Below are positions 1-64,000 of a DNA stretch of 64,000 nt, one piece after another (the first letter of the stretch is position 1; the number at the start of each line of letters is the position of its first letter). The DNA is taken from contig NZ_RDQE01000006.1 in NCBI RefSeq assembly GCF_003697845.1, positions 124,001 through 188,000 of the forward strand. Direction: 5' to 3'. The notes under the pieces were generated by a model, which saw only the letters and a list, made by a program, of their open reading frames with translations, was not told where the DNA came from and made no database searches. Both the position numbers and the translations under genes were made by a program. Origin of the DNA: Halobellus captivus (GTDB lineage: Archaea > Halobacteriota > Halobacteria > Halobacteriales > Haloferacaceae).

Positions 1-120
1 GAGAAGATGCTCGAGAAGACGCTGAAAGGACCCATCGAGCGGGTGATCGAGGCGCTCGGCACCTCCTGGAAGGAGGTCAAGACGGGCCAGGAGCAGACGG
101 GCCTCGGCTCGTTCATGTGA
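1..120 (+). CDS. polB: C-terminal end of family B DNA polymerase (partial)
   Basis: Only the last 39 codons are in the window, ending at a TGA. The tail finishes with QTGLGSFM, which fits a PCNA-interacting motif (Q-x-x-L-x-x-F-x); replicative archaeal PolB enzymes end in such a motif. From memory, haloarchaea such as Haloferax have polB directly upstream of sufC, and that order is kept here. The identification rests on this synteny and the tail motif, because no catalytic domain is visible. Another PCNA-binding replication or repair protein would fit the tail equally well. Confidence 0.6.
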   Translation, partial: EKMLEKTLKGPIERVIEALGTSWKEVKTGQEQTGLGSFM

Positions 121-243
121 TCTCTCCAAACTACGTTTTCGTTCCTGAAAGAATTGTTCTCTAATTCGTGATTTTGGACGGGATATCCGTAACTATTAAC
201 CTCCGCAACACCTTCGGTACACCTACGAGGCATAACCCTACAC

Positions 244-1158
244 ATGGCAACTCTCGAGATCAGCGACCTACGCGTGCGGGTGGCCGAAGAGGGCGGAGAA
301 CGGATCCTTCGAGGCGTCGACCTCGAGGTCGAGTCCGGCGAGATCCACGCACTGATGGGTCCGAACGGCTCGGGGAAGTCGACGCTGGCGAAGGTCATCG
401 CCGGCCACCCCGCCTACGAGGTCACGGACGGGAGCGTCGCGCTCCACCTCGATGAGGCCGACGTAGCGGACGTCGACGCCGACCTCGACGACGAGGACTA
501 CCACTGGGAACTGCTCGAGATGGAGCCCAACGAGCGCGCCGCGCTCGGGATCTTCCTCGGGTTCCAGTACCCCGCGGAGATCGAGGGCGTCACGATGACG
601 AACTTCCTCCGGCAGGCGCTCAACGCGAAGGCGGACGAGCGCGAGGAGCTGTTCGAGGACGAGGACGAGGAGGCGGACGCGGACGACGACGCCGGCTACG
701 ACACCTCCCCGATGGAGGGTCCCGCCGACGACGGCGAGATCGGCGTCGCGGAGTTCCAGGAGATCCTCTCGGAGAAGATGGAGCTTCTCGACATGGACGA
801 GAAGTTCATGCAGCGGTACCTCAACGCCGGCTTCTCGGGCGGCGAGAAGAAACAGAACGAGGTGCTCCAGGCCGCGATGTTGGAGCCCGCGATCGCCGTG
901 CTCGACGAGATCGACTCCGGGCTCGACATCGACCGGCTCCAGGACGTCTCGAAGGGCATCAACGCGCTCCGCGACGAACAGGGCACGGGGATCCTCCAGA
1001 TCACCCACTACCAGCGGATCCTCGACTACGTCGAGCCCGACCACGTCCACGTGATGTTGGACGGCGAGGTCGCCAAGAGCGGCGGCCCGGAGCTCGCCGA
1101 GAAGCTCGAGGACGAGGGATACGACTGGGTCCGCGAGGACGTCTACGAGGCCGCGTAA
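244..1158 (+). CDS. sufC: SufC, Fe-S cluster assembly ATPase
   Basis: Cytoplasmic ABC-type ATPase that energises the SufBCD scaffold for iron-sulfur cluster assembly. Walker A (GPNGSGKST) lies at residues 39-47, the Q-loop in GFQYP at about 106-110, the signature FSGGE at 197-201, and Walker B with AIAVLDE at 216-222. At 304 aa it is longer than the usual ~250 aa because of two very acidic insertions, about 70-90 and 130-165, typical of halophilic adaptation. It is first in a co-directional sufC-sufB-sufD run. The ATG at 244 follows an AT-rich stretch at 191-200 that may hold the TATA box. Confidence 0.97.
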
Positions 1159-1210
1159 TCGCCCGTGGTTACACACCAACGCTATACAACCGGAGGCGTA
1201 ACTAACTGAT

Positions 1211-2638
1211 ATGAGTTCACAAGACCACCTGAAAGAGACCGACACCGAGGCGCGCTTCGAGTTCAAGAAGGAGGAGAACTCGGCGTTCAAAAGCGAGAAG
1301 GGCCTCACCGAGGAGACGGTTCGCGTCATCTCGGAGGACAAGGACGAACCGGAGTGGATGCTGGAGCGCCGTCTGCGCGCGCTGAAGCAGTTCCAGGCGA
1401 TGCCGATGCCGACCGACTGGCCGGAGGCACCGGACCTCTCGGAGATCGACATCGACGAGATCGTTCCGTACATCCGCCCCGACATCGACGTGCGCGGCGG
1501 CGTCGACGACTGGACGGACCTCCCCGATGACATCAAGGACACGTTCGACAAGCTGGGCATCCCGGAGGCCGAGAAGAACGCCCTCTCCGGGGTCGGCGCC
1601 CAGTACGAGTCCGAGATCGTCTACCAGAACATGCAGGAGCGCTGGGAGGAGAAGGGCGTCGTCTTCTGTGACATGGACAAGGCGGTCCAGGAGCACGAGG
1701 AGCTCGTCAAGGAGTACTTCATGACGAAGGCCGTGCCGCCGAGCGACAACAAGTTCGCGGCGCTTCACGGCGCGATCTGGTCGGGCGGCTCGTTCGTGTA
1801 CGTCCCCGAGGACACCACGGTCGAGATGCCGATCCAGGCGTACTTCCGGATGAACTCCGAGGGGATGGGCCAGTTCGAACACACGCTCATCATCGCCGAG
1901 GAGGGCTCGGAGGTCCACTACATCGAGGGCTGTTCCGCCCCGAAATACTCGGCGTTCAACCTCCACTCGGGCGGCGTCGAGGTGTTCGTCGGCGAGGACG
2001 CCCACGTCCAGTACTCGACCGTGCAGAACTGGTCGAAGAACACGTACAACCTGAACACCAAGCGCGCGATCGCCGAGAAGGGCGGTCGCATGGAGTGGAT
2101 CTCGGGGTCGATGGGGTCGAAGGCGACGATGCTGTACCCCTCGACGATCCTGAAGGGCCGCGGCGCGTCCGACAACCACATCACCATCGCCTTCGCGGGC
2201 GAGGGCCAGGACATCGACACCGGCGCGAAGGTGTACCACAACGCGCCGGAGACCAAATCGACCATCGAGTCGAAGTCGATCTCGAAGGACGGCGGCCGCA
2301 CCAACTACCGCGGGCTCGTCCACATCGCCGACGGCGCCGAGAACTCGTCGACGGCCGTCGAGTGTGACGCGCTGATGTTCGACAACGAGTCGACGTCGGA
2401 CACCATGCCGTACATGGAGATCAACGAGTCGAAGGTCGACGTCGCCCACGAGGCGACCGTCGGGAAGATCGGCGACGAGGACATCTTCTACCTCCAGTCG
2501 CGCGGGCTGGACGACGACGACGCCAAACAGATGATCGTCTCGGGGTTCATCGAGCCGATCACGGAGGAGCTGCCGATCGAGTACGCCGTCGAGCTGAACC
2601 GGCTCGTCGAGCTCGAGATGGAGGGTTCGCTCGGATAA
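1211..2638 (+). CDS. sufB: SufB, Fe-S cluster scaffold subunit
   Basis: Core scaffold subunit of the SufBCD complex, on which clusters are built from persulfide sulfur. The 475-aa protein has the family's C-terminal beta-helix repeat region (about 230-430) and a conserved cysteine in VECDAL (residue 385) that corresponds to the cluster/sulfur-handling cysteine of SufB. The C-terminal segment with EATVGKIGDEDIFYLQSRG is diagnostic for SufB. A GGAGG element at 1192-1196, 14 nt before the ATG, could act as a ribosome binding site, and CTATACAA at 1181-1188 could give an additional internal promoter. One nucleotide separates it from sufD. Confidence 0.97.
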   Translation: MSSQDHLKETDTEARFEFKKEENSAFKSEKGLTEETVRVISEDKDEPEWMLERRLRALKQFQAMPMPTDWPEAPDLSEIDIDEIVPYIRPDIDVRGGVDDWTDLPDDIKDTFDKLGIPEAEKNALSGVGAQYESEIVYQNMQERWEEKGVVFCDMDKAVQEHEELVKEYFMTKAVPPSDNKFAALHGAIWSGGSFVYVPEDTTVEMPIQAYFRMNSEGMGQFEHTLIIAEEGSEVHYIEGCSAPKYSAFNLHSGGVEVFVGEDAHVQYSTVQNWSKNTYNLNTKRAIAEKGGRMEWISGSMGSKATMLYPSTILKGRGASDNHITIAFAGEGQDIDTGAKVYHNAPETKSTIESKSISKDGGRTNYRGLVHIADGAENSSTAVECDALMFDNESTSDTMPYMEINESKVDVAHEATVGKIGDEDIFYLQSRGLDDDDAKQMIVSGFIEPITEELPIEYAVELNRLVELEMEGSLG

Positions 2639-2639
2639 C

Positions 2640-3863
2640 ATGAGCACGAAAGCAATCGAGAGCCTCTCTGAGGACACGGTACGACGCATCGCCGAGGAAC
2701 GCGACGAGCCCGAGTGGCTCCTCGAGACCCGTCTGAACGCGCTCGACGCGCTGGAGACGGCGGAGCTGCCCGACGTGATCCAGACGCCCGGCCGGCGCTG
2801 GACCGACCTCGAGGCGCTTGACTTCGAGGCGCTCGTCGACCCGTTGAACCAGTCGGACACGACCGAGCGGACGGCCGGCGACGACGAGGTCGTCGTCGCA
2901 CCCTTCACCGAGGCGTTCGAGGAGTACGGCGACGTACTCGAGGAGCACTTCGGGACCGTGCTCGACCCCGAGCACAACTACCTCACCGCGCTGTCGGTCG
3001 CGCTCTTCACCACGGGGACGTTCGTGTACGTCCCCGAGGGCGTCGACGTCGAGGACGTGACGGTGCGCGCGGAGATGAACTCCCGGTCGCTGTTCAGCCA
3101 GACGCTCGTCGTCGCCGAGGAGTCGTCGTCGGTGACGATCCTCGAGTCGATCGAGTCGGGAAGCGAGGCGGGCTCGGGAAGCGAGGGCGACCGCTACTTC
3201 TCGAACCTCGTCGAGGTCGTCGGCGGCGAGAACGCCACCGTCCAGTTCGGCTCGCTTCAGAACCTCGACGACGACACCTACACCTACTCGCTGAAACGCG
3301 GCGTCACGGACACGTACGCCACGATCGACTGGATCGAGAGCAACTTCGGCTCGAAGCTCACGCGCTCGGACGTCGAGACCGAACTGAACGGCGACGGCTC
3401 CGAGAGCCAGATCGTCGGGACGTTCTTCGGCAGCGAGGACCAGCACTTCGACGTCAACGCGCGCGTCTGGCACCAGGCCGAGCACACGACGGCCGACCTC
3501 GTCACACGTGGCGTGCTCGACGACGTGGCGCGCTCGGTGTACGAGGGCGTTCAGGACGTCGGCAGGGACGCGTGGAACACCTCGAGCTACCAGCGTGAGA
3601 ACACGCTGATGTTGTCGGACGACGCCGAGGCGGACGCGTCGCCGAAGCTGATCATCCACAACCACGACACGGAGGCGTCACACTCCGCGACCGTGGGCCA
3701 GGTCGACGCCGAGGACCTCTTCTACCTGGAGAGCCGCTCCATCGACTCGCGCACGGCGCGGAACATGCTCGTCGAGGGCTTCTTCGTGCCCGTCCTCGAG
3801 GAGATCGCGGTCGACGAGTTCCGCGAGGACGTCGAGGAGCTCGTCGTCGAGCGGCTCCAGTAG
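2640..3863 (+). CDS. sufD: SufD, Fe-S cluster assembly subunit
   Basis: Paralogue of SufB that pairs with it in the SufBC2D complex. The 407-aa protein keeps the family's C-terminal signature (HSATVGQVDAEDLFYLESRS at about 344-363, followed by an FFVPVLEEI segment) but lacks the SufB ECDA cysteine motif, giving HNHDTEA instead; this is how SufD differs from SufB. The start codon is one base after the sufB stop, so the two are almost certainly translated from one transcript. No partner cysteine desulfurase gene (sufS) is in the window. Confidence 0.95.
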   Translation: MSTKAIESLSEDTVRRIAEERDEPEWLLETRLNALDALETAELPDVIQTPGRRWTDLEALDFEALVDPLNQSDTTERTAGDDEVVVAPFTEAFEEYGDVLEEHFGTVLDPEHNYLTALSVALFTTGTFVYVPEGVDVEDVTVRAEMNSRSLFSQTLVVAEESSSVTILESIESGSEAGSGSEGDRYFSNLVEVVGGENATVQFGSLQNLDDDTYTYSLKRGVTDTYATIDWIESNFGSKLTRSDVETELNGDGSESQIVGTFFGSEDQHFDVNARVWHQAEHTTADLVTRGVLDDVARSVYEGVQDVGRDAWNTSSYQRENTLMLSDDAEADASPKLIIHNHDTEASHSATVGQVDAEDLFYLESRSIDSRTARNMLVEGFFVPVLEEIAVDEFREDVEELVVERLQ

Positions 3864-3927
3864 GCGCGGTCGCGTCGACTCTCACCACTTTCGGTTCTCT
3901 GATCCACACGGATCGTTCGGCAGTCCG

Positions 3928-5268
3928 CTACGCCGTTCGCCGCCCCTCCGCCTCGGCGACGCGGTTCACGGCCGAGACGACGGCGTCGCCGATCGCCCCG
4001 ATGGCGTCGTCGTCGAGGACGAACGGCGGCGCGAGCATGAGGTGGTCGCCCGCCTGTCCGTCGACGCTTCCCCCGCCGGGGTACGTGTACACGCCGTTCT
4101 CGAGGGCGGCGTCGTAGATCCGGTCGGCGACGTCGGCGTCGGGGTCGAACGGTGCCTTCGTCTCCCGATCGGAGACGAACTCGACGCCGACCTGGAGGCC
4201 GGCGCGCCGGATCTCGCCGACGATCGGGCTGTCGGCGAGCGGATCGAGGACCGCCTCGAGCCGCCGCCCACGCCGGCGGACCGCCGCGAACAGGTCCTCG
4301 GAGTAGCGGTCGAGCACGTGGTCGGCCACGGCCGTCGAGATCGGGTTCCCGCTATAGGTGTGGCCGTGCTGGAAGGAATGGTCGTGACCCTCGAGCGTCT
4401 CGACGACCCGGTCCGCGACCATCGTCGCGCTGATCGGCGCGTAGCCCGCCGAGAGCCCCTTGCCGAGCGCCATGAGGTCCGGCGTGACTCCGAGTCCCTC
4501 ACAGGCGAACGGTTCCCCGGTCCGGCCGAACCCGACCATCACCTCGTCGGCGATGAAGAGGAGGCCGTACTCCGAACAGATCCGGCGGATCTCGCGGTAG
4601 TAGGCCGGGTGCGGACGGGCCGCGGGGATGCTCGACCCGCCGACGGGTTCGGCGACGAAGGCGGCGACCGTCTCGGGACCCAGGCGGCGGACGAGCCGCT
4701 CGAGCTCCCCCGCGGCCGCGACGGCCTGCTCCTCGGGAGTTCCCTCGTGATCCCAGCGGTACGGATACGCGGGACCGATCTTCGGCCAATCCCGCAGGAG
4801 GGGGTCGTACACCGTCCGGCGGCCGGTGTTCCCGGAGGCCGCGAGCGCGCCGAGCGTCGACCCGTGGTAGGACGCCCACCGGCCGATCACCGCCTCGCGC
4901 GTCGGCTCGCCGCGGGCGACGTGGTAGTCGCGGGCGAGCTTGATCGCCGCCTCGATCGCCTCGCTTCCCGAATCGACGAGGAACGCCTCGTTCAGCGATC
5001 CGGGCGTCATCGACGCGAGCTTCTCGCCGACCGATTCGACGGGCGGACTCGTGAAGTGCGAGGTGGAGACGTAGCCGACGCGGTCGGCCTGTGCGGCCAT
5101 GACGTCGCCGACGCCCTCGAGCGAGTGGCCGAGGTTGACGACGGCCGCGCCCGCGGCCGCGTCAATGATCTCCTCGCCGTCCGCGGTCACGAGCGTCGAG
5201 TCGTGCGCGTCGACGATCTCGGGATGGTCCGGGTTGCGGCCCGCGCCCCATTTGTAGAACACGCCCAT
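3928..5268 (-). CDS. Class III PLP-dependent aminotransferase
   Basis: 446-aa fold-type I aminotransferase of the ornithine/omega-aminotransferase group (class III). The PLP lysine lies in ALGKGLSAGYAP (about residue 270), the DEV motif before it (FIADEVMVGFGRTG) binds the pyridine ring, and SGSEAIEAAIKLAR binds phosphate. The N-terminal GVFYKWGAGRNP is typical of the long group annotated loosely as acetylornithine/4-aminobutyrate or adenosylmethionine-8-amino-7-oxononanoate type. The exact substrate cannot be read from the sequence. It points away from sufD; a TATA-like ACATAAAT at 5293-5300 lies about 27 nt upstream of the ATG. An imperfect inverted repeat sits further upstream (5318-5346). 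Confidence 0.88.
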   Translation of the reverse strand: MGVFYKWGAGRNPDHPEIVDAHDSTLVTADGEEIIDAAAGAAVVNLGHSLEGVGDVMAAQADRVGYVSTSHFTSPPVESVGEKLASMTPGSLNEAFLVDSGSEAIEAAIKLARDYHVARGEPTREAVIGRWASYHGSTLGALAASGNTGRRTVYDPLLRDWPKIGPAYPYRWDHEGTPEEQAVAAAGELERLVRRLGPETVAAFVAEPVGGSSIPAARPHPAYYREIRRICSEYGLLFIADEVMVGFGRTGEPFACEGLGVTPDLMALGKGLSAGYAPISATMVADRVVETLEGHDHSFQHGHTYSGNPISTAVADHVLDRYSEDLFAAVRRRGRRLEAVLDPLADSPIVGEIRRAGLQVGVEFVSDRETKAPFDPDADVADRIYDAALENGVYTYPGGGSVDGQAGDHLMLAPPFVLDDDAIGAIGDAVVSAVNRVAEAEGRRTA

Positions 5269-5317
5269 GGAAGCGGACGTCGCGGGTGGAGGACATAAAT
5301 CGATCCCCCGACCGTGA

Positions 5318-5346
5318 ATCGGTTCCCGGCCATGAACCGGACCGAT
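5318..5346. promoter_or_regulatory. Imperfect inverted repeat upstream of the aminotransferase
   Basis: ATCGGTTCCCGG is followed 7 nt later by CCGGACCGAT, which pairs with it apart from a 2-nt bulge. It lies about 50-78 nt upstream of the aminotransferase start and upstream of its TATA element, a position where archaeal activators or repressors bind. No regulator is assigned. Confidence 0.3.
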
Positions 5347-5430
5347 CGGGAATCATCCCCGCCCGCGACTCGATCTCCGACCGGGATGCCGAGGGAACCG
5401 CTTAAGTCGGGCAGGCCCCGACGTGGCACT

Positions 5431-5472
5431 ATGCGAACGGGCGTATCGAACGGCGACGGGTGGTCGAGGTGA
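5431..5472 (+). CDS. Putative 13-codon upstream mini-ORF
   Basis: ATG-initiated reading frame (MRTGVSNGDGWSR) whose TGA (5470-5472) overlaps the GTG start of the ferritin-like gene as GTGA. A TATA-like CTTAAG at 5401-5406 is centred about 27 nt before this ATG, the spacing of leaderless haloarchaeal genes, so the transcript probably begins at the mini-ORF and not at the downstream gene. It may deliver ribosomes to the ferritin-like start by termination-reinitiation. It could also be chance; no homology is claimed. Confidence 0.4.
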   Translation: MRTGVSNGDGWSR

Positions 5473-5954
5473 GCGTCAGCCAGCGGATCACCTCCGACGA
5501 CCAGCTCGCCAGACTGCTACAGATCGGGATCGTGTTGGAGGAGGTCGTCGAGGCGCGAGCACACCACCACTACGAGAGCCTCGACGCGGAGCTCGACGAG
5601 GAGGTCGAGACGCTGCTGGCTGACGCCGCCGAGGAGTCCGCCGAGCACCGCGCGCGGCTGGAGGGACTCATCGAGGGGCTCGGGGTCGACAGCGTTCCGT
5701 TCGACGAGATCGAGTCGCTCGTCGACGCGCGCTACGGGAGAACGCAGCCGGACGACTTCGACGGCGTGTTGTACGATCAGCTGTGCAACGAGGAGACCGC
5801 CTACAAGTTCTACGACGACCTCATCGAGGCGATCGCGGGCTCGGACGCCGAGTTCTCGATCGACCGCGCCGAACTGCTCGACACCCTGGAGGCGATCCGC
5901 GAGGAGGAAGCCGAGGGCGTAAGCGAGGTCACGGAGGTCATGGAACGCCGATGA
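5469..5954 (+). CDS. Ferritin-like (rubrerythrin-type) di-iron protein
   Basis: 161-aa all-helical protein with glutamate/histidine pairs spaced as in four-helix ferritin-like domains: EEVVEARAHHHYE near the N terminus, EESAEHRARLEG in helix 2, NEETAYKFYDDLIEA in helix 3 and AIREEEAEGVSE in helix 4. A role in iron storage or peroxide handling is inferred. The GTG at 5469 is preferred because it overlaps the stop of an upstream mini-ORF; an in-frame GTG at 5460 is the alternative. Its TGA overlaps the ATG of another mini-ORF that leads to the DtxR regulator gene, so the two genes look translationally linked. Confidence 0.75.
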   Translation: MSVSQRITSDDQLARLLQIGIVLEEVVEARAHHHYESLDAELDEEVETLLADAAEESAEHRARLEGLIEGLGVDSVPFDEIESLVDARYGRTQPDDFDGVLYDQLCNEETAYKFYDDLIEAIAGSDAEFSIDRAELLDTLEAIREEEAEGVSEVTEVMERR

Positions 5955-6022
5955 ACCGGAGGAACGAACCGGCGGGACGGCCGCCGACGAGAACGAGGAC
6001 GACCGACGGAGGGGAGCCGTGA
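5951..6022 (+). CDS. Putative 23-codon linker mini-ORF
   Basis: Fills exactly the gap between the ferritin-like gene and the DtxR regulator gene. Its ATG overlaps the upstream stop (ATGA, 5951-5954) and its TGA overlaps the downstream GTG start (GTGA, 6019-6022). The peptide is basic and low in complexity (MNRRNEPAGRPPTRTRTT...), with no recognisable domain. The simplest reading is a translational relay that couples the two genes; the peptide itself may have no function. Confidence 0.4.
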   Translation: MNRRNEPAGRPPTRTRTTDGGEP

Positions 6023-6456
6023 ACACCGCAGACCAGTACCTCAAGACGATATACGTCGTACAGAAACAGGCGGACGGCCCCGCCTCGACCGGGTCGATCG
6101 CCGACGCCCTGGGCGTCAGCCCCGCGAGCGCCAACGAGATGATCGGCAAACTCGAGGAGCGCGGGCTCGCCGAACACGAGAAGTACAAGGGGGTCCGACT
6201 CACCGACGACGGCATCGTGAAGGCGCGGGACGCCCTCCAGACCTACTGTATCATCGAGCGGTTCCTCGCGAACGTCCTCGCCGTCGAGGAGTTCCGCGAG
6301 GAGGCCCACGAGTTGGAGGCGGTGATCGACGACACCGTCGCCGAGCGGCTGGACACGATCATCGACCGCCAGCCGGAGTGTCCGGACTGTTTCGACCCCG
6401 AGACCGACGCCTGCGCGTGTCTGGAGGTCGGAGCGGTGCCGGTCGAACAGGATTGA
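6019..6456 (+). CDS. DtxR/SirR-family metal-dependent transcriptional regulator
   Basis: 145-aa regulator. An N-terminal winged helix (residues ~1-65, with STGSIADALGVSPASANEMI as recognition helix-turn-helix) is followed by the metal-binding dimerisation domain (ERFLANVLAVEEFREEAHELE). The protein lacks the C-terminal SH3/FeoA-like domain of long DtxR proteins. A cysteine-rich tail (CPDC...CAC) is present, as in haloarchaeal SirR/Idr proteins. Family members repress iron or manganese genes when the metal is bound. The DtxR-type operators at 15-24 kb make this protein a candidate regulator, though haloarchaea carry several paralogues. The GTG start overlaps the stop of the preceding mini-ORF. 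Confidence 0.9.
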   Translation: MNTADQYLKTIYVVQKQADGPASTGSIADALGVSPASANEMIGKLEERGLAEHEKYKGVRLTDDGIVKARDALQTYCIIERFLANVLAVEEFREEAHELEAVIDDTVAERLDTIIDRQPECPDCFDPETDACACLEVGAVPVEQD

Positions 6457-6483
6457 GATCGAAACGAGAAGCGAGAAGCCGCC

Positions 6484-7734
6484 CTACACGCCGGTGGAAT
6501 ACCGCAGGATCCCCGCGACGCCGCCGAAGGCGTCGAGCAGCTGTTCGCCCTTCTCGAAGTCCGTGGAGATGAACTTCGTGTCCGTTCCGCGCTGTTCGGC
6601 GATCGCCATCAGGTGTTCGATGACGTCCTCGCGCTCCTCGACCTCGGCGTCCTCCCCGCACTCGGAGCACTCGTGGTCGGGCGTCGAGTGGCGCGCGTCG
6701 ACGACCTCGAACTCCTCGTGGCCGTTGGGACACTCGTAGACGATCACGTCGGAGCGGAGGTCCTCGGAGATGAGCAGTCGGTCGACCGAGCCCATGATCA
6801 GGTTCCGGCGGGTCTGCTCGAAGCCGTAGGTGGCCTCCTCGCCGGTGTGGAGGTTCTCGAAGAACGTCTCCATGTGGCGTTTGTCCTCGACGATCTCCTG
6901 ATCGGAGAGCGCCTCGCTGCCGGCGTCGACGAGGTCCTTCAGCCCGGACTCGTCGGTGTAGGCCACGTCGAACTTGCCGAGCACCTTGTCCTGGAGCTCG
7001 TGGTGGAGGTAGTCGCCGTCGAGGAACTCGTCTTTCGTCGGCGAGGGGCCGCCGACGAGGATCCCGTCGATCTCGTGTCGCTTGGGGACGAAGAGCTCGT
7101 CCGCCATCCCCGCGACCTCCTGATAGAAGTTGTCGATGGCCTCGAGCCGGAGGCGGGCGAACCGCTGTGCCGACTGGCCCCCCTTACGCTGCTTGCCGGG
7201 GACGAGCGAGGAGGCGGACTTGACCGGCTCGACGCGTTTGCCCTTCAGCCAGCCGACGTTGGCCTCCCGCCTGTCGAGGACGATGAGCCCGAAGAGCCCG
7301 GAGTCCGCGAGCATGTGTTCGAGCGGATCGGTGAGGAACGCCGAATCGCAGTGGTAGCGGAACGACTCGACGGGCTGGGGCGGCGACTCCAGCGTCCGGG
7401 TGACCATCTCGGTCCGGCCCCCGCCGGAGTCGACCGCACCCGAGAAGATCACCATCCCCTTCTCCGGCGGGAAGGTGTCGTAATAGCGGAGGCGGTCCTT
7501 GATGCTCGTCAGCGCGTCCTGCACGTTCGTCCGGGTCTGTTTGGACTTGATGTTGGACGCCTCGCTGTGTTCCTGAGTGACGTGGGCGACCACGTCCGAG
7601 ATCTGCTTGTCTTCGGGAATGTAGATGGTGACGAGCTGCGTGCCGGAGCCCTCGAAGTCCTTGAGCTCCTCGATGACCTTGCGGAACTCGTACTTCCGCC
7701 GGTCCTCGCTCGCCTCCTGGGCGTCGCTACTCAT
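6484..7734 (-). CDS. prf1: Peptide chain release factor aRF1
   Basis: 416-aa class 1 release factor, which recognises all three stop codons in archaea and triggers peptide release. The stop-codon-reading NIKS motif is in SNIKSKQTRTNVQDAL near residue 60 and the catalytic GGQ is in KQRKGGQSAQRFARLR. The C-terminal domain has a zinc-ribbon-like pair (CPNGHEEF and CSECGED). A TATA-like TAAGTAAGC stretch at about 7757-7765 lies ~27 nt upstream, fitting a leaderless start. Transcribed towards the dtxR gene, convergently. Confidence 0.97.
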   Translation of the reverse strand: MSSDAQEASEDRRKYEFRKVIEELKDFEGSGTQLVTIYIPEDKQISDVVAHVTQEHSEASNIKSKQTRTNVQDALTSIKDRLRYYDTFPPEKGMVIFSGAVDSGGGRTEMVTRTLESPPQPVESFRYHCDSAFLTDPLEHMLADSGLFGLIVLDRREANVGWLKGKRVEPVKSASSLVPGKQRKGGQSAQRFARLRLEAIDNFYQEVAGMADELFVPKRHEIDGILVGGPSPTKDEFLDGDYLHHELQDKVLGKFDVAYTDESGLKDLVDAGSEALSDQEIVEDKRHMETFFENLHTGEEATYGFEQTRRNLIMGSVDRLLISEDLRSDVIVYECPNGHEEFEVVDARHSTPDHECSECGEDAEVEEREDVIEHLMAIAEQRGTDTKFISTDFEKGEQLLDAFGGVAGILRYSTGV

Positions 7735-8110
7735 TACCCGAACTACGGCCCCGTGCGTGTAAGTAAGCTTTGACCTCCCGATCGGACCGCCGAGTACGCG
7801 AGAACGGGCCGCGTCGACGACGAGAGGCGAACAGCAGTTCGCAAAGACGCGGAGCAGTTCGCAGGAGCAGTTCGCAGGTGGTGCGGTGGCGCGCGCCCGG
7901 GAGCGCCCGAAGGGCGCGGGCCGGCCCGCGCGAGGGAGTCGGCCGGCCGGAGCGAAGCGGAGGCCGGTCGACGAGGCTGGGGAGGCGTGAGGTGCGGGGC
8001 GGCTGCGTGGGACTCGAAGGGGCAGTCGCCGGCGGCTCTCGAGCCCTCACGGCTGGGGCTTTGAAGGCGTTCCCGGCAGTCGGAGCCACGATCGAGTACG
8101 ACGACCGGCT
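7735..8110. other. Intergenic region between prf1 and argS
   Basis: 376 bp with no supported gene. It carries the prf1 promoter at its left end, three GCAGTTCGCA-like short repeats near 7835-7880 and one copy of the dispersed intergenic repeat (7885-7996). Open frames here are GC-rich shadows with no domain. Confidence 0.7.
7885..7996 (-). repeat. Dispersed intergenic repeat, copy 1
   Basis: On the minus strand it starts with a 25-nt core (7972-7996, containing CACCTCACGCCTCCCCAG) identical in all three copies. A TCCCTCGCGCGG box (7926-7937) comes next, then a GGCGCGCGCCA box near 7887-7897. The spacers between boxes differ from copy to copy but are GC-rich and self-complementary (for example GGCCGGCCGGAGCGAAGCGGAGGCCGG in part). 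The other copies are at 13107-13217 and 34115-34233. Confidence 0.75.
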
Positions 8111-9892
8111 CTACATCGACTCGGGCGCTTCCACGCCGAGCGCGTCGAGCGCGTTCGCCATCGTGTATCGCGCGGCAGCGACGACCGCGAGCCGGGCGTC
8201 CCGCAGTTCGTCGGTCTCGGCCGTCAACACGGGACACTCGCGGTAGAAGGCGTTGTACGCGTCGGCGAACTCGCGGGTGAACGTCGCGATCGTGTGCGGC
8301 TCCAGGTCGTCCGCCGCCGACTCGATGACCGCCGGGAAGCGCGCGACCTCCCGCAGGAGGTCCTCCGCCTCGTCGGTCTCGAGGACGGCGGCGTCGACGT
8401 CGATCGGGTCGCCCGATTCGGGTACCGGGACCCCCTCGCCGGCGGCCTCCGCGAGGATCCCGCAACAGCGCGCGTGGACGTACTGGACGAACGGGGCCGA
8501 CTGCGCCTCGAAGTCGAGTGCCTCCTCCCACTCGAAGGTGATCGCCTTCGCCGGCTGCTTCGAGACGATGTCGTACCGCACCGCGCCGATCCCCACCTGG
8601 TGCGCGATGCGCTCGACGTCCTCGTCGGCGAGGTCGTCGTCGCGGATCCGGTCCTCCATCCGGCTCTCGACCGCCTCGCGGGCGCGGTCGATCGCCTCGT
8701 CGAGGAGGTCGTCGAGCATGACGCCGGTTCCCTCCCGGGTGGACATCTTTCCGTCGGGGAGGTTGACGTACGAGTAGATGACGTGACCGAGGTCGTCGGT
8801 GTCGTTGCCGAGGAGTTCGAGGGCCGCGCCGAGCTGGTCGGCCTGCAGTTTGTGGTCCTCGCCGAGGACGGTCACCGCGCGGTCGTAGTTCGCGAACTTC
8901 CACTCGTGGTGGGCCAGGTCGCGGGTGGTGTAGAGGCTCGTGCCGTCCGAGCGGAGGAAGACGAGGTTCTTGTCGATGCCCCACTCGTCGAGTTCGAGCT
9001 GCCAGGCGTCCTCCTCGTAGACCGCCTCGTCGGTCTCCTTCAGCCGCGCCGCGATCTCGTCGGTCGAGCCGTCGCGCATGAACCGCGTCTCCTTGACGAA
9101 CTCGTCGAACTCCGCGGGTAACCGAGCGAGACAGTCCTTCATGCCGCCGAGCACCGCGTCGACGACCTCGCCGACCCGTTCGTACGTCTCCTCGTCACCC
9201 TCCTCCAACCCCTGGAGGATGGCCGAGATCTCGGCCTCCGCGGCCTCGACCTCCTCCTCGGGGGCCTCCTCGAGGTACGCGTTCCCCCGCCGGTAGTAGC
9301 GCACGAGGTCGTACTCGACCCGGTCGCGTGCGGGCTCGCCCTCGAGGTCAGACTCGTCGAACGTCTCGTAGGCCCACGTGAACACCGCCATCTGGCGGCC
9401 CGCGTCGTTCACGTAGTAGTGGCGGTCCACGTCGTAGCCGGCGTACTCGAGGACGTTCGCGACCGCGTCGCCCACGATCGGGTTGCGCGCGCGGCCGACG
9501 TGGACCGGGCCGGTCGGGTTCGCGCTCGTGTGCTCGACGACCACCGACCTCTCCTTGTCCGGGAGGGTTCCGTACGTCTCGTCGCCGGCCGCGGCCGCGA
9601 GGGTGTCCGCGAGGTAGCGCTCGCCGGCGTGGAAGTTGACGTAGGGGCCGGCGGTGTCGACGGAGACGAGGTAGTCGGAGGGCTCGACGTCGACCGCCGC
9701 GGCGACGTCGCTCGCGACGTTCGGCGGCGCGTCGCCGACGACGCCCGCGAGCCGGAAGGCGACGCTGGAGGCGAGCGTCGCGTTCATGTCCTCCGGCGGG
9801 CGTTCGATCCCGAGGTCGTCGGTCGGGAGGTCGAGCTCGGCGAGCGCGTCGGAAAGCGCCGACTCGACCTCCGACCGGAACTGTCTGAACAT
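8111..9892 (-). CDS. argS: Arginyl-tRNA synthetase
   Basis: 593-aa class I aminoacyl-tRNA synthetase that charges tRNA-Arg. The HIGH-like signature is in [17 protein letters not shown] and the KMSK-like loop is KMSTREGT. The N-terminal tRNA-D-loop recognition domain and the C-terminal anticodon-binding helical domain (from about 480 on) are both present, so the gene is full length. A TATA-like GATTAAAAGG at 9911-9920 lies about 27 nt upstream of the ATG. The downstream spacer contains a dispersed repeat. Confidence 0.97.
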
Positions 9893-10000
9893 ACCGTCCG
9901 TTCGACGGGCGGATTAAAAGGGCCTTCCGAAGCGGCGCGGGAGGGAGCGCGGCGGTGTGGTGTTCGGAACGGAGACGCTGGCCTCAGTAGCACTCCCCAA

Positions 10001-11086
10001 TCACGAGATGGACTGTAAGAGCAGATTTATTATTTCCGGTGCCAGTATCGAGGCGAGCAACTGTATCGAGGTGTTCGCTGACGTCGGGTATTCTCTCATC
10101 GCCCACACCTGTTCGATACGTCGCTGAATCTGTTCGACCTCTGGATTGTCGTGGAGCTCAGCAGAGGAGATATCGTAGGGATCGTCGACGACGTCGTAGA
10201 GTTGTTGTTCGAGTTGGTCGAGGTGGGACGTCTTTTCGCAGACCATCAATCGGTGGATCCTGAACATGGAGTTCCCCACGGCAACGAGTCCGAACGCCCA
10301 GAGAACCGTGAAAAACCCGGCCTCGGGAGCGCCGACCCGAGAGACCGCCGCCGTCCCGAGTCCGGTGATGGGCGGACCGTAAATATAACACAGAGCGAGT
10401 AACAGGCCAGCAGTGTAGATGTAGTACGTGCGTTTGAGCACTTCTCCGATCGGGTAGAACCCGCCGAGATCGCGCGGGTCAAGGAACGCGGGGGTGGGGC
10501 GAGACTTACCGATCCGTCTCGGTAACACGAACTGGATCGAGATAAACTGTATCAGGAAATCGACCGCGATAGGAACGTACCCCAGCGGGTAAATCACCCC
10601 CGCGAACGCGACGGTCGAGACGACGCCGAACGTCTCGATGTACGACGAAACGCCGATGATACCGAAGATGTAGACATAATAGGCCCCGAGAACGGAGATA
10701 TACAACGCCGTTCTCGTGCGGAGCGATATCGTCAATTCGGCGTAGTTCGTCCGTACAGCACCGTCGCTCCGCTCCCACAGACTCGTTTGGTCAAGTGCTC
10801 GTCGACAGTTGACCGTCATGTACCGAATGCCGATAGCGGCGAGTAGCACGGCCGCAGGGATCGCAAGCGAGAACGGGTTCTGGATGAACCCATGAGACCG
10901 TTCCGTGAATACGTGGAAGTACGCGTTTATCAGGCCGAAATCGAGGAGCACGAACGTCGCGGAGTACAGATAGAGCGCCGGGATCGTTACCGAAAACCTC
11001 GTCGATAGACCGTCGAACCCGAACCTCTCTACGAAGACGTATGTCAACAGTTGTTTGTCACCTACCTCTTCGTCTGTAGCGCCCAT
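10001..11086 (-). CDS. Unknown polytopic membrane protein, AT-rich
   Basis: I do not recognise the family. The 361-aa product has about six hydrophobic segments (VTIPALYLYSATFVLLDFGL, PFSLAIPAAVLLAAIGI, TALYISVLGAYYVYIFGI, VVSTVAFAGVIYPLGYVPI, YIYTAGLLLALCYIYG, FFTVLWAFGLVAVG) and a cytoplasmic-looking C-terminal segment rich in E, Q and D (HLDQLEQQLYDVVDD). The start at 11086 is chosen over upstream ATGs at 11110 and 11158 because a clear TATA (minus-strand CTATATTG, 11114-11121) lies the leaderless distance away. Base composition is visibly lower in GC than the neighbours and it is less acidic, which suggests lateral acquisition. Confidence 0.65.
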   Translation of the reverse strand: MGATDEEVGDKQLLTYVFVERFGFDGLSTRFSVTIPALYLYSATFVLLDFGLINAYFHVFTERSHGFIQNPFSLAIPAAVLLAAIGIRYMTVNCRRALDQTSLWERSDGAVRTNYAELTISLRTRTALYISVLGAYYVYIFGIIGVSSYIETFGVVSTVAFAGVIYPLGYVPIAVDFLIQFISIQFVLPRRIGKSRPTPAFLDPRDLGGFYPIGEVLKRTYYIYTAGLLLALCYIYGPPITGLGTAAVSRVGAPEAGFFTVLWAFGLVAVGNSMFRIHRLMVCEKTSHLDQLEQQLYDVVDDPYDISSAELHDNPEVEQIQRRIEQVWAMREYPTSANTSIQLLASILAPEIINLLLQSIS

Positions 11087-11230
11087 ATCGTGGTTTGAGT
11101 ACCGTCTCATTTCAATATAGGGTCGATTTGACCCGACAGCGGAAGTACGAAACCCCACGAGTTAGAGAGACGATGGGTGTGACAGGCACGTCATCCGCCC
11201 GATCGTCTCGATTTCCGTTGGCGTGTTATC

Positions 11231-12166
11231 TCACTCCACGATCTCGTCGATCAACTGTCGCGCCGCGCGGCGAACCGCCTCGTCGCTCTCGATCGACGGC
11301 TCCCAGCCGAGGTCGGCCAGCCGCTCGATCGAGAGCCGCATCCGCGGCACGTCGCCGGTCCAGCCGCGGTCGCCGCCGGTGTAGGCGTAGTCGGGATCGA
11401 CGCCGAGTTCCTCGCTCACGACGTCGGCGATCTCGGTCACCGAGGTGGTCGTCCGCGTCCCGAGGTTGTAGACGTTCAGGTCGTCCTCGGCGTGCTCGAC
11501 GACGTGGCGGATCGCGTCGACGCACTCGGTGACGTGCATGTACGACTTCTCCTGGCGACCGTCGCCGAGGATGGTAAGGGAGGACGGGTCGTCCTCGAGC
11601 TTCTGGATGAAATCGGGGATCACGTTTCCGCGTTGGTGGGGCCCGACGATGTTCGCGAACCGGAACACCCACGACCGGACCCCGTAGGAGTGTGCGTACG
11701 TCGAGATGAGCGCCTCGTCGGCCAGCTTCGAGGAGCCGTAGATGGAGATCGGCTCCATCGGGGCGTAATCTTCGGGAGTCGGACGCGGGGCCTCGCCGTA
11801 GACGGTCGAGGAGGAGGTGAACGCGAACCGGTCGACGCCCACCTCGCACATCCGTTCGAGGACGTTGTACGTCATCGCCGTGTTCGCCTCGAACAGCTCG
11901 CGGTCGTCGTCGTAGTTCGTGTCCGTGTACGCGGCGAAGTGGAAGACGACGTCGAGGTCCGCGGTGACGACCTCGGCGACGTCCGCGGGGTCGGTCACGT
12001 CGGCCTCGACGAACTCCGCTCCGTCGGGAACGCGGTCACGGTCGCCCTTCGAGAGGTCGTCCGCGACCCGGACGGTCCCCCCCTCCTCGAGGATCCGGGC
12101 CGCGAGGTGACTGCCGACGAGCCCCGCTCCGCCCGTGATGAGCGCGTGTGAATCGGCGAGATCCAT
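11231..12166 (-). CDS. NAD-dependent epimerase/dehydratase (extended SDR)
   Basis: 311-aa nucleotide-sugar SDR enzyme of the UDP-glucose 4-epimerase type. The NAD-binding GGAGLVG is at residues 12-18, the catalytic serine in TSSST (117-121), and Tyr143/Lys147 in YGSSK form the YxxxK pair. The C-terminal half carries the sugar-nucleotide-binding pattern (FRFANIVGPHQRGNVIPDF). Substrate specificity (UDP-glucose/galactose or a dTDP sugar) cannot be settled. It would supply precursors for glycan synthesis, and the glycosyltransferases at 17-23 kb are possible users. Confidence 0.9.
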   Translation of the reverse strand: MDLADSHALITGGAGLVGSHLAARILEEGGTVRVADDLSKGDRDRVPDGAEFVEADVTDPADVAEVVTADLDVVFHFAAYTDTNYDDDRELFEANTAMTYNVLERMCEVGVDRFAFTSSSTVYGEAPRPTPEDYAPMEPISIYGSSKLADEALISTYAHSYGVRSWVFRFANIVGPHQRGNVIPDFIQKLEDDPSSLTILGDGRQEKSYMHVTECVDAIRHVVEHAEDDLNVYNLGTRTTTSVTEIADVVSEELGVDPDYAYTGGDRGWTGDVPRMRLSIERLADLGWEPSIESDEAVRRAARQLIDEIVE

Positions 12167-12247
12167 ACGCGTCAGTGACGAGTGAGGGGTAAGTACGTGT
12201 GGGATTCGGTCGGGTCGGCGCCGAACGTCCCGATGGGGCCCCGTGGC

Positions 12248-12847
12248 TCAAAAGCCCCAGCGGATCCCGGACATCGTGGCGACGATGGCGACCATGAGGA
12301 CGAGCTCGACCATGCTCAACATGCCGTACTTCGCGTTCAGGCTCGCGAGCCGATCGTGGTCGGTCTCCTCGGCGGCGATCTCGTCGAACATTCCGGAGGT
12401 GAACGCGTGAAGCGGGCCGAAACCGAGAACGAGCAGCGCGACCGCGAGCACGAGCGCCGCCCACAATGACGGGGACGGGGAGGCCAACAGTCCCATCATG
12501 GCGGAGAGCCCGACGCCGGAGCCGACGACGCCGACCGAGACCGGCTCCATGAGGAGGTTCATCTTCGGGACGAAGCCCTCGGCGAACTCGACGTTCGCCT
12601 CCTCGGAGAGCGAACCCATGACGGGACCTAAAACGACCGCGCCGAGCACCGCGGTGCCGAACCAGAACGCGCCGAGAAAGAGGTGGACGGTGAACATGAC
12701 CCGGACGTCCCCGGAGAGGTAGCCGAGAAGGGGCAGGAGGAGCGGAACCGCCACCGCGCCGACCGTGAACGGTCGGCTCGCGGCGTCGGCCATGAGACTG
12801 TATCGTTCGCGCCGGCTCGTCGGTCGGTGTGCGTCGGCCAGTGACAT
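12248..12847 (-). CDS. Small polytopic membrane protein, CopD/DUF2269-like
   Basis: 199-aa protein with five hydrophobic helices. The second carries VHLFLGAFWFGTAVL, resembling the His-containing helix of CopD/DUF2269 membrane proteins; the assignment is by general look only. A second possible start is the ATG at 12793 (MADAASRPF). A TATA-like GACTTATC on the minus strand near 12889-12896 favours the longer form. It stands between an epimerase gene and a long repeat-bearing spacer, with no operon context to suggest a function. Confidence 0.6.
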   Translation of the reverse strand: MSLADAHRPTSRRERYSLMADAASRPFTVGAVAVPLLLPLLGYLSGDVRVMFTVHLFLGAFWFGTAVLGAVVLGPVMGSLSEEANVEFAEGFVPKMNLLMEPVSVGVVGSGVGLSAMMGLLASPSPSLWAALVLAVALLVLGFGPLHAFTSGMFDEIAAEETDHDRLASLNAKYGMLSMVELVLMVAIVATMSGIRWGF

Positions 12848-13332
12848 GGGGATGCTCCGTGACGGATCGACCGTGCGTCAGGAAGACGATAAGTCATGTG
12901 GTTAGCACAGATACGTGGACGCGGCTGCGTCGTGATCGTCCGTTTCGCGTCACCGCTCGTGGAACGGTCCAGCGAGAGGGCGTACTGGAGGACGGGTCGC
13001 GAGACGGAACGGGGGTCGTTGCTGGCGCGGTGAACTCGCCCGTGCGGTGAACGCGACTGCGACGGGGGCTGCCGAGGTTCCGATCCCACTCGACCGCGAC
13101 CGCCTCCGCACCTCACGCCTCCCCAGCCTCGCGGCTCGCGCTCTTCGAGCGCTCACCGCGTCCCTCGCGCGGCGCTCCTCGCTGCCGCCGGGTGCGGCCG
13201 CTCGGAGGCGCGCACCACCGCGTGACCGGTGACGTCACCGTCGCGATGGCTCGCTCGCCGGCCTCGATCGAACCGGGTCCGCGTGGACGGTGAGCCGCTC
13301 GACGACTTTCCTCGGATCCACGATACTCGCGA
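12848..13332. other. Intergenic region with dispersed repeat
   Basis: 485 bp with no supported gene. It contains the promoter of the 12848-side membrane protein gene, the second copy of the dispersed repeat (13107-13217) and a GC-rich tail up to the permease stop codon. No ATP-binding-cassette gene is present here, although one would be expected beside the permease. Confidence 0.7.
13107..13217 (+). repeat. Dispersed intergenic repeat, copy 2
   Basis: Core at 13107-13131 (identical to the other copies over 25 nt), TCCCTCGCGCGG at 13161-13172 and GGCGCGCACCA at 13207-13217. The spacer after the core contains an internal hairpin (GCGCTCTTCGAGCGC, 13138-13152). Confidence 0.75.
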
Positions 13333-14943
13333 CTACAGCCCCTCCTCGCCTCCCTCCTGGGAGAGGATGACGACCATCGAGAGTCCGGAGATGACGAGCA
13401 GGATGAGGGTCGGAACGACCGCGTACTGGTAGAGCGCGGTCTCCTGAGCGCGCCAGATCTGGGTGACGATGGTCTCGAAGCCCGACGGGCGGAGGATGAG
13501 CGTGACCGGGAGCTCCTTCATCGTGGTGAGGAAGACGAGGGCCGCGCCGGCGACGATCCCCGAACGGGTGAGCGGGAACGTCACCCGACGGAACGCGCCC
13601 AGCGAGGACTCCCCGAGGGTGCGGCCCGCCTCGACCAGCCGGGGATCCACGCCGAGGATCGACGTCCGGGTCGATCCGACGGCCTGCGGCAGGAACCTGA
13701 CGACGTACGCGAACACCAGAAGCGGGAGCGTCTGGTAGAGCCACGGCAGGTATCCCGATCCGAAGTAGACCAACGCGAGCGCCAACACGATCCCCGGGAC
13801 GGCGAAGCCGACGTACGTCGCCCGCTCGAAGAGCGTCGCGAGCGGCGAGTCGTGCGTGGCCGCGAAGTAGGCGACGGGCAGCGCAGCGAGTGCAGCGACG
13901 ACCGCGGCCGCCAACGAGACCGAAAGCGAGTTCAGCACCTGAACCGGCTCGAACGCCATCGACGGACGACGGCCGGCGTCGGAGCGCACGAGCCAGAGGA
14001 ACAGGATCCACAGCGGGACGAGGAGCGCGGTCGCCGCGACCGAGGCGGGAGCCAGCGTCGCCGGCCACCGCCATCGGCCGAGGCGGACGAGGTCGTCGGT
14101 GGTGCCCGCGTCGTCGCCGTGGACGCTCCGGTTCGACCGGACGAGCCACTCCAGCGCGAGCACGACGAGCACGACGCCGAGGAGCTGTATGGAGAGCAGC
14201 GCCGCGTAGTCGCGGCCGAACGCGTTGTACTCGACGTAGATCTGTCGGGTGAACACGGGCAGGCGCATGATCGAGGGCGTGCCGAAGTCGGAGACCGCGT
14301 ACAGCGCCGCCAGGAGCGACCCGGCGGCGACGGCCGGGCGGATCACGGGCAGCGTCACCCGGCGGAACGCCTCGGCGCGACCGTGGTTCAGCGTTCGGGC
14401 CGCCTCGATGAGCGTCGTGTCGAACGAGAGCAGCGCGGCACGCGTCGAGAGGTAGACGTACGGGTACGTGTACAGCGTGATCACGAGGATCGAGCCGGGA
14501 AGTCCGTAGATCTCCGGGATCCGCTCGATGCCGAGCGGCGCGAGGAGGTCGTGGAACTCCCCGCGAGGACCGAACGCGGAGACGAACGCGAACGCGCCGA
14601 CGTAACTGGGAACGACGAGCGGGAGCGCGACGACGATCGACCAGAACCGGCGGAACGGGAGGTCGGTCCGAACCGTCAGGTACGCGAGCGGGACGCCGAG
14701 GAGGATCGAGAGGCCCGTGACGCCCGCCATCAGGAGCAGGCTGTTGAGAAGCACCTCGACCGTCCCGCGGCTGAAGAGGAGTTCGCGCGCACGAGCGGGT
14801 TCCACGGTGACGGCCTCGATCACGAGCCACGCCAGCGGGAACACGAGCGTCGCGGCGATCGCCGCGGACAAAAGCGTCAGTCCCGGCGGCAGCCGCCCGT
14901 CGCCGTCGGTCGCGCGGTCGATGATGCGCTGTATCCTGCTCAT
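13333..14943 (-). CDS. Fe(III)-type ABC transporter permease (duplicated, fused)
   Basis: 536-aa integral membrane protein made of two homologous permease halves, as in FbpB/SfuB/ThiP-type importers. Each half has the cytoplasmic EAA loop that contacts the ATPase: EAARTLNHGRAEAFRRVTLP near 180 and EAGRTLGESSLGAFRRVTFP near 435. About twelve membrane helices are visible. The matching binding protein is encoded 5 kb away (20352-21503), and no ATPase gene is in the window. The upstream spacer has a degenerate operator half (TTAGGAATTCC, 14993-15003) about 50 nt before the start and a full operator 108 nt away (15051-15066). Confidence 0.9.
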   Translation of the reverse strand: MSRIQRIIDRATDGDGRLPPGLTLLSAAIAATLVFPLAWLVIEAVTVEPARARELLFSRGTVEVLLNSLLLMAGVTGLSILLGVPLAYLTVRTDLPFRRFWSIVVALPLVVPSYVGAFAFVSAFGPRGEFHDLLAPLGIERIPEIYGLPGSILVITLYTYPYVYLSTRAALLSFDTTLIEAARTLNHGRAEAFRRVTLPVIRPAVAAGSLLAALYAVSDFGTPSIMRLPVFTRQIYVEYNAFGRDYAALLSIQLLGVVLVVLALEWLVRSNRSVHGDDAGTTDDLVRLGRWRWPATLAPASVAATALLVPLWILFLWLVRSDAGRRPSMAFEPVQVLNSLSVSLAAAVVAALAALPVAYFAATHDSPLATLFERATYVGFAVPGIVLALALVYFGSGYLPWLYQTLPLLVFAYVVRFLPQAVGSTRTSILGVDPRLVEAGRTLGESSLGAFRRVTFPLTRSGIVAGAALVFLTTMKELPVTLILRPSGFETIVTQIWRAQETALYQYAVVPTLILLVISGLSMVVILSQEGGEEGL

Positions 14944-15042
14944 GGGTCGGAAACGAAACCGGGTTCGATCCGGATGGAAGGTGCTGTCCCGGTTAGGAAT
15001 TCCGATCCCGGCGGCATCGAGTGTGCGATCGACTCCGACGGG

Positions 15043-15066
15043 TATAAGTTTTTAGGGAAGCCTAAA
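15043..15066 (+). promoter_or_regulatory. TATA box and DtxR-type operator 1
   Basis: TATAAG (15043-15048) is followed directly by TTTAGGGAAGCCTAAA (15051-15066). The operator covers -23 to -8 relative to the ATG at 15074, so a bound repressor would sit between TATA and the start of a leaderless transcript. The arms TTTAGG/CCTAAA match the bacterial DtxR/IdeR consensus core (TTAGG-N4-CCTAA). Confidence 0.8.
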
Positions 15067-15073
15067 TCACGAC

Positions 15074-15646
15074 ATGGAGCTGACGAGACGTGACGCCGTG
15101 GCCGCGCTGGCCGCCGTCGGGGCGACCGGCGGGGTCGCCGTCGGCGTCCGTCGCATGCAGGACCGGGAGGGCGGGGAGGACGCCGCGACGGACGGCGCGT
15201 CGGCCGGAGATCCGTCGGATCGGGACACGAACGAGGGGACGGTCCGGGCGACGATGGTCGCGGTCGCGGAAGTCGTCTACCCTGGGGAGGTCGACGGGAT
15301 CGACGAGTTCGTCGACCGCTTCCTCGACGGCCGGCTCGACGGGTCCGCGCACGCGAGCGGGCTCCGCGAGGCGGTCGGCGAGCTCGCCGACGCCTCGCAA
15401 GCGTGGCACGACGCGCCGGTCGAGGAGCTCCCCGCGGCCGAACGCGAGGAGCTGCTCCGCGGGATCGGAGCCGACACCGCCGACGAGGACCCCGACGGAA
15501 CGACCGCCGAGCGGGTGCGGTACTACGTCGTGAACGACCTGCTTCTCGCGCTGTACGCCTCGCCGACGGGCGGGGAGCTGGTCGGGATCGAGAACCCACA
15601 GGGACACCCCGGCGGCGCGGAGAGCTACCAGCGGGGGCCGCCGTGA
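15074..15646 (+). CDS. Tat-exported small subunit, gluconate 2-dehydrogenase subunit 3-like
   Basis: 190-aa protein with a twin-arginine signal at the N terminus (TRRDAVAALAAVGATGGVAVG), so it is probably exported folded. The mature part (VYPGEVDGIDEFVDRFLDGRL...) matches the small subunit (subunit 3) that accompanies membrane-bound GMC dehydrogenases. In bacterial relatives this subunit carries the Tat signal for the flavoprotein. It is directly downstream of operator 1, and its stop overlaps the GTG of the dehydrogenase gene (GTGA). Confidence 0.8.
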   Translation: MELTRRDAVAALAAVGATGGVAVGVRRMQDREGGEDAATDGASAGDPSDRDTNEGTVRATMVAVAEVVYPGEVDGIDEFVDRFLDGRLDGSAHASGLREAVGELADASQAWHDAPVEELPAAEREELLRGIGADTADEDPDGTTAERVRYYVVNDLLLALYASPTGGELVGIENPQGHPGGAESYQRGPP

Positions 15647-17292
15647 GCGGCGCGGAAAGCGTCGGAGACGGCCGATCGGGCGGCGACGGTACCACCGGTG
15701 ACGACGTCGATCGTACCCCCGTCCCGAACGCGGACGTCTGTGTCGTCGGCGCGGGCCCGGCGGGCGCGCTCGTCGCCGACCGGCTGGCCGCCGACCGTGA
15801 GGTGGTGGTCCTCGACGCCGGACCGCGGTTCGATCCCGACGACCGCCTCGCCAGACGGGAGCGGGCGATCCGCCCGGCGTACGACCGCCCGGACGTCTGG
15901 GACGTGGGCGGCGAGCGCGACGCCCACGAGAACGCCGGCGAGTGGTTCTATCCGCTGAACCACGCCCGCGTGAAGGGGATCGGGGGCTCGACGCTCCACT
16001 GGCAGGGGATGGTGATGCGGCTCCACGAGGACGACTTCAACTCCGGGACGGTCCGGGGCGTCGGCCCCGACTGGCCGATCGACTACGCGGACCTGCGTCC
16101 CTACTACGCCGAGGCGGAACGGGAGCTGGGCGTCGCGGGCGGGAGCGGCGTCGACAATCCCCATGCGCCGCCCCGTGAGGAGCCGCATCCGATGCCCGCC
16201 TTCGAGCCCTCCTACAGCGACTCGCTCTTCGCCGAGGCGTGCGAGGAGCTCGGGATCGACATCCACTCGGTGCCGAACGCGCGCAACTCCGAGCCGTACG
16301 ACGACCGGTCGCCCTGCGTCGGCTACGGCACCTGCCAGCCGGTGTGTCCGAGTGGCGCGAAGTACGACGCGACCGTCCACGTCGATCGGGCCGAGGCGGC
16401 GGGCGCGACCGTGATCGACCGCGCCCCGGTCCAGTACCTCGACCACGACGCCGACCGCGTGACCGCCGCAGTCTACGCGACGCCCGACGGGGGGGAACAC
16501 AGACAGGAGGCCGATGCCTTCGTCGTCGCCGCGGGCGGCGTCGAGACGCCGCGGCTCCTCCTGCTCTCGGAGTCCGAGGCGTATCCCGACGGGCTCGCGA
16601 ACTCCAGCGGGGCGGTCGGACGGTTCTTCATGGACCATCTGTTCGCGGGCGCGGGCGGCACCCTCGACGAGCCGACCCGCCAGAACCACGTCGGCTTCTA
16701 CACCAGCGCCTGCGACGAGTTCTACGACGACGCCGACGAGGAGCGGGCCCCGTTCAAGCTCGAGTTCTTCAACTACGCCGGCCCCTCGCCGGTCGAGATG
16801 GCGCTGTCGGGCGACGACTGGGGCGATCCGCTCCTGGAGCGGCTACGGGACGGGTACGGGAACCACGTGGCGATGGGCGGGCTCGTCGAGCAGCTCCCGC
16901 GGGCCGACAGCCGGATCACCCTCGACGACGACCGCGTCGACGACCGCGGCAACCCCGTGCCGCGGATCGAGTGGACCGTCGACGACCGCGCGCTCTCGAC
17001 GATCGAGCGGGCGAACGAGGTCCAGGTGGCGATCCTCGAGGAGCTCGGCGCGGAGGTCGAGTGGGTCGCCGGTCCCGACGCGACCGGTCCCGCCTACCAC
17101 CACATGGGGACGACGCGGATGAGCGACGACCCCGCCGAGGGCGTGGTCGACCCGGACTGTCGGACCCACGACCTGGAGAACTGTTGGATCGCCTCCAGCT
17201 CCGTCTTTCCCACCAGCGGCGCGATGAACCCGACCCTCACCATCGCCGCGCTCGCGCTGCGCGTCGGCGACGGCGTCGACGCGTGGCTCTGA
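15643..17292 (+). CDS. GMC-family FAD dehydrogenase with Fe-S cysteine motif
   Basis: 549-aa flavoprotein. It has an FAD-binding GAGPAG near residue 32, a GMC middle domain, and the C-terminal GMC signature with the catalytic His in YHHMGTTRMS and the Asn in SGAMNPTLT. A CVGYGTCQPVC segment (Cys-x5-Cys-x3-Cys, about residue 226) matches the [3Fe-4S]-binding region described for FAD-dependent glucose and fructose dehydrogenases. It probably oxidises a sugar or alcohol. It has no signal of its own and likely leaves the cell with the Tat-bearing small subunit encoded just upstream. No cytochrome c subunit gene follows, so the electron acceptor is unknown. Confidence 0.88.
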   Translation: MSGAESVGDGRSGGDGTTGDDVDRTPVPNADVCVVGAGPAGALVADRLAADREVVVLDAGPRFDPDDRLARRERAIRPAYDRPDVWDVGGERDAHENAGEWFYPLNHARVKGIGGSTLHWQGMVMRLHEDDFNSGTVRGVGPDWPIDYADLRPYYAEAERELGVAGGSGVDNPHAPPREEPHPMPAFEPSYSDSLFAEACEELGIDIHSVPNARNSEPYDDRSPCVGYGTCQPVCPSGAKYDATVHVDRAEAAGATVIDRAPVQYLDHDADRVTAAVYATPDGGEHRQEADAFVVAAGGVETPRLLLLSESEAYPDGLANSSGAVGRFFMDHLFAGAGGTLDEPTRQNHVGFYTSACDEFYDDADEERAPFKLEFFNYAGPSPVEMALSGDDWGDPLLERLRDGYGNHVAMGGLVEQLPRADSRITLDDDRVDDRGNPVPRIEWTVDDRALSTIERANEVQVAILEELGAEVEWVAGPDATGPAYHHMGTTRMSDDPAEGVVDPDCRTHDLENCWIASSSVFPTSGAMNPTLTIAALALRVGDGVDAWL

Positions 17293-17299
17293 ACCTCGT

Positions 17300-17315
17300 T
17301 TTAGGTAAACCTAAA
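17300..17315 (+). promoter_or_regulatory. DtxR-type operator 2
   Basis: TTTAGGTAAACCTAAA, with an extra T:A pair on each side. It lies 34-49 nt upstream of the glycosyltransferase ATG and directly abuts or overlaps the only AT-rich candidate for its TATA box. It starts 8 nt after the GMC gene stop. Confidence 0.8.
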
Positions 17316-17348
17316 AACTCAAGTGGGTGCGGCCGTTCTGACGGAACA

Positions 17349-18161
17349 ATGAGCGAGTCAGTACACGAGACGAACGGAATCGCGGCGGCCGTCGACGGCG
17401 GCGACGACGCGACGGATCACGCCGACACTATCGACGCCGACGCGGAGGAGGCCACGATCGACGCCGGATCCGCGGAGCCGTACACCTTCGACGACCTCAG
17501 CGTCGTGATGGGTACGTACAACGAGGAGGAGGCGATCGGAACGGTGCTCGAGGACGTCGACCGGGTGACCGACGGAAGAGCCGAGGTCGTCTGCGTCGAC
17601 GGGTCGTCCGACCGAACTCCGGAGATAGCCCGCGAACACGGCGCACGCGTGATCGAACAGGAGCCGCAGGGATACGGCGTCGCGGTCCGCGAGGCGATCC
17701 TCTCGCCCGACCGCCCGGTGGTCGTCACGACCGACTGCGACGACACATACCCGATGGACGCGTTGCCCGAGTTCCTCGCCGGGATCAACGACGGCGCGGA
17801 CGTGGTGAGCGGCGACCGCCTCTACCACGGCGCGAAGGCGATGCCGGCGTTCAACCGCCTCGGCAACCACGCGTTCGCGGCGCTCGCGAGCCTGCTCATG
17901 GCAGAGCGCGTCCACGACACCACCACCGGGATGCGCGCGTACCGCCGCGAGGTCGTCGAGGAGATCGGATGGACCGAGAACACCGGACTCTCGGCCGAAC
18001 TCCTGATCCGGCCGCTGATGCGCGGCTACGACGTGCGAGAGCGCCCGATCGCCTACGCCGAGCGGCTGGGCGAGACGAAACTCGACCCGATCGGCGGCGG
18101 CGCGGCCATCGCGAAGTCGATCGTCACCGTCTGTCTCGAGGAGCAACTGCGGCGGCTCTAG
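17349..18161 (+). CDS. Family 2 glycosyltransferase (DPM synthase-like)
   Basis: 270-aa cytoplasmic GT-A fold enzyme. After an acidic, probably disordered N terminus (1-55), the fold begins with LSVVMGTYNEEEAIGTVLEDV. A DGSSDRT motif and a TDCDDTYP stretch are the metal/nucleotide-sugar-binding acidic motifs. No transmembrane tail is present. Related enzymes transfer a sugar to dolichyl phosphate, which would feed the membrane-embedded transferase at 18197-20338; that link is inferred. The ATG at 17349 is the only good start and follows operator 2. Confidence 0.85.
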   Translation: MSESVHETNGIAAAVDGGDDATDHADTIDADAEEATIDAGSAEPYTFDDLSVVMGTYNEEEAIGTVLEDVDRVTDGRAEVVCVDGSSDRTPEIAREHGARVIEQEPQGYGVAVREAILSPDRPVVVTTDCDDTYPMDALPEFLAGINDGADVVSGDRLYHGAKAMPAFNRLGNHAFAALASLLMAERVHDTTTGMRAYRREVVEEIGWTENTGLSAELLIRPLMRGYDVRERPIAYAERLGETKLDPIGGGAAIAKSIVTVCLEEQLRRL

Positions 18162-18196
18162 ACTGGAGAGTCGATCCGTCGTCCGTCTCGAGCGAT

Positions 18197-20338
18197 CTAT
18201 TCTCCGTCCGTCTCGGCATCCACCTCGAAGACGACCCACTCCGGATGGGCCTCGGCGTCGTCCGGGAGGTACGTCCCCTCGTTTCCACACTCCGTGACCA
18301 GCGGGCAGACGGAGCGCTCTGGGGGCCACACCGTCTCGACGCGGTCGCCGTCCGTCCGGACCGTCACCTCCTGCCGGTAGGTGAACGTCGACCCCGCGGG
18401 GTCGACGAGCGTCACCGTGAGGACGACGACGTCGTCCCCGTCGCCGACCGGAACCGTCGAGTCCGGGTCGCCGGCCAGCCGCGCCGTGTCGGCGTCGAAG
18501 ACCCAGTCGACCGCGACCGAGTCGCCCGGATCGTCGACGACGTAGCCCGCACGGTCGCCGCCGGCCGCACCCTCGACCTCCAGCCGAACGCGGGCGCGCT
18601 CCACGCGCTCGGGAACGCCGACCGTCGTTCCGGCCGAGAGCGTCGATCCCCGACGGACCTCGATCGGTTCGAGCTTCGGAGAGACGTGCCGGTTCGCGTC
18701 CGGGGTCCACTCTCCCCGATAGGCGTACCGGTAGGCGGTCCGGTTCGGGTACGCGTCGAGCACGGCGAAGTCCTCCCCCGGGTCGCGATCGAGCGCGTAG
18801 ACGACCTCGCCGTCGAAGCCGGGTTCGTTCCGCAGCGCCTGGAACGGGTGGTTCTGCCACTCGCCGTACGGCGTCGGGAGGAAGACGAGCGCGTCGTCGA
18901 ACGACTCCGACTCCACGGGCTCGTAGGCGACCTCGTACTTCTCGGCGTGTTCGGCGTTCCGGTCGAGCGGGGTCGAGACGGCCGTGACCGCCGCGATCCC
19001 CCCGACGAGGAGGGCGGCCGCGACCGCGACGACGACGACCGTTCGCGCGGCTCTCGCGGTCGTGACCGCCTCAAGCCGTCGCCGGAGCCGCGGGAGCGAG
19101 CGCCACCCGGCGACCGCGGCGACCCCGCCGAATATCGAAAACGGAACGAGCAGATCGAAGTGGTAGAACGGGCCGAACCCCGACACCAGTCCGTCAGTTG
19201 GGTCCGAGAACGTCGCGAGCAGGTTGTGCGTTCCCCAGAAGAACAGGTTGCCGACGACGACCGCCAGCGCGACGCCCGCGAGCAGGAGGCCGGCCGTGCG
19301 CTCGAAGTCGCGTTCGCGGTCCCCTCGCTCCGAGCGGCTCCATCGCCGGACCGAAAGCCCCGATCCGCCGAGGGCGAGCAGCGTCCCGAGCGGCCCCGCA
19401 GTGACCCAGCGCGTGGCGAGGAACCACAGCGCGTAGGCGTTCGTTTCGAGCGCGATTCCGGGGGTGTAGTCGGCCGAATGGCCGAGTATCCGCCGCTCGC
19501 CGAAGCCGGGACCGTCCATCGGCGCGAACGCCTGGTACGGGAACGTCAGCGGCGACCCCGTGAGCCGGAGGTTGTACGCGAGCGTGATCCCGACGAACAG
19601 CGTGCCGAGAAGCGCCGTGAGTCCGTGGCGACGGACGGGACCCGGAAGGCGCGGACGACGTCGAAACTCGACCTTCCGCAACGACGACAACACCCCGACG
19701 AGCGCGTGGAGGATGAAGGGGCTCGCGAACAGCACCGCCGTGTAGGGGCGCGCGAAGAACGCGAGCCCGACCGCGACGCCCGCGACGCCGGCCGCCGAAA
19801 GCGACCGATCCCGGACGCCCCGGAGGTACGCGACCGCGAAACACAGGTTGAGGAACGTCGTCGGCGCGTACGGGAGGAACGTCGAGCCGGTCACGAGCGC
19901 GAGCGGCGACGCCGCGAACAGCGCCGCGGCGACGACGCCGACCCGCCGGTCGAACGCCATCGACCCGAGGAGGTAGACGAGGAAGGCGTTGCCGGCGGCG
20001 ACGACCGCGAGCGTGGCCCGCGGCTCGCCGAGGAGCGCCATCGAGACCGCGTACATCGCCGCGGGGACCGGCGTGTACTTCGGGTAGAGCCGGCCGCCGT
20101 CCTGGACGAAGAACCACGGGTGGAAGGCGTCCGCGAGCGCGCCGGCGTGGAGCTCGAGCTGCCCGGAGAGCAACATCGCCGCCTGCGTGAGGTAGACCGC
20201 CTCGTCGTGGTTGCTGGAGTGGTACGCGAAGACGGTCGCGGCGATGGCGAACGTCAGGGCGCCGGCCGCGCCCGCGACGAGCCCGGCCGCGAGCGTCGGG
20301 CGGTCGGGGGCGGACGGGAGGGAACGGTCGGCGGTCAC
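18197..20338 (-). CDS. GT39/PMT-like membrane glycosyltransferase
   Basis: 713-aa protein with about ten membrane helices in the first 450 residues, then a large extracytoplasmic beta-rich domain (about 470-713). The first loop holds HSSNHDEAVYLTQAAML, with the acidic Asp-Glu pair typical of GT-C enzymes that use polyprenyl-phosphate sugars. It could glycosylate lipids or proteins outside the cell. A GTG start lies 13 nt after the stop of the iron-binding lipoprotein gene, so the two are probably one transcript under operator 3. The acceptor is unknown. Confidence 0.75.
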   Translation of the reverse strand: MTADRSLPSAPDRPTLAAGLVAGAAGALTFAIAATVFAYHSSNHDEAVYLTQAAMLLSGQLELHAGALADAFHPWFFVQDGGRLYPKYTPVPAAMYAVSMALLGEPRATLAVVAAGNAFLVYLLGSMAFDRRVGVVAAALFAASPLALVTGSTFLPYAPTTFLNLCFAVAYLRGVRDRSLSAAGVAGVAVGLAFFARPYTAVLFASPFILHALVGVLSSLRKVEFRRRPRLPGPVRRHGLTALLGTLFVGITLAYNLRLTGSPLTFPYQAFAPMDGPGFGERRILGHSADYTPGIALETNAYALWFLATRWVTAGPLGTLLALGGSGLSVRRWSRSERGDRERDFERTAGLLLAGVALAVVVGNLFFWGTHNLLATFSDPTDGLVSGFGPFYHFDLLVPFSIFGGVAAVAGWRSLPRLRRRLEAVTTARAARTVVVVAVAAALLVGGIAAVTAVSTPLDRNAEHAEKYEVAYEPVESESFDDALVFLPTPYGEWQNHPFQALRNEPGFDGEVVYALDRDPGEDFAVLDAYPNRTAYRYAYRGEWTPDANRHVSPKLEPIEVRRGSTLSAGTTVGVPERVERARVRLEVEGAAGGDRAGYVVDDPGDSVAVDWVFDADTARLAGDPDSTVPVGDGDDVVVLTVTLVDPAGSTFTYRQEVTVRTDGDRVETVWPPERSVCPLVTECGNEGTYLPDDAEAHPEWVVFEVDAETDGE

Positions 20339-20351
20339 GGGAGCCGCCCTA

Positions 20352-21503
20352 TCAGACGTCGACGCCCGCGTCGCGCATGAGGTCGATCGTCGGTTCGAGG
20401 TCCGACAGCTGGGCCAGGTCGACGTCCGGCACGTCGAGTTCGTCGATCGTCGGCAGGTCGCCGATGGGCTCGACGTCGGGAACCAGCGGGTACTCGAAGG
20501 TGGTCCGGGCGAAGTAGTCCTGTGCCTCCGCCGACAGCAGGTGCCGGACGAAGTTCTCCGCGAGCGTCGCGTCGGAGGCGGTGTCGACGACGGCCGCGCC
20601 CGCGACGTTGAACACCGCGCCGGCGTCGCCGCTCGTGAACGCGGTGGCGATCGACGCCTCCGGGTTGCCGTCGAGGACGCGCTGGATGTAGTAGTGGTTC
20701 GTGAACGCGGCGTCGATCTCGCCGTCGGCGATCGCCTGGCACGCGGCGAACTCGTCGGGATAGCTCGTGATCCCCGATTCGACGATCGCCTCCAGCCAGT
20801 CGCGGGTCGCTTCCTCGCCCGCGATGAGCCGCATCGCGGTCACGAACGCCTGACAGGAGCCGTAGGAGGGGGCCCAGCCGAGGTCGCCGGAGAACTCCTC
20901 GGGATAGGCCATGACGTCGTCCGGGAGGTCGTCGTCGGAGAACTCGTCGGTGTTGTACGGGACGGTGCGGGCACGGCCCGAGGTCCCGATCCACTGGTCG
21001 GTGCGGAACTCCGCGCGGACCATGTCGGTGACTTCCTCGGAAAGCGACTGCGTGCGTCCCTCGTCGGCGAGCGCGCCGAGCGAGCCCGCGTTGACGGAGT
21101 AGAACACGTCCGCCCGCGACCCGTCGCCCTCGTTGATGATCGTGTTCACGAGGTCGGTCGACCCGCCGTATCGAACCGTCAGGTCGAAATCGTCGTACTG
21201 GTCGTCGATGTAGGAGACGAGGTCGCCGACGAGGAACTCGCCGCGCCCGGAGTAGACGGTGAGTTCGCCGGAGAGGTCGGGCATATCGGCGATCGAGGTG
21301 CCGCCGGGGAGTCCGCGCCCCTCGCGGCCGGAGCCGATCTGGCCGACCGTTGAGTCGGTCGCGTCGCCGTTGCCGTCGCCGCCGTCGTCTCCGATCCCGA
21401 GGATGCCGAGACACCCGGACGTCCCGAGCACGCCGACCGCACCCGTCGTGGCGAGGAGGCGGCGTCTGTCGATCCCGTCCCGAAGACGATCGTGATCCGT
21501 CAT
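20352..21503 (-). CDS. Fe(III)-type ABC transporter substrate-binding lipoprotein
   Basis: 383-aa binding protein of the FbpA/Fut type. The N terminus has a twin-arginine lipoprotein signal (DRRRLLATTGAVGVLGTSGC); the Cys is the lipidation site, so it is a Tat-exported lipid-anchored protein. The mature part starts with an acid-rich linker, then GELTVYSGRGEFLVGDLV, typical of ferric-ion-binding proteins. TNHYYIQRVL has the tandem tyrosines used to hold Fe(III) in this family. The ATG at 21503 is preferred over one at 21518, which falls inside operator 3. It is the likely partner of the permease at 13333-14943. Confidence 0.9.
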   Translation of the reverse strand: MTDHDRLRDGIDRRRLLATTGAVGVLGTSGCLGILGIGDDGGDGNGDATDSTVGQIGSGREGRGLPGGTSIADMPDLSGELTVYSGRGEFLVGDLVSYIDDQYDDFDLTVRYGGSTDLVNTIINEGDGSRADVFYSVNAGSLGALADEGRTQSLSEEVTDMVRAEFRTDQWIGTSGRARTVPYNTDEFSDDDLPDDVMAYPEEFSGDLGWAPSYGSCQAFVTAMRLIAGEEATRDWLEAIVESGITSYPDEFAACQAIADGEIDAAFTNHYYIQRVLDGNPEASIATAFTSGDAGAVFNVAGAAVVDTASDATLAENFVRHLLSAEAQDYFARTTFEYPLVPDVEPIGDLPTIDELDVPDVDLAQLSDLEPTIDLMRDAGVDV

Positions 21504-21507
21504 ATGT

Positions 21508-21523
21508 TTTAGGCCCACCTAAA
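21508..21523 (-). promoter_or_regulatory. DtxR-type operator 3
   Basis: Reads TTTAGGCCCACCTAAA on the plus strand. It ends 4 nt before the binding-lipoprotein ATG (minus strand), covering -20 to -5. A weak TATA (ACTAAG on the minus strand) lies just upstream, around 21526-21531. Confidence 0.8.
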
Positions 21524-21542
21524 CAGACTTAGTCGTGTCGAT

Positions 21543-22724
21543 TCAGTCGTCGGCGACCGCCGGCGTCCGGTCGAGCGCCTCGAGACAGTCGAGCCAGTCG
21601 CGCATGTACTCGCCGACGTGGACGAAGAACTCGCCGTTCCGGTACTCCTCGAACTCGCCGTCGGCGAGCCGGTCGGTCATCGCGTCGTAGGCCGCGGCGT
21701 AGCCGTCGGCGTCCGCGCCGGCGTCGCGGATCAGCTCCCAGAGGTGCTCGTTGAGCTCGAGTCCGGCGACCTCGTTGTGGAGGTCGTCGAACGTCGAGCG
21801 CGCGGCCTTGTTGTGTTCACACAGCGGGCCGCCGTTGTAGATCCGCTTGCCGAGCACGTCGCAGGCGCGCTTGAGGAAGACGCCCGACCAGATGTCGTCG
21901 AACCGGCCGACTTCCCACTCGTTGTCGTCCATCGGCAGCTGGTAGAACGCCGGGATCACCTCGCGGCGGAACGCGAGGTTCATCGAACAGACGGTGAGGT
22001 AGTTGTCGCGGGCGGCGACGAAGTCCTCGCCGAAGTCGTCGGCGGTCGTTCGCGTCCGTGCTTGGCCCTGCAGGTCGCCGTCCATCAGGATCCGGACGGC
22101 GTCGAGGTCGGGGACGTTCGTCCACAGCCCTTGTGAGGCGACGACCTCGCCGGAGTCGATCGCGACCGTGTCCGTCTCGACGGTCTCGTCCATCGCCGAG
22201 TAGGGGTACCCGCGGGGGTACAGACCGTGCTCGTCGGCACGCTCGTAGAGGACGTTCACCCAGTTCTCGTCCGACCGGACGCGCGTTATCTCCCCCTCGA
22301 AGGCGAGGTTCTCCATGTGTCGGCCGAAGTAGTCCGCGTCGTCGTGCGGGAGCGTGTCGTCGTCGATGAACATCCCGTACTCGAACTCGGGGTTCGCCCA
22401 CATGTACAGCAGGCCGAAGCTCGTCTCCGCGTGGCTCGCGGCCGGAACGACGTGGCCGTACTCGGCGACCCTCTCGCTCTCGTACCACTCCTCGCGGGCG
22501 GTCCCGTCGAAGACCTCGCCGGAGACGCCGAGATCCGCGAGCATCTCTCGCATCTCCGCGACGTCACAGAAGTCCTCGGTGACGAGCACGAAGTGGAGCC
22601 GCGAGACGTCGAAGCCGTGGTCGCGGGCGTTCCCGACGTACGCGCGGATACACTCGTACTCGCGGATCGTCGGAACGACCACGCAGACGTCTCCTCTCCC
22701 CTCCGGTGAGCGGCGTTCGTCCAT
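21543..22724 (-). CDS. Reversibly glycosylated polypeptide-like glycosyltransferase
   Basis: 393-aa protein resembling the RGP / alpha-1,4-glucan-protein synthase superfamily. Plant members of this family interconvert UDP-arabinose forms or self-glycosylate. N-terminal VCVVVPTIREYECIRAYV is a GT-A-like start and MFIDDDTLPHDDADYF has the acidic DDD motif for the metal-nucleotide. No signal or membrane helix is seen. Operator 4 lies 11 nt before its ATG. In this cluster it probably acts on a nucleotide sugar used by the other transferases; the exact reaction is not predictable. Confidence 0.75.
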   Translation of the reverse strand: MDERRSPEGRGDVCVVVPTIREYECIRAYVGNARDHGFDVSRLHFVLVTEDFCDVAEMREMLADLGVSGEVFDGTAREEWYESERVAEYGHVVPAASHAETSFGLLYMWANPEFEYGMFIDDDTLPHDDADYFGRHMENLAFEGEITRVRSDENWVNVLYERADEHGLYPRGYPYSAMDETVETDTVAIDSGEVVASQGLWTNVPDLDAVRILMDGDLQGQARTRTTADDFGEDFVAARDNYLTVCSMNLAFRREVIPAFYQLPMDDNEWEVGRFDDIWSGVFLKRACDVLGKRIYNGGPLCEHNKAARSTFDDLHNEVAGLELNEHLWELIRDAGADADGYAAAYDAMTDRLADGEFEEYRNGEFFVHVGEYMRDWLDCLEALDRTPAVADD

Positions 22725-22735
22725 GCGATCCAGTT

Positions 22736-22751
22736 TTTAGGCTGGCCTAAA
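22736..22751 (-). promoter_or_regulatory. DtxR-type operator 4
   Basis: TTTAGGCTGGCCTAAA, within a longer 9-bp-arm palindrome (22733-22754). It covers -27 to -12 of the RGP-like gene. The stop codon of the upstream flippase-like gene (22747-22749) lies inside the operator. Confidence 0.8.
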
Positions 22752-23943
22752 AACCTGGCGGTCCGGCGGCCGAGGGGTCGCCCTCGGCGGCCGGCTCGGC
22801 CCCGTCGGCGGTCGGCTCCGCGGTCGCGGGCGCGTCGGTCCCCTCGGCCTCGCCGGCTCCGGCCGTCGGAGAGACGTTGAACGCCAGTCCGGCCACCCCG
22901 CCGCCGCCGAGCGTGACCGCGTTCTTCAGCGCGTGGTCGAGGACCGCCGCGGCCAGGGCGATCTCGGCCGGGATCGGAGCGGCGGCGACGACGATCCCCG
23001 TGAACGCCGCCTCGTACAGGCCGACGCCCCCCTGTGAGAGCGGCAGGACCTTCGCGAGGTTCCCGGCCGAGACCGCGAGCGTCCCGACGACGACGAGCGT
23101 CACCGGGGCGAGACCGCCGGTCCCGCCGACCAGCGCCGCGAGCACGAGGACGGCCGTCAGGACGTCGAGCCCCCACACGGCCCCGCTCGCGAGGAGGACT
23201 CGGAGGAGCGCGCCCGGGTCCGCGGCGACGACCCGAACCGCGGCCCCGAACCGGACGACGGCGTCGACAACCCGCGAGAGTCGCGGCCGATCGAGGCGGT
23301 CGACTTGGTCACGGAGGCCGGGACCGAACCGGCGGTCGCTCCGGGCGACCGCGACCGTGACGGCCGAAGCCAGCGCGGCCGCGGCCGCGATCCCGGCGGC
23401 GGCGGCGACGGCTCGACCCGGTCCGACGGCCGCGGCGGTTTCACCGGCGTCCGCCGACAGCACGGTTCGCCCGTCGAGGAGGAGCGCCGCGAGCGCGGTG
23501 CCGCCGAGCACGCCGAGCGCCACGAGGTCGAACGCGCGCTCGACGGCCAGCGACGCGACGCCGGTCGGATACGGCACGTCCCGCCGGTCCTTCAGGAGAT
23601 ACGCGCGAACGCCGTCGCCGGCCCGCGCGGGGACGATCAGGTTCGCGGTCTGGCTGGCGAACACCGTCGCCGTGAGAAACGCCGACCCACACCGATGGCC
23701 CATCGGGGCGAGCACGTCGCGGTACCGTCGCCCGCGAACCGGCCACGACAGCAGGTAGGCGACGAGCGCCGCGACGAGCAGCGACGGGTCCGCCGCGGCG
23801 ACCGTCGAGACGACGGTCCCGGCGTCGAGGGTCCGCGTCAACACGACGCCGCCGACCGCGAGGACGAGGACGGTTCCCACGGCCGTGAGCCATCCTCGCG
23901 GGAGGCGGTCGCGGCGCCGTGAGTCGCCGTCGTGCGTGGTCAT
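22747..23943 (-). CDS. Flippase-like membrane protein (LPG synthase TM / UPF0104 family)
   Basis: 398-aa protein with about eight hydrophobic helices, of the lysylphosphatidylglycerol-synthase transmembrane-region family (AglD-type flippase-like). Typical elements are RWRRYRDVLAPMGH-like (here RGRRYRDVLAPMGHRC), NLIVPARAGDGVRAYLLKDR near residue 100 and KVLPLSQGGVGLYEAAFTGI near 300. Haloarchaeal relatives lie beside glycosyltransferases and are thought to move lipid-linked sugars. The C-terminal 45 residues are a disordered A/E/P/G-rich tail. Its promoter carries operator 5, and its stop lies inside operator 4. Confidence 0.82.
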   Translation of the reverse strand: MTTHDGDSRRRDRLPRGWLTAVGTVLVLAVGGVVLTRTLDAGTVVSTVAAADPSLLVAALVAYLLSWPVRGRRYRDVLAPMGHRCGSAFLTATVFASQTANLIVPARAGDGVRAYLLKDRRDVPYPTGVASLAVERAFDLVALGVLGGTALAALLLDGRTVLSADAGETAAAVGPGRAVAAAAGIAAAAALASAVTVAVARSDRRFGPGLRDQVDRLDRPRLSRVVDAVVRFGAAVRVVAADPGALLRVLLASGAVWGLDVLTAVLVLAALVGGTGGLAPVTLVVVGTLAVSAGNLAKVLPLSQGGVGLYEAAFTGIVVAAAPIPAEIALAAAVLDHALKNAVTLGGGGVAGLAFNVSPTAGAGEAEGTDAPATAEPTADGAEPAAEGDPSAAGPPGF

Positions 23944-23950
23944 ACGATCG

Positions 23951-23973
23951 TTTAGGTTGGCCTAAACAATATA
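23951..23973 (-). promoter_or_regulatory. DtxR-type operator 5 with TATA box
   Basis: TTTAGGTTGGCCTAAA (23951-23966) covers -23 to -8 of the flippase-like gene. The minus-strand TATA (CTATATTG, 23967-23974) abuts it. The same AT-rich block could serve a plus-strand promoter for the gene at 24005. Confidence 0.8.
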
Positions 23974-24004
23974 GTCCTGGCGGTTCACGGCGCCGGGTGA
24001 GCCG

Positions 24005-24367
24005 GTGAGAAGACGCTTGTCCTCCCTCGTCGTCCGGGCAGCCGTGTCCCTCCCCGACGCCGAGAAGCGACGAGCGGAGCGTCGCGACTCCCGCTCGACC
24101 GATCGCCGCGACGACGAGCAACGGTCCGACGAGGACGGAGCACCGAACGGCGTGTACCTCGTCGCCGGCCTCGCGCTTCTCGGCGGCGGGGTCGACTTCC
24201 TGTCCGGGATCGCGGTGCCGTTGTACGCGACGGGAGCGCTGGGCGCCGGCATGCGACTGCTCTTCGCCCTCGGGAGCGGCGGCTCCGCCGGCGGCCCGGC
24301 GATGCGGATACTGCTCGCGGTCGTCGTGGTCGGCTATCTCCTCGTGCGGGCCGACCGCTTCGAGTGA
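24005..24367 (+). CDS. Hypothetical small membrane protein
   Basis: 120-aa open frame from a GTG. The N-terminal 45 residues are strongly charged (R, D, E) and two hydrophobic segments follow (GVYLVAGLALLGGGVDFLSGIAV and MRILLAVVVVGYLLV). I recognise no family. Support comes from the plausible membrane topology, the AT-rich promoter block 30 nt upstream and lack of competing genes. If real, its promoter would be shared with the operator-5 gene in the opposite direction. Confidence 0.45.
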   Translation: MRRRLSSLVVRAAVSLPDAEKRRAERRDSRSTDRRDDEQRSDEDGAPNGVYLVAGLALLGGGVDFLSGIAVPLYATGALGAGMRLLFALGSGGSAGGPAMRILLAVVVVGYLLVRADRFE

Positions 24368-24435
24368 CGCGGTGGGCGCCGGTCGACGCCGAACCACGTA
24401 CATCCTTATCACGACACGGACCTGACCCCGATCCG

Positions 24436-24993
24436 ATGCGCGCCACCCTCGAGACGCTCGCGATCGCCTGCCTCGTCGGCGCGGTGCAGGCCGTCCTCGG
24501 CGTCGTGGGTTTCGCCACGGCGTTCGCGCTCTCGGCCCCGATTTCGGTCGCGCCGTGGACGCTCGTCACTGGCGTGTACGCGCACGGCTCGCTCGGACAC
24601 CTGCTCGCGAACGGGATCGCGGTGCTTCTGGTCGGTCCCCTCGTCGAACGGCGGACGACCCGAGCCCGGTTCCACGCGTTCGTCGTCGTCACCGGCGCGC
24701 TCGCCGGGGTCGCACAGGTGACCGTCGGTAGCCTGCTCGGACCGTCGGCGGCCGTGTTGGGGCTCAGCGGTGCCGCCTTCGCGCTCGGCGGGTATCTGCT
24801 CGCCGGCAACGTCGTGACCGCGACGCTGTTCGACCGCCTTCGACTCTCGTCGCGTGCGCAACTCGCGCTGTTCGGCGGGCTCGCCGTCCTCCTCACGGTC
24901 GCGACCGCCGCGCCCGGCGTCGCGCTCGTCACCCACGCGACCGGGGCGTTCTGCGGTCTCCTCGCCGGGCGGGTGCGACTGCTGGAGCGCTGA
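24436..24993 (+). CDS. Rhomboid family intramembrane serine protease
   Basis: 185-aa protein with about six membrane helices. It has the rhomboid active site: the serine in GLSGAAFAL (GxSG), the histidine in THATGAFCG, and the HxxxN pattern in HGSLGHLLANG that stabilises the oxyanion. Rhomboids cleave substrates inside the membrane; the substrate is unknown here. The ATG at 24436 is chosen because CCTTATCAC (24402-24410) supplies a TATA at leaderless distance. A frame extension to 24364 would overlap the previous gene. Confidence 0.85.
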   Translation: MRATLETLAIACLVGAVQAVLGVVGFATAFALSAPISVAPWTLVTGVYAHGSLGHLLANGIAVLLVGPLVERRTTRARFHAFVVVTGALAGVAQVTVGSLLGPSAAVLGLSGAAFALGGYLLAGNVVTATLFDRLRLSSRAQLALFGGLAVLLTVATAAPGVALVTHATGAFCGLLAGRVRLLER

Positions 24994-25069
24994 CGAACGA
25001 GCTCGGCGGCGGTCAAGGCGATCGCGCAGGCGGGCGTGACCGATCGACGACGGCGGCGCTGTCCGGCGA

Positions 25070-25105
25070 AAAAACGGAAAACCGAGAGCGTGGCGCGAAC
25101 GCGCC
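25070..25105 (-). terminator. Terminator after rpsJ
   Basis: On the minus strand, just past the S10 stop, GGCGCGTTCGCGCC (25092-25105) forms a short hairpin. T-rich stretches follow (GGTTTTCCGTTTTTTCG). U-tracts of this kind end archaeal transcripts. Confidence 0.6.
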
Positions 25106-25112
25106 TTAGCGC

Positions 25113-25421
25113 TTAGTCCTCGAGAACGATCTCGATGCTGACGTCGTTGGGCACCTGGACGCGCATGAGCTGACGGAGCGCGCGTTCGTCGGCGTCGATG
25201 TCGATCAGCCGCTTGTGGACGCGCATCTCCCAGTGCTCCCACGTCGCCGTCCCCTCACCGTCCGGGGACTTGCGCGACGGGATCTCCAGCGTCTTCGTCG
25301 GCAGCGGGATCGGGCCCGACAGGGCGACTCCCGTCGAGTCCGCGATCTCGCGGACGTCGTCGCAGATGGCGTCGAGGTCCTCGGGGCTGGTACCGGCGAG
25401 GCGGACGCGTGCCTGCTGCAT
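25113..25421 (-). CDS. rps10: Ribosomal protein S10 (uS10)
   Basis: 102-aa small-subunit protein. The typical archaeal sequence is visible: [21 protein letters not shown] at the start, then [20 protein letters not shown] and a [18 protein letters not shown] stretch. Located 3 nt after the aEF1A gene on the same strand. That order (tuf-rps10) is conserved in archaea and shows cotranscription. Confidence 0.98.
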
Positions 25422-25424
25422 CGA

Positions 25425-26690
25425 TTATCGCTCGTTGACTTCGAGCACTTTCCCGGCCGCGATGGTCTGACCCATGTCGCGGATGGCGAAGCTGCCGAGT
25501 TCCGGGATCTCGCCGGACGGCTCGATGCTGAGCGGCTTCTGCGGGCGAACGGTGACGACCGCGGCGTCGCCGGACTTGATGAAGTCCGGGTTCTCCTCGG
25601 CGACCTCACCGGACGACGGGTCGATCTTCTGATCGATGGACTCGATCGTACAGGCGACCTGCGCCGTGTGCGCGTGGAAGACCGGGGTGTAGCCGGCCGT
25701 GATCACGCTGGGGTGCTGCATGACGACGACCTGCGCCTGGAACGTCTCGGCGACGCTCGGCGGGTCGTCGGCGGGACCACACACGTCGCCGCGACGGATG
25801 TCGTCCTTGCCGAGGCCGCGGACGTTGAACCCGACGTTGTCGCCGGGCTCGGCCTTGGGGACCTCCTCGTGGTGCATCTCGACCGTCTTCACCTCGCCGC
25901 CCACGTCGGACGGCTGGAAGGAGACGTTGTCCCCCGTGTTGAGGATCCCGGTCTCGACGCGTCCGACGGGAACGGTCCCGATGCCGGAGATGGTGTAGAC
26001 GTCCTGGATGGGGAGCCGGAGCGGCGCGTCCGTCGGCGGCTCGGACTCGGGCAGGTCGTTGAGCGACTCCAGCAGGGTGGGGCCGTCGTACCAGCCGGTG
26101 TTCTCGGACTCCTCGGAGATGTTGTCGCCCTCGAACGCCGAGATCGGCACGAACGTCGTGTCGTCGGTCGCGAAGCGAACCTGGTTGAGGAGCTGTTTGA
26201 CCTCCTCGACGACCTCGTCGTAGGAGGACTCCTGGTAGTCGACCAGGTCCATCTTGTTGACGCCGATGATGAGCTCGTTGATTCCCAGCGTGCGGGCCAG
26301 GAACACGTGCTCTCGGGTCTGAGGCGCGACGCCGTCGTCGGCCGCGACGACGAGCACCGCGTTGTCGGCCTGCGAGGCACCCGTGATCATGTTCTTCACG
26401 AAGTCACGGTGGCCCGGGCAGTCGACGATGGTGAAGTAGTAGGAATCCGTGTCGAACTCCTGGTGGGCGATGTCGATCGTGACGCCACGCTCGCGCTCCT
26501 CGGCGAGGTTGTCCATCACGTAGGCGAACTCGAAGCCGCCCTTGCCCTTCTCTTCTGCTTCCTCGCGATGCTGCTCGATTACGTGCTCGGGGACGCTCCC
26601 CGTCTCGAAGAGGAGTCGACCCACGAGCGTACTCTTGCCGTGGTCGACGTGGCCGATAATGGCCAAATTCTGGTGCGGTTTGTCACTCAT
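25425..26690 (-). CDS. tuf: Translation elongation factor aEF1A
   Basis: 421-aa GTPase that delivers aminoacyl-tRNA to the ribosome. G1 is GHVDHGKST (residues 14-22), G3 is DCPGHRDF, G4 is NKMD, followed by two beta-barrel domains ending in [15 protein letters not shown]. Followed at once by rps10. The upstream spacer contains a TATA-like TTTTAG on the minus strand near 26744, implying a short 5' leader of roughly 30 nt, unusual in this mostly leaderless window. Confidence 0.98.
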
Positions 26691-26916
26691 GGGGTAATCA
26701 CGCGCTAAGGCGCTCTGTGAGTACGTTTTCGGTTGATTCCACTAAAACGGTTTCGATACGACTCACAGGCGAGAGCGCCGCAGTCCGGTGATTCCTGTCA
26801 TCGAGGGGCACGGGATCGAGGCGCACGGACGGGTCGGATCGGTCGCGCGTCGTGAGGCGGTCCGTCAGGAGACGAGCGAGGTCGCGAAACGAGGGAACTC
26901 CGACCGCGTCCGGGAC

Positions 26917-27909
26917 TCAGCCGAGCCGACCGACGTCGCCGAGGATCGCGCTCGCCGTCTCGGGGCCGCCCGCGCCGCGACCGGAGATGTTGAGCCGCCC
27001 CGCGTGCGTGGTCTCGATCTGGACGATGTTCTGGGTTCCGGAGACCGCGAGCGTCCCGTTCTCGGGGACGAGCCGCGGGGCGACCCGAACCGTCTCCCCC
27101 GTCGCCTCCCCGATCAGCCGGACGGTCCGACCGTCCTCGGCGGCGAGCCGGAGCACGGAGCCGGGCACGTCGCGGATCCCCTCCACGGACGCGTCCGCGA
27201 GAGTGAACTCCCTGGCGTCGGCCGGGTCGTCCGCCGCGCCGAACGAGAGCACGTTCGCGAGGACGACGCACTTGAGCGCGGCGTCGGTCCCGTCGACGTC
27301 GAAGGAGGGGTCCGCCTCCGCGACGCCGAGGTCCTGTGCCTCCGAGAGCACGTGGTCGTAGTCGAGGCCCTCGGCGGCCATGCGCGTGAGGATGAAGTTC
27401 GCGGTCCCGTTGAGCACGCCACGGACGGCGGTGACGTGGCTCGGCTCGATGTCCTCGACCGTCGAGACCGCCGGGATCGCCCCGCCCACCGTGGCCTCGA
27501 AGCGCACGTCGCCGTCGCTGTCGGCCGCGAGCGCCCGGAGATCGCCGTACCGTTCCGCCACCGGACCCTTGTTCGCCAAGACGACGTGTCGGTCCCGCTC
27601 GAGGGCGGTCCGAACGTGCGAGAACCCGGGTTCGGCGTCGCCGAGCGTCGTCGGCGTCGCCTCGACGAGGACGTCGTAGTCGGCCGCGAGCGCCTCCGCC
27701 GGGTCGCCGTCGCCGACGATCCCGCGCTCGGCCTTGCGGGCGACCACCGCGTCCGCGTCGACGCCGACCGCCCCGCCCGAACCGTCGGTCCCGTCCGAGA
27801 CGACCGCGCTCGAGGAGTCCGCGACGGCGACGACCTCGTGGCCGTGTTCGCCCGCCAGCTCGACGACGGAGCGGCCGACCGCACCCGCGCCGATGACAGC
27901 GAGTTTCAC
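26917..27909 (-). CDS. hom: Homoserine dehydrogenase
   Basis: 330-aa enzyme reducing aspartate semialdehyde to homoserine for threonine and methionine. The NAD(P)-binding GAGAVG is at residues 7-12. The catalytic region has LNGTANFILTRM and SEAQDLGVAEADPSFDVDGTDAALK, the homoserine dehydrogenase signature. It lacks a fused ACT domain; the regulatory ACT protein is a separate gene immediately upstream. Its GTG start overlaps that gene's stop (GTGA), indicating coupled translation. Confidence 0.95.
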   Translation of the reverse strand: MKLAVIGAGAVGRSVVELAGEHGHEVVAVADSSSAVVSDGTDGSGGAVGVDADAVVARKAERGIVGDGDPAEALAADYDVLVEATPTTLGDAEPGFSHVRTALERDRHVVLANKGPVAERYGDLRALAADSDGDVRFEATVGGAIPAVSTVEDIEPSHVTAVRGVLNGTANFILTRMAAEGLDYDHVLSEAQDLGVAEADPSFDVDGTDAALKCVVLANVLSFGAADDPADAREFTLADASVEGIRDVPGSVLRLAAEDGRTVRLIGEATGETVRVAPRLVPENGTLAVSGTQNIVQIETTHAGRLNISGRGAGGPETASAILGDVGRLG

Positions 27910-28496
27910 GCTTCCACCCCCACGAGCGGCGCGACGACGCGCAACTCCTTCTCGTCGGCGATCTCGCGAACGGCGGCGATCGCCTCGCTCGTCTCGCCCG
28001 ACCGTGCCTCCAGGCGAAGCCGGGCGCTCGAGACCTCCTCGGTCCCCTGCGGAGCCGCGAGCGACACGTCGGCGACCGACGCCGACGCGGACGCCTCGAT
28101 CCGCGAGAGGGTGTCCGAGAGGTCGGTGTCGATGAGATGGCCGAACAGGACGAGGGTGATCTCCTCGGCGTACCGCTCCGTTCCCGCCTGCATCACCGTG
28201 ATCCCCTCCTCGCGGAGCGCCTCGACTATCCCCTCGAAGCGCTCGGTCGTCGCCTCGAAGTCGACCTCGACCGGGATCCGACCGCGCGGGGTCTTGTTCC
28301 CGCGCTCGTGGTAGATCGACAGCAGGTTCCCCCCGTTGTTCGCGATCGGCTGAAGCGCCGCGAGCAGCTGTCCCGGCTCGTCGACGAGCTCGAGCCGAAC
28401 CGTGTGCGTCGAGGGGGCGGGGTCGTGGCCGCCGTCCGCCGCCGGGTCCGCCGCGTCGGCCGCCTCCTCGGGCGCGCCGTCCCGAGCGTCGCTCAC
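27906..28496 (-). CDS. ACT-domain regulatory protein for homoserine dehydrogenase
   Basis: 196-aa protein with an N-terminal ACT domain (TVRLELVDEPGQLLAALQPIANNGGNL), a central domain and a C-terminal half with a second ACT-like fold. Archaeal genomes often place this gene directly before hom, and it is thought to provide amino acid feedback control. The GTG at 28496 is preferred over a GTG at 28529 because it overlaps the TGA of a mini-ORF (28603-28493) that begins at the leaderless position. Its stop overlaps hom. Confidence 0.85.
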   Translation of the reverse strand: MSDARDGAPEEAADAADPAADGGHDPAPSTHTVRLELVDEPGQLLAALQPIANNGGNLLSIYHERGNKTPRGRIPVEVDFEATTERFEGIVEALREEGITVMQAGTERYAEEITLVLFGHLIDTDLSDTLSRIEASASASVADVSLAAPQGTEEVSSARLRLEARSGETSEAIAAVREIADEKELRVVAPLVGVEA

Positions 28497-28603
28497 GCGA
28501 TCACCCCGCTCGGAGGAGCCGTCCGGCACGTCCCTGTCGACGCGGAGCGGTCGCTTGCTGGCTCCGTGCCGATACGCCGAGCGGGAGTCGTGCCCGTCTG
28601 CAT
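28493..28603 (-). CDS. Putative 36-codon threonine-rich leader ORF
   Basis: ATG frame 27 nt downstream of a good TATA (minus-strand GCTTATACC, about 28628-28636). It ends in a TGA overlapping the GTG of the ACT-domain gene. Seven of 36 residues are threonine (starting MQTGTTPARRIGTEP). The placement before a threonine-pathway operon is reminiscent of a bacterial thr leader peptide, but threonine codons (ACG, ACC) are frequent by chance at this GC content. Confidence 0.4.
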   Translation of the reverse strand: MQTGTTPARRIGTEPASDRSASTGTCRTAPPSGVIA

Positions 28604-28843
28604 ACTCGAAAGGAGTCGGGGGGAGCGGTATAAGCCTTCGGCGATGGCAGTCGTTGCCTCCGCGACGTACGCGAACACGTCACACGAGAACGAGCGACGG
28701 TGACCGGGCGGCCGCCGGCGACCGGAGGCGGAACCTAAGAAAAAACGGAGCGCGAAACGAGGTGAGAACGCTCGGAGAGCGAAAACGGCGGAGGAAACGG
28801 GCGACGTGTCGGAAAACGCGGAGCGTGGACCGCGAAGCCTCGA
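28604..28843. other. Intergenic region between the ACT gene and aEF2
   Basis: No gene seen. The spacer holds the promoter of the ACT-hom operon near 28630 and, on the minus strand, an aEF2-side T-run (CCGTTTTTTCTTAGG, 28734-28748), a probable terminator about 100 nt after the aEF2 stop. Confidence 0.6.
28734..28748 (-). terminator. Probable U-tract terminator after aEF2
   Basis: Minus-strand CCGTTTTTTCTTAGG lies about 100 nt downstream of the aEF2 stop. No strong hairpin precedes it; a U-tract alone can end archaeal transcription. Confidence 0.4.
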
Positions 28844-31033
28844 CTAGATGTAGTCGATCGACGAGGGCAGTTCGAGCTTCATTCCCTTCCGCTCGCGGAT
28901 CTCCATGATCTTCTCGCGCTGGAGGTTGTCCACGAGCACGCGGAAGCCCGCGTTCTCCGTGTTCCAGGAGGCGCGGCCCTCGGTGGCCGAGCGGATGTCC
29001 GAGGAGAACCCGATCATCTCCTCGACGGGCGCGATGCCCTCGACGACCATGAGGTCACCCTCCTGGTACATGTCGTCGACGCGGCCGCGACGACCCTGGA
29101 CCTCGCCGGAGGCGGCACCCATGTGTTCGCTGGGCACGTCGATGCGGACGTCCTGGATCGGCTCGAGCAGGCGGACCTCGCCGTCGATCAGCGCGCGGTG
29201 GACCGCGTCGCGGACGGCGGGGATGACCTGTGCGGGTCCGCGGTGGATGGTGTCCTCGTGGAGCTTCGCGTCGTGGAGACGGAACAGCGACCCCTGGACC
29301 GGCTCGGCGGCCAGCGGGCCGTCGTCGAGCGCCTCCTGGAGCCCCTCGAGGACGAGCTCCATCGTCTCGTTGAGGTGCTGGATCCCCTTCGTGTCGTCGA
29401 TGAGGATGTTGGTCCGGTGGATGTCCTCGACGTTCTGGGAGGTGTCCTTGTCCATGCCGGCCTCCTGTAACGCCTCGCGGCGCTCCAGTTCGGGCATGTC
29501 CATCGAGACCTCGCCGAGCTGGATGGCGTCGACGATCTCCTGGGCCATCGGCTCGACGGTGAGGTAGAACTTGTTGTGGCGGTTCGGCGACTGCCCTTCG
29601 ACCTCGCGGGACGCCTCCTGGGGCTGTTCGCGGTAGACGACGATCGGCTCGCCGGTGATGACCGGAATTCCCTGGTTGTCCCGGATCCGCTGGGTGATGA
29701 CCTCGAGATGGAGCTCCCCCTGCCCGCTGATGAGGTGCTCACCCGTGTCCTCGTTGATCTCGATCTGGATCGTCGGGTCCTCCTTGGCGACCTGCTGGAG
29801 CGTCTCGATGAGCTTCGGCAGGTCGTCCATGCTCTGGGCCTCGACGGACTTCGTGATGACCGGCTCGGAGATGTGCTCGATCGACTCGAACGGCGTCATC
29901 TCCACGGAGGAGACGGTGGAGCCGGCGATGGCGTCGCGCAGGCCGGTGACCGAGGCGATGTTGCCGGCCGGGACGTGTTCCACCTCCTCGCGTTCGGACC
30001 CCATGAACAGCCCGACGCTCTGGATGCGGTTCTTGCCCGCGGTGCCGGAGACGTACAGCTCCTGGCCCTTCTCGAGCGTGCCGGAGAAGACGCGACCCGT
30101 CGCGATCTCGCCCGCGTGCGGGTCCATCGAGATGTCGGTGACCATGAAGACGACCTCGCCGTCCTCGTCGACCAGCCGCATCGTGTCGGCCAGCGAGGAC
30201 TCCGGGTCGCCGCGCCAGATGCGCGGGACACGGCGGGGCTGGGCGTCGACCGGGTTCGGGAAGTGCTCACAGACCATGTCGAGCACGACGTCCGAGAGGG
30301 GCGTGCGCTCGTGGAGCTCGTCGCGCTTGTCGTTCTGTTCGAGCTCCATGATGTCGCCGAAGTCCATGCCCGTCCGCTGCATCGACGGCATCGAGACGCC
30401 CCACTTGTACAGCGCGGAGCCGAACCCGACCGTGCCGTCCTCGACGGAGACGGTCCAGTCCTCGGGGATGTCGTCCATGTTCTCGGCCATCCCGCGGATG
30501 AGCTCGTTGACGTCGGCGATGACGGAGAGGAGCCGCTCTTGCATCTCCTGGGGGCCCTCCTGGAGCTCCGAGATGAGGCGGTCGACCTTGTTGATGAACA
30601 GCGTCGGCTTCACGCCCTCGCGGAGCGCCTGCCGGAGCACCGTCTCCGTCTGGGGCATCGCGCCCTCGACGGCGTCGACGACCACCAGCGCGCCGTCGAC
30701 CGCGCGCATCGCGCGGGTGACGTCGCCCCCGAAGTCGACGTGGCCCGGCGTGTCGATGAGGTTGATGAGGTGGTTGGTGTCCTCGTACTCGTGGGTCATC
30801 GAAACGTTCGCCGCGTCGATGGTGATCCCGCGCTCCTGTTCGTCCTCCTTCGTGTCCATCGCGAGCTGCTCGCCCGCGGTGTCCTGCGAGATCATGCCCG
30901 CGCCCGCAAGGAGGTTGTCGGAGAGCGTCGTCTTCCCGTGGTCGACGTGGGCGGCGATGGCGATGTTCCGGATGTTCTCCGGCTCGTCCATCAGCCGCTC
31001 ACATTCTTGAACGATCTTCTTGCGTCGGCCCAT
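28844..31033 (-). CDS. fusA: Translation elongation factor aEF2
   Basis: 729-aa translocase GTPase, the usual length for haloarchaea. G1 is [11 protein letters not shown]3 is [13 protein letters not shown]4 is NKVD. The diphthamide-accepting histidine is in [12 protein letters not shown] (residue 597). The start is the ATG at 31033 ([21 protein letters not shown]); an ATG 30 nt upstream is in frame but would overlap the TATA (minus-strand CTTTTGA near 31060). Confidence 0.97.
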
Positions 31034-31354
31034 TATACCGCGTGTTACCGACAGCAGGGTCAAAAGGGTAGTGTTTCTCCGCGGCCGTTTCGGCCGGGAT
31101 CACCCCCGATCGCCGCCGATTTCGTGCCCATCGCTCGCACGATCGTCGGTCGCCGCACGCGCCGATCCCATCGGGGTCTCCGTCCCGCCGCGACGGCCTC
31201 CGTTCTACCGCGGCAGCCTCCGACCCGCCGCGACGGCCTCCGTTCTACCGCGGCAGCCTCCGACCCGCCGCGACGGCCTCCACCCGCTCCGCCACGCCGC
31301 CGGTCGCCGGCCCACGCCGGGCGGATTTAAGTGATCCCTCGGGGACGGGGAAAC
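31034..31354. other. Divergent promoter region with a tandem repeat
   Basis: 321 bp between aEF2 and the KDPG aldolase gene. It carries the aEF2 TATA near 31060, a GC-rich middle with the 40-bp tandem repeat, and the aldolase TATA (ATTTAAG, 31325-31331). No gene is supported. Confidence 0.7.
31191..31280. repeat. 40-bp tandem repeat
   Basis: Two perfect 40-bp units (31191-31230, 31231-31270) plus 10 nt of a third. Each unit is itself two diverged 20-mers, CGACGGCCTCCGTTCTACCG and CGGCAGCCTCCGACCCGCCG. It lies midway between the divergent aEF2 and aldolase promoters. Confidence 0.85.
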
Positions 31355-31999
31355 ATGAACGAGACGCTCTCACGGATCGTCGACAGCGGCGTCGTCGCGG
31401 TGTTGCGCGGAGTGCCGGCCGACCAGCTCGTCGGGATCGCCGAGGCGCTTCGAGAGGGCGGCGTCACCGCCGTCGAGATCACCGCCGACACGCCCGGCGT
31501 CGCGGACCTCATCGAGGAGGTGTCCGGCTCCTTCGACGACGAGGTCGTCGTGGGAACGGGCACCGTCCTCGACGCCGAGACCGCCCGGACGACGCTGATG
31601 GCCGGCGCGGAGTTCGTCGTCTCGCCGAGCCTCCACGAGGACGTCATCGAGACGTGTAACCGGTACGGGGCCGTGAGCGCGCCCGGCGTGATGACGCCGA
31701 CGGAGGCGATCCGCGGCTACGAGGCCGGCGCGGACTTCGTGAAGGTGTTCCCGGCGAAGACGGTCGGCCCCGCCCACGTCGGCGCGATGAAGGGGCCGCT
31801 CGGCCAGATCCCGATGATGCCGACGGGCGGCGTCGGCCCCGACAACGCCGCCGACTTCATCGAGGCCGGCGCGTTCGCGGTCGGCGCGGGCGGCGCGCTC
31901 GTCGACTACGACGCCGCCGAGCGCGGCGACTACGAGGCCATCACCGAGACCGCCCGCGAGTTCACGCGGGTGGTCGAGGAGGCGCGCGCGGACGGGTAG
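31355..31999 (+). CDS. kdgA: 2-dehydro-3-deoxy-phosphogluconate aldolase (Eda type)
   Basis: 214-aa class I aldolase of the bacterial Eda type. It splits KDPG to pyruvate and glyceraldehyde-3-phosphate in the semi-phosphorylative Entner-Doudoroff route used by haloarchaea. The Schiff-base lysine is in DFVKVFPAKTVG, the substrate-binding glutamate in TAVEITADTPG, and the phosphate site in PTGGVGPDN. The ATG at 31355 fits the leaderless distance from ATTTAAG (31325-31331). Confidence 0.93.
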   Translation: MNETLSRIVDSGVVAVLRGVPADQLVGIAEALREGGVTAVEITADTPGVADLIEEVSGSFDDEVVVGTGTVLDAETARTTLMAGAEFVVSPSLHEDVIETCNRYGAVSAPGVMTPTEAIRGYEAGADFVKVFPAKTVGPAHVGAMKGPLGQIPMMPTGGVGPDNAADFIEAGAFAVGAGGALVDYDAAERGDYEAITETAREFTRVVEEARADG

Positions 32000-32102
32000 G
32001 GTAGCTCCGCGACGGGGGTGGAACTCGATGAGCCGGAAAGCGGGGTGAAGTCGTGCCGCGACCCGAACGTTTTCGGAGTGTCACCGACACCTCCACCCGT
32101 CG

Positions 32103-32408
32103 ATGATCGTACTCCACGCGGTCTTCCCGATCGAGGCGGACCGGCTCGACGAGGCGCTCGATCACGCGAGAACCCTCGTCGAGGAGTCGAACCGGGAGGA
32201 CGGAACGATCGAGTACCGGGCGGCGACCGACGTCGAGGACGGGACCACGCTTCGCTTCTTCGAGCAGTACGAGGACGCGGCGGCGTTCGAGGCTCACACG
32301 GAGACCGACCACTTCCGGGCGTTCGAGGCGGCGCTTCCGGACCTGCTCGCCGGCGAACCGGAGGTACGCCGGTTCGACGTGGAGTCCGCGGCGGAGCTCG
32401 ACCTCTGA
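32103..32408 (+). CDS. ABM-domain (YgiN-type) monooxygenase-like protein
   Basis: 101-aa dimeric alpha-beta barrel protein of the antibiotic biosynthesis monooxygenase family. Start MIVLHAVFPIEADRLDEALDH and the FFEQYEDAAAFEAHTETDHFRAFE segment are typical. Members include quinol monooxygenases and unassigned oxidative-stress proteins; the actual activity here is unknown. Confidence 0.85.
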   Translation: MIVLHAVFPIEADRLDEALDHARTLVEESNREDGTIEYRAATDVEDGTTLRFFEQYEDAAAFEAHTETDHFRAFEAALPDLLAGEPEVRRFDVESAAELDL

Positions 32409-32453
32409 GAGGAACCCGAGACTAGCTTCGGCCGGGAACGGTCGAGCGACCGT

Positions 32454-32696
32454 TCACACCACCTGCTCGCCGTCGTCGTCGTACACCTCGATGGCGTCGA
32501 CGGGGCAGACCCGCGCCGCGAACTTCGCGTCGAGCTCCTCGCCGTCGGGGACCTCGACGACGAACACGTCCTCCTCCCGCTCCTCGCCGTCGACGAGGTC
32601 GGCCTTCCCGTCGTTCAGGTCCTTCTCGAACCCGTCCCACTCGGCGACACACTGGTACATCCCGATACAGGTGTCTCGGTCGAATTCGACGCGCAT
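32454..32696 (-). CDS. Small ferredoxin with three visible cluster cysteines
   Basis: 80-aa acidic electron carrier. Cysteines are at 10 and 16 (CIGMYQC) and 64 (CPVDAIEVYDDDG); the position that would hold the middle cysteine of a CxxCxxC set is Met13. This suggests a [3Fe-4S] or labile [4Fe-4S] cluster as in CYP-type ferredoxins of the Fer4_13/15 group. The start at 32696 is the first ATG before MRVEFDRDTC. It has no operon partner. Confidence 0.8.
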   Translation of the reverse strand: MRVEFDRDTCIGMYQCVAEWDGFEKDLNDGKADLVDGEEREEDVFVVEVPDGEELDAKFAARVCPVDAIEVYDDDGEQVV

Positions 32697-32898
32697 ACCG
32701 CGGATACGCGAAGCGGGTACAAAGCGGTGGCGGGGTTCGGTTCGTCGGTGCGCCCCGTGGCCGTTCCCGCGTACCGGGAGTTCTCCCGGACGGTGAGGGT
32801 ATCTCCGTGCCGACCGTTCGGAAAACCGCCCGCTGACGCCGACGCCCTCCGTCGTTCTCCGTCGGGCCGTTTTTAATCCGGGCGCACGTCCTGCTCGC

Positions 32899-33678
32899 AT
32901 GGATCCGGACGGACACGCGCTCCGGGACGTGCTCTACAAGCGCGCGGCGGTGTTCCGACGTCTCGCCGACGCGCCCGCGAGCAAGCCGGAGCTCGTCGAG
33001 CGACTGTCGAGTTCGCGCTCGACCGTCGACCGCGCGATCGACGATCTGGCGGACGTGGACTGCGTCGAGTCCCGGAACGGGACCTACTCGCTCACCGCGA
33101 CCGGCCGGTTCGCGCTCGCGGAACACGACCGCTACGCGGCCACGACCGAAACGATCGAGGCGGCGAGTAGCCTCCTGAACGGCCTCCCCGAGGGGACGAC
33201 CCTCCCGTCGGTCTTCCTCGAGGACGCGACCGTGACCGTCGCGGACCCGCACGTGCCTTCAGGGGCGTCGACGGCGAGCAGCGAGCTCCTCGAGCGGGCG
33301 ACGGCGATGCGGGGATTGGCCCCGACCGTGCTCAAGTCGGACGTCTTCATCATCGACCGCGAGCTGGACCGCGAGGCGCTCGACGTGACGGTGGTCGCGG
33401 AGCCGGCGGTGGTGGAGGCGCTCGGCGAGCTTTCGGACACGCCGGTGGCGACCCTCCTCGCGCGCGACTCATTCGATCTGTACCGAAGCCCGGGGTCGCT
33501 CCCGTACGCGCTGTGGGTGATGGAGACGCCGGAGGGAGACCACGCGGGGATCACGTTCCGCGGCACGGGCGACGTCACGGGGATGGTGACGAACGACTCG
33601 CCCGAGGCGGTCGAGTGGGCGAACGCCGAGCTGGCGTCGTATCGGGAGCGGGCGACTCCCGTCGACCAGCCGGTTTAA
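32899..33678 (+). CDS. Winged-helix transcriptional regulator, haloarchaeal type
   Basis: 259-aa protein. The N-terminal winged helix (about 5-75) contains SKPELVERLSSSRSTVDRAIDDL as the DNA-binding helix-turn-helix. The C-terminal domain (80-250) is an unassigned sensing domain common to haloarchaeal regulators of this layout (ATVTVADPHVPSG...SDVFIIDRELDREALDV). A TATA-like TTTTTAATC (32869-32877) precedes the ATG at leaderless distance. Confidence 0.8.
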   Translation: MDPDGHALRDVLYKRAAVFRRLADAPASKPELVERLSSSRSTVDRAIDDLADVDCVESRNGTYSLTATGRFALAEHDRYAATTETIEAASSLLNGLPEGTTLPSVFLEDATVTVADPHVPSGASTASSELLERATAMRGLAPTVLKSDVFIIDRELDREALDVTVVAEPAVVEALGELSDTPVATLLARDSFDLYRSPGSLPYALWVMETPEGDHAGITFRGTGDVTGMVTNDSPEAVEWANAELASYRERATPVDQPV

Positions 33679-33704
33679 GACCGGTGCGGGCGGAGAACCC
33701 GGCG

Positions 33705-33959
33705 ATGACCGCAGTCTGGCTCGTCGACCGACGGTTCGACTCGAAGGGGCTCGTCCGGCTGACGTACGCGACCGAGGACGGCGAGCGCGTCCACACGAAG
33801 GAGCTGGCCGAACAGCGGCTGGTCACCGGCGACGGGGTGACCGCCGGCCGGGACGTCAACGAGGACGCGCTCGGCGAGGCCTCGGCCGAGGACGTCGAGC
33901 GGTTCGCCGCCGAGGCGTCGCGGATGGCCGCCGAACACGACCTCGACGACACGGTGTGA
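33705..33959 (+). CDS. Conserved small haloarchaeal protein
   Basis: 84-aa acidic protein of unknown function (TAVWLVDRRFDSKGLVRLTYATEDG at the start, an alpha-helical acidic second half). The ATG at 33705 is about 27 nt after TTTAAG (33674-33679). The promoter overlaps the TAA stop of the preceding regulator gene, so expression may be independent of it. Confidence 0.65.
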   Translation: MTAVWLVDRRFDSKGLVRLTYATEDGERVHTKELAEQRLVTGDGVTAGRDVNEDALGEASAEDVERFAAEASRMAAEHDLDDTV

Positions 33960-34329
33960 AGCGGCCGCAAGCGGGAGCGACGGCACGGTAGCGAGGGTCT
34001 CCGGCTCGGTCCGGATCGAAGGCCGCAATAGCGATCCGGATCGGATCTGACCACCCTGACACGAACCGAACGCCGCGGAAGTCACGGGCGCGGTTGCCCG
34101 CGACCGCACAGTCCCGCACCTCACGCCTCCCCAGCCTCGCATCGACCGCGACGCCGTGCGGTCCGGCGTCGCGGTCGCTGCTCCCTCGCGCGGTCCGGCT
34201 CGCGCCCCGTCGGGCGCTCGCGGGCGCGCGCCAGAACGAGTTTGCTGACTGAGCCCCGCCGCCGGCAGTCATCACCGGCCTCCGTAGCCTTCCGACGGTT
34301 TAAATCGCGTCGGCGACCAAGGGACGCCA
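33960..34329. other. Intergenic region with dispersed repeat
   Basis: 370 bp with no supported gene. It contains the third dispersed repeat (34115-34233) and, at the right end, the hel308 promoter (GGTTTAAATC, 34298-34307) at leaderless distance from the ATG at 34330. Confidence 0.7.
34115..34233 (+). repeat. Dispersed intergenic repeat, copy 3
   Basis: Core at 34115-34139 (25 nt, identical to the other copies), TCCCTCGCGCGG at 34182-34193 and GGCGCGCGCCA at 34223-34233. The spacer between core and second box holds a long hairpin (CGACCGCGACGCCG ... CGGCGTCGCGGTCG). Confidence 0.75.
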
Positions 34330-36786
34330 ATGCAACCGACCGCCCTCTCCGGGCTCCCCGCGGGGGTCGGCGAGGCGCTCGAGGCGGAGGGCGTCGCCGA
34401 CCTGTACCCGCCCCAGGAGGCCGCCGTCGAGGCGGGCGTCCTCGACGGCGAGAGCCTCGTCGCGGCCGTCCCCACCGCCTCCGGCAAGACGCTGATCGCC
34501 GAACTCGCCATGCTGTCGGCGATCGAACGCGGCGGGAAGGCGCTGTACATCGTCCCGCTGCGCGCGCTCGCCAGCGAGAAGAAGACGGAGTTCGAGCGGT
34601 GGGAGGACCACGGGGTCACGGTGGGCGTCTCGACGGGCAACTACGACTCCGACGGCGACTGGCTCGCGAGCCGCGACGTCATCGTCGCTACGAGCGAGAA
34701 GGTGGACTCGCTGATCCGCAACGGCGCGCCGTGGATAGACGACCTCACCTGCGTCGTGAGCGACGAGGTCCACCTCGTCGACGACGCGAGCCGCGGCCCG
34801 ACCCTGGAGGTCACCCTGGCGAAGCTCCGAAAGGTGAACCCCGGCCTCCAGACCGTGGCGCTGTCGGCGACCGTCGGCAACGCCGACGCCATCGCCGGGT
34901 GGCTCGACGCCGAACTCGTCGAGTCGGACTGGCGGCCGATCGACCTCCGGGTCGGCGTCCACTTCGGCAACGCGATCGACTTCGACGACGGGAGCCAGCG
35001 GGAGGTCCCGGTCGACCGCGGCGAGGACCAGACCGCCCGGCTCGTCGCCGACGCGCTCGACACGGAGGAGGACGGGCAGGGCGGCTCCTCGCTCGTGTTC
35101 GTCAACTCCCGGCGGAACGCCGAGTCGTCGGCGAGGAAGCTCGCCGACGTGACCGGCCCGCGTCTCACGACCGACGAGCGCGACCGCCTTCGCGAGTTGG
35201 CCGAGGAGGTCCGCGGCGTCTCCGACACCGACACCTCCGAGGACCTCGCGGACGCGGTGGAGCAGGGGTCGGCGTTCCACCACGCGGGGCTCGCGGCCGA
35301 ACACCGGAGCCTGATCGAGGACGCGTTCCGCGACCGGCTGATCAAGTGCGTCTCCGCGACGCCGACGCTCGCGGCCGGGGTCAACACCCCCGCCCGCCGG
35401 GTGATCGTCCGCGACTGGCGGCGCTACGACGGCGAGTTCGGCGGGATGAAGCCGCTCGACGTCCTCGAGATCCACCAGATGTGCGGCCGCGCCGGCCGTC
35501 CCGGACTGGACCCGTACGGCGAGGCGGTGCTGCTCGCGAACGACGCCGACACCAAAGAGGAGCTGTTCGACCGGTACGTCTGGGCCGCCGCCGAGCCCGT
35601 CCGCTCGAAGCTCGCCGCCGAGCCCGCGCTCCGGACCCACGTGCTCGCGACGGTCGCCTCCGGCTTCGCCTCGACCCGCGGCGGACTTCTCGAGTTCCTC
35701 GACAACACGCTGTACGCCGCCCAGACCGACGACGCGGGGCGGCTCGCCGCGGTCACGGACAGCGTCCTCGAGTACCTCGCGGTCAACGGCTTCCTCGAGC
35801 GCGACCGCGAGGGCGGAACGGAGTCGCTCTCGGCGACCGGGATCGGCCACACCGTCTCGCGGCTCTACCTCGACCCGATGAGCGCGGCGGAGATGATCGA
35901 CGGCCTCCGGGACGCGTGTGCGACCGAGGACGCCGCCGGGGCAACCGCCGGAGCGTACGAGCGGTCGGCGCCGGAGGACGGGATCGAGGAGCCCGGGTTC
36001 GGAACGTACAGTCGGGTCGATGACGATTCCGACGGCGGCGAGGAGGAAACCGTCGCCGACGACGAGGACACCGCCGCCGACGACTCGCCTCCGGACGTCA
36101 CCCCGCTCGGCCTCTATCACCTGGTGAGCCGGACGCCGGACATGTACGAGCTCTACCTGAAGTCGGGGGACCGCGAGACGTACACCGAGATCTGTTACGA
36201 GCGCGAGACGGAGTTCCTCGGGGACGTCCCCTCCGAGTACGAGGACGTTCGCTTCGAGGACTGGCTCGCGGCGCTCAAGACCGCTCGGCTGCTCGAGGAC
36301 TGGGCCGACGAGGTCGACGAGGACCGGATCGCGGAGCGCTACGGCGTCGGCCCGGGCGACATCCGCGGGAAGGTCGACACCGCCGAGTGGCTGTTGCGCG
36401 CGGCCGAGACGCTCGCCGCCGACGTCGAGGGAGTCGACGGCGACGCGGTCCTCGCGGTTCGACGGGCGCGAAAGCGGGTCGAGTACGGCGTCCGCGAGCA
36501 GCTGCTCGACCTCGCCGGCGTGCGGAACGTCGGGCGGAAGCGCGCGCGTCGGCTGTACGAGGCGGGCGTCGAGACGCGCGCCGACCTCCGGGAGACCGAC
36601 AAGGCGGTCGTGCTCGGCGCGCTCCGCGGCCGGGAGCGGACGGCGGAGCGGATCCTCGAACACGCCGGCCGCGAGGACCCCTCGATGGACGGGATCGACG
36701 CGGACCGGTCGGCCTCCGCGGCGGCGACCGCCGGAAGCGGCGACGGCGACGACGAGGGGCAGGCCAGCCTCGGTGATTTCCGGTGA
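34330..36786 (+). CDS. hel308: ATP-dependent DNA helicase Hel308
   Basis: 818-aa superfamily 2 helicase acting on stalled replication forks. Walker A is PTASGKT (~48-54), the DExH box is DEVH, and motif VI is [13 protein letters not shown]-terminal helix-hairpin-helix motifs are at about 725-790 ([22 protein letters not shown]). It is about 100 aa longer than non-halophilic relatives because of an acidic insertion near residues 535-590. The last residues, QASLGDFR, resemble a PCNA-interacting peptide. Its stop overlaps the GTG of the next gene. Confidence 0.96.
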
Positions 36787-37382
36787 GGGGTCCGACCGAC
36801 CCGGACAAAGCGACGGATCCGCCGTCGCCGAGCCACCCCGCACCGGATCCCGAGGTCCGAATCGTCGAGGGAACTCTCGTGGTCGACGACCTCGACGCGT
36901 TCCTCGCCTCGCTCGAGTCGATCCGGGAGGAGACCGGCGCGGTCGTCCAGGCGTTCGACGCCGACCGCGTCGTCGACGCCGCCCACCTCCGTCTCGCGAC
37001 GCGGCTCGCCGCCCGATCGATCGCACGGGACGAGGCGGTCGCCCGCGATCCCGCGGTCGAGATACTGGTGTACGCCGCGGGCCGCCGCCAGATCGACCGT
37101 GCGCTCGACCTCGGGGTTTCGCCGGGCGAGCGACGGGCCGCCCTCGTGGTCGGCGATCTCGGCGGTGTCTCCGACGCGGAGTGTCCCCCCGCGGACCTCG
37201 AGACGGCCGTCACGTCGGTGGAGGACCTGCTCTCGGACGGACCGGAACCGACGCTCGGCGAGTTCGACGACGGGGCGGTCCGCGACTACTACGGGGTCAC
37301 CGATCGCGAGCTCGACGCGACCGACGGCGACCTCGCCGACGCCGTCCACGAGCGCGTCGCGCTGCTGGACGTCGAGAAGTGA
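36783..37382 (+). CDS. cgi121: KEOPS complex subunit Cgi121
   Basis: 199-aa regulatory subunit of the KEOPS complex, which makes threonylcarbamoyl-adenosine at position 37 of tRNA. The region [26 protein letters not shown] and [23 protein letters not shown] match Cgi121. It binds the Bud32 kinase and tRNA. The GTG start overlaps the hel308 stop (GTGA); the hel308-cgi121 pairing is common in haloarchaea. Confidence 0.88.
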
Positions 37383-37579
37383 GAGCACGGGTCGCCGCTC
37401 GAAGGCCCGTTCGTTACGCCACGACATACCCCCTTGCTTCCGTTGGAGATCGCAATACAGGAGTACGGTATCGTTCCAGTAGAAACGGAAGAAACGGAGG
37501 TGCCGCGACGCATCGGGAGGGGCGTCGGGACGGAGTCCTCGGGACGTCGCGAAGGGAACGTCGTCGCGGAGAAGACGGA

Positions 37580-37652
37580 TAGTCCATCCTGGATTCGAAC
37601 CAGGGTCGAAGCCCCCAGAAGGCTTCAGGATTGGCCACTACCCCAATGGACT
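37580..37652 (-). tRNA. tRNA-Gln (anticodon CUG)
   Basis: 73-nt cloverleaf on the minus strand: acceptor AGTCCAT / ATGGACT with discriminator A, TPsiC arm GGTTCGAATCC inside a 5-bp stem, and the anticodon stem AAGCC/GGCTT enclosing loop TTCTGGG, giving anticodon CTG, which reads CAG. No intron and no encoded CCA. A TATA-like GCTTACAAAC on the minus strand near 37681-37690 lies about 30 nt upstream. Confidence 0.95.
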
Positions 37653-37860
37653 GTGCGCACCATCGCTACTCCACGCGTGTTTGTAAGCGTTGCGCGTCGC
37701 GTTCTCCCTGTCACACGCTCGCACACGGAAGTCGCGGCCTCGCACACGACGCCCGTTCGACCGCTCCGACCCCTCCGATCGTTCCCGCCGATCACCCGTC
37801 TCTGTCGCCGGACGTGGATCGATCGACGTGTTTTAACCCGACGAATACTCACACCTGTGT

Positions 37861-38451
37861 ATGTACATCGGACGGTTCGTCGTCGTCGGTCCCGGCATCG
37901 GCGCGTATCGCGTCTCCTCACGGTCGTTCCCGGATCGGCGGGTGGTCGATCGGGACGGCACGCTGACGGTCGGGCCCACGCCGGACGCGCCGGAGACGGA
38001 CAACCCGTACGTCTCGTACAACTGCGTTCGGCGGGTCGAGACGCCGACCGGCGAGCCGCTCGCGGTCCTCGGCAACGGCTCGCACGTCGACTCGATAGCC
38101 GAGAAGCTCGAGCTCGGCTACCCTGCTCGCGACGCGCTCGCGACGCCGCTCCTCGCGCTCGACTTCGAGAAGGACGACTACGACACCCCGCGGATCGCCG
38201 GCGTCGTCGGCGCGGAGACCGCGACGATCGGCACGGTCCGACGCGATGCCCTGCTCGTGGAGTCGGTCGACGAGCCGACGCTCGTGGCGACCTACGAGCG
38301 GGATTCGCCGGATGCCTACGATATCGCGGCCGAGGACGCCGAAGCCGCCGCGAGCGAGGTCCTCGGAGCCGACTTCGAGCACCCGGTGTGTGCCGCCGGC
38401 GCGACCGTCGACGACGAGGGCGTCTCGCTGGCGTTCGACAACGGGGAGTGA
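37861..38451 (+). CDS. purO: Archaeal IMP cyclohydrolase PurO
   Basis: 196-aa enzyme closing the purine ring (FAICAR to IMP) in archaea. The start [20 protein letters not shown] and the SNRPYVSYNC-like segment [12 protein letters not shown] are signature sequences; the length fits. GTTTTAAC (37830-37837) supplies the TATA at leaderless distance from the ATG. It stands alone, with no other pur gene near. Confidence 0.93.
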
Positions 38452-38526
38452 CCCGCCGACCGGCGCGTCCGTTCGCCCCTCTTCCGGCTCCCGACGGCTT
38501 TTGAGGGAACGGGTCGACGAGCGGGT

Positions 38527-40653
38527 ATGAAGCCCATCACGGCCGCGGCGTATCACGACATCGCGAAGCCGGCGGACCCTCGCGTCTCCCCGGACGGCGA
38601 GCGGGTCGCCTTCCTTCGTCGACGGCCGAAAAGCGACGAGACGTACGAGTCGACCGTCCATCTCGTCGAGGCCGGCGACGGCGACGCCGACGAGCCGCGC
38701 CGCTTCTCGCTCGCCGAGGGGGCCGACGCGGAGCCGCGCTGGAGCCCCTCCGGCGACCGGATCGCGTTCACCTCCACGCGCGGGCCCGACGACGACCGCC
38801 GACAGCTGTGGATCCTTCCGGTCGCCGGAGGCGAGGCTCGCCGGATCACGGACGTCGGCGGCGGGGTCTCCGACGTGGTGTGGTCGCCGGACGGCGATCG
38901 GCTCGCGTTCGTCCAGTCGGTGACCGCCGAGGACCGAGCGGCCGACCGCGACCTGTCGGTTCCCGACGGGTACGAGCTCGACGAGCACCCCGACCCGCGG
39001 GTGATCGACCGGACGGTGTTCCGCTCGGAGGAGGCGTTCTTCGGCGGGCGGCGGCCGGGGATCTACGTCGTCGACGCGGACGCGTTCGTGGACGGCGTCG
39101 AGAGAACGAACGGCGGCGGGAGGGCCGACGGAACCCCTTCGATCGAGCGGGTGACGGACCGCGACGCCGACTTCGGCGCGCCGGAGTGGGGCGACGCCGA
39201 CACGCTGTATTACACCGAGTCCGTCGGCGGCGATCCCGACGACTCCGACGAGATCGCGATCCACGCGCACGACCTCGCGACGAACGCGGTCGAGCGACTC
39301 CACACCACGACGGACTGGGCATCGCCGCTGGCGGCGACCGCCGACGGACGGATCGCGTTCACCCACGCCGAGCCCGACCGCATATCCCTCCGGCAGACGG
39401 ACCTCCACCTCCTCGACCGCGCGGACGGCTCGGTGATCTCGCTGACCGACGGTCTCGACCGTGACCTCGACGACGGGGTGGCCCCGCAGTGGGGGCCCGA
39501 CGGCGAGACGCTCTACTTCGCCACGCCCGACGAGGGCGAGACCGCGCTGTGGCACGTCCCCGCCGACGGGAGCACCGCTCCCAAGCGACTCCTCCGGGAG
39601 GGGACCGTCTCGGGCGCGACGGTCGGCGGCGACGACGGGGCGGGTCCCGACGAGGTGACGGTCGCGCTCGCGCGAAGCGAGTGGGACCATCCGGGCGACG
39701 TGTTCCTGTTCGACGCCGCGGCCGGGACGACGACCCGGCTGACCGAGCTGAACGCCGACCTCCTCGCCGACCGTCACGTCGGCGAGCCCGAGGAGGTCCG
39801 GTTCGAGTCCGACGGGACCGAGATCCAGGGGTGGGTCCTCACGCCGCCGGAGTTCGACCCCGACGCGGACGGGAAGTATCCGCTCGCCGTCGAGATCCAC
39901 GGCGGTCCGCACGCGATGTGGTCGACCGCGGGGACGATGTGGCACGAGTTCCAGACGCTCGCCGCCCGCGGCTACGTCGTCTTCTGGTCGAACCCGCGAG
40001 GATCGACCGGGTACGGCGAGGCGTTCAGTCGGGCTATCGACCGCGACTGGGGGGAGACGACCCTCGCCGACGTGACGGCGGGCGTCGACGAGACGATCGA
40101 CCGGTACCCGATCGACGAGGGGAACGTCCTCGTCACCGGCGGCTCCTTCGGCGGGTTCATGACGGCGTGGGCGGTCGGACGGACCGACCGGTTCCGTGCG
40201 GCGGTCGCCCAGCGCGGCGTCTACGACCTCACCGGCTTCTACGGGTCGACGGACGGGGCGTACGGGTTGCTCGAGGGGGACTTCGACACCGTCCCCTCGG
40301 AGGAGCCGGGGTGGCTGTGGGAGCAGTCGCCGACCGGCCACGCCCACGAGGTCGACACGCCGACGCTTCTGATCCACTCCGAGGACGACACCCGAACCCC
40401 GATCTGTACGGCGGAGCTGTACCACCGGATCCTCCGAAAGAACGGCGTCGGCACCCGGTTGGTTCGCTATCCGCGGGAGGGTCACGAGCTCTCGCGGTCC
40501 GGCGAGCCGGGGCATATCGTCGACCGGATCGAGCGGATCGCTCGCTGGTTCGACGGCTACTCCGAGTACCACGACGCGCCGCGCGCTCTCGACCGTCCGG
40601 CCGACGCGGGGTTGACGGCGAGCGGGAGAGAGTCGACGACGGAAGCGGAATAA
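38527..40653 (+). CDS. S9 family prolyl-oligopeptidase-type peptidase
   Basis: 708-aa cytoplasmic serine peptidase of the acylaminoacyl/dipeptidyl peptidase group. An N-terminal seven-bladed beta-propeller of WD40-like PD40 repeats (ARWSPDGDR/AWSPDGDR patterns, residues ~10-410) caps a C-terminal alpha/beta-hydrolase. The catalytic serine is in GGSFGGF (Ser540), the acid in SEDDTRTP (Asp620 or 621) and the histidine in EGHELS (His653). No signal peptide. Substrate specificity is unknown. Confidence 0.92.
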   Translation: MKPITAAAYHDIAKPADPRVSPDGERVAFLRRRPKSDETYESTVHLVEAGDGDADEPRRFSLAEGADAEPRWSPSGDRIAFTSTRGPDDDRRQLWILPVAGGEARRITDVGGGVSDVVWSPDGDRLAFVQSVTAEDRAADRDLSVPDGYELDEHPDPRVIDRTVFRSEEAFFGGRRPGIYVVDADAFVDGVERTNGGGRADGTPSIERVTDRDADFGAPEWGDADTLYYTESVGGDPDDSDEIAIHAHDLATNAVERLHTTTDWASPLAATADGRIAFTHAEPDRISLRQTDLHLLDRADGSVISLTDGLDRDLDDGVAPQWGPDGETLYFATPDEGETALWHVPADGSTAPKRLLREGTVSGATVGGDDGAGPDEVTVALARSEWDHPGDVFLFDAAAGTTTRLTELNADLLADRHVGEPEEVRFESDGTEIQGWVLTPPEFDPDADGKYPLAVEIHGGPHAMWSTAGTMWHEFQTLAARGYVVFWSNPRGSTGYGEAFSRAIDRDWGETTLADVTAGVDETIDRYPIDEGNVLVTGGSFGGFMTAWAVGRTDRFRAAVAQRGVYDLTGFYGSTDGAYGLLEGDFDTVPSEEPGWLWEQSPTGHAHEVDTPTLLIHSEDDTRTPICTAELYHRILRKNGVGTRLVRYPREGHELSRSGEPGHIVDRIERIARWFDGYSEYHDAPRALDRPADAGLTASGRESTTEAE

Positions 40654-40682
40654 CCGGGGCAGTCGGGCGCTCTACAGGCAGT

Positions 40683-41057
40683 TCACGTCTCGTCGGGATC
40701 GAACGCGTCTATCGACTCGTGGACGCCGGCGACCCATTCGTCGAGCGCGTCGTGGAGGAGCCGTTTCGCCTCCGGGACGGGGATCGCGGTGTACTGGTAG
40801 ACGTACCCGCCCGAGTCCAGCAGTCGGCGGCGGCGCTCGACGAGCCCCTTCTCCCGGAGCGTCGACAGCGACCGGTTCACGTTCGAGCGGTCGCGGTCGA
40901 GCACGTCGGCCAGCTCGGCGACGGTGCTGCCCCGATACTCGATGAGCGTCAGGTACGTCCGGCTCTCGTGGTCTCGAATGCCGAAGACGCACGAGAGCAC
41001 GTGTTCGAACGACGGGGAGACGTCGCCGACGAGGTCCTCGATCTCTGCTTCGGCCAT
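40683..41057 (-). CDS. Small TrmB/MarR-like HTH regulator
   Basis: 124-aa winged-helix protein. SRTYLTLIEYRGSTVAELADVLDRDRSNVNRSLSTLREKGLVERRR is the DNA-binding core (about 32-80, quoted in parts: the recognition helix is RSNVNRSLSTLREKG). The C-terminal helix may dimerise. A minus-strand TATA (GGTTTAATC, near 41082) gives a leaderless start. No target gene is suggested by context. Confidence 0.8.
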   Translation of the reverse strand: MAEAEIEDLVGDVSPSFEHVLSCVFGIRDHESRTYLTLIEYRGSTVAELADVLDRDRSNVNRSLSTLREKGLVERRRRLLDSGGYVYQYTAIPVPEAKRLLHDALDEWVAGVHESIDAFDPDET

Positions 41058-41088
41058 GACGGGGAATCGTCCGCGACGGGATTAAACC

Positions 41089-41328
41089 TCAGTTTTCCGC
41101 GGCGTACCCCATGCGGTCGAGGCAGGCACGCATTTCGGCCTCCTCGCTGTGTCTGTGGAGGCTCGTCGGAGTGTCACAGTGGTACGTCTCGCCGTCGTAC
41201 CGCAACACCACCTCGTGTGCGCTCCCGGCCACCTGGACGTCGAGGACGACCCGCCGTCCCTCCCGCAGCGCGGCGATGATGTCGTCTGCCGGACGCTCGC
41301 CCGGCTCGAGCCGGAGTGGGGACTTCAT
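41089..41328 (-). CDS. Conserved small haloarchaeal protein
   Basis: 79-aa protein with SAHEVVLRYDGETYHCDTPT in the centre and a short C-terminal helix with a cysteine (MRACLDRMGY). The family is not identified. The ATG at 41328 fits a TATA-like minus-strand ACTTTTTGTT (41350-41359); an upstream ATG at 41355 is therefore rejected. Confidence 0.65.
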   Translation of the reverse strand: MKSPLRLEPGERPADDIIAALREGRRVVLDVQVAGSAHEVVLRYDGETYHCDTPTSLHRHSEEAEMRACLDRMGYAAEN

Positions 41329-41385
41329 GACCCCCGGTTCGAGCGGTCGGAACAAAAAGTCCCCGTGTCAGGTCACCGGCCCACG

Positions 41386-42072
41386 TCAGGTCATCGTCGA
41401 TTCGGGGCCGCCCTCCTCCTCCGGCGGTTCGACCCCCTCCGCGGCCGCGACGTCCTCGGTGCGTTTCTCGGTCTCGACGTGCCAACGGTCGATCTCCGAC
41501 TCGTACTCCGCGAGGACGTCGCTCACCTCCGATTTCAGCTCGTCGTCGTTGACGTTCACCTCGAACTCGAAGGTCTCGCCGTCGTCGCCGCGGGCGACCT
41601 CGGTGACGTTGGCGCTGATGAGCTCGTTGTCGAAGTAGTACGGCGCCATCTGGGTCATCACCTTCCGGTAGACCGTGTCCTCGACCTTCCGGATCGCCTT
41701 CCGGCCCGCCGAGTCGGCGGCGCGGGCGACGTGGTTTATCGACTCGCCCCAGCGCTCAACCGCGCCCTCCGTGTCGTCCTCCTCGACCTTCTCGTAGGAT
41801 TCGGTGAGCTTCTCGCCGGCCGTCTGGAGGTCGTCTCCCGGGGTCTTTCCCGCCTTCTCGCCGTTACCCTCGCTCACCGACGCCTGCTTCGCGGTCTTCT
41901 CGGAGACGTCCTCGTCGATCCGCTCGTGGGCCTTCGGCCGCCAGTCGTCGAACTCGTGGAACGCGTCGCCGTCCACGCCGGTCTCCCGGAGCGCGAGCGT
42001 GATCCGCTCGCCGTGTTCGACGACGTCCCCCCAGTCCCCGCGTTGCTTGAACCCGGAGATGCTCTCTTCCAT
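41386..42072 (-). CDS. Conserved haloarchaeal protein of unknown function (possibly DUF5828)
   Basis: 228-aa acidic protein. The middle is predicted helical with charged repeats, and APYYFDNELISANVTEV followed by a beta-rich DGETFEFEVNVNDDELKSEV forms a compact C-terminal domain. I recall a haloarchaeal DUF with this look but cannot confirm the number. The ATG fits a TATA-like minus-strand ACTTATAC near 42099. Confidence 0.65.
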   Translation of the reverse strand: MEESISGFKQRGDWGDVVEHGERITLALRETGVDGDAFHEFDDWRPKAHERIDEDVSEKTAKQASVSEGNGEKAGKTPGDDLQTAGEKLTESYEKVEEDDTEGAVERWGESINHVARAADSAGRKAIRKVEDTVYRKVMTQMAPYYFDNELISANVTEVARGDDGETFEFEVNVNDDELKSEVSDVLAEYESEIDRWHVETEKRTEDVAAAEGVEPPEEEGGPESTMT

Positions 42073-42189
42073 TGGTTGTACGGAACGACGTGTCGGACGA
42101 GTATAAGTCTCCCCGTCGAGTTCTCGGCCGCGATACCGCTGCGGCGGGGATCCAGTCCCGACGTGGTCGAGATCCGATATCGACGTGGT

Positions 42190-42414
42190 CTACTTCCCGT
42201 AGGCGATCCGCCGCGCGGCGTCGTCGATCCTGGTCTTGAGGTCGCCGAGGAACCCCGCCGGCGACACCCGCCGGATCGCGGACTCGTCGACCTCGATCCG
42301 CTCGCCGGCGAACGGGTCTCGCTCGGCGCGCCCCTCGCCGTCGCTCACCGCGTCGACGACGGTCGACATCGAACACCGCCCGCACGCTTCGGTCCGTTTT
42401 TCTCCCTCGGTCAT
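42190..42414 (-). CDS. Conserved small haloarchaeal protein with CxxC
   Basis: 74-aa protein starting MTEGEKRTEACGRCSMSTVVDAV, with a CGRC pair that may bind metal, and ending in a helix (FLGDLKTRIDDAARRIAYGK). A minus-strand TATA-like CGTTTAGTGG (42445-42454) lies near the leaderless distance. Function unknown. Confidence 0.6.
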   Translation of the reverse strand: MTEGEKRTEACGRCSMSTVVDAVSDGEGRAERDPFAGERIEVDESAIRRVSPAGFLGDLKTRIDDAARRIAYGK

Positions 42415-42619
42415 GGGGCTATCTGTCACGATCGTGGATGCGAGTCCACTAAACGGTGTCGACGGTGCGCGTCGGACGCACGAGCGTTCGACGCGATCCC
42501 CGTCCGCTTCGACGCTCGGCACGATCCCCGTCCAGTTCCACGCACGTCTCCCCTCGTCTCCCTTCGCCCCGCACCTCCTCCCCCGACGCGCTTTTATATC
42601 GCGTGTGGAATCATCACGC

Positions 42620-43033
42620 ATGGGATACCGCGTCGTCGACACGGACTCCGTCGAGCCGGAGCCGGACCGCCCCTGCGAGTGCCGGAAGCTGACGGGGCCG
42701 GCGGGGCTCGAGGAGATGGCGCTGAACCGCTTCCGCGCCGAGCCGGGCGAACAGGTCCCGCTCGCGTACCACCACCACGAGACCCAGGAGGAGGCCTTCT
42801 ACGTCCTGTCGGGGACGCTCGCGGTCGAGACCCCGGATCGGACCTACGAGGTCGACGCCGGCGGGCTCTTCGCCGTCGATCCCGGGAGCCCCCAGCGGGC
42901 GCACAACCCCGCGGACGCCGACGGCGCGGTCGAACTGCTCGCGATCGGCGCACCGCAGGCGGACGACGACGCGGTCGCGTACGATCCGGACGCGGTCGAC
43001 GACTCGACCGACGCCAGTGCCGACCATGAGTGA
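42620..43033 (+). CDS. Cupin-domain protein
   Basis: 137-aa single cupin barrel. Motif 1 is PLAYHHHETQEEAFYVLSG, with the metal-ligand histidines and glutamate; motif 2 is GGLFAVDPGSPQRAHNP. The ligand is not predictable. TTTTATATC (42591-42599) gives a TATA at leaderless distance from the ATG. Its stop overlaps the next gene's start by 8 nt. Confidence 0.85.
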   Translation: MGYRVVDTDSVEPEPDRPCECRKLTGPAGLEEMALNRFRAEPGEQVPLAYHHHETQEEAFYVLSGTLAVETPDRTYEVDAGGLFAVDPGSPQRAHNPADADGAVELLAIGAPQADDDAVAYDPDAVDDSTDASADHE

Positions 43034-43658
43034 GAACGCGGAGCCGGGAACCGGTCCGCGACACGACCCCGAGGAGCTCCCCGCGGAGATCCGCGAGAGG
43101 GTCCCCGACTACGACGACGAGTACCTCGACCGGGTCTCCGATCGGCTGATGTACAGCTACGATCTGGACGCCGACGTCGTCGTCAACGGGGAGCGGTTCG
43201 ATCTGTACGCGGAGATGCGCATGCGGAACCAGAAGCAGTTCCTCCACCCCGCGTTGAGCTACGCCGACCACGAGACGAAGGAGTACGTGTTCGCCCGACG
43301 GGTCCCGACCCCGACGGTGGCCGAGTTGGAGCGGCTCGTCGAGCTCGGTCACGGGATAGCCGACGAGCGGGTGGAGGGGGACGAACAGCACTACGGCACC
43401 GACATCACGTTCGTGCTCGTCGGCGACCGCGTCCCCGGTGACGTCGCCGACTTCGTCGACGGCTTCCGCGACCGGACCCTGCTGAAGTTCGGCTACTACG
43501 GCCACTACGAGGTGAACCTGATCGTCGTCGCGCCGGAACGCGAGGAGATCGTCGACAGCGAGGCGGCGGGCGTCACCGGAGCCTTCCGGCTCTGGGAGCC
43601 GGTCGAGACGCCCGACGAGGGCTTCTTCTCGCGGTTCGCGAAGCGGTTCTGGCGGTAG
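43026..43658 (+). CDS. Conserved haloarchaeal protein of unknown function
   Basis: 210-aa protein, no family recognised. It has an acidic N-terminal extension, a central DADVVVNGERFDLYAEMRMRNQ segment and a C-terminal alpha/beta domain (YGTDITFVLVGDRVPGDVADFV). It is translationally coupled to the cupin gene through an 8-nt overlap; the functional link is inferred only. Confidence 0.7.
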   Translation: MSENAEPGTGPRHDPEELPAEIRERVPDYDDEYLDRVSDRLMYSYDLDADVVVNGERFDLYAEMRMRNQKQFLHPALSYADHETKEYVFARRVPTPTVAELERLVELGHGIADERVEGDEQHYGTDITFVLVGDRVPGDVADFVDGFRDRTLLKFGYYGHYEVNLIVVAPEREEIVDSEAAGVTGAFRLWEPVETPDEGFFSRFAKRFWR

Positions 43659-43739
43659 TCGGCGGTCGCTGACGGATCTGCGCGCGTGAGAGGAGGGAGT
43701 TCGCGAGCGGGAGCCGAACCGGTCGAGCGGTACCGACCG

Positions 43740-45587
43740 TCAGTCGTCGCCGGGTTCGGCGGCGGGTCGGCTCCCGCCCCGCACCGTCTTCAGGTTACCG
43801 TAGCCGATCCGGACGAGCGACAGCGCGAGCCCGATCAACACGAGCGCGAGGACGATCTGCGCGCTCGAGGAGATCTGTGCGCTGAGCGTGTCGGCGCCGC
43901 CCTGGATGAGGTTGACGTAGAGGTTCTGGTAGAACGCCAACCAGAGCAGCCCGAGCACCGTGATCGTCACCATGATCGCCATCGGCACGCCGGTGGTGAC
44001 GAGCTGTTTGGAGTCGTCCCAGTTCGCGATCCAGATGGTCGCCGTCAGCAGCGCCAGCGCGGCGAGCAGCTGGTTCGCCCCGCCGAACAGCGGCCACAGG
44101 GTCGCCCACTCGCCGGAGATCACGAGCGCGTACGCGATCCCGATCTGAATGATCGGGTTCGTGTACCGTCCGCGGGCGATCGAACCGAAGTCGCCGGAGA
44201 GCCCGCTGACGGTCATCCCGTCGTCCATGCCGACGATCTCCTCCATCATGTACCGACCCAGCCGAACGGCGGTGTCGGTCGACGTGAGGAGGAAACTCAC
44301 CAGGACGAGCGCCATGAACACCGCGCCGATCGTCTCGGGGATCCCGAGGCTCGTGAGGATGATCCCGCCCCCGGACGCGAAGTTGGGGAGCGCACCGCCG
44401 ATCCCGCCGGCCGCGGCGTCGGCCACGAAGCCGGCGACCGCGAGCGTCGACAGCGCGAGCGCCGCCAACAGCCCCTCGCCGAGCATCCCGCCGTAGCCGA
44501 TGAGGCGGGCGTCGCTCTCCTTGTTGAGCTGTTTCGAGGTCGTCCCCGAGGAGACGAGCGAGTGGAACCCGCTTATCGTCCCGCAGGCGATGGTGATGAA
44601 GAGCAGCGGGAAGAGCGGATACAGCCCCGCGGCGTCGACGCCCCAGAATCCTTCGAACGCAGCGATCGACGAGTCGACGACGAGCGGCTGGCTCGAGGTC
44701 GCGAACACCGTGCCGACGATGATCGCGACGATCCCGCCGCCCACGCCGGAGTACAGCAGGAACGACGAGAGGTAGTCACGCGGCTGGAGCAACACCCACA
44801 CCGGGAGCGCGCTCGCGATTCCCCCGTACACCATGATCACCGGGACCCACGCGGCGGTGTTAGCGCCGACGGCCGCCGCGCCGGGGACCCAGCTCCCCGA
44901 TCCGAGTCCGAGCGCCTCGGAGAGGACGAACGCGTCCCTCCCGGCCTCGAACAGCGCGAACGGGTACTGGATACCGAGCCAGATGCCGGCGAACACGCCG
45001 GCGACGAACAGTATCGTCCCCGGGATGAACGGGCCGTTGAGCTGGTAGAGGTACACGCCGAAAGCAAGCGCGAGCGCGACGTACACGAAGCTCGCGGTCG
45101 TCACCTCCGGGTACGCGTTGAACACGATCCCGACGACGAGCGCGAACACCGCGACGACGAGGATGATCGTGAGGAACGCGAACCACAACAGGAGGTCCTT
45201 CCCCTTCTCGCCGACGTACTGTCCAACGATGTACCCGATCGACCGCCCCTCGTGACGGATCGATCCGGAAAGCGAGATGAAGTCGTGGACCGCGCCCATC
45301 AGCGGGTTGCCGATGGCGACCCACAGCAGGGCGGGGACCCATCCCCAGATGGCCCCCGCCGTGATCGGGCCGACGATCGGCGCGCCGCCCGCGATGCTCG
45401 AGAAGTGATGCCCCAGTAGCACCGGCTTCTTCGCCGGTACGTACTCCTGTCCGTCCTCGTACTTGTGTGCCGGCGTCTCGCGGTCGTCGTCGAGGTCGAC
45501 GAAACGCGAGAGGTACCGCGAGTACCCCATGTACCCGGCGGTGAACGTCGCCAGCACGGCAACTACGATCCAGATTACACTTGTCAT
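43740..45587 (-). CDS. cstA: CstA-family carbon starvation (peptide/pyruvate) transporter
   Basis: 615-aa polytopic membrane protein with about 16 helices. Highly conserved KPVLLGHHFSSIAGGAPIVGP and WVPALLWVAIGNPLMGAVHDF stretches place it in CstA/CstA-like transporters, which import pyruvate or peptides during nutrient shortage. A minus-strand CGAAAATCC near 45614 is the likely TATA. The AT-rich spacer upstream (45588-45751) has no gene. Confidence 0.95.
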   Translation of the reverse strand: MTSVIWIVVAVLATFTAGYMGYSRYLSRFVDLDDDRETPAHKYEDGQEYVPAKKPVLLGHHFSSIAGGAPIVGPITAGAIWGWVPALLWVAIGNPLMGAVHDFISLSGSIRHEGRSIGYIVGQYVGEKGKDLLLWFAFLTIILVVAVFALVVGIVFNAYPEVTTASFVYVALALAFGVYLYQLNGPFIPGTILFVAGVFAGIWLGIQYPFALFEAGRDAFVLSEALGLGSGSWVPGAAAVGANTAAWVPVIMVYGGIASALPVWVLLQPRDYLSSFLLYSGVGGGIVAIIVGTVFATSSQPLVVDSSIAAFEGFWGVDAAGLYPLFPLLFITIACGTISGFHSLVSSGTTSKQLNKESDARLIGYGGMLGEGLLAALALSTLAVAGFVADAAAGGIGGALPNFASGGGIILTSLGIPETIGAVFMALVLVSFLLTSTDTAVRLGRYMMEEIVGMDDGMTVSGLSGDFGSIARGRYTNPIIQIGIAYALVISGEWATLWPLFGGANQLLAALALLTATIWIANWDDSKQLVTTGVPMAIMVTITVLGLLWLAFYQNLYVNLIQGGADTLSAQISSSAQIVLALVLIGLALSLVRIGYGNLKTVRGGSRPAAEPGDD

Positions 45588-45751
45588 AGGTTCCCTGCCT
45601 CGTGCTACGGATTTTCGAACGACGTGTTAAATATTACCATCATCCGTGATAATTGCGGGCGCGACGGCTAGGAAATCGGGCTACCGAGCGACGTCCCCAT
45701 TTATTTTCGACGTATTTGTACTTGTTCTCTAGAATATTCGTTCGGTATCAA

Positions 45752-46723
45752 TCACGCGCGCTCCGGCTCCGCGGGTTCGACGTCGAGTTCGGCGGCCACC
45801 TCCGCCAGGAGGTCGCCGCGAACCTCCCGGGTCCGTGACTCGATCGTCGCGAGCAGCGGCGGCTCGAACCCCTCCTCGACCTGCTCGATCCGCTCGCGCT
45901 CGGTGGCGACCCGGTCGCGGAGGTAGCGGGCCCCGCGGCCGTTCTCGTCGTCGTCCGGCTCGGGAGTCAGCTTGTTCGCGACGAGCCCGCGGACCGTCAG
46001 GTCGCGGTCGGCGAACGCCTCGATCGCCCGGCCCGTCTCGTTGACCGACAGCTGGTCGGGGTTCAAGACGAGGAAGAAGGCGGCGTCCTCCCGGAGCGCC
46101 TCGCCCGCGTACTCGAAGAACTCCTTGCGCTTCTGAAGCCGGGCCAACACCGGGTCCCCGTCCATCATCCGTCTGGCCTCCCTGTCGCCGATCGCCGCCT
46201 TCTCGAAGAGATCGATCGACTGGCGGCGTTTGTACATCAGCCGGTCGATCCAGTCGCCGAGGAACTCCGGCAGCCCGAGCAGCCGCAGCGTCGACCCCGT
46301 CGGGGCCGTGTCGAAGACGACCCGGTCGTACGGCTCGCCCTCCTCGCGCATCACGCCGACGAACGCGTCGAAGAGCGCCGCCTCGTACGCGCCGGGCGTC
46401 CCGTGGGACATCTCCAGCTGGCGGTTGATCTCGTTGACCATCGCCGCGGACACCTGCTCGGAGAGCCCCTCGCGGATCTCCGAGAGGTGTCGCTGGACCT
46501 CGTCGTCGGGGTCGATCTCCATCGCGTCGAGCCCGTCGACCCCCTCGACCGGGGCCGGGTCGTCGTCGAACCCCTGGTCGAAGACGTCCGATACCGAGTG
46601 TGCGGGGTCCGTCGAGACGACGAGCGTCCGCAACCCGGCGTTCGCACACTTGTAGCCGTACGCACACGAGACGGTGGTCTTGCCGACGCCGCCCTTCCCG
46701 CCGAAGAACACGAACCGCTCCAT
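45752..46723 (-). CDS. Get3/ArsA-type P-loop ATPase
   Basis: 323-aa deviant-Walker ATPase (GGKGGVGKTT, residues 8-17; TDPAHS switch I; DTAPTGSTLRLLGLPEF switch II). Related archaeal proteins act like Get3/TRC40 in tail-anchored protein handling; true arsenite pumps carry two fused ATPase halves and arsB nearby, absent here. Its ATG overlaps the stop of the preceding 98-aa gene (TGATG), so they are coupled. Confidence 0.9.
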   Translation of the reverse strand: MERFVFFGGKGGVGKTTVSCAYGYKCANAGLRTLVVSTDPAHSVSDVFDQGFDDDPAPVEGVDGLDAMEIDPDDEVQRHLSEIREGLSEQVSAAMVNEINRQLEMSHGTPGAYEAALFDAFVGVMREEGEPYDRVVFDTAPTGSTLRLLGLPEFLGDWIDRLMYKRRQSIDLFEKAAIGDREARRMMDGDPVLARLQKRKEFFEYAGEALREDAAFFLVLNPDQLSVNETGRAIEAFADRDLTVRGLVANKLTPEPDDDENGRGARYLRDRVATERERIEQVEEGFEPPLLATIESRTREVRGDLLAEVAAELDVEPAEPERA

Positions 46724-47019
46724 CAGAAGTGGTACTGCTGGCCCTTGCGCTCGATCAGGCTCTCACGGTCCCACAGCCGGCGCTCCCACGCCTCGAACTC
46801 GTCCTCGAGGTACGGGAGCAGCTCGGCCGTGTAGTACGAGACGGGCGAGGGGATCCCGAACGCGTCGGGGAAACACGCCAGCATGAACGCGTCCTCGGCG
46901 TCCTCGGCCTCCTTCTCGATCTTCTCGTAGGCCGGATGGGTGATCATCCCGTGGTAGAGGCCACGGAGCCACTCATCGAGGGCGGCACGGAACGCCGCGA
47001 TCCGATCGGCGAGTGTCAT
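46723..47019 (-). CDS. Conserved small protein coupled to the Get3/ArsA ATPase
   Basis: 98-aa protein (TLADRIAAFRAALDEWLRGL, then FMLACFPDAFGIPSPVSYYTAELLPYLEDEFEAW). No family name recalled; the aromatic-rich helical pattern and tight coupling to the ATPase suggest a partner or adaptor. A minus-strand GGTTTACGG near 47041-47049 can serve as TATA. Confidence 0.72.
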   Translation of the reverse strand: MTLADRIAAFRAALDEWLRGLYHGMITHPAYEKIEKEAEDAEDAFMLACFPDAFGIPSPVSYYTAELLPYLEDEFEAWERRLWDRESLIERKGQQYHF

Positions 47020-47126
47020 CGTTCTTCATGGCCGGGCGACCGCCGTAAACCTGTCGCGGGTGGGGTCGGGGCGCGGAAGGGAGGGGAGGGGTGCGGAAGG
47101 GAGGGAAACGGTCGTGGATCGTCGGC

Positions 47127-47324
47127 TCAGGCCGAGGCGCCGTCGGTGACTTCGGGCTGGTCCTCCTCGTCGTCCTCGTCGCCGAACTCCGGACGGTCGG
47201 GGTCGAGGTTGGGGCCGTGGGTTCCGTCGCCCATGGAGAGCCAGACCAGGTACAACATGGCGGCGACCATGGCTACCGTCGCGACGATCGCGGCGATCCC
47301 GGTGACGGGAACGAGACTCGTCAT
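47127..47324 (-). CDS. Small single-helix membrane protein
   Basis: 65-aa protein with one membrane helix (VTGIAAIVATVAMVAAMLYLVW) followed by a highly acidic cytoplasmic or external tail (PDRPEFGDEDDEEDQPE). No family recognised; small proteins of this type are common in haloarchaea. It starts divergently from the CobW-type gene, 121 nt away. Confidence 0.55.
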   Translation of the reverse strand: MTSLVPVTGIAAIVATVAMVAAMLYLVWLSMGDGTHGPNLDPDRPEFGDEDDEEDQPEVTDGASA

Positions 47325-47445
47325 GTCCGGCGTTCGGTGGGGACGGCGTATCAACGTATCGGCTTTCGACGAGCTCGCACCGCCCGCCCGTCCACGGACC
47401 CTCGCCGCCGGGGAGTTGAAGGACGCTCGGCCTCGACTCCCCTCC

Positions 47446-48693
47446 ATGAGCGACCGGATCCCGGTGACCGTGCTGTCGGGCAGCCTCGGGGCTGGAAAGA
47501 CGACGCTTCTGAACCACCTGCTGTCGAACGCCGGCGACCGCGACGTCGCGGTGCTCGTCAACGACATGGGCGACGTGAACGTCGACGCGGAGCTGATCGC
47601 GGAGGGCTCCGAGCTCGACGTCGACGACGGGGTCACGGAGCTGTCGAACGGCTGTATCTGCTGTGAACTCCAGGACGACCTCGAGACCGCCGTGGTGCGG
47701 CTGGCCAACGAGCGCTCCTTCGACCACCTCGTCGTCGAGTCCTCGGGGATATCCGAGCCCGCGCCGGTCGCCCGGCTGTTCACGACCGAGTCGCGGGCGG
47801 CCGCGCGCTATCGCGTGGACGCGCTCGTCACCGTCCTCGACACGCGGCTGTTCCTCGACTCCTTCTCCGGCGTCGACGAACCCGAACGGCGCGGCACCGA
47901 CGCGGAGGGACGCCCGCTGTCGGACCTCCTCGTCGAGCAGGTCGAGGTCTCGAACCTCGTCGTCCTCAACAAGGCCGACCTGTGTACCGACGCGGAGCTC
48001 GACCGCGCGGAGGAGCTCGTGGCCGCGCTCCAGCCGGACGCGGAGACGATACGCACCGAGTTCTCCGCGGTCGACCCCGACCGGCTGCTCGACGTCGACC
48101 TCTTCGACGAGGGGGAGGTCGCCGGGCTCCCGGGCTGGAAGCGCGCGCTCGACGACTCCGATCACGGGAGCGGGGATCACGACGACCACAACCATGACGA
48201 ACACGACCCGGACGGCCACGCCCACCGCCACCCCGACGAGGTGTACGGCGTCACCTCGTTCACCTACCGGCGACGGCGGCCGTTCCACCCGGCACGGATC
48301 GCGGCGGCACTGCGGGACCTCCCCGAGGGGGTCGTTCGGTCGAAGGGGACGCTGTGGGTCGCCGGAACCGAGCTCCGCCAGCGGGTGGCCCAGGCGGGGC
48401 CGTCGGTCCGGATGACCGCGCCCGGCCCGTGGATCGCGAGCCGGCCGAAGGTCGAACGCGAGATGCTCCGATCGAACCGCCCGGAACTCGACTGGCACGA
48501 CGAGCACGGCGACCGCGAGACCGCGTTCGTCGTCATCGGGACCGAGTTCGACGAGGCCGCGCTCGTCGACCGACTCGACGACGCGCTCGTCACCGACGAG
48601 GAGTGGGAGCGGGTCGAGACGGGCGAGCATCTCGACGACTCGGATCCGTTTCCGGACGAGGCGGACGACGAGGTCGTGCTCCGGGAGCCGTGA
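47446..48693 (+). CDS. CobW/G3E-family GTPase with His-rich metal linker
   Basis: 415-aa metallochaperone-type GTPase. P-loop GSLGAGKTT, the family's metal site NGCICCELQDDL, switch sequences SSGISEPAPVARL, and G4 NKADL are seen. Between the GTPase and the C-terminal CobW_C domain is a His/Asp-rich stretch (residues ~240-272) with many HxH pairs, probably binding zinc or another transition metal. The ATG at 47446 is used. Its TGA overlaps the next gene's GTG. Confidence 0.92.
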   Translation: MSDRIPVTVLSGSLGAGKTTLLNHLLSNAGDRDVAVLVNDMGDVNVDAELIAEGSELDVDDGVTELSNGCICCELQDDLETAVVRLANERSFDHLVVESSGISEPAPVARLFTTESRAAARYRVDALVTVLDTRLFLDSFSGVDEPERRGTDAEGRPLSDLLVEQVEVSNLVVLNKADLCTDAELDRAEELVAALQPDAETIRTEFSAVDPDRLLDVDLFDEGEVAGLPGWKRALDDSDHGSGDHDDHNHDEHDPDGHAHRHPDEVYGVTSFTYRRRRPFHPARIAAALRDLPEGVVRSKGTLWVAGTELRQRVAQAGPSVRMTAPGPWIASRPKVEREMLRSNRPELDWHDEHGDRETAFVVIGTEFDEAALVDRLDDALVTDEEWERVETGEHLDDSDPFPDEADDEVVLREP

Positions 48694-49199
48694 ACGGACC
48701 CGTTCCGCCGCTGTCGGCGGGGACGATCGACGCTCCCTCGGGGATCGACGTGACCGTCGGACAGGGGGTCGCCGGCGGTGCAGTCGCCGCCTTCCTCACG
48801 ACGCTCGCCGTCGCCGCGGTTCTCGTTGCGGTCCGCCCGGCGTACGTCGAGCGGATGACCGACGCCGTCCTCGAGCGGCCGGCGTCGTCGTTCCTCTACG
48901 GGCTCTTCTTACTCCTCGCGCTGTTCGTCTCGGTGTTCATGCTCGCGATCACCGGGATCGGCCTCCTCCTCGCGGTCCCGCTGCTCCTGGTCGCGTACGT
49001 GGTGTGGGCGGTCGGCGCGGCGGTCGCCTACCTCGCGGTCGCCGACCGGCTGGTGGGCCACGACGACGGCTGGCCGAAGGCGATCCTCGTCGCCGCGGCG
49101 CTCAACGGCGTGCTGGCCGCGACGGGCGTGGGCGCGCTCGTCGCGCTCGCGATCGGCGCGACGGGGTTCGGCGCGGTGCTCGACGACTGGTTCGGGTGA
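48690..49199 (+). CDS. Polytopic membrane protein coupled to the CobW-type gene
   Basis: 169-aa protein with four hydrophobic helices (AVAAFLTTLAVAAVLVAVRPAYV, LYGLFLLLALFVSVFMLAI, LLLAVPLLLVAYVVWAVGAAV and a C-terminal one) and a small external loop. No family name. GTGA overlap with the CobW-type gene points to a common role, possibly in metal handling (inference). Confidence 0.7.
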   Translation: MNGPVPPLSAGTIDAPSGIDVTVGQGVAGGAVAAFLTTLAVAAVLVAVRPAYVERMTDAVLERPASSFLYGLFLLLALFVSVFMLAITGIGLLLAVPLLLVAYVVWAVGAAVAYLAVADRLVGHDDGWPKAILVAAALNGVLAATGVGALVALAIGATGFGAVLDDWFG

Positions 49200-49218
49200 C
49201 TCGGGCCGGTCGTTCCCC

Positions 49219-49458
49219 TCAACAGGCGCAGCCGGTGCCGCTCGCGCGCTCGAACCGCATCGACTCGCCGCAGTCGGGACAGATCGGGGTCCCCTCCGCG
49301 TCGCGGTCGAGCCCCTCGTCGTCGACGTCGACGTCGCGGACCCGCGTCCCGCAGCCGTCACACCAGTACGCACCCGCGGAGTCGCCCTCGCCGGACGCGC
49401 CGGGCGTGCGCTGGGTCGACGACGCGAACGCCTCCGTGACGGTGTCGAAGATCCCCAT
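49219..49458 (-). CDS. Small zinc-ribbon protein
   Basis: 79-aa protein with two CxxC pairs (WCDGCGTR and ICPDCGES) that form a zinc ribbon, and a terminal CAC. The ATG at 49458 begins MGIFDTVTEAFASS. Its function is unknown; such small ribbons are common in haloarchaea. Confidence 0.75.
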   Translation of the reverse strand: MGIFDTVTEAFASSTQRTPGASGEGDSAGAYWCDGCGTRVRDVDVDDEGLDRDAEGTPICPDCGESMRFERASGTGCAC

Positions 49459-49560
49459 GACCGGCGATCGGGTCTCGATCCCCCTCATCCTATGGGTGGT
49501 GTGTGAACGTCGCACACATCCGGTCGCCGCGGCGGCCGTCTAGGGCGGACCGCAGCCGGC

Positions 49561-49887
49561 TCAAAGCAGCGGAACCGTCAGCGCCGCGAGGACCACGCCG
49601 AACCCGACCGCGGCGTACAACAGGCGCTCGAAGCGCGGTCCGACCGGGAGCGGGCCGGCGTCGACCGCGGGCGCGCCCCTGACGAGTTGTGCGTACGCTA
49701 CGACCGCGAGGACGACGAAGGCGACCGCCGCCGCCGAAAGCGACGTCGACAGCGAGAACCCGTAGGCGAGCCCGTAGATCGGGGCGATCGAGAACACGAG
49801 CATGAACGCGAGGCCGACGCTCACCAGGAACGGCACCGGATCGACCGGCTCTCCCCGTCGGTTTCGCGGGAAGCGGGGTCGGACCAT
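49561..49887 (-). CDS. Small membrane protein
   Basis: 108-aa protein with three to four hydrophobic helices (PVPFLVSVGLAFMLVFSIAPIYG, SAAAVAFVVLAVVAYAQLV, LLYAAVGFGVVLAALTVPLL). It is divergent from the gene at 49948, with 60 nt between starts. Function unknown. Confidence 0.6.
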   Translation of the reverse strand: MVRPRFPRNRRGEPVDPVPFLVSVGLAFMLVFSIAPIYGLAYGFSLSTSLSAAAVAFVVLAVVAYAQLVRGAPAVDAGPLPVGPRFERLLYAAVGFGVVLAALTVPLL

Positions 49888-49947
49888 ATCCCCTCCTCGG
49901 TTCCGCACGAACAAAGAGCTAAGTGCCGGTCGTTCCCGTCTCCACGC

Positions 49948-50163
49948 ATGAGCGAGGAGCGGAAGGGCCTCTCCGACGGGGTCGACGAGTCGCGCGGCGA
50001 CCCGCGGGTGGTGCTCGCGATGAACGCCGTCCTGTCGCTGTGGCTGGGGTGGACGATCGTCTGGGGGCTCGACCTCCTCGGGGTGATGGAGTACGGCCCC
50101 ACCACGGTCGCGGGCGTCGCGCTCGCGATCTTCGCGGTGACGTACGTCGTCGTTCTCCGGTGA
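49948..50163 (+). CDS. Small membrane protein (two helices)
   Basis: 71-aa protein with a charged N terminus and two helices ([21 protein letters not shown] and [17 protein letters not shown]). Haloarchaeal, no family name. It is followed by the short tandem repeats upstream of upp. Confidence 0.6.
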
Positions 50164-50170
50164 CGCGTCT

Positions 50171-50220
50171 CCCGGACGAGTAGCGACCCCCGGACGGGTA
50201 GCGACCCCCGGACGGGTGAC
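50171..50220. repeat. 18-bp tandem repeat upstream of upp
   Basis: About 2.8 copies of CCCGGACGGGTAGCGACC with minor changes, ending about 20 nt before the upp TATA (GCTTTAGAAC, 50241-50250). The position suits an operator array, but no regulator is known. Confidence 0.7.
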
Positions 50221-50272
50221 GCCCCCGAACGTGTGGCAACGCTTTAGAACGAACGTCACGACTCATCGGATA

Positions 50273-50950
50273 ATGACCATCGAGGACCGTGACAACGCGT
50301 ATCTCATCACCCACGCGCTGGCGAAGGACACCCTCTCGCGGCTCCGGGACGTCGAGACCGAGCAGGTCGCCTTCCGGAAGGGGCTGGTGAAGCTCGGCCG
50401 GATCTGCGGTTACGAGATCATCGACGGCGCGATGGGGACCGAGTACGTGCCAGTCGAGACGCCGCTGGCGGAGACCACCGGCGAGCGCGTGAAGGGGCTC
50501 GACGACGTGGTGATAATCAACGTGCTACGGGCGGCGACCCCGTTCGTCGAGGGACTGTTGAAGGCGTTCCCCCGGGCGAAACAGGGGGTCATCTCCGCCG
50601 GACGCGACGAGGAGGCCGGCATGAACGAGGACGGCGAGTTCCCGATCACGATCGACTACGTGAAGCTACCCGAGATCCGTCCCGCCGACACCGTGATCGT
50701 CGCCGACCCGATGCTCGCGACCGGCTCGACGATGTGTGCCGTCCTCGAGCACATCCTCGCGGAGGCCGACGGGTTCGAGGACCTCTTCGTGCTCTCCGCG
50801 GTCTCCGCGCCCGACGGACTGATCCGCGTCGGCGAGGCGTTCCCCGAGGCCGACCTGTTGACGGTCGCCATCGACGACCGCCTCGACGACGACGGCTTCA
50901 TCGTTCCCGGGCTCGGCGACGCCGGCGACCGCGCCTTCCGGACGACGTGA
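50273..50950 (+). CDS. upp: Uracil phosphoribosyltransferase
   Basis: 225-aa pyrimidine-salvage enzyme converting uracil and PRPP to UMP. The PRPP-binding loop is [10 protein letters not shown] and the uracil-binding region is [25 protein letters not shown] near the C terminus. The ATG at 50273 is at leaderless distance from TTTAGAAC; a GTG at 50216 would lie upstream of that promoter and is rejected. Confidence 0.96.
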
Positions 50951-51038
50951 GGCAGAGGAGGGACGAGGTGGGACGGTCCGGGGTGAACCGTCGCCGTCCG
51001 TGACGGGTTTTTAAGAGCTCGCGCCGCGAGCGACCCGT

Positions 51039-51257
51039 ATGAGCGACGCGACGACGACCGAACCCTGTGACGCCTGCGGGGAGCCGACGACGGACGCGCT
51101 CGCCCGGACGGTTCGACTCAGCGTCGATCGGGCGAACATCGACACGCAACGGCTCTGTCCCGAGTGTTTCGCCGAGTGGATCCAGCGCTACCAGGCGGAG
51201 ATGGGCGGCGGGACGGACCGGGATGGCGGCTCCGACTCCGAGATCATCGTGGACTGA
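51039..51257 (+). CDS. Small zinc-finger protein
   Basis: 72-aa protein with two CxxC pairs (PCDACGEP at 9-14 and LCPECFAEW near 39-43), a treble-clef-like zinc ribbon. GTTTTTAAG (51006-51014) gives the TATA. Role unknown, probably nucleic acid or protein binding. Confidence 0.72.
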   Translation: MSDATTTEPCDACGEPTTDALARTVRLSVDRANIDTQRLCPECFAEWIQRYQAEMGGGTDRDGGSDSEIIVD

Positions 51258-51306
51258 TCCCCGCCGACCGCCCGGCTTAAGACACGCCGGGACCGACGGT
51301 GAGTCA

Positions 51307-52590
51307 ATGAGCCTCGCCATCGACGCCGCGACTCCCGACGCGCCCGACTGTGCGGACGACGGGACCTGGCTCGCCTGTATCGCCTGCGGCGAGACGTTCG
51401 CCCCGTTCGAGGACGTCCGGTACACCTGCGACGAGTGCGACGGCCTGCTCGAGGTCCGCTACGCCGACCCGCCGACGTTCGACGACTTCGGCGCGGGCGC
51501 GGACTCCGAGGGCCCCGACCGCGGGGTGTGGCGCTACCGCGAGGGGCTCCCCTTCGACCTCGGCGTGACGCTGCCGGAGGGCGACACCCCGCTCCACCGC
51601 GTCCCCCGCATCGAGGAGTCCGTCGGGGTCGACGCGCTCCGGATCAAACACGAGGGAATGAACCCCACCGGCTCGTTCAAGGACCGCGGGATGACCGTCG
51701 GCGTCCGGGTCGCTCAGGAGCTCGGCGTCGGCGCGCTCGCCTGCGCGTCCACCGGCAACACCTCGGCCGCGCTCGCGGCCTACGGGGGCCGCGCCGACAT
51801 GCCGACGCTCGTGCTCCTCCCGCAGGGGAAGGTCGCCGCCGGCAAGGTCGCACAGGCGAGCCTCCACGGCGCTCGCATCCTCGAGGTCGACGGCAACTTC
51901 GACGCGTGTCTCGACATCGTCCAGGCGCTCGCCGCGCGCGGCGAGGCGTACCTGCTCAACTCGCTGAACCCGTTCCGCCTGGAGGGTCAGAAGACGATCG
52001 GCTTCGAGATCGTAGAGGAGTTCCACGCCGACTACGGGACGTACCCCGACCGGATCGTCCTCCCCGTCGGCAACGCGGGCAACACCTCGGCGCTGTACAA
52101 GGGGTTCCGCGAGCTGGTCCAGTCGGGCGCGCTCTCGGTCGACGAGGTGCCGAAGCTGACCGGCGTCCAGGCCGAGGGGGCCGCCCCGATGGTCGAGGCG
52201 ATCGAGGAGGGCAACGACGAGATCCGGCGGTGGGAGGAGGTCGAGACCCGCGCGACCGCGATCCGCATCGGCAACCCGGTCAACGCGCCGAAGGCCATCC
52301 CGGGGATCCGCAACACGGGCGGGACCGCGGTCGCCGTGAGCGACGAGGAGATCACCGAGGCACAGCGCCAGCTCGCGGGCGAGGGCGTCGGCGTCGAGCC
52401 CGCCTCCGCGGCGAGTCTCGCCGGGCTGAAGAAGCTCCGCCGCGAGGGCGTCGTCGACGCCGACGAGACGGTGGTGTGTCTCACGACCGGGCACCTGCTG
52501 AAGGACCCGGACGCCGCTTACGAGGCCGGGGGCGACCCCGAACCCGTCCCCAACGACGTCGACGCGGTCGTCGAACATCTGGACGGGTAG
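51307..52590 (+). CDS. thrC: Threonine synthase
   Basis: 427-aa PLP enzyme making threonine from O-phosphohomoserine. An N-terminal zinc-ribbon-like part (CIACGETF...CDECDGLL) precedes the catalytic domain. The PLP lysine is in GSFKDRG and the phosphate-binding loop is STGNTSAALAAYG. CGGCTTAAGACAC at about 51271-51283 holds the TATA for the ATG at 51307. It converges on lysC, two enzymes of the same pathway facing each other. Confidence 0.95.
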   Translation: MSLAIDAATPDAPDCADDGTWLACIACGETFAPFEDVRYTCDECDGLLEVRYADPPTFDDFGAGADSEGPDRGVWRYREGLPFDLGVTLPEGDTPLHRVPRIEESVGVDALRIKHEGMNPTGSFKDRGMTVGVRVAQELGVGALACASTGNTSAALAAYGGRADMPTLVLLPQGKVAAGKVAQASLHGARILEVDGNFDACLDIVQALAARGEAYLLNSLNPFRLEGQKTIGFEIVEEFHADYGTYPDRIVLPVGNAGNTSALYKGFRELVQSGALSVDEVPKLTGVQAEGAAPMVEAIEEGNDEIRRWEEVETRATAIRIGNPVNAPKAIPGIRNTGGTAVAVSDEEITEAQRQLAGEGVGVEPASAASLAGLKKLRREGVVDADETVVCLTTGHLLKDPDAAYEAGGDPEPVPNDVDAVVEHLDG

Positions 52591-52639
52591 CCGGGTCGAT
52601 CGCGCGGACGGTCAGGGGGGAGAGAACGGGATCGAAGCC

Positions 52640-53821
52640 TCAGTCGAAACAGGACTGGACGATCCGCAGGGCCGCCTCACGGTCGTCCCAGTCGACGAAC
52701 ACCGCGACCGAGGTCGCGCTCGTGATCAGGTCGATGATGTTGATCCCCTCCTCGGCGAGCGGTCCGATGATGTCCTGGATGACGCCGGACTGGTTGGGCA
52801 ACTCGCCGCCGGTCACGCGGATGACCGCGATCGGGTCGTCGACGGTCACCGACGAGAGCGTCTCGTCGGCGACGACCGTCTCGTGTAACACGGCTTCCGC
52901 GCGCTCGGCCACGTCGACGTCGACGTAGAAGGTCACCGAGTCCATCCCGGAGGCGACCGCGTCGATGTTGATCTCCTCGCGCTGGAGGCCGTCCGACAGG
53001 TTCGAGAGGATCCCGGGGCGGTTCCGGATCGCCCGTCCGGCGACGGTGAGACACGCGAGCGGCGTCTCGCGCATGTCGATGAGGTTCTCGAACTGGCCCT
53101 CGATCCGGGTTCCGCCCCTGAGGAGGTCGCCGTGCTGGTAGTGAACGACGCGGACCGCGAGCTCCTCGCTCTTGTACGACAGCGCGGACGGGGCGACGAC
53201 CTCGGCGCCGCGAAACGAGAGGTTTCGAAGCTCGTCGACGGTGATCCGGCCGACGTTTCGTGCGCCCTCGACGACCCGCGGGTCGCCGGTCATCACGCCC
53301 TCGACGTCGGTGACGATGACGACCTCGTCGGCGTCCATGTAGTTGCCGAGCATGACCGCCGTCGTGTCCGATCCGCCGCGGCCGAGCGTGGTGACGTTCC
53401 CGTCGTGGTCCTCCGCGAGGAAGCCGGTGATTATCGGAACGACGCCGTCGAGCCGTTCGGCGAGCGCCTCGGCACGGCGGCGCGTCTCCTCGACGTCGAC
53501 CTCGCCGAGCTCGTTCGTGATGACCGGCCAGTCGGGATGGCCGGGTTCGAGGAAGACCGCGTCGATGCCGCGGACCGAGAGGGCGGCTTTCAGCATTCGG
53601 ACGCTGGTCCGTTCGCCCATCGAGACGATCTCCGCGCGGTCGGCGTCGTCCGTCTCGAAGGTGATGTCGTCGAGGAGGTCGTCGGTGGTCGACCCCATGG
53701 CGCTCGCGACGACCGCGATCTCGTGGCCGGCCTCGACCGCGTTGGCGACCGAGTCCGCGGCGCGGTCGATCCGGTCGCCGCTCCCGAGACTCGTCCCGCC
53801 GAACTTCGCGACTACGCGCAT
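52640..53821 (-). CDS. lysC: Aspartate kinase
   Basis: 393-aa first enzyme of the aspartate family pathway. The N-terminal kinase domain has KFGGTSLGSGDRI and LGRGGSDTTAVMLG; two C-terminal ACT domains (about 260-390) bind feedback effectors such as threonine. No AT-rich TATA is found at the usual leaderless distance; the nearest (minus-strand GTTTAGTG near 53937-53944) would give a leader of roughly 95 nt. Confidence 0.95.
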   Translation of the reverse strand: MRVVAKFGGTSLGSGDRIDRAADSVANAVEAGHEIAVVASAMGSTTDDLLDDITFETDDADRAEIVSMGERTSVRMLKAALSVRGIDAVFLEPGHPDWPVITNELGEVDVEETRRRAEALAERLDGVVPIITGFLAEDHDGNVTTLGRGGSDTTAVMLGNYMDADEVVIVTDVEGVMTGDPRVVEGARNVGRITVDELRNLSFRGAEVVAPSALSYKSEELAVRVVHYQHGDLLRGGTRIEGQFENLIDMRETPLACLTVAGRAIRNRPGILSNLSDGLQREEINIDAVASGMDSVTFYVDVDVAERAEAVLHETVVADETLSSVTVDDPIAVIRVTGGELPNQSGVIQDIIGPLAEEGINIIDLITSATSVAVFVDWDDREAALRIVQSCFD

Positions 53822-54531
53822 GCGTGACCCTCGAGGTCGTCTTCGAGGTCGTCTCTCGCCCGTCGTCGTCGAACTCGCGGAGCGTCCGGAGAGCCCACGA
53901 CGTCCCCTGGTCGGGGGCTCGAAACAGTATGGCCGTCACTAAACATGCGACCTCGTAACGGAGGGGACCGGATAACTGTGTCCACTTCGACAAGGGTCGC
54001 CCCCAGTCGTCTCTCGATGAGGATCGACCCGATCCGTTCACCACAACCACCTTTTCCTCGTCCTCAGAAATCAGAGATCTCCGAGCAGCCGCTCACTCCG
54101 TTCGCAGCGACCTCGCGGTCGGGTTCACGCCCTTCTGGCGCTCACTGGCGCCCCGCCGCTCGGGCGATCGCTCGTTGCTTTGCCTGTACTGAGCGATCCG
54201 TGGGTCTCCTGTAGTGAGGATCCGCGAACAGCGTGGCGCGACGCGCCACTGACAGCCGGCGCGAAGCGCCGGCGACGAAGTGAGCGGTTCATCGACGGCT
54301 CGGCGTTCGCCTCGCCGTCGGCTTTTTCCCTCCAGGTTTTCGAGGAGTGGTTCTCGAATCGAACGTAGTGAGCGAGGGAACTCGACGTTCACGAGAGCAG
54401 AGCTCTCGTGCAGCCCATCAGAAATCTTTGATTTCCGGTGGGATCGGTCGGCCGGACCGACGCCGAGGGATCGACGGCATCGAGAGGCCTCCGCCCGGGA
54501 GCCTTACGGTTCTGGAACCCCCAGTACGACC
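53822..54531. other. Long intergenic, palindrome-rich region
   Basis: 710 bp with no supported gene. The left part is the lysC leader and promoter. The middle (54064-54436) is a block of palindromes and motif repeats. The right end carries the J-domain gene promoter (GCCTTACGG, 54501-54509). Confidence 0.75.
54064..54436. repeat. Palindrome-rich block, possible MITE remnant
   Basis: The block is bounded by two related elements, TCAGAAATCAGAGATCTCCG and TCAGAAATCTTTGATTTCCG (the second a perfect GAAATC-TTT-GATTTC palindrome). Inside are TGGCGCG-A-CGCGCCA (54234-54248), GCCGGCGC-GAA-GCGCCGGC (54255-54273) and CACGAGAG-N5-CTCTCGTG (54390-54410). CGCTCACT occurs twice in the left half and its reverse complement AGTGAGCG twice in the right half. 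No transposase frame is seen. Confidence 0.55.
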
Positions 54532-55104
54532 GTGACGAACCGCACCGTCCTCGTCGGGATGGCGGCGACGTTCGTCGGGCTGACGGCGCTCCTCGTCGTC
54601 GCCGGCGTCGTCGTCAACCCCCTGCTGTTGGCGGTCGCCGTCCCGTTCGGGGTCGCGGCGTACCTCATGTGGTTCCACGCCAGCGGCCGGCTCCGCGAGC
54701 GGATGCGCCGCGAGGCCGACCGACTCGGACCGACGGAGCGCGAGCGCGCCCGACAGCGCGCCCGCGCCGCCGAGAACCGCCGCGACGCGTATCGCGGGGC
54801 CGGAGCGGGCGGGTCGGGGGCGAGCGGATCCCACGCCGGACCCGGCGGACGGACGGGGGGCGACGGGTCACGGTCCGGCCGGTTCGGCGGCGGCTCCCGC
54901 GACCCGCGTGATCGAGCGCCCGCCACGAACGGCATGTCCGTGCGGGAGGCGTACGCGACGTTGGGTCTCGACCCGAGCGCCGATCCGGAGACCGTCCGGT
55001 CGGCGTACCGCGAGCGGGCCAAACGGCTCCATCCCGACGGCGAGGACGGCGACGAGGAGGCGTTCAAGGAACTGAACCGCGCGCACGAGGTCCTGACGGA
55101 CTGA
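54532..55104 (+). CDS. Membrane-anchored J-domain protein
   Basis: 190-aa DnaJ-like co-chaperone. Two N-terminal membrane helices (TVLVGMAATFVGLTALLVVAG and PLLLAVAVPFGVAAYLMWF) precede a glycine/serine-rich linker. The C-terminal J domain (about 130-190) has SVREAYATLGLDPSADPETVRSAYRERAKRLHPDGEDG in outline, with the HPD triad that stimulates DnaK (HPD in RLHPDGED). The GTG at 54532 fits the TATA at 54501-54509. Confidence 0.85.
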   Translation: MTNRTVLVGMAATFVGLTALLVVAGVVVNPLLLAVAVPFGVAAYLMWFHASGRLRERMRREADRLGPTERERARQRARAAENRRDAYRGAGAGGSGASGSHAGPGGRTGGDGSRSGRFGGGSRDPRDRAPATNGMSVREAYATLGLDPSADPETVRSAYRERAKRLHPDGEDGDEEAFKELNRAHEVLTD

Positions 55105-55132
55105 ATCGGGGTACGGCCGGGGGAGGAGCGTG

Positions 55133-55810
55133 TCAGACGTACTCGGCGAGACGGGTCTCCGCCGCCTCGAACTCCTCCCGGGTGTTGACGTTCGTGAAGG
55201 TGTGTTCCGTCGTCCGCTCGCGTATCGTCGCGTCGTCGACGCGGACGACGGACAGCTCCTCGACGGCGGCGAGGATCTTGCCGTCGCCGCGGGCGAGCGC
55301 ACGGTCACAGGCGGCCGCCGTCTCGTCGGCGCGGTACACCGCCTGCGTCGTTTGAAACCACCGGTCGTCGAGCCGCGGGATCGCCGCGTCGGCGCCGGCG
55401 TCGGTCGCGTCCGAGAACAACGTCGCCGCGAACGTCGGGTCGACGAACGGGACGTCGCAGGCGACGACGAGCGCGTACTCGCCGGGGGCGGCCCGGCAGG
55501 CGTTGCGGATCCCCGCGAGCGGCCCGCGGTCGGGCTCGTCGTCGAGCGCCCACCGGATCGGGAGCGGATATCCCTCGAGCGCGTCGGCGATCGCGTCACG
55601 CTGGTCCGGTCGGCAGTTCACCACGAGGTCGTCGACGACCGGGTCGCCGCCGGCGGCCCGCGACGTACCCGGCGGAACCGGGTCGTCGGTACCCGCGAGG
55701 CGGTCCGCGACCCGACGGATCATCGGGACGCCCGCGAGCTCCGCGACGGACTTGTCCGCGTCGCCGAAGCGCGTCGACCGCCCGCCAGCGATGATGGCAC
55801 CGGTCGGCAT
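55133..55810 (-). CDS. mobA: Molybdenum cofactor guanylyltransferase
   Basis: 225-aa nucleotidyltransferase that attaches GMP to molybdopterin. The N-terminal [18 protein letters not shown] is the GTP-binding GGxSxRxG...K motif, and [11 protein letters not shown] is the metal-binding acidic motif. It converges on the J-domain gene. No other molybdenum cofactor gene is nearby. Confidence 0.9.
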
Positions 55811-55994
55811 ATCCGGGACCTCGCGGCCGACGGACTTCGAGTTTGCGGTGGCGGTCACGCCGCCGAACCACCCCGCGTCACGCCGGAGGCGGGCCGGACC
55901 GACCGCGTCTCCGAGCGGTTCGGAAACGGGGATCCGACGGCCGGTATTCCGCCGAAAGCGACCCGTTAAGTGGCCCGCGATACTATCGAACGAT

Positions 55995-56903
<909 letters not shown>

Positions 56904-56930
56904 ATCGGCGAAGGCATCATGGGGAGCGTG

Positions 56931-56958
56931 TCGTAGGGTGATCTACGAGTGATTTTTT
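56931..56958 (+). terminator. Hairpin/T-run terminator after pdxS
   Basis: TCGTAG-GGTGAT-CTACGA forms a 6-bp stem, followed 4 nt later by TTTTTT. It lies 28 nt after the pdxS stop. Confidence 0.7.
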
Positions 56959-57075
56959 CGGTCCGTTAGATCGTGAACCGGCCGATAGATCCAGCCTGCG
57001 TATCGAACATTAATGGTCCGTGTGAGATGGTAGGTCTCCCGAAGTGTTTTGCGTCTTGATGAAGTATCGGCACGT

Positions 57076-57351
57076 ATGGCACGAGCCGATTCCGGTAATT
57101 CGGACTCTCCTGACCGGGAGATCCGCTTAGTGAAGAATCCGGATGGTCAGTGGACGGCTCGTGATCTCCGCGTTGGAGTGACTGCTCAAGGTAAAAGCCG
57201 GGACGTAGCACTTGACAATCTTGATGCCGTTATTGAGGCGGTAGAAGGTGATGGCGGGCGGTCTCCAACCGACGAGGAGATACGTGATCTCGGTGTTGAT
57301 CCTGAAGTCGCTCGGTCTCAGAGCGATGAACTTCCCGATGTCTTTCAGTAG
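57076..57351 (+). CDS. hicB: HicB-like antitoxin
   Basis: 91-aa protein with the HicB-type partial RNase-H fold: REIRLVKNPDGQWTARDLRVGVTAQGKSRDVALDNLDAVIEAV in outline (key parts VKNPDGQWTARD and KSRDVALDNL). It would neutralise the toxin encoded 2 nt downstream and perhaps repress the operon. The region is lower in GC than the neighbours. An ATG at 57049 in frame is less likely because it overlaps the promoter-like stretch. Confidence 0.85.
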   Translation: MARADSGNSDSPDREIRLVKNPDGQWTARDLRVGVTAQGKSRDVALDNLDAVIEAVEGDGGRSPTDEEIRDLGVDPEVARSQSDELPDVFQ

Positions 57352-57353
57352 CG

Positions 57354-57611
57354 ATGGTGACGCGGGACTTTTCCGGTGAAGACGTGTACAAAGTGCTGGT
57401 AAACGTTGGTGGGTTTCGGCACGTTCGTACCACAGGCGATCACCTGATTCTTCGATGGGATCCACCGGAAAGCCATGAGAATACAGATGCGCGTACCGTG
57501 ACTGTCCCGGCCCACGACTCGATTAGCATTGGAACGCTCCATGATATTGCTGCCGACGCCGGTGCGGAGAACTTCGAAGCATTCTGCGAATGGATCGACG
57601 AGAACCGATGA
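57354..57611 (+). CDS. hicA: HicA-like mRNA interferase toxin
   Basis: 85-aa dsRBD-fold toxin. RDFSGEDVYKVLVNVGGFRHVRTTGDHLILRW is the family core, with the catalytic-type histidine in GDHLILRW, and TVTVPAHDSISIGTLHDIA is the second half. It is an antitoxin-first hicBA arrangement; free HicA cuts mRNA and arrests growth. Fewer acidic residues and lower GC than neighbours suggest acquisition by transfer. Confidence 0.88.
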   Translation: MVTRDFSGEDVYKVLVNVGGFRHVRTTGDHLILRWDPPESHENTDARTVTVPAHDSISIGTLHDIAADAGAENFEAFCEWIDENR

Positions 57612-57688
57612 TGACCGATCTCGGGATATGAATCAACTACACTGACCGATCCGCTTATCCGCCCGACCACGGTACGCGACACCATCGC

Positions 57689-58909
57689 ATGCCGGAACCG
57701 ACCGTCGAGGCGGAGTACGACACGTTGCGCACGGTACGAGTCCACGAACCGGGGGTCGAGGCGGCCATCGGGGCCATGGATCCCGGGCCGAACCACTTCG
57801 CCCGGCCGTTCTCCGTGCGCGAGGCGAAACGCGAACACCGACGGATGGTCGAGACCCTCGAGGACGCGGGCGTCGAGGTCCGCCACCTCCACGAGGACCT
57901 CGCCGACGGCGGCCTCCTCGACGGGTTCCTGGCGGAGGCGATCGACGTCGATGACGGCGGTCCCGCCCCGCCGACGCGCGAGGAACTCGCCGACGACCTC
58001 CGCGACGCGTCCGCCTACGAGCGGCTCCAGGCCGTTCTTTTGGGGCCGACGGTCGGCCGGACGGGCGGGGCCGACGGAACCGATGAGGCACTCGACACGA
58101 GCGTCCGCGTCGAGCGCGCGGTCACGAACCTCTACTTCCAGCGCGACTGCCAGCTCGTCGGCGACCGCGGCCCGATCCTGCCGCGGCTCGGAACCGCGAC
58201 GCGCCGACGGGAGCGACCGCTGATCGAGGCGGCCTGGCGCGCCCGCGGGGCGGAGATCGCCCACCGAACGAGCGCGACCGAGACGCTCGAGGGCGGCGAC
58301 TTCCTCCCGCTCGGCGACTTCGCGCTCGTGGGCGTCTCGGCGCTCGAAGGGGGCGAGGAGACCGTGTTCCGGACCACCTACGACGGGGGCAAGGAGCTGC
58401 TCGAGGCGGGCGCGATCGGCTACGACGAGGTCGGACTGGTCCGGCCACCGCTCGCGGCCGACGAACGGCTCGCCGCCGAACACGGCACCTCCTCGCGGCT
58501 GCTCCACCTCGACGGCTGGCTCAACGTCGCCGCCGAGGGGCTCGCGGTCGCGCGTGAGCCGCTGATCGAGGCCGCGACCGTCGAGGTGTTCGAGCGGGCC
58601 GGCGACGGGTACGAGCGCCGGGGCGAGGAGACGCTCGCGGAACTGCTCGACCGCCACGGCTACGAGGTGATCGACGCGCCCTACCCGGAGCGGTGGGCGA
58701 CGAACTTCCTCACGGTCGCGGACGGGACCGTCCTCCCCATCTACGAGACCGACGACGGCGAGTACGACCCCGAAGAGAACCGGACCATCGAGCGGCTGAA
58801 ACGCGAGGGAGTCGAGGTGCTGCCGGACGGCGAGGGCCTCGATCCGGAGAACCTCACGAACGGCGGCGGCGGGATCCACTGCATGACCTCCCCGATCCGG
58901 CGGTCGTGA
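57689..58909 (+). CDS. Arginine deiminase-like (amidinotransferase) enzyme
   Basis: 406-aa protein of the arginine deiminase/guanidino-modifying superfamily. The active site has FQRDCQL (the FTRD-like motif), TLEGGDFLPLG, HLDGWLNV (the HLDT-like histidine) and the nucleophilic Cys in GGGGIHCMTSPI. Arginine deiminase converts arginine to citrulline and ammonia. arcB and arcC, the fermentation partners, are absent, so this may serve another route. GCTTATCC at 57653-57660 gives the promoter. Confidence 0.87.
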   Translation: MPEPTVEAEYDTLRTVRVHEPGVEAAIGAMDPGPNHFARPFSVREAKREHRRMVETLEDAGVEVRHLHEDLADGGLLDGFLAEAIDVDDGGPAPPTREELADDLRDASAYERLQAVLLGPTVGRTGGADGTDEALDTSVRVERAVTNLYFQRDCQLVGDRGPILPRLGTATRRRERPLIEAAWRARGAEIAHRTSATETLEGGDFLPLGDFALVGVSALEGGEETVFRTTYDGGKELLEAGAIGYDEVGLVRPPLAADERLAAEHGTSSRLLHLDGWLNVAAEGLAVAREPLIEAATVEVFERAGDGYERRGEETLAELLDRHGYEVIDAPYPERWATNFLTVADGTVLPIYETDDGEYDPEENRTIERLKREGVEVLPDGEGLDPENLTNGGGGIHCMTSPIRRS

Positions 58910-58965
58910 AGTGATCGGGTCGCGGACCGTGAGAGAGGCGGTTCGTCCGTTCGAGCCGTCCGACG

Positions 58966-59847
58966 CTACTCCTCCAACACCGTCGCGCCCCGACCGATCC
59001 GGGTCTGGTAGGCGCGGGCGTCGATGTCGGCGTCAGCGAAGGCGTCGAGCATGGCGGCCGCGATCGCCTGCCGGTCCCCCTCGCGGCAGGCGGCGACGAC
59101 GGCCGGACCGGCCCCGCTCACCGTGACGCCGGTCGCCCCGGCCGCGAGCGCGGCGTCGTGGACCGCGTCGTAGCCGGTGATGAGCCGGGCGCGCTCGGGC
59201 GTGACGACCGGGTCGCTCATCCCCGCGCCGACGAGCGTCGGGTCCGAGCGACACATCCCGACCGCGAGGGTGGCGGCGTTGCCGACGGTCTCGACGAGGT
59301 CGTCCATCGATGCGGTCTCGGGGACGACCCGGCGGGCGTCGCGCGTCGAGACCGCCACGTCGGGGAGACACACCACGAGCGGGACGCGGGCGTCGACGCT
59401 GTGGGTACCGTCGGTCGTGGTGATCGTGAAGCCGCCGAGCAGCGAGGGCGCGACGTTGTCGGAGTGGGCGACGCCGGAGACGACCGCCTCGCCCTCGGCG
59501 GCGATCGGGACGAGCTCCTCGCGGGAGTACCCGCGATCGTACAGCCGGTTGAGCGCGACCGCGGCACCCGCGGCGCTGGCCGCCGAGGAGCCGAGTCCGG
59601 ACGCCGGGCGGACGCCCTTGTCGATGTGGATGTGCGCGGGCGCGTCGAGCGCCTCGACGACCGCCCCGACGGTGTTTCCGTCGGGGTCCTCCGGGATGTA
59701 TTGGGCCCCGACGCCGGTCACCTCGATGGTGGTCCGGTCGGCCCGCTCGACCGTGACGACGTCGGCGGGCCGCGAGAGCGCCGCCCCGAAGACGTCGAAG
59801 CCGCTCCCGAGGTTCGCGCTGGTTGCGGGTGCCCGTACCGTGACCAT
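58966..59847 (-). CDS. thrB: Homoserine kinase
   Basis: 293-aa GHMP kinase phosphorylating homoserine. The ATP-binding GHMP loop is RPASGLGSSAASAAGAAVAL, the N-terminal SANLGSGFDVFGAAL is the homoserine-side motif, and GVTVSGAGPAVVA is the third motif. A minus-strand TATA (CTTTTTGAC, 59868-59876) lies at leaderless distance. Its product is the substrate of ThrC at 51307. Confidence 0.95.
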   Translation of the reverse strand: MVTVRAPATSANLGSGFDVFGAALSRPADVVTVERADRTTIEVTGVGAQYIPEDPDGNTVGAVVEALDAPAHIHIDKGVRPASGLGSSAASAAGAAVALNRLYDRGYSREELVPIAAEGEAVVSGVAHSDNVAPSLLGGFTITTTDGTHSVDARVPLVVCLPDVAVSTRDARRVVPETASMDDLVETVGNAATLAVGMCRSDPTLVGAGMSDPVVTPERARLITGYDAVHDAALAAGATGVTVSGAGPAVVAACREGDRQAIAAAMLDAFADADIDARAYQTRIGRGATVLEE

Positions 59848-59914
59848 GCCGAGGCGTTACTCCGGGGCGTCAAAAAGGAGCGGGATCGCGGGCGGCGGCG
59901 GGACACGAACGGGA

Positions 59915-59972
59915 GAGACGGTAGAGGCGGAAGAGACGGTAGAGGCGGAAGAGAGAGACGGTAGAGGCGGAA
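59915..59972. repeat. 18-bp tandem repeat
   Basis: Three copies of GAGACGGTAGAGGCGGAA (59915-59932, 59933-59950, 59955-59972), the last set off by a GAGA insertion, then a decayed partial copy. One strand is all purine-rich. It lies between thrB and the gene at 60060. Confidence 0.85.
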
Positions 59973-60059
59973 GAGACGCTGGGGGGAAGAGACGCCGGGG
60001 GCGGGAGAGGCGATGGGGTGTCGAACGCGGACGGAGAGGCGTCGAAACTGAGGGTGACG

Positions 60060-60341
60060 CTACGAGTCGGCCGTGGTCCACAGGAGCGGCCCGACCACCA
60101 CGAGGCCGATCCCGAGGAGGATGTACGTCGCCGGCATGGTGGTGAACGGGGACATCGAGAATATCAGGCCGAAGGTGATGATCACCGCGGCGATCACCTT
60201 CTGTGACTTCAGCGGGAGCGCCCCGAGCAGCGAGGCGACGAACGCGAGCAACAGGACGTGCCCGAGGTGATAGTCGAGCAGGAACGTGTCGATGAACAGC
60301 GGCGAGAGCATCTCGTCGGGAGATGCGAGCGATTCGCGCAT
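60060..60341 (-). CDS. Small three-helix membrane protein
   Basis: 93-aa haloarchaeal membrane protein (HLGHVLLLAFVASLLGAL, VIAAVIITFGLIFSM and ATYILLGIGLVVVGPLLW). No family recognised. It is divergent from the DUF389 gene and appears to share one symmetric TATA box with it. Confidence 0.65.
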   Translation of the reverse strand: MRESLASPDEMLSPLFIDTFLLDYHLGHVLLLAFVASLLGALPLKSQKVIAAVIITFGLIFSMSPFTTMPATYILLGIGLVVVGPLLWTTADS

Positions 60342-60366
60342 TAAAGTTCCGTTTCCGACGACCCTC

Positions 60367-60376
60367 GCTTATAAGC
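60367..60376. promoter_or_regulatory. Palindromic bidirectional TATA box
   Basis: GCTTATAAGC is a perfect palindrome. Its centre is about 27.5 nt upstream of the GTG at 60399 (plus) and 30.5 nt upstream of the ATG at 60341 (minus), the leaderless distance for both. No other TATA-like sequence exists in the 57-nt gap. Confidence 0.65.
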
Positions 60377-60398
60377 CGCACCGGGGAGACGACGGATC

Positions 60399-61691
60399 GT
60401 GCGACTCGTACAGGTCATGATCCCGGCGGGAAAGCGCGCGGCGGTCGTGCGCGCGCTCGAGGACGAGGGGGTCGACTACGTCGTCACCGACGAGACGAGC
60501 AACCGCGAGTACACGGGCGTCGCGACCTTTCCCCTGCCGAAGACGGCCGTCGAGCCCGTCCTCGAGCGACTGCGCGAGGCCGGCATCGACGATCGGACCT
60601 ACACGGTCATCGTCGCGGCCGAGACGGTCATCTCCCGGCGGTTCGAGGAGTTGGAGGCCGAGTACGCCGAGGAGTCCGAGCGGGACGAGGACCGGATATC
60701 GAGACAGGAGCTCCAGGCGAAGGCGGACGATCTCGCCTCGGGGCTGCGGACCTACGTCCTGATGACGGTGATATCGGCCGTGATCGCGACCGCCGGGCTC
60801 CTCCTGGACTCGCCGGCGACCGTCGTCGGGTCGATGGTGATCGCGCCGCTCATCGGACCCGCGATGTCGGCGGCCATCGGCACCGTCGTCGACGACGAGG
60901 AGATGTTCCGGCGGGGCGTGCGGATGCAGGTGCTCGGCGTCGTCGTCGCGGTCGCGGCCGCGACGCTGTTCGCCGTGGCCCTCCGGACGCTGGGGCTGGT
61001 CCCGCCCGGCCTCGACCCGCTCGAACTCGCCGAGGTCGCGGAGCGGCTCGCCCCGAACGTGCTCGTACTCGCGGTGGCGATCGGGGCCGGCGTCGCCGGG
61101 ATCGTCTCGCTCATGACCGGCGTCTCCGCCACGCTCGTCGGCGTGATGATCGCGGTCGCGTTGATCCCGCCGGCCGCAGCCGTCGGCATCGGGATCGCCT
61201 TCTCGATCCCGCGGCTCGTGCTCGGCGCGGGCGTTATCGTCGCGGTGAACGTGCTCTCGATCAACCTCGCGGCGCTCGTGATGTTGTGGTACGAGGGGTA
61301 CCGCCCCGAGCGGTGGTTCCGCGAGGACGACGCGCGGGCGGCGGTCGTGAAACGCGTCGCCGTCCTCGTCGCCGCGATCGCGGTGTTGAGCGTCTTCCTC
61401 GGCGGGGTCACCTACGACAGCTACGTCGCGACCACGACGGAGACCGACGTCCGGAACGCGGTCGGCGACGAACTGGCGACGCTCGATCCGGAGGCCGAGC
61501 TGCTCGAGTTGGAGATCGAACGCACCGGGACGATCCCGCCGCGGGAGACCGACCGCGTGATCGTCACCGTCGGCGCGCCGCCCGGCGTCTCGATCGACGG
61601 AGTGGCGACGGGTCTCGAGGCGCGCATCGAGCGAGTGACCGGGGAGACCCCCGGCGTGGAGGTCCGGTTGGTGACCGTCGATCGGGCGTGA
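60399..61691 (+). CDS. DUF389 / TIGR00341-family membrane protein
   Basis: 430-aa protein. A cytoplasmic N-terminal domain (1-105, MRLVQVMIPAGKRAAVVRAL) precedes about seven membrane helices with the DUF389 signature SPATVVGSMVIAPLIGPAMSAAIG and a second repeat-like GVMIAVALIPPAAAVGIGI, then an exposed C-terminal domain. Family function is unknown; a transport role is plausible. The start is a GTG at leaderless distance from the symmetric TATA. Confidence 0.9.
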   Translation: MRLVQVMIPAGKRAAVVRALEDEGVDYVVTDETSNREYTGVATFPLPKTAVEPVLERLREAGIDDRTYTVIVAAETVISRRFEELEAEYAEESERDEDRISRQELQAKADDLASGLRTYVLMTVISAVIATAGLLLDSPATVVGSMVIAPLIGPAMSAAIGTVVDDEEMFRRGVRMQVLGVVVAVAAATLFAVALRTLGLVPPGLDPLELAEVAERLAPNVLVLAVAIGAGVAGIVSLMTGVSATLVGVMIAVALIPPAAAVGIGIAFSIPRLVLGAGVIVAVNVLSINLAALVMLWYEGYRPERWFREDDARAAVVKRVAVLVAAIAVLSVFLGGVTYDSYVATTTETDVRNAVGDELATLDPEAELLELEIERTGTIPPRETDRVIVTVGAPPGVSIDGVATGLEARIERVTGETPGVEVRLVTVDRA

Positions 61692-61784
61692 ACCGCCTCG
61701 AACCGAGCGATTCCGAAACGATCGTGGGATCTCGGCCGGCCGGAAGAGCAACTACTTTTTATCGGCATCGCCCTGTGTAGGGCA

Positions 61785-63971
61785 GTGACGGACCCCACCG
61801 ACCCCGACGACGACTCCATGCGAGAGGTGGTCGAACGATCGCGAAGCGGCGCTCCCGCCGTCGGCGAGGCAGTCCGGGACCGCTTCTCGTCGGACGAGGT
61901 GTTCCAACGGATCGTCGCCGCGGCCGACGAGGAGGTGACATCGGGACGGCGCGAGCTGTTCTTCAGCGGCGTCGCGGCAGGGTTGGCGATCACGATCACG
62001 TTCCTGTTGTACGTCTCGTTGACCGCCGCGACCGGCCGACACCCGCTTTTGAGCGTCATGTTGTACCCGCTGGGGTTCATCTACATCATCATCGGCGGCT
62101 ACCAGCTGTACACGGAGAACACGCTGCCGCCGGTGGCGTTGACCCTCGAACGACTCGCCAGCGTCCCGACGCTGCTGCGCCACTGGGGGATCGTGCTCGC
62201 GGGGAACTTCACCGGCGGCGCGGTCGGCGCGCTCGTGCTCTCGTACGGCGGCGTCTTCTCCGGCGACAGCGTCGACGCGGCGATCTACGTCTCCAGTAGC
62301 GGGTTCGACCTCGGCTTCTGGCCGCTCTTCTTCAAGGCCGCCGTGGCGGGGCTGATCGTCGCCGGCGTGGTCTGGGTCGGGTTCGCCTCCACGAACTCCG
62401 TCACCCGGCTGCTCGTCGTCTACCTCGCGTTCCTCGCGATCCCGCTCGGGAACCTCTACCACGTCGTCGTCTCCTTCACCGAGGTGCTGTACCTGCTTTT
62501 CGTCGGCGCGATCGGGCTCTACGGCGGCGGGGTCACCCTGTACGACGGACTGTTCGGGTTCGTGCTCCCGGTGCTCCTCGGCAACACGATCGGCGGCGTG
62601 GTGCTCGTCACCCTGGTCAACTACTTCCAGACCAGCGAGGAGCGGCTGGAGGAGGCGCGTTTCGAGGGGATGAACCGTCGGCTCACCGTGCCCGAATGGC
62701 TGCTCGGCCGGGCCGCGGGGCGGTCGTACGTGCCCATCCTCGACTCGACGGAGGCGACGCTGTTCGCGAGCGAGGGTCATCGGATCATGGTCCCCATCTC
62801 GAACCCGCGAACGGACGGGCCGATCGTCGAACTCGCGAGCCGGATCGCGAGCGACCACGAGGACGGGCTCGTCCACATCGTCCACGTCGTCCAGGCCCCC
62901 GAGCGGATGTCGCTGTCGGCGGGGGCTGGCCGGATCGCCGACGTCTCCGAGGAAGGGATGGAGGGGCTCCGGGAGACCGCCGAGGGGTACGACGTCGACG
63001 TCTCCACCTCGACGGTGGTGACGCATCGGTCCTTCGAGGAGGTGTTCAACATGGCCCGCCGGACCCGTCCGGAGGCGGTGTTGATGGGCTGGGGCGAGGA
63101 CCAGCTCTGGAGCGCCGCCCGCGCGGAGCGACCGATCGACGAGCTCACGAACCAGCTCCCGTGTGACTTCCTCATCCTGAGCGAGACCGACCTGGACACC
63201 TCACGGGTGCTCTTACCCACCTCCGGCGGTCCGGACTCGCGGCTGGGCGCGGAGGTCGCGAGCGTGCTCTCGCGAACCGCCGACGCCGAGGTGACGCTGC
63301 TCCACGTCGTCGACGGCCCGGAGGACCGCGAGCGGGGCGAACGGTTCCTCGCGGCGTGGGCCGACGAGAACGGCGTGGGCGACGCCGAGCGGATCGTCGA
63401 CGACGGCGGGGACGTCGAGGCGGCGATCGTCCGGGAGGCGAGAGAGCACACGCTCGTGGTCATCGGCGCGACGGAGAAGGGGCTGCTCTCGCGGCTCGTC
63501 TCGAACTCGCTCCACCTCGACGTGATCCACGACGTGGACTGCTCGGTGCTGCTCGCCGAACGGCCCAGCCGCCGCTCGATCTGGGACCGACTGTTCGGCT
63601 CGGGACGCCGGGAGGCCGGCCCACCGAACGGGGCCGTCGAACGCGATCCCGACGGATCGAGCGGGACGGACGTCCGCAGCGATCGGGACGGCGATGCCGA
63701 CGCGGTCGACCCCGACGAGGCGGACGACGATCCGGACGACGATCCGGACGAAGAGGCCGGAAGGAACGAGGAGCACGACGACGAACCGCCGGAGGCCGCG
63801 ATCGTCACCGACCACGACGACCCCGACGAGGACGACGACGGGGACGATCGACCGCCCGAGCCGGCGGTGATAACGGATCACGACGACCCCGACGAGGACG
63901 ACCCCGACGAGGAGGCCGGAGCGGACGCTGATGACGGAAACAACGACGGCGACGAAACGGGCTCGAAGTGA
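61785..63971 (+). CDS. FNT-type channel fused to UspA domains and an acidic tail
   Basis: 728-aa protein. Residues ~45-285 form a formate/nitrite transporter-like channel (six helices; GNFTGGAVGALVLSYGG and LGNTIGGVVLVTLVNYF). Two cytoplasmic UspA-like domains follow (about 325-465 and 470-600; ATP-loop-like GATEKGLLSRLVSNS in the second). The last ~120 residues are a disordered acidic tail with two near-identical repeats ending TDHDDPDEDD. The combination suggests a channel gated or monitored by nucleotide-binding stress domains. The GTG at 61785 lies about 27 nt after CTTTTTATC (61755-61763). Confidence 0.88.
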   Translation: MTDPTDPDDDSMREVVERSRSGAPAVGEAVRDRFSSDEVFQRIVAAADEEVTSGRRELFFSGVAAGLAITITFLLYVSLTAATGRHPLLSVMLYPLGFIYIIIGGYQLYTENTLPPVALTLERLASVPTLLRHWGIVLAGNFTGGAVGALVLSYGGVFSGDSVDAAIYVSSSGFDLGFWPLFFKAAVAGLIVAGVVWVGFASTNSVTRLLVVYLAFLAIPLGNLYHVVVSFTEVLYLLFVGAIGLYGGGVTLYDGLFGFVLPVLLGNTIGGVVLVTLVNYFQTSEERLEEARFEGMNRRLTVPEWLLGRAAGRSYVPILDSTEATLFASEGHRIMVPISNPRTDGPIVELASRIASDHEDGLVHIVHVVQAPERMSLSAGAGRIADVSEEGMEGLRETAEGYDVDVSTSTVVTHRSFEEVFNMARRTRPEAVLMGWGEDQLWSAARAERPIDELTNQLPCDFLILSETDLDTSRVLLPTSGGPDSRLGAEVASVLSRTADAEVTLLHVVDGPEDRERGERFLAAWADENGVGDAERIVDDGGDVEAAIVREAREHTLVVIGATEKGLLSRLVSNSLHLDVIHDVDCSVLLAERPSRRSIWDRLFGSGRREAGPPNGAVERDPDGSSGTDVRSDRDGDADAVDPDEADDDPDDDPDEEAGRNEEHDDEPPEAAIVTDHDDPDEDDDGDDRPPEPAVITDHDDPDEDDPDEEAGADADDGNNDGDETGSK

Positions 63972-64000
63972 CCAGATCCGGGACCGTCGGATCGGCTCGA

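Follow-up and report, generated by a model that had tools for sequence, protein, structure and literature searches.

A candidate surface sugar dehydrogenase behind an iron-type operator in Halobellus captivus and its co-occurrence with glycan enzymes

Results

The locus and its neighbourhood

We analysed a stretch of 64,000 nt from Halobellus captivus (assembly GCF_003697845.1, genome size 3.59 Mb; contig NZ_RDQE01000006.1, positions 124,001-188,000), called the window in the following. Its relevant features are listed below in window coordinates.

13333-14943, minus strand: fused permease, FbpB-like and presumably for Fe(III), transcribed divergently from the operon (BPD_transp_1 twice)
15043-15048, plus strand: TATA box TATAAG of the operon (from the sequence)
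15052-15065, plus strand: iron-type DtxR-family operator, exact TTAGG-N4-CCTAA, TTAGGGAAGCCTAA (pattern match, conserved in place)
15074-15646, plus strand: Gluconate_2-dh3 (gamma-like) subunit, 190 aa, Tat signal MELTRRDAVAALAAVG (PF13618, RR motif)
15643-17292, plus strand: GMC FAD-dependent dehydrogenase, catalytic subunit, 549 aa (GMC_oxred_N, GMC_oxred_C)
15997-15999, plus strand: codon of H119, which aligns with His105 of B. cepacia GDH (FAD-linking)
16315-16347, plus strand: codon stretch of C225 (from 16315), C231 (from 16333) and C235 (from 16345), presumed 3Fe-4S ligands (alignment to C212/C218/C222; 101/101)
17301-17314, plus strand: exact box, operator upstream of the dolichyl-phosphate hexosyltransferase gene
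17349-18161, plus strand: dolichyl-phosphate hexose transferase, module member and phyletic partner (NF041391, 406 bits, cut-off 375)
18197-20338, minus strand: PMT_2-type glycosyltransferase with DUF7846, module member, directly 3' of FbpA
20352-21503, minus strand: FbpA-like ferric-iron-binding lipoprotein (SBP_bac families; Tat signal and lipobox by eye)
21509-21522, minus strand: exact box, operator upstream of the FbpA and PMT_2 genes
21543-22724, minus strand: RGP-like glycosyltransferase / sugar mutase family, module member and phyletic partner (PF03214, 64 bits, cut-off 23.8)
22737-22750, minus strand: exact box, operator upstream of the RGP-like gene
22747-23943, minus strand: flippase-like UPF0104 / LPG_synthase_TM membrane protein (TIGR00374, PF03706)
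23952-23965, minus strand: exact box, operator upstream of the flippase-like gene

Reading along the operon promoter, the TATAAG starting at 15043 is followed by the box and then by the subunit's ATG at 15074. The GMC gene overlaps the subunit stop by GTGA, and its GTG start at 15643 was picked for this overlap. A weak second box (TTAGGAATTCCGAT, 14993-15006, two mismatches) is located about 50 bases before the start of the FbpB-like permease, which has no exact box of its own besides the shared one.

For the transporter genes no NCBIfam model reached its cut-off, such that FbpA and FbpB are named from their best solved relatives, i.e., ferric iron-binding proteins (7.6e-58) and an iron ABC transporter permease (5.6e-82), respectively. 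Among 80 named loci, the operon's neighbours include the dolichyl-phosphate hexosyltransferase (78/80), FbpB (76/80), the PMT_2-type enzyme (66/80), FbpA and the RGP-like protein (62/80 each) and the flippase-like protein (50/80), all of these counts being lowered by contig ends. The PMT_2-type transferase gives two separate matches within one open frame in several genomes (e.g., G013, G071, G095), which looks insert-like.

The GMC flavoprotein

The GMC protein matches B. cepacia GDH with 8.2e-88 in an alignment over 519 residues of the Halobellus protein; Gluconobacter FDH is also near. In B. cepacia GDH, Cys212, Cys218 and Cys222 hold a 3Fe-4S cluster, FAD is bound to His105, and Cys213 joins the alpha and gamma subunits (PMC6719666). 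The initial annotation had likened the Cys-x5-Cys-x3-Cys segment to that of 3Fe-4S sugar dehydrogenases, and the alignment bears this out: C225, C231 and C235 fall on C212, C218 and C222, and are invariant in 101/101 sequences, as are H119, H486 and N529. From this we infer a 3Fe-4S cluster in the GMC protein. The predicted structure shows pLDDT below 50 at residues 223-239, i.e., it is unreliable in the cysteine region. The position of Cys213 is held by Val in 93/101 sequences.

In a fold search with the GMC model, each of the nine best PDB matches is either FDH or B. cepacia GDH. His486 and Asn529 sit at catalytic positions and correspond to His1147 and Asn1190 of FDH, both of which are altered in solved variants. 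A sugar dehydrogenase activity would agree with the closest solved relatives. At the position of Asn1146 in FDH we observe Tyr485, which is Tyr in 85/101 sequences (Phe 12, Asn 2, Ala 2), such that a substrate other than fructose or glucose is possible; fructose probably is not the substrate. Five GMC matches are found in genome G073, and three of these are adjacent to one another on contig C11.

Small subunit, export and electron acceptor

The subunit encoded upstream matches PF13618 with 31.8 bits (cut-off 23.4) and is the only such match in the genome; the same family is found in the partner proteins of 44/45 relatives. We recovered 98 partner genes from 101 loci (three loci gave none). An RR in the first 15 residues is present in 97/98 of them, a lipobox-like Cys in some, and 72/98 encode no cysteine at all, which is expected if the Cys213-type bond between alpha and gamma is gone. 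A fold search with the small subunit gave no credible match, and none to the solved gamma subunit (6a2u chain A) among the matches listed. By eye, no signal is seen on the catalytic subunit itself. Together with the Tat-signal partner, this resembles the hitchhiker arrangement described for B. cepacia (PMC6719666).

The initial annotation had also noted that the usual cytochrome subunit is absent, and we find the same: Cytochrome_CBB3 has no match in the whole genome (7/14 control genomes do match), and a CXXCH motif between 3.5 kb before and 5 kb after the GMC start occurs in only 3/80 loci, within frames that look non-coding by eye. A heme-c subunit encoded elsewhere was considered and rejected given the lack of a genomic Cytochrome_CBB3 match, this being the one cytochrome model searched. 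The complex hence appears to be a heme-less variant rather than a full member of the FAD-GDH/FDH/gluconate dehydrogenase complexes. Since the genome also holds ten Copper-bind domain matches, a halocyanin-type copper protein is a plausible electron acceptor.

Conservation of the operator box

That the operon promoter carries an operator, as first annotated, holds well beyond Halobellus. The box is exact in 77/80 named relatives, has one mismatch in two, and in one the contig is too short. These 80 are the best 80 of 199 relatives, such that the set leans to close ones, the nearest named relatives of the enzyme being Halorubrum. In an own-family set, which covers 20 of 24 further genera of the family with the enzyme, the box is exact in 17/20 genera and has one mismatch in three. 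A set of 20 other-family genomes, drawn from 19 of 29 further genera, has the exact box in 17/20 and no exact box in three (L140, L145, L152). The two extra sets combined give 34/40 genomes with an exact box (39 genera). The relative sets partly overlap, with at least two contigs in common (L118 = L095; L149 is on the same contig as L108). Genome G240 has the enzyme and no exact box upstream.

The centre four bases vary (37 kinds among 94 exact boxes), and shuffled sequences gave 0 exact boxes in 1000 shuffles. A background of 950-base windows was dropped: 143/1240 of these hold exact boxes, since neighbouring cluster genes have boxes of their own. Among the 94 relatives with an exact box, 76 have a TATA within 25 bases upstream of it, and the start codon usually follows 7-11 bases downstream. 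In four of the 20 other-family genomes (L139, L142, L147, L148) the box begins some 15-30 bases ahead of the GMC match, with no small subunit in between, i.e., the box follows the enzyme. That it serves solely the divergent FbpB is ruled out by 18/18 loci without a divergent FbpB which keep the exact box. We thus read the box as the operon's own.

Genome-wide occurrence and regulon content

The exact pattern TTAGG-N4-CCTAA has 11 sites in the 3.59 Mb genome compared to one for the backwards-read control pattern; over 18 genomes, 5-23 exact boxes each are found vs. 0-2 for the control. When one mismatch is allowed, the count of 16 shows no excess over the control (27), such that only the exact box is informative and only exact boxes were counted. 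All 11 are located at iron-transport genes, a DtxR-family gene or the enzyme cluster. Five of them lie in the window (operon, dolichyl-phosphate hexosyltransferase, FbpA, RGP-like and flippase-like gene).

Outside the window, locus L001 has an exact box immediately upstream of an FbpC-like ATPase gene. In L002, an exact box about 180 bases upstream precedes a weak Pyr_redox_2-like gene (25.1 bits, cut-off 26.1), and downstream of this gene come a FecCD-type permease and its ATPase; two further exact boxes stand before a binding protein, whose gene run contains another binding protein as well as a flavin-oxidoreductase gene. In L003, exact boxes flank both sides of a gene with the iron-dependent repressor domain PF01325 (42.8 bits), its sole domain above cut-off, which suggests autoregulation. 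The regulon includes genes that are nearest to Fe(III)-hydroxamate/dicitrate-type ABC models, all below the curated cut-offs. The operon thus shows traits of a DtxR-family regulon: its palindromic box is conserved in position between TATA and start codon, and iron uptake genes as well as a DtxR-family gene carry this box too. The regulon's content marks the box as that of a metal regulon and suggests iron as the metal.

Further observations concern the surroundings of these boxes. L002 (8133-9176, 13867-14646, 14685-15749) holds two flavin-oxidoreductase-like genes, one below and one above the Pyr_redox_2 cut-off, with boxed Fe-transport genes around them and an adjoining DUF7551/DUF7552 protein; they might be siderophore or ferric reductases. 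In L003 (7858-8409 and 9085-9519), a gene that looks Dps/ferritin-like by eye is found near the DtxR-family regulator gene, and a one-mismatch box (L007 3538-3551) is located 25 bases upstream of a gene for a 418-aa protein that looks FAD-type by eye.

Co-occurrence with the glycan enzymes

We assessed co-occurrence in one common set of 194 genomes of class Halobacteria, using E thresholds of 1e-100 (RGP-like), 1e-40 (PMT_2), 1e-70 (dolichyl-phosphate transferase), 1e-100 (enzyme) and 1e-110 (permease). At these thresholds the RGP-like, PMT_2 and dolichyl-phosphate transferase genes are each present in 154/194 genomes, and the three sets are identical. The GMC enzyme is found in 152/194, of which 151 are in common with the module set, and 39 genomes have neither. 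One genome has the enzyme without the module (G212), and G066, G246 and G266 have the module without an enzyme above threshold. A Fisher test gives 3e-36, an overstated value since the test ignores the relatedness of the genomes. Within genera of mixed members (g1, g11, g39, g42, g47, g50, g65), the four genes are absent together.

The presumed Fe(III) permease is distributed more broadly. It is present in 185/194 genomes, i.e., in all 152 with the enzyme and in 33/42 without it (some of the latter may be paralogues), while the three glycan enzymes occur in only 3/42 enzyme-less genomes. That is, the enzyme goes with the glycan module and not with Fe(III) import as such. The link also holds without physical linkage: in G028 the RGP-like and FbpB genes are on a different contig from the enzyme, which keeps its box.

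Discussion

Proposed function

Our best explanation, to which we give a probability of roughly 0.6, is a surface sugar dehydrogenase that is repressed by iron and acts with the co-inherited glycan module. The operon's product would be an exported gamma-alpha dehydrogenase, i.e., a GMC flavoprotein that holds FAD and a 3Fe-4S cluster and that the Tat pathway carries out via its Gluconate_2-dh3 partner. A metal-loaded DtxR-family repressor bound at the box, which stands between TATA and start codon, would block transcription; with iron short, the repressor would leave the box and the enzyme would be made. Outside the cell, the enzyme would most likely oxidise an alcohol group of a sugar, probably of the one handled by the glycan module (dolichyl-phosphate hexosyltransferase, RGP-like, flippase-like and PMT-type proteins). 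Electrons would exit via the cluster towards a non-heme acceptor, a halocyanin-type protein being a plausible one. The glycan module may make something that aids Fe(III) capture and may in this way benefit the iron supply. Fe-S proteins whose expression rises under iron starvation have a precedent in E. coli FhuF.

How such a benefit might arise can be put more specifically, if only as a speculative proposal: the product could be a surface-bound sugar ligand for iron, i.e., a cell-anchored, non-diffusible counterpart of a siderophore. A hexose would be loaded on the dolichyl carrier, flipped and attached outside to a lipid, the S-layer or the Fe-binding lipoprotein FbpA itself. The exported 3Fe-4S flavoenzyme would then oxidise it, and the resulting keto or acid sugar would hold Fe(III) for the FbpABC-like importer. 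Iron-limited P. putida exports gluconate, which adds little to iron dissolution (PMC4767421). This warns against simple chelation by free gluconate, a surface-bound ligand being a different case.

Alternative explanations

The enzyme might instead serve as a respiratory bypass with no role in iron capture, i.e., when iron-rich respiratory complexes are reduced, external sugar would be oxidised by a cheap enzyme of three Fe that feeds copper halocyanins or quinone. Under iron starvation, complex I subunits and cytochrome proteins decrease in Hfx. volcanii (PMC11349517), and P. putida secretes 44 percent of its glucose as gluconate when iron-limited compared to 2 percent when replete (PMC4767421); the Copper-bind matches would fit as well. 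Such a bypass leaves unexplained both the near all-or-none link with three glycosyltransferases and the locus shared with FbpA and FbpB. We consider it unlikely, yet a stronger rival than the following one.

The initial annotation had proposed a ferric reductase or a sugar oxidase. Its underlying observation is confirmed and its interpretation partly supported: the closest solved structures favour the sugar oxidase, while the tie of the enzyme to the glycan module speaks against the reductase. As a ferric reductase, the exported enzyme would pass sugar electrons to extracellular Fe(III) and provide Fe(II) for uptake. The iron-type box before the operon would suit this function, as would the permease's presence in every enzyme genome. 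Given that no heme-c domain of the model tested is found, other acceptors may have access to the cluster, which in the B. cepacia relative is at the surface (PMC6719666). On the other hand, the linked FbpAB-type transporter is a ferric one, and most enzyme-less genomes keep the permease while few have the glycan enzymes. The known mode of FbpAB-type transporters needs no reduction outside the cell. Furthermore, another flavin-oxidoreductase gene (L002 13867-14646) belongs to the regulon, within a boxed gene run. A ferric reductase thus explains the co-inheritance worse than the surface sugar dehydrogenase and is less likely; we regard it as improbable.

DtxR-family proteins sense Fe or Mn, and the regulator has only PF01325 above cut-off, while FbpB shares its intergenic region with the operon in the window; that the box, though real, responds to another metal (e.g., manganese) or mainly serves the divergent permease is nevertheless very improbable, given a regulon of Fe(III)-hydroxamate/dicitrate-type ABC-like genes (below curated cut-offs) with ferric-type FbpA and FbpB, and given that loci without a divergent permease keep the box.

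Relation to known systems

The gamma-alpha FAD-GDH of B. cepacia (PDB 6a2u) shares with our system the GMC subunit, the three 3Fe-4S cysteines, the FAD-linking histidine and the small subunit with Tat signal. In contrast, the Halobellus system is archaeal, stands behind an iron-type box, has no multiheme-c subunit and mostly lacks the cysteines of the alpha-gamma bond on both sides. Gluconobacter FDH (PDB 7w2j, 8jej) is alike in fold (TM 0.81), cysteine spacing and His1147 (H486), and differs in Asn1146 (Tyr485 here), in its cytochrome subunit and in lacking the iron-type box. Gluconate 2-dehydrogenase has three subunits and shares the partner family Gluconate_2-dh3. It is a c-type cytochrome complex (PMC6472588), while the Halobellus genome has no cytochrome c subunit for the one model tested. 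The haloarchaeal DtxR-family (FerR / Idr / SirR) iron regulon likewise has a palindromic box at iron transport and DtxR-family genes; here the box also covers a flavoenzyme and glycan enzymes.

The protein families and the box type are already known. Leyn and Rodionov (2015) reportedly studied the haloarchaeal DtxR-family regulon by comparative genomics, and the genes of the operon may already be listed there. Our literature search, with the key regulon study outside its reach, found no paper on the operon and no expression data on the GMC gene. Nor did we find in the literature searched the heme-less archaeal variant behind an iron-type box with its near all-or-none glycan tie; a prior description is possible. 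In iron-starved Hfx. volcanii, HVO_1859 (UPF0104) and HVO_0655 (GalE family) increase, with values of +11.6 and +12.7, respectively (PMC11349517). By name they fall into families of the cluster, and we do not count them as orthologues of its genes. The main text of that study has a single passage with 'dehydrogenase', which names no GMC enzyme (PMC11349517). Our Haloferax volcanii control genome has a Gluconate_2-dh3 match.

Implications

Across class Halobacteria, an Fe-S flavoenzyme and three sugar-transfer enzymes are tied to an iron-type box, in many genomes along with a ferric importer. The joint presence and absence of the enzyme and the glycan genes offers a direct genetic test. If the surface sugar dehydrogenase is true, its heme-less form must have another acceptor, perhaps a copper-based one, and iron starvation would remodel the surface sugars of haloarchaea.
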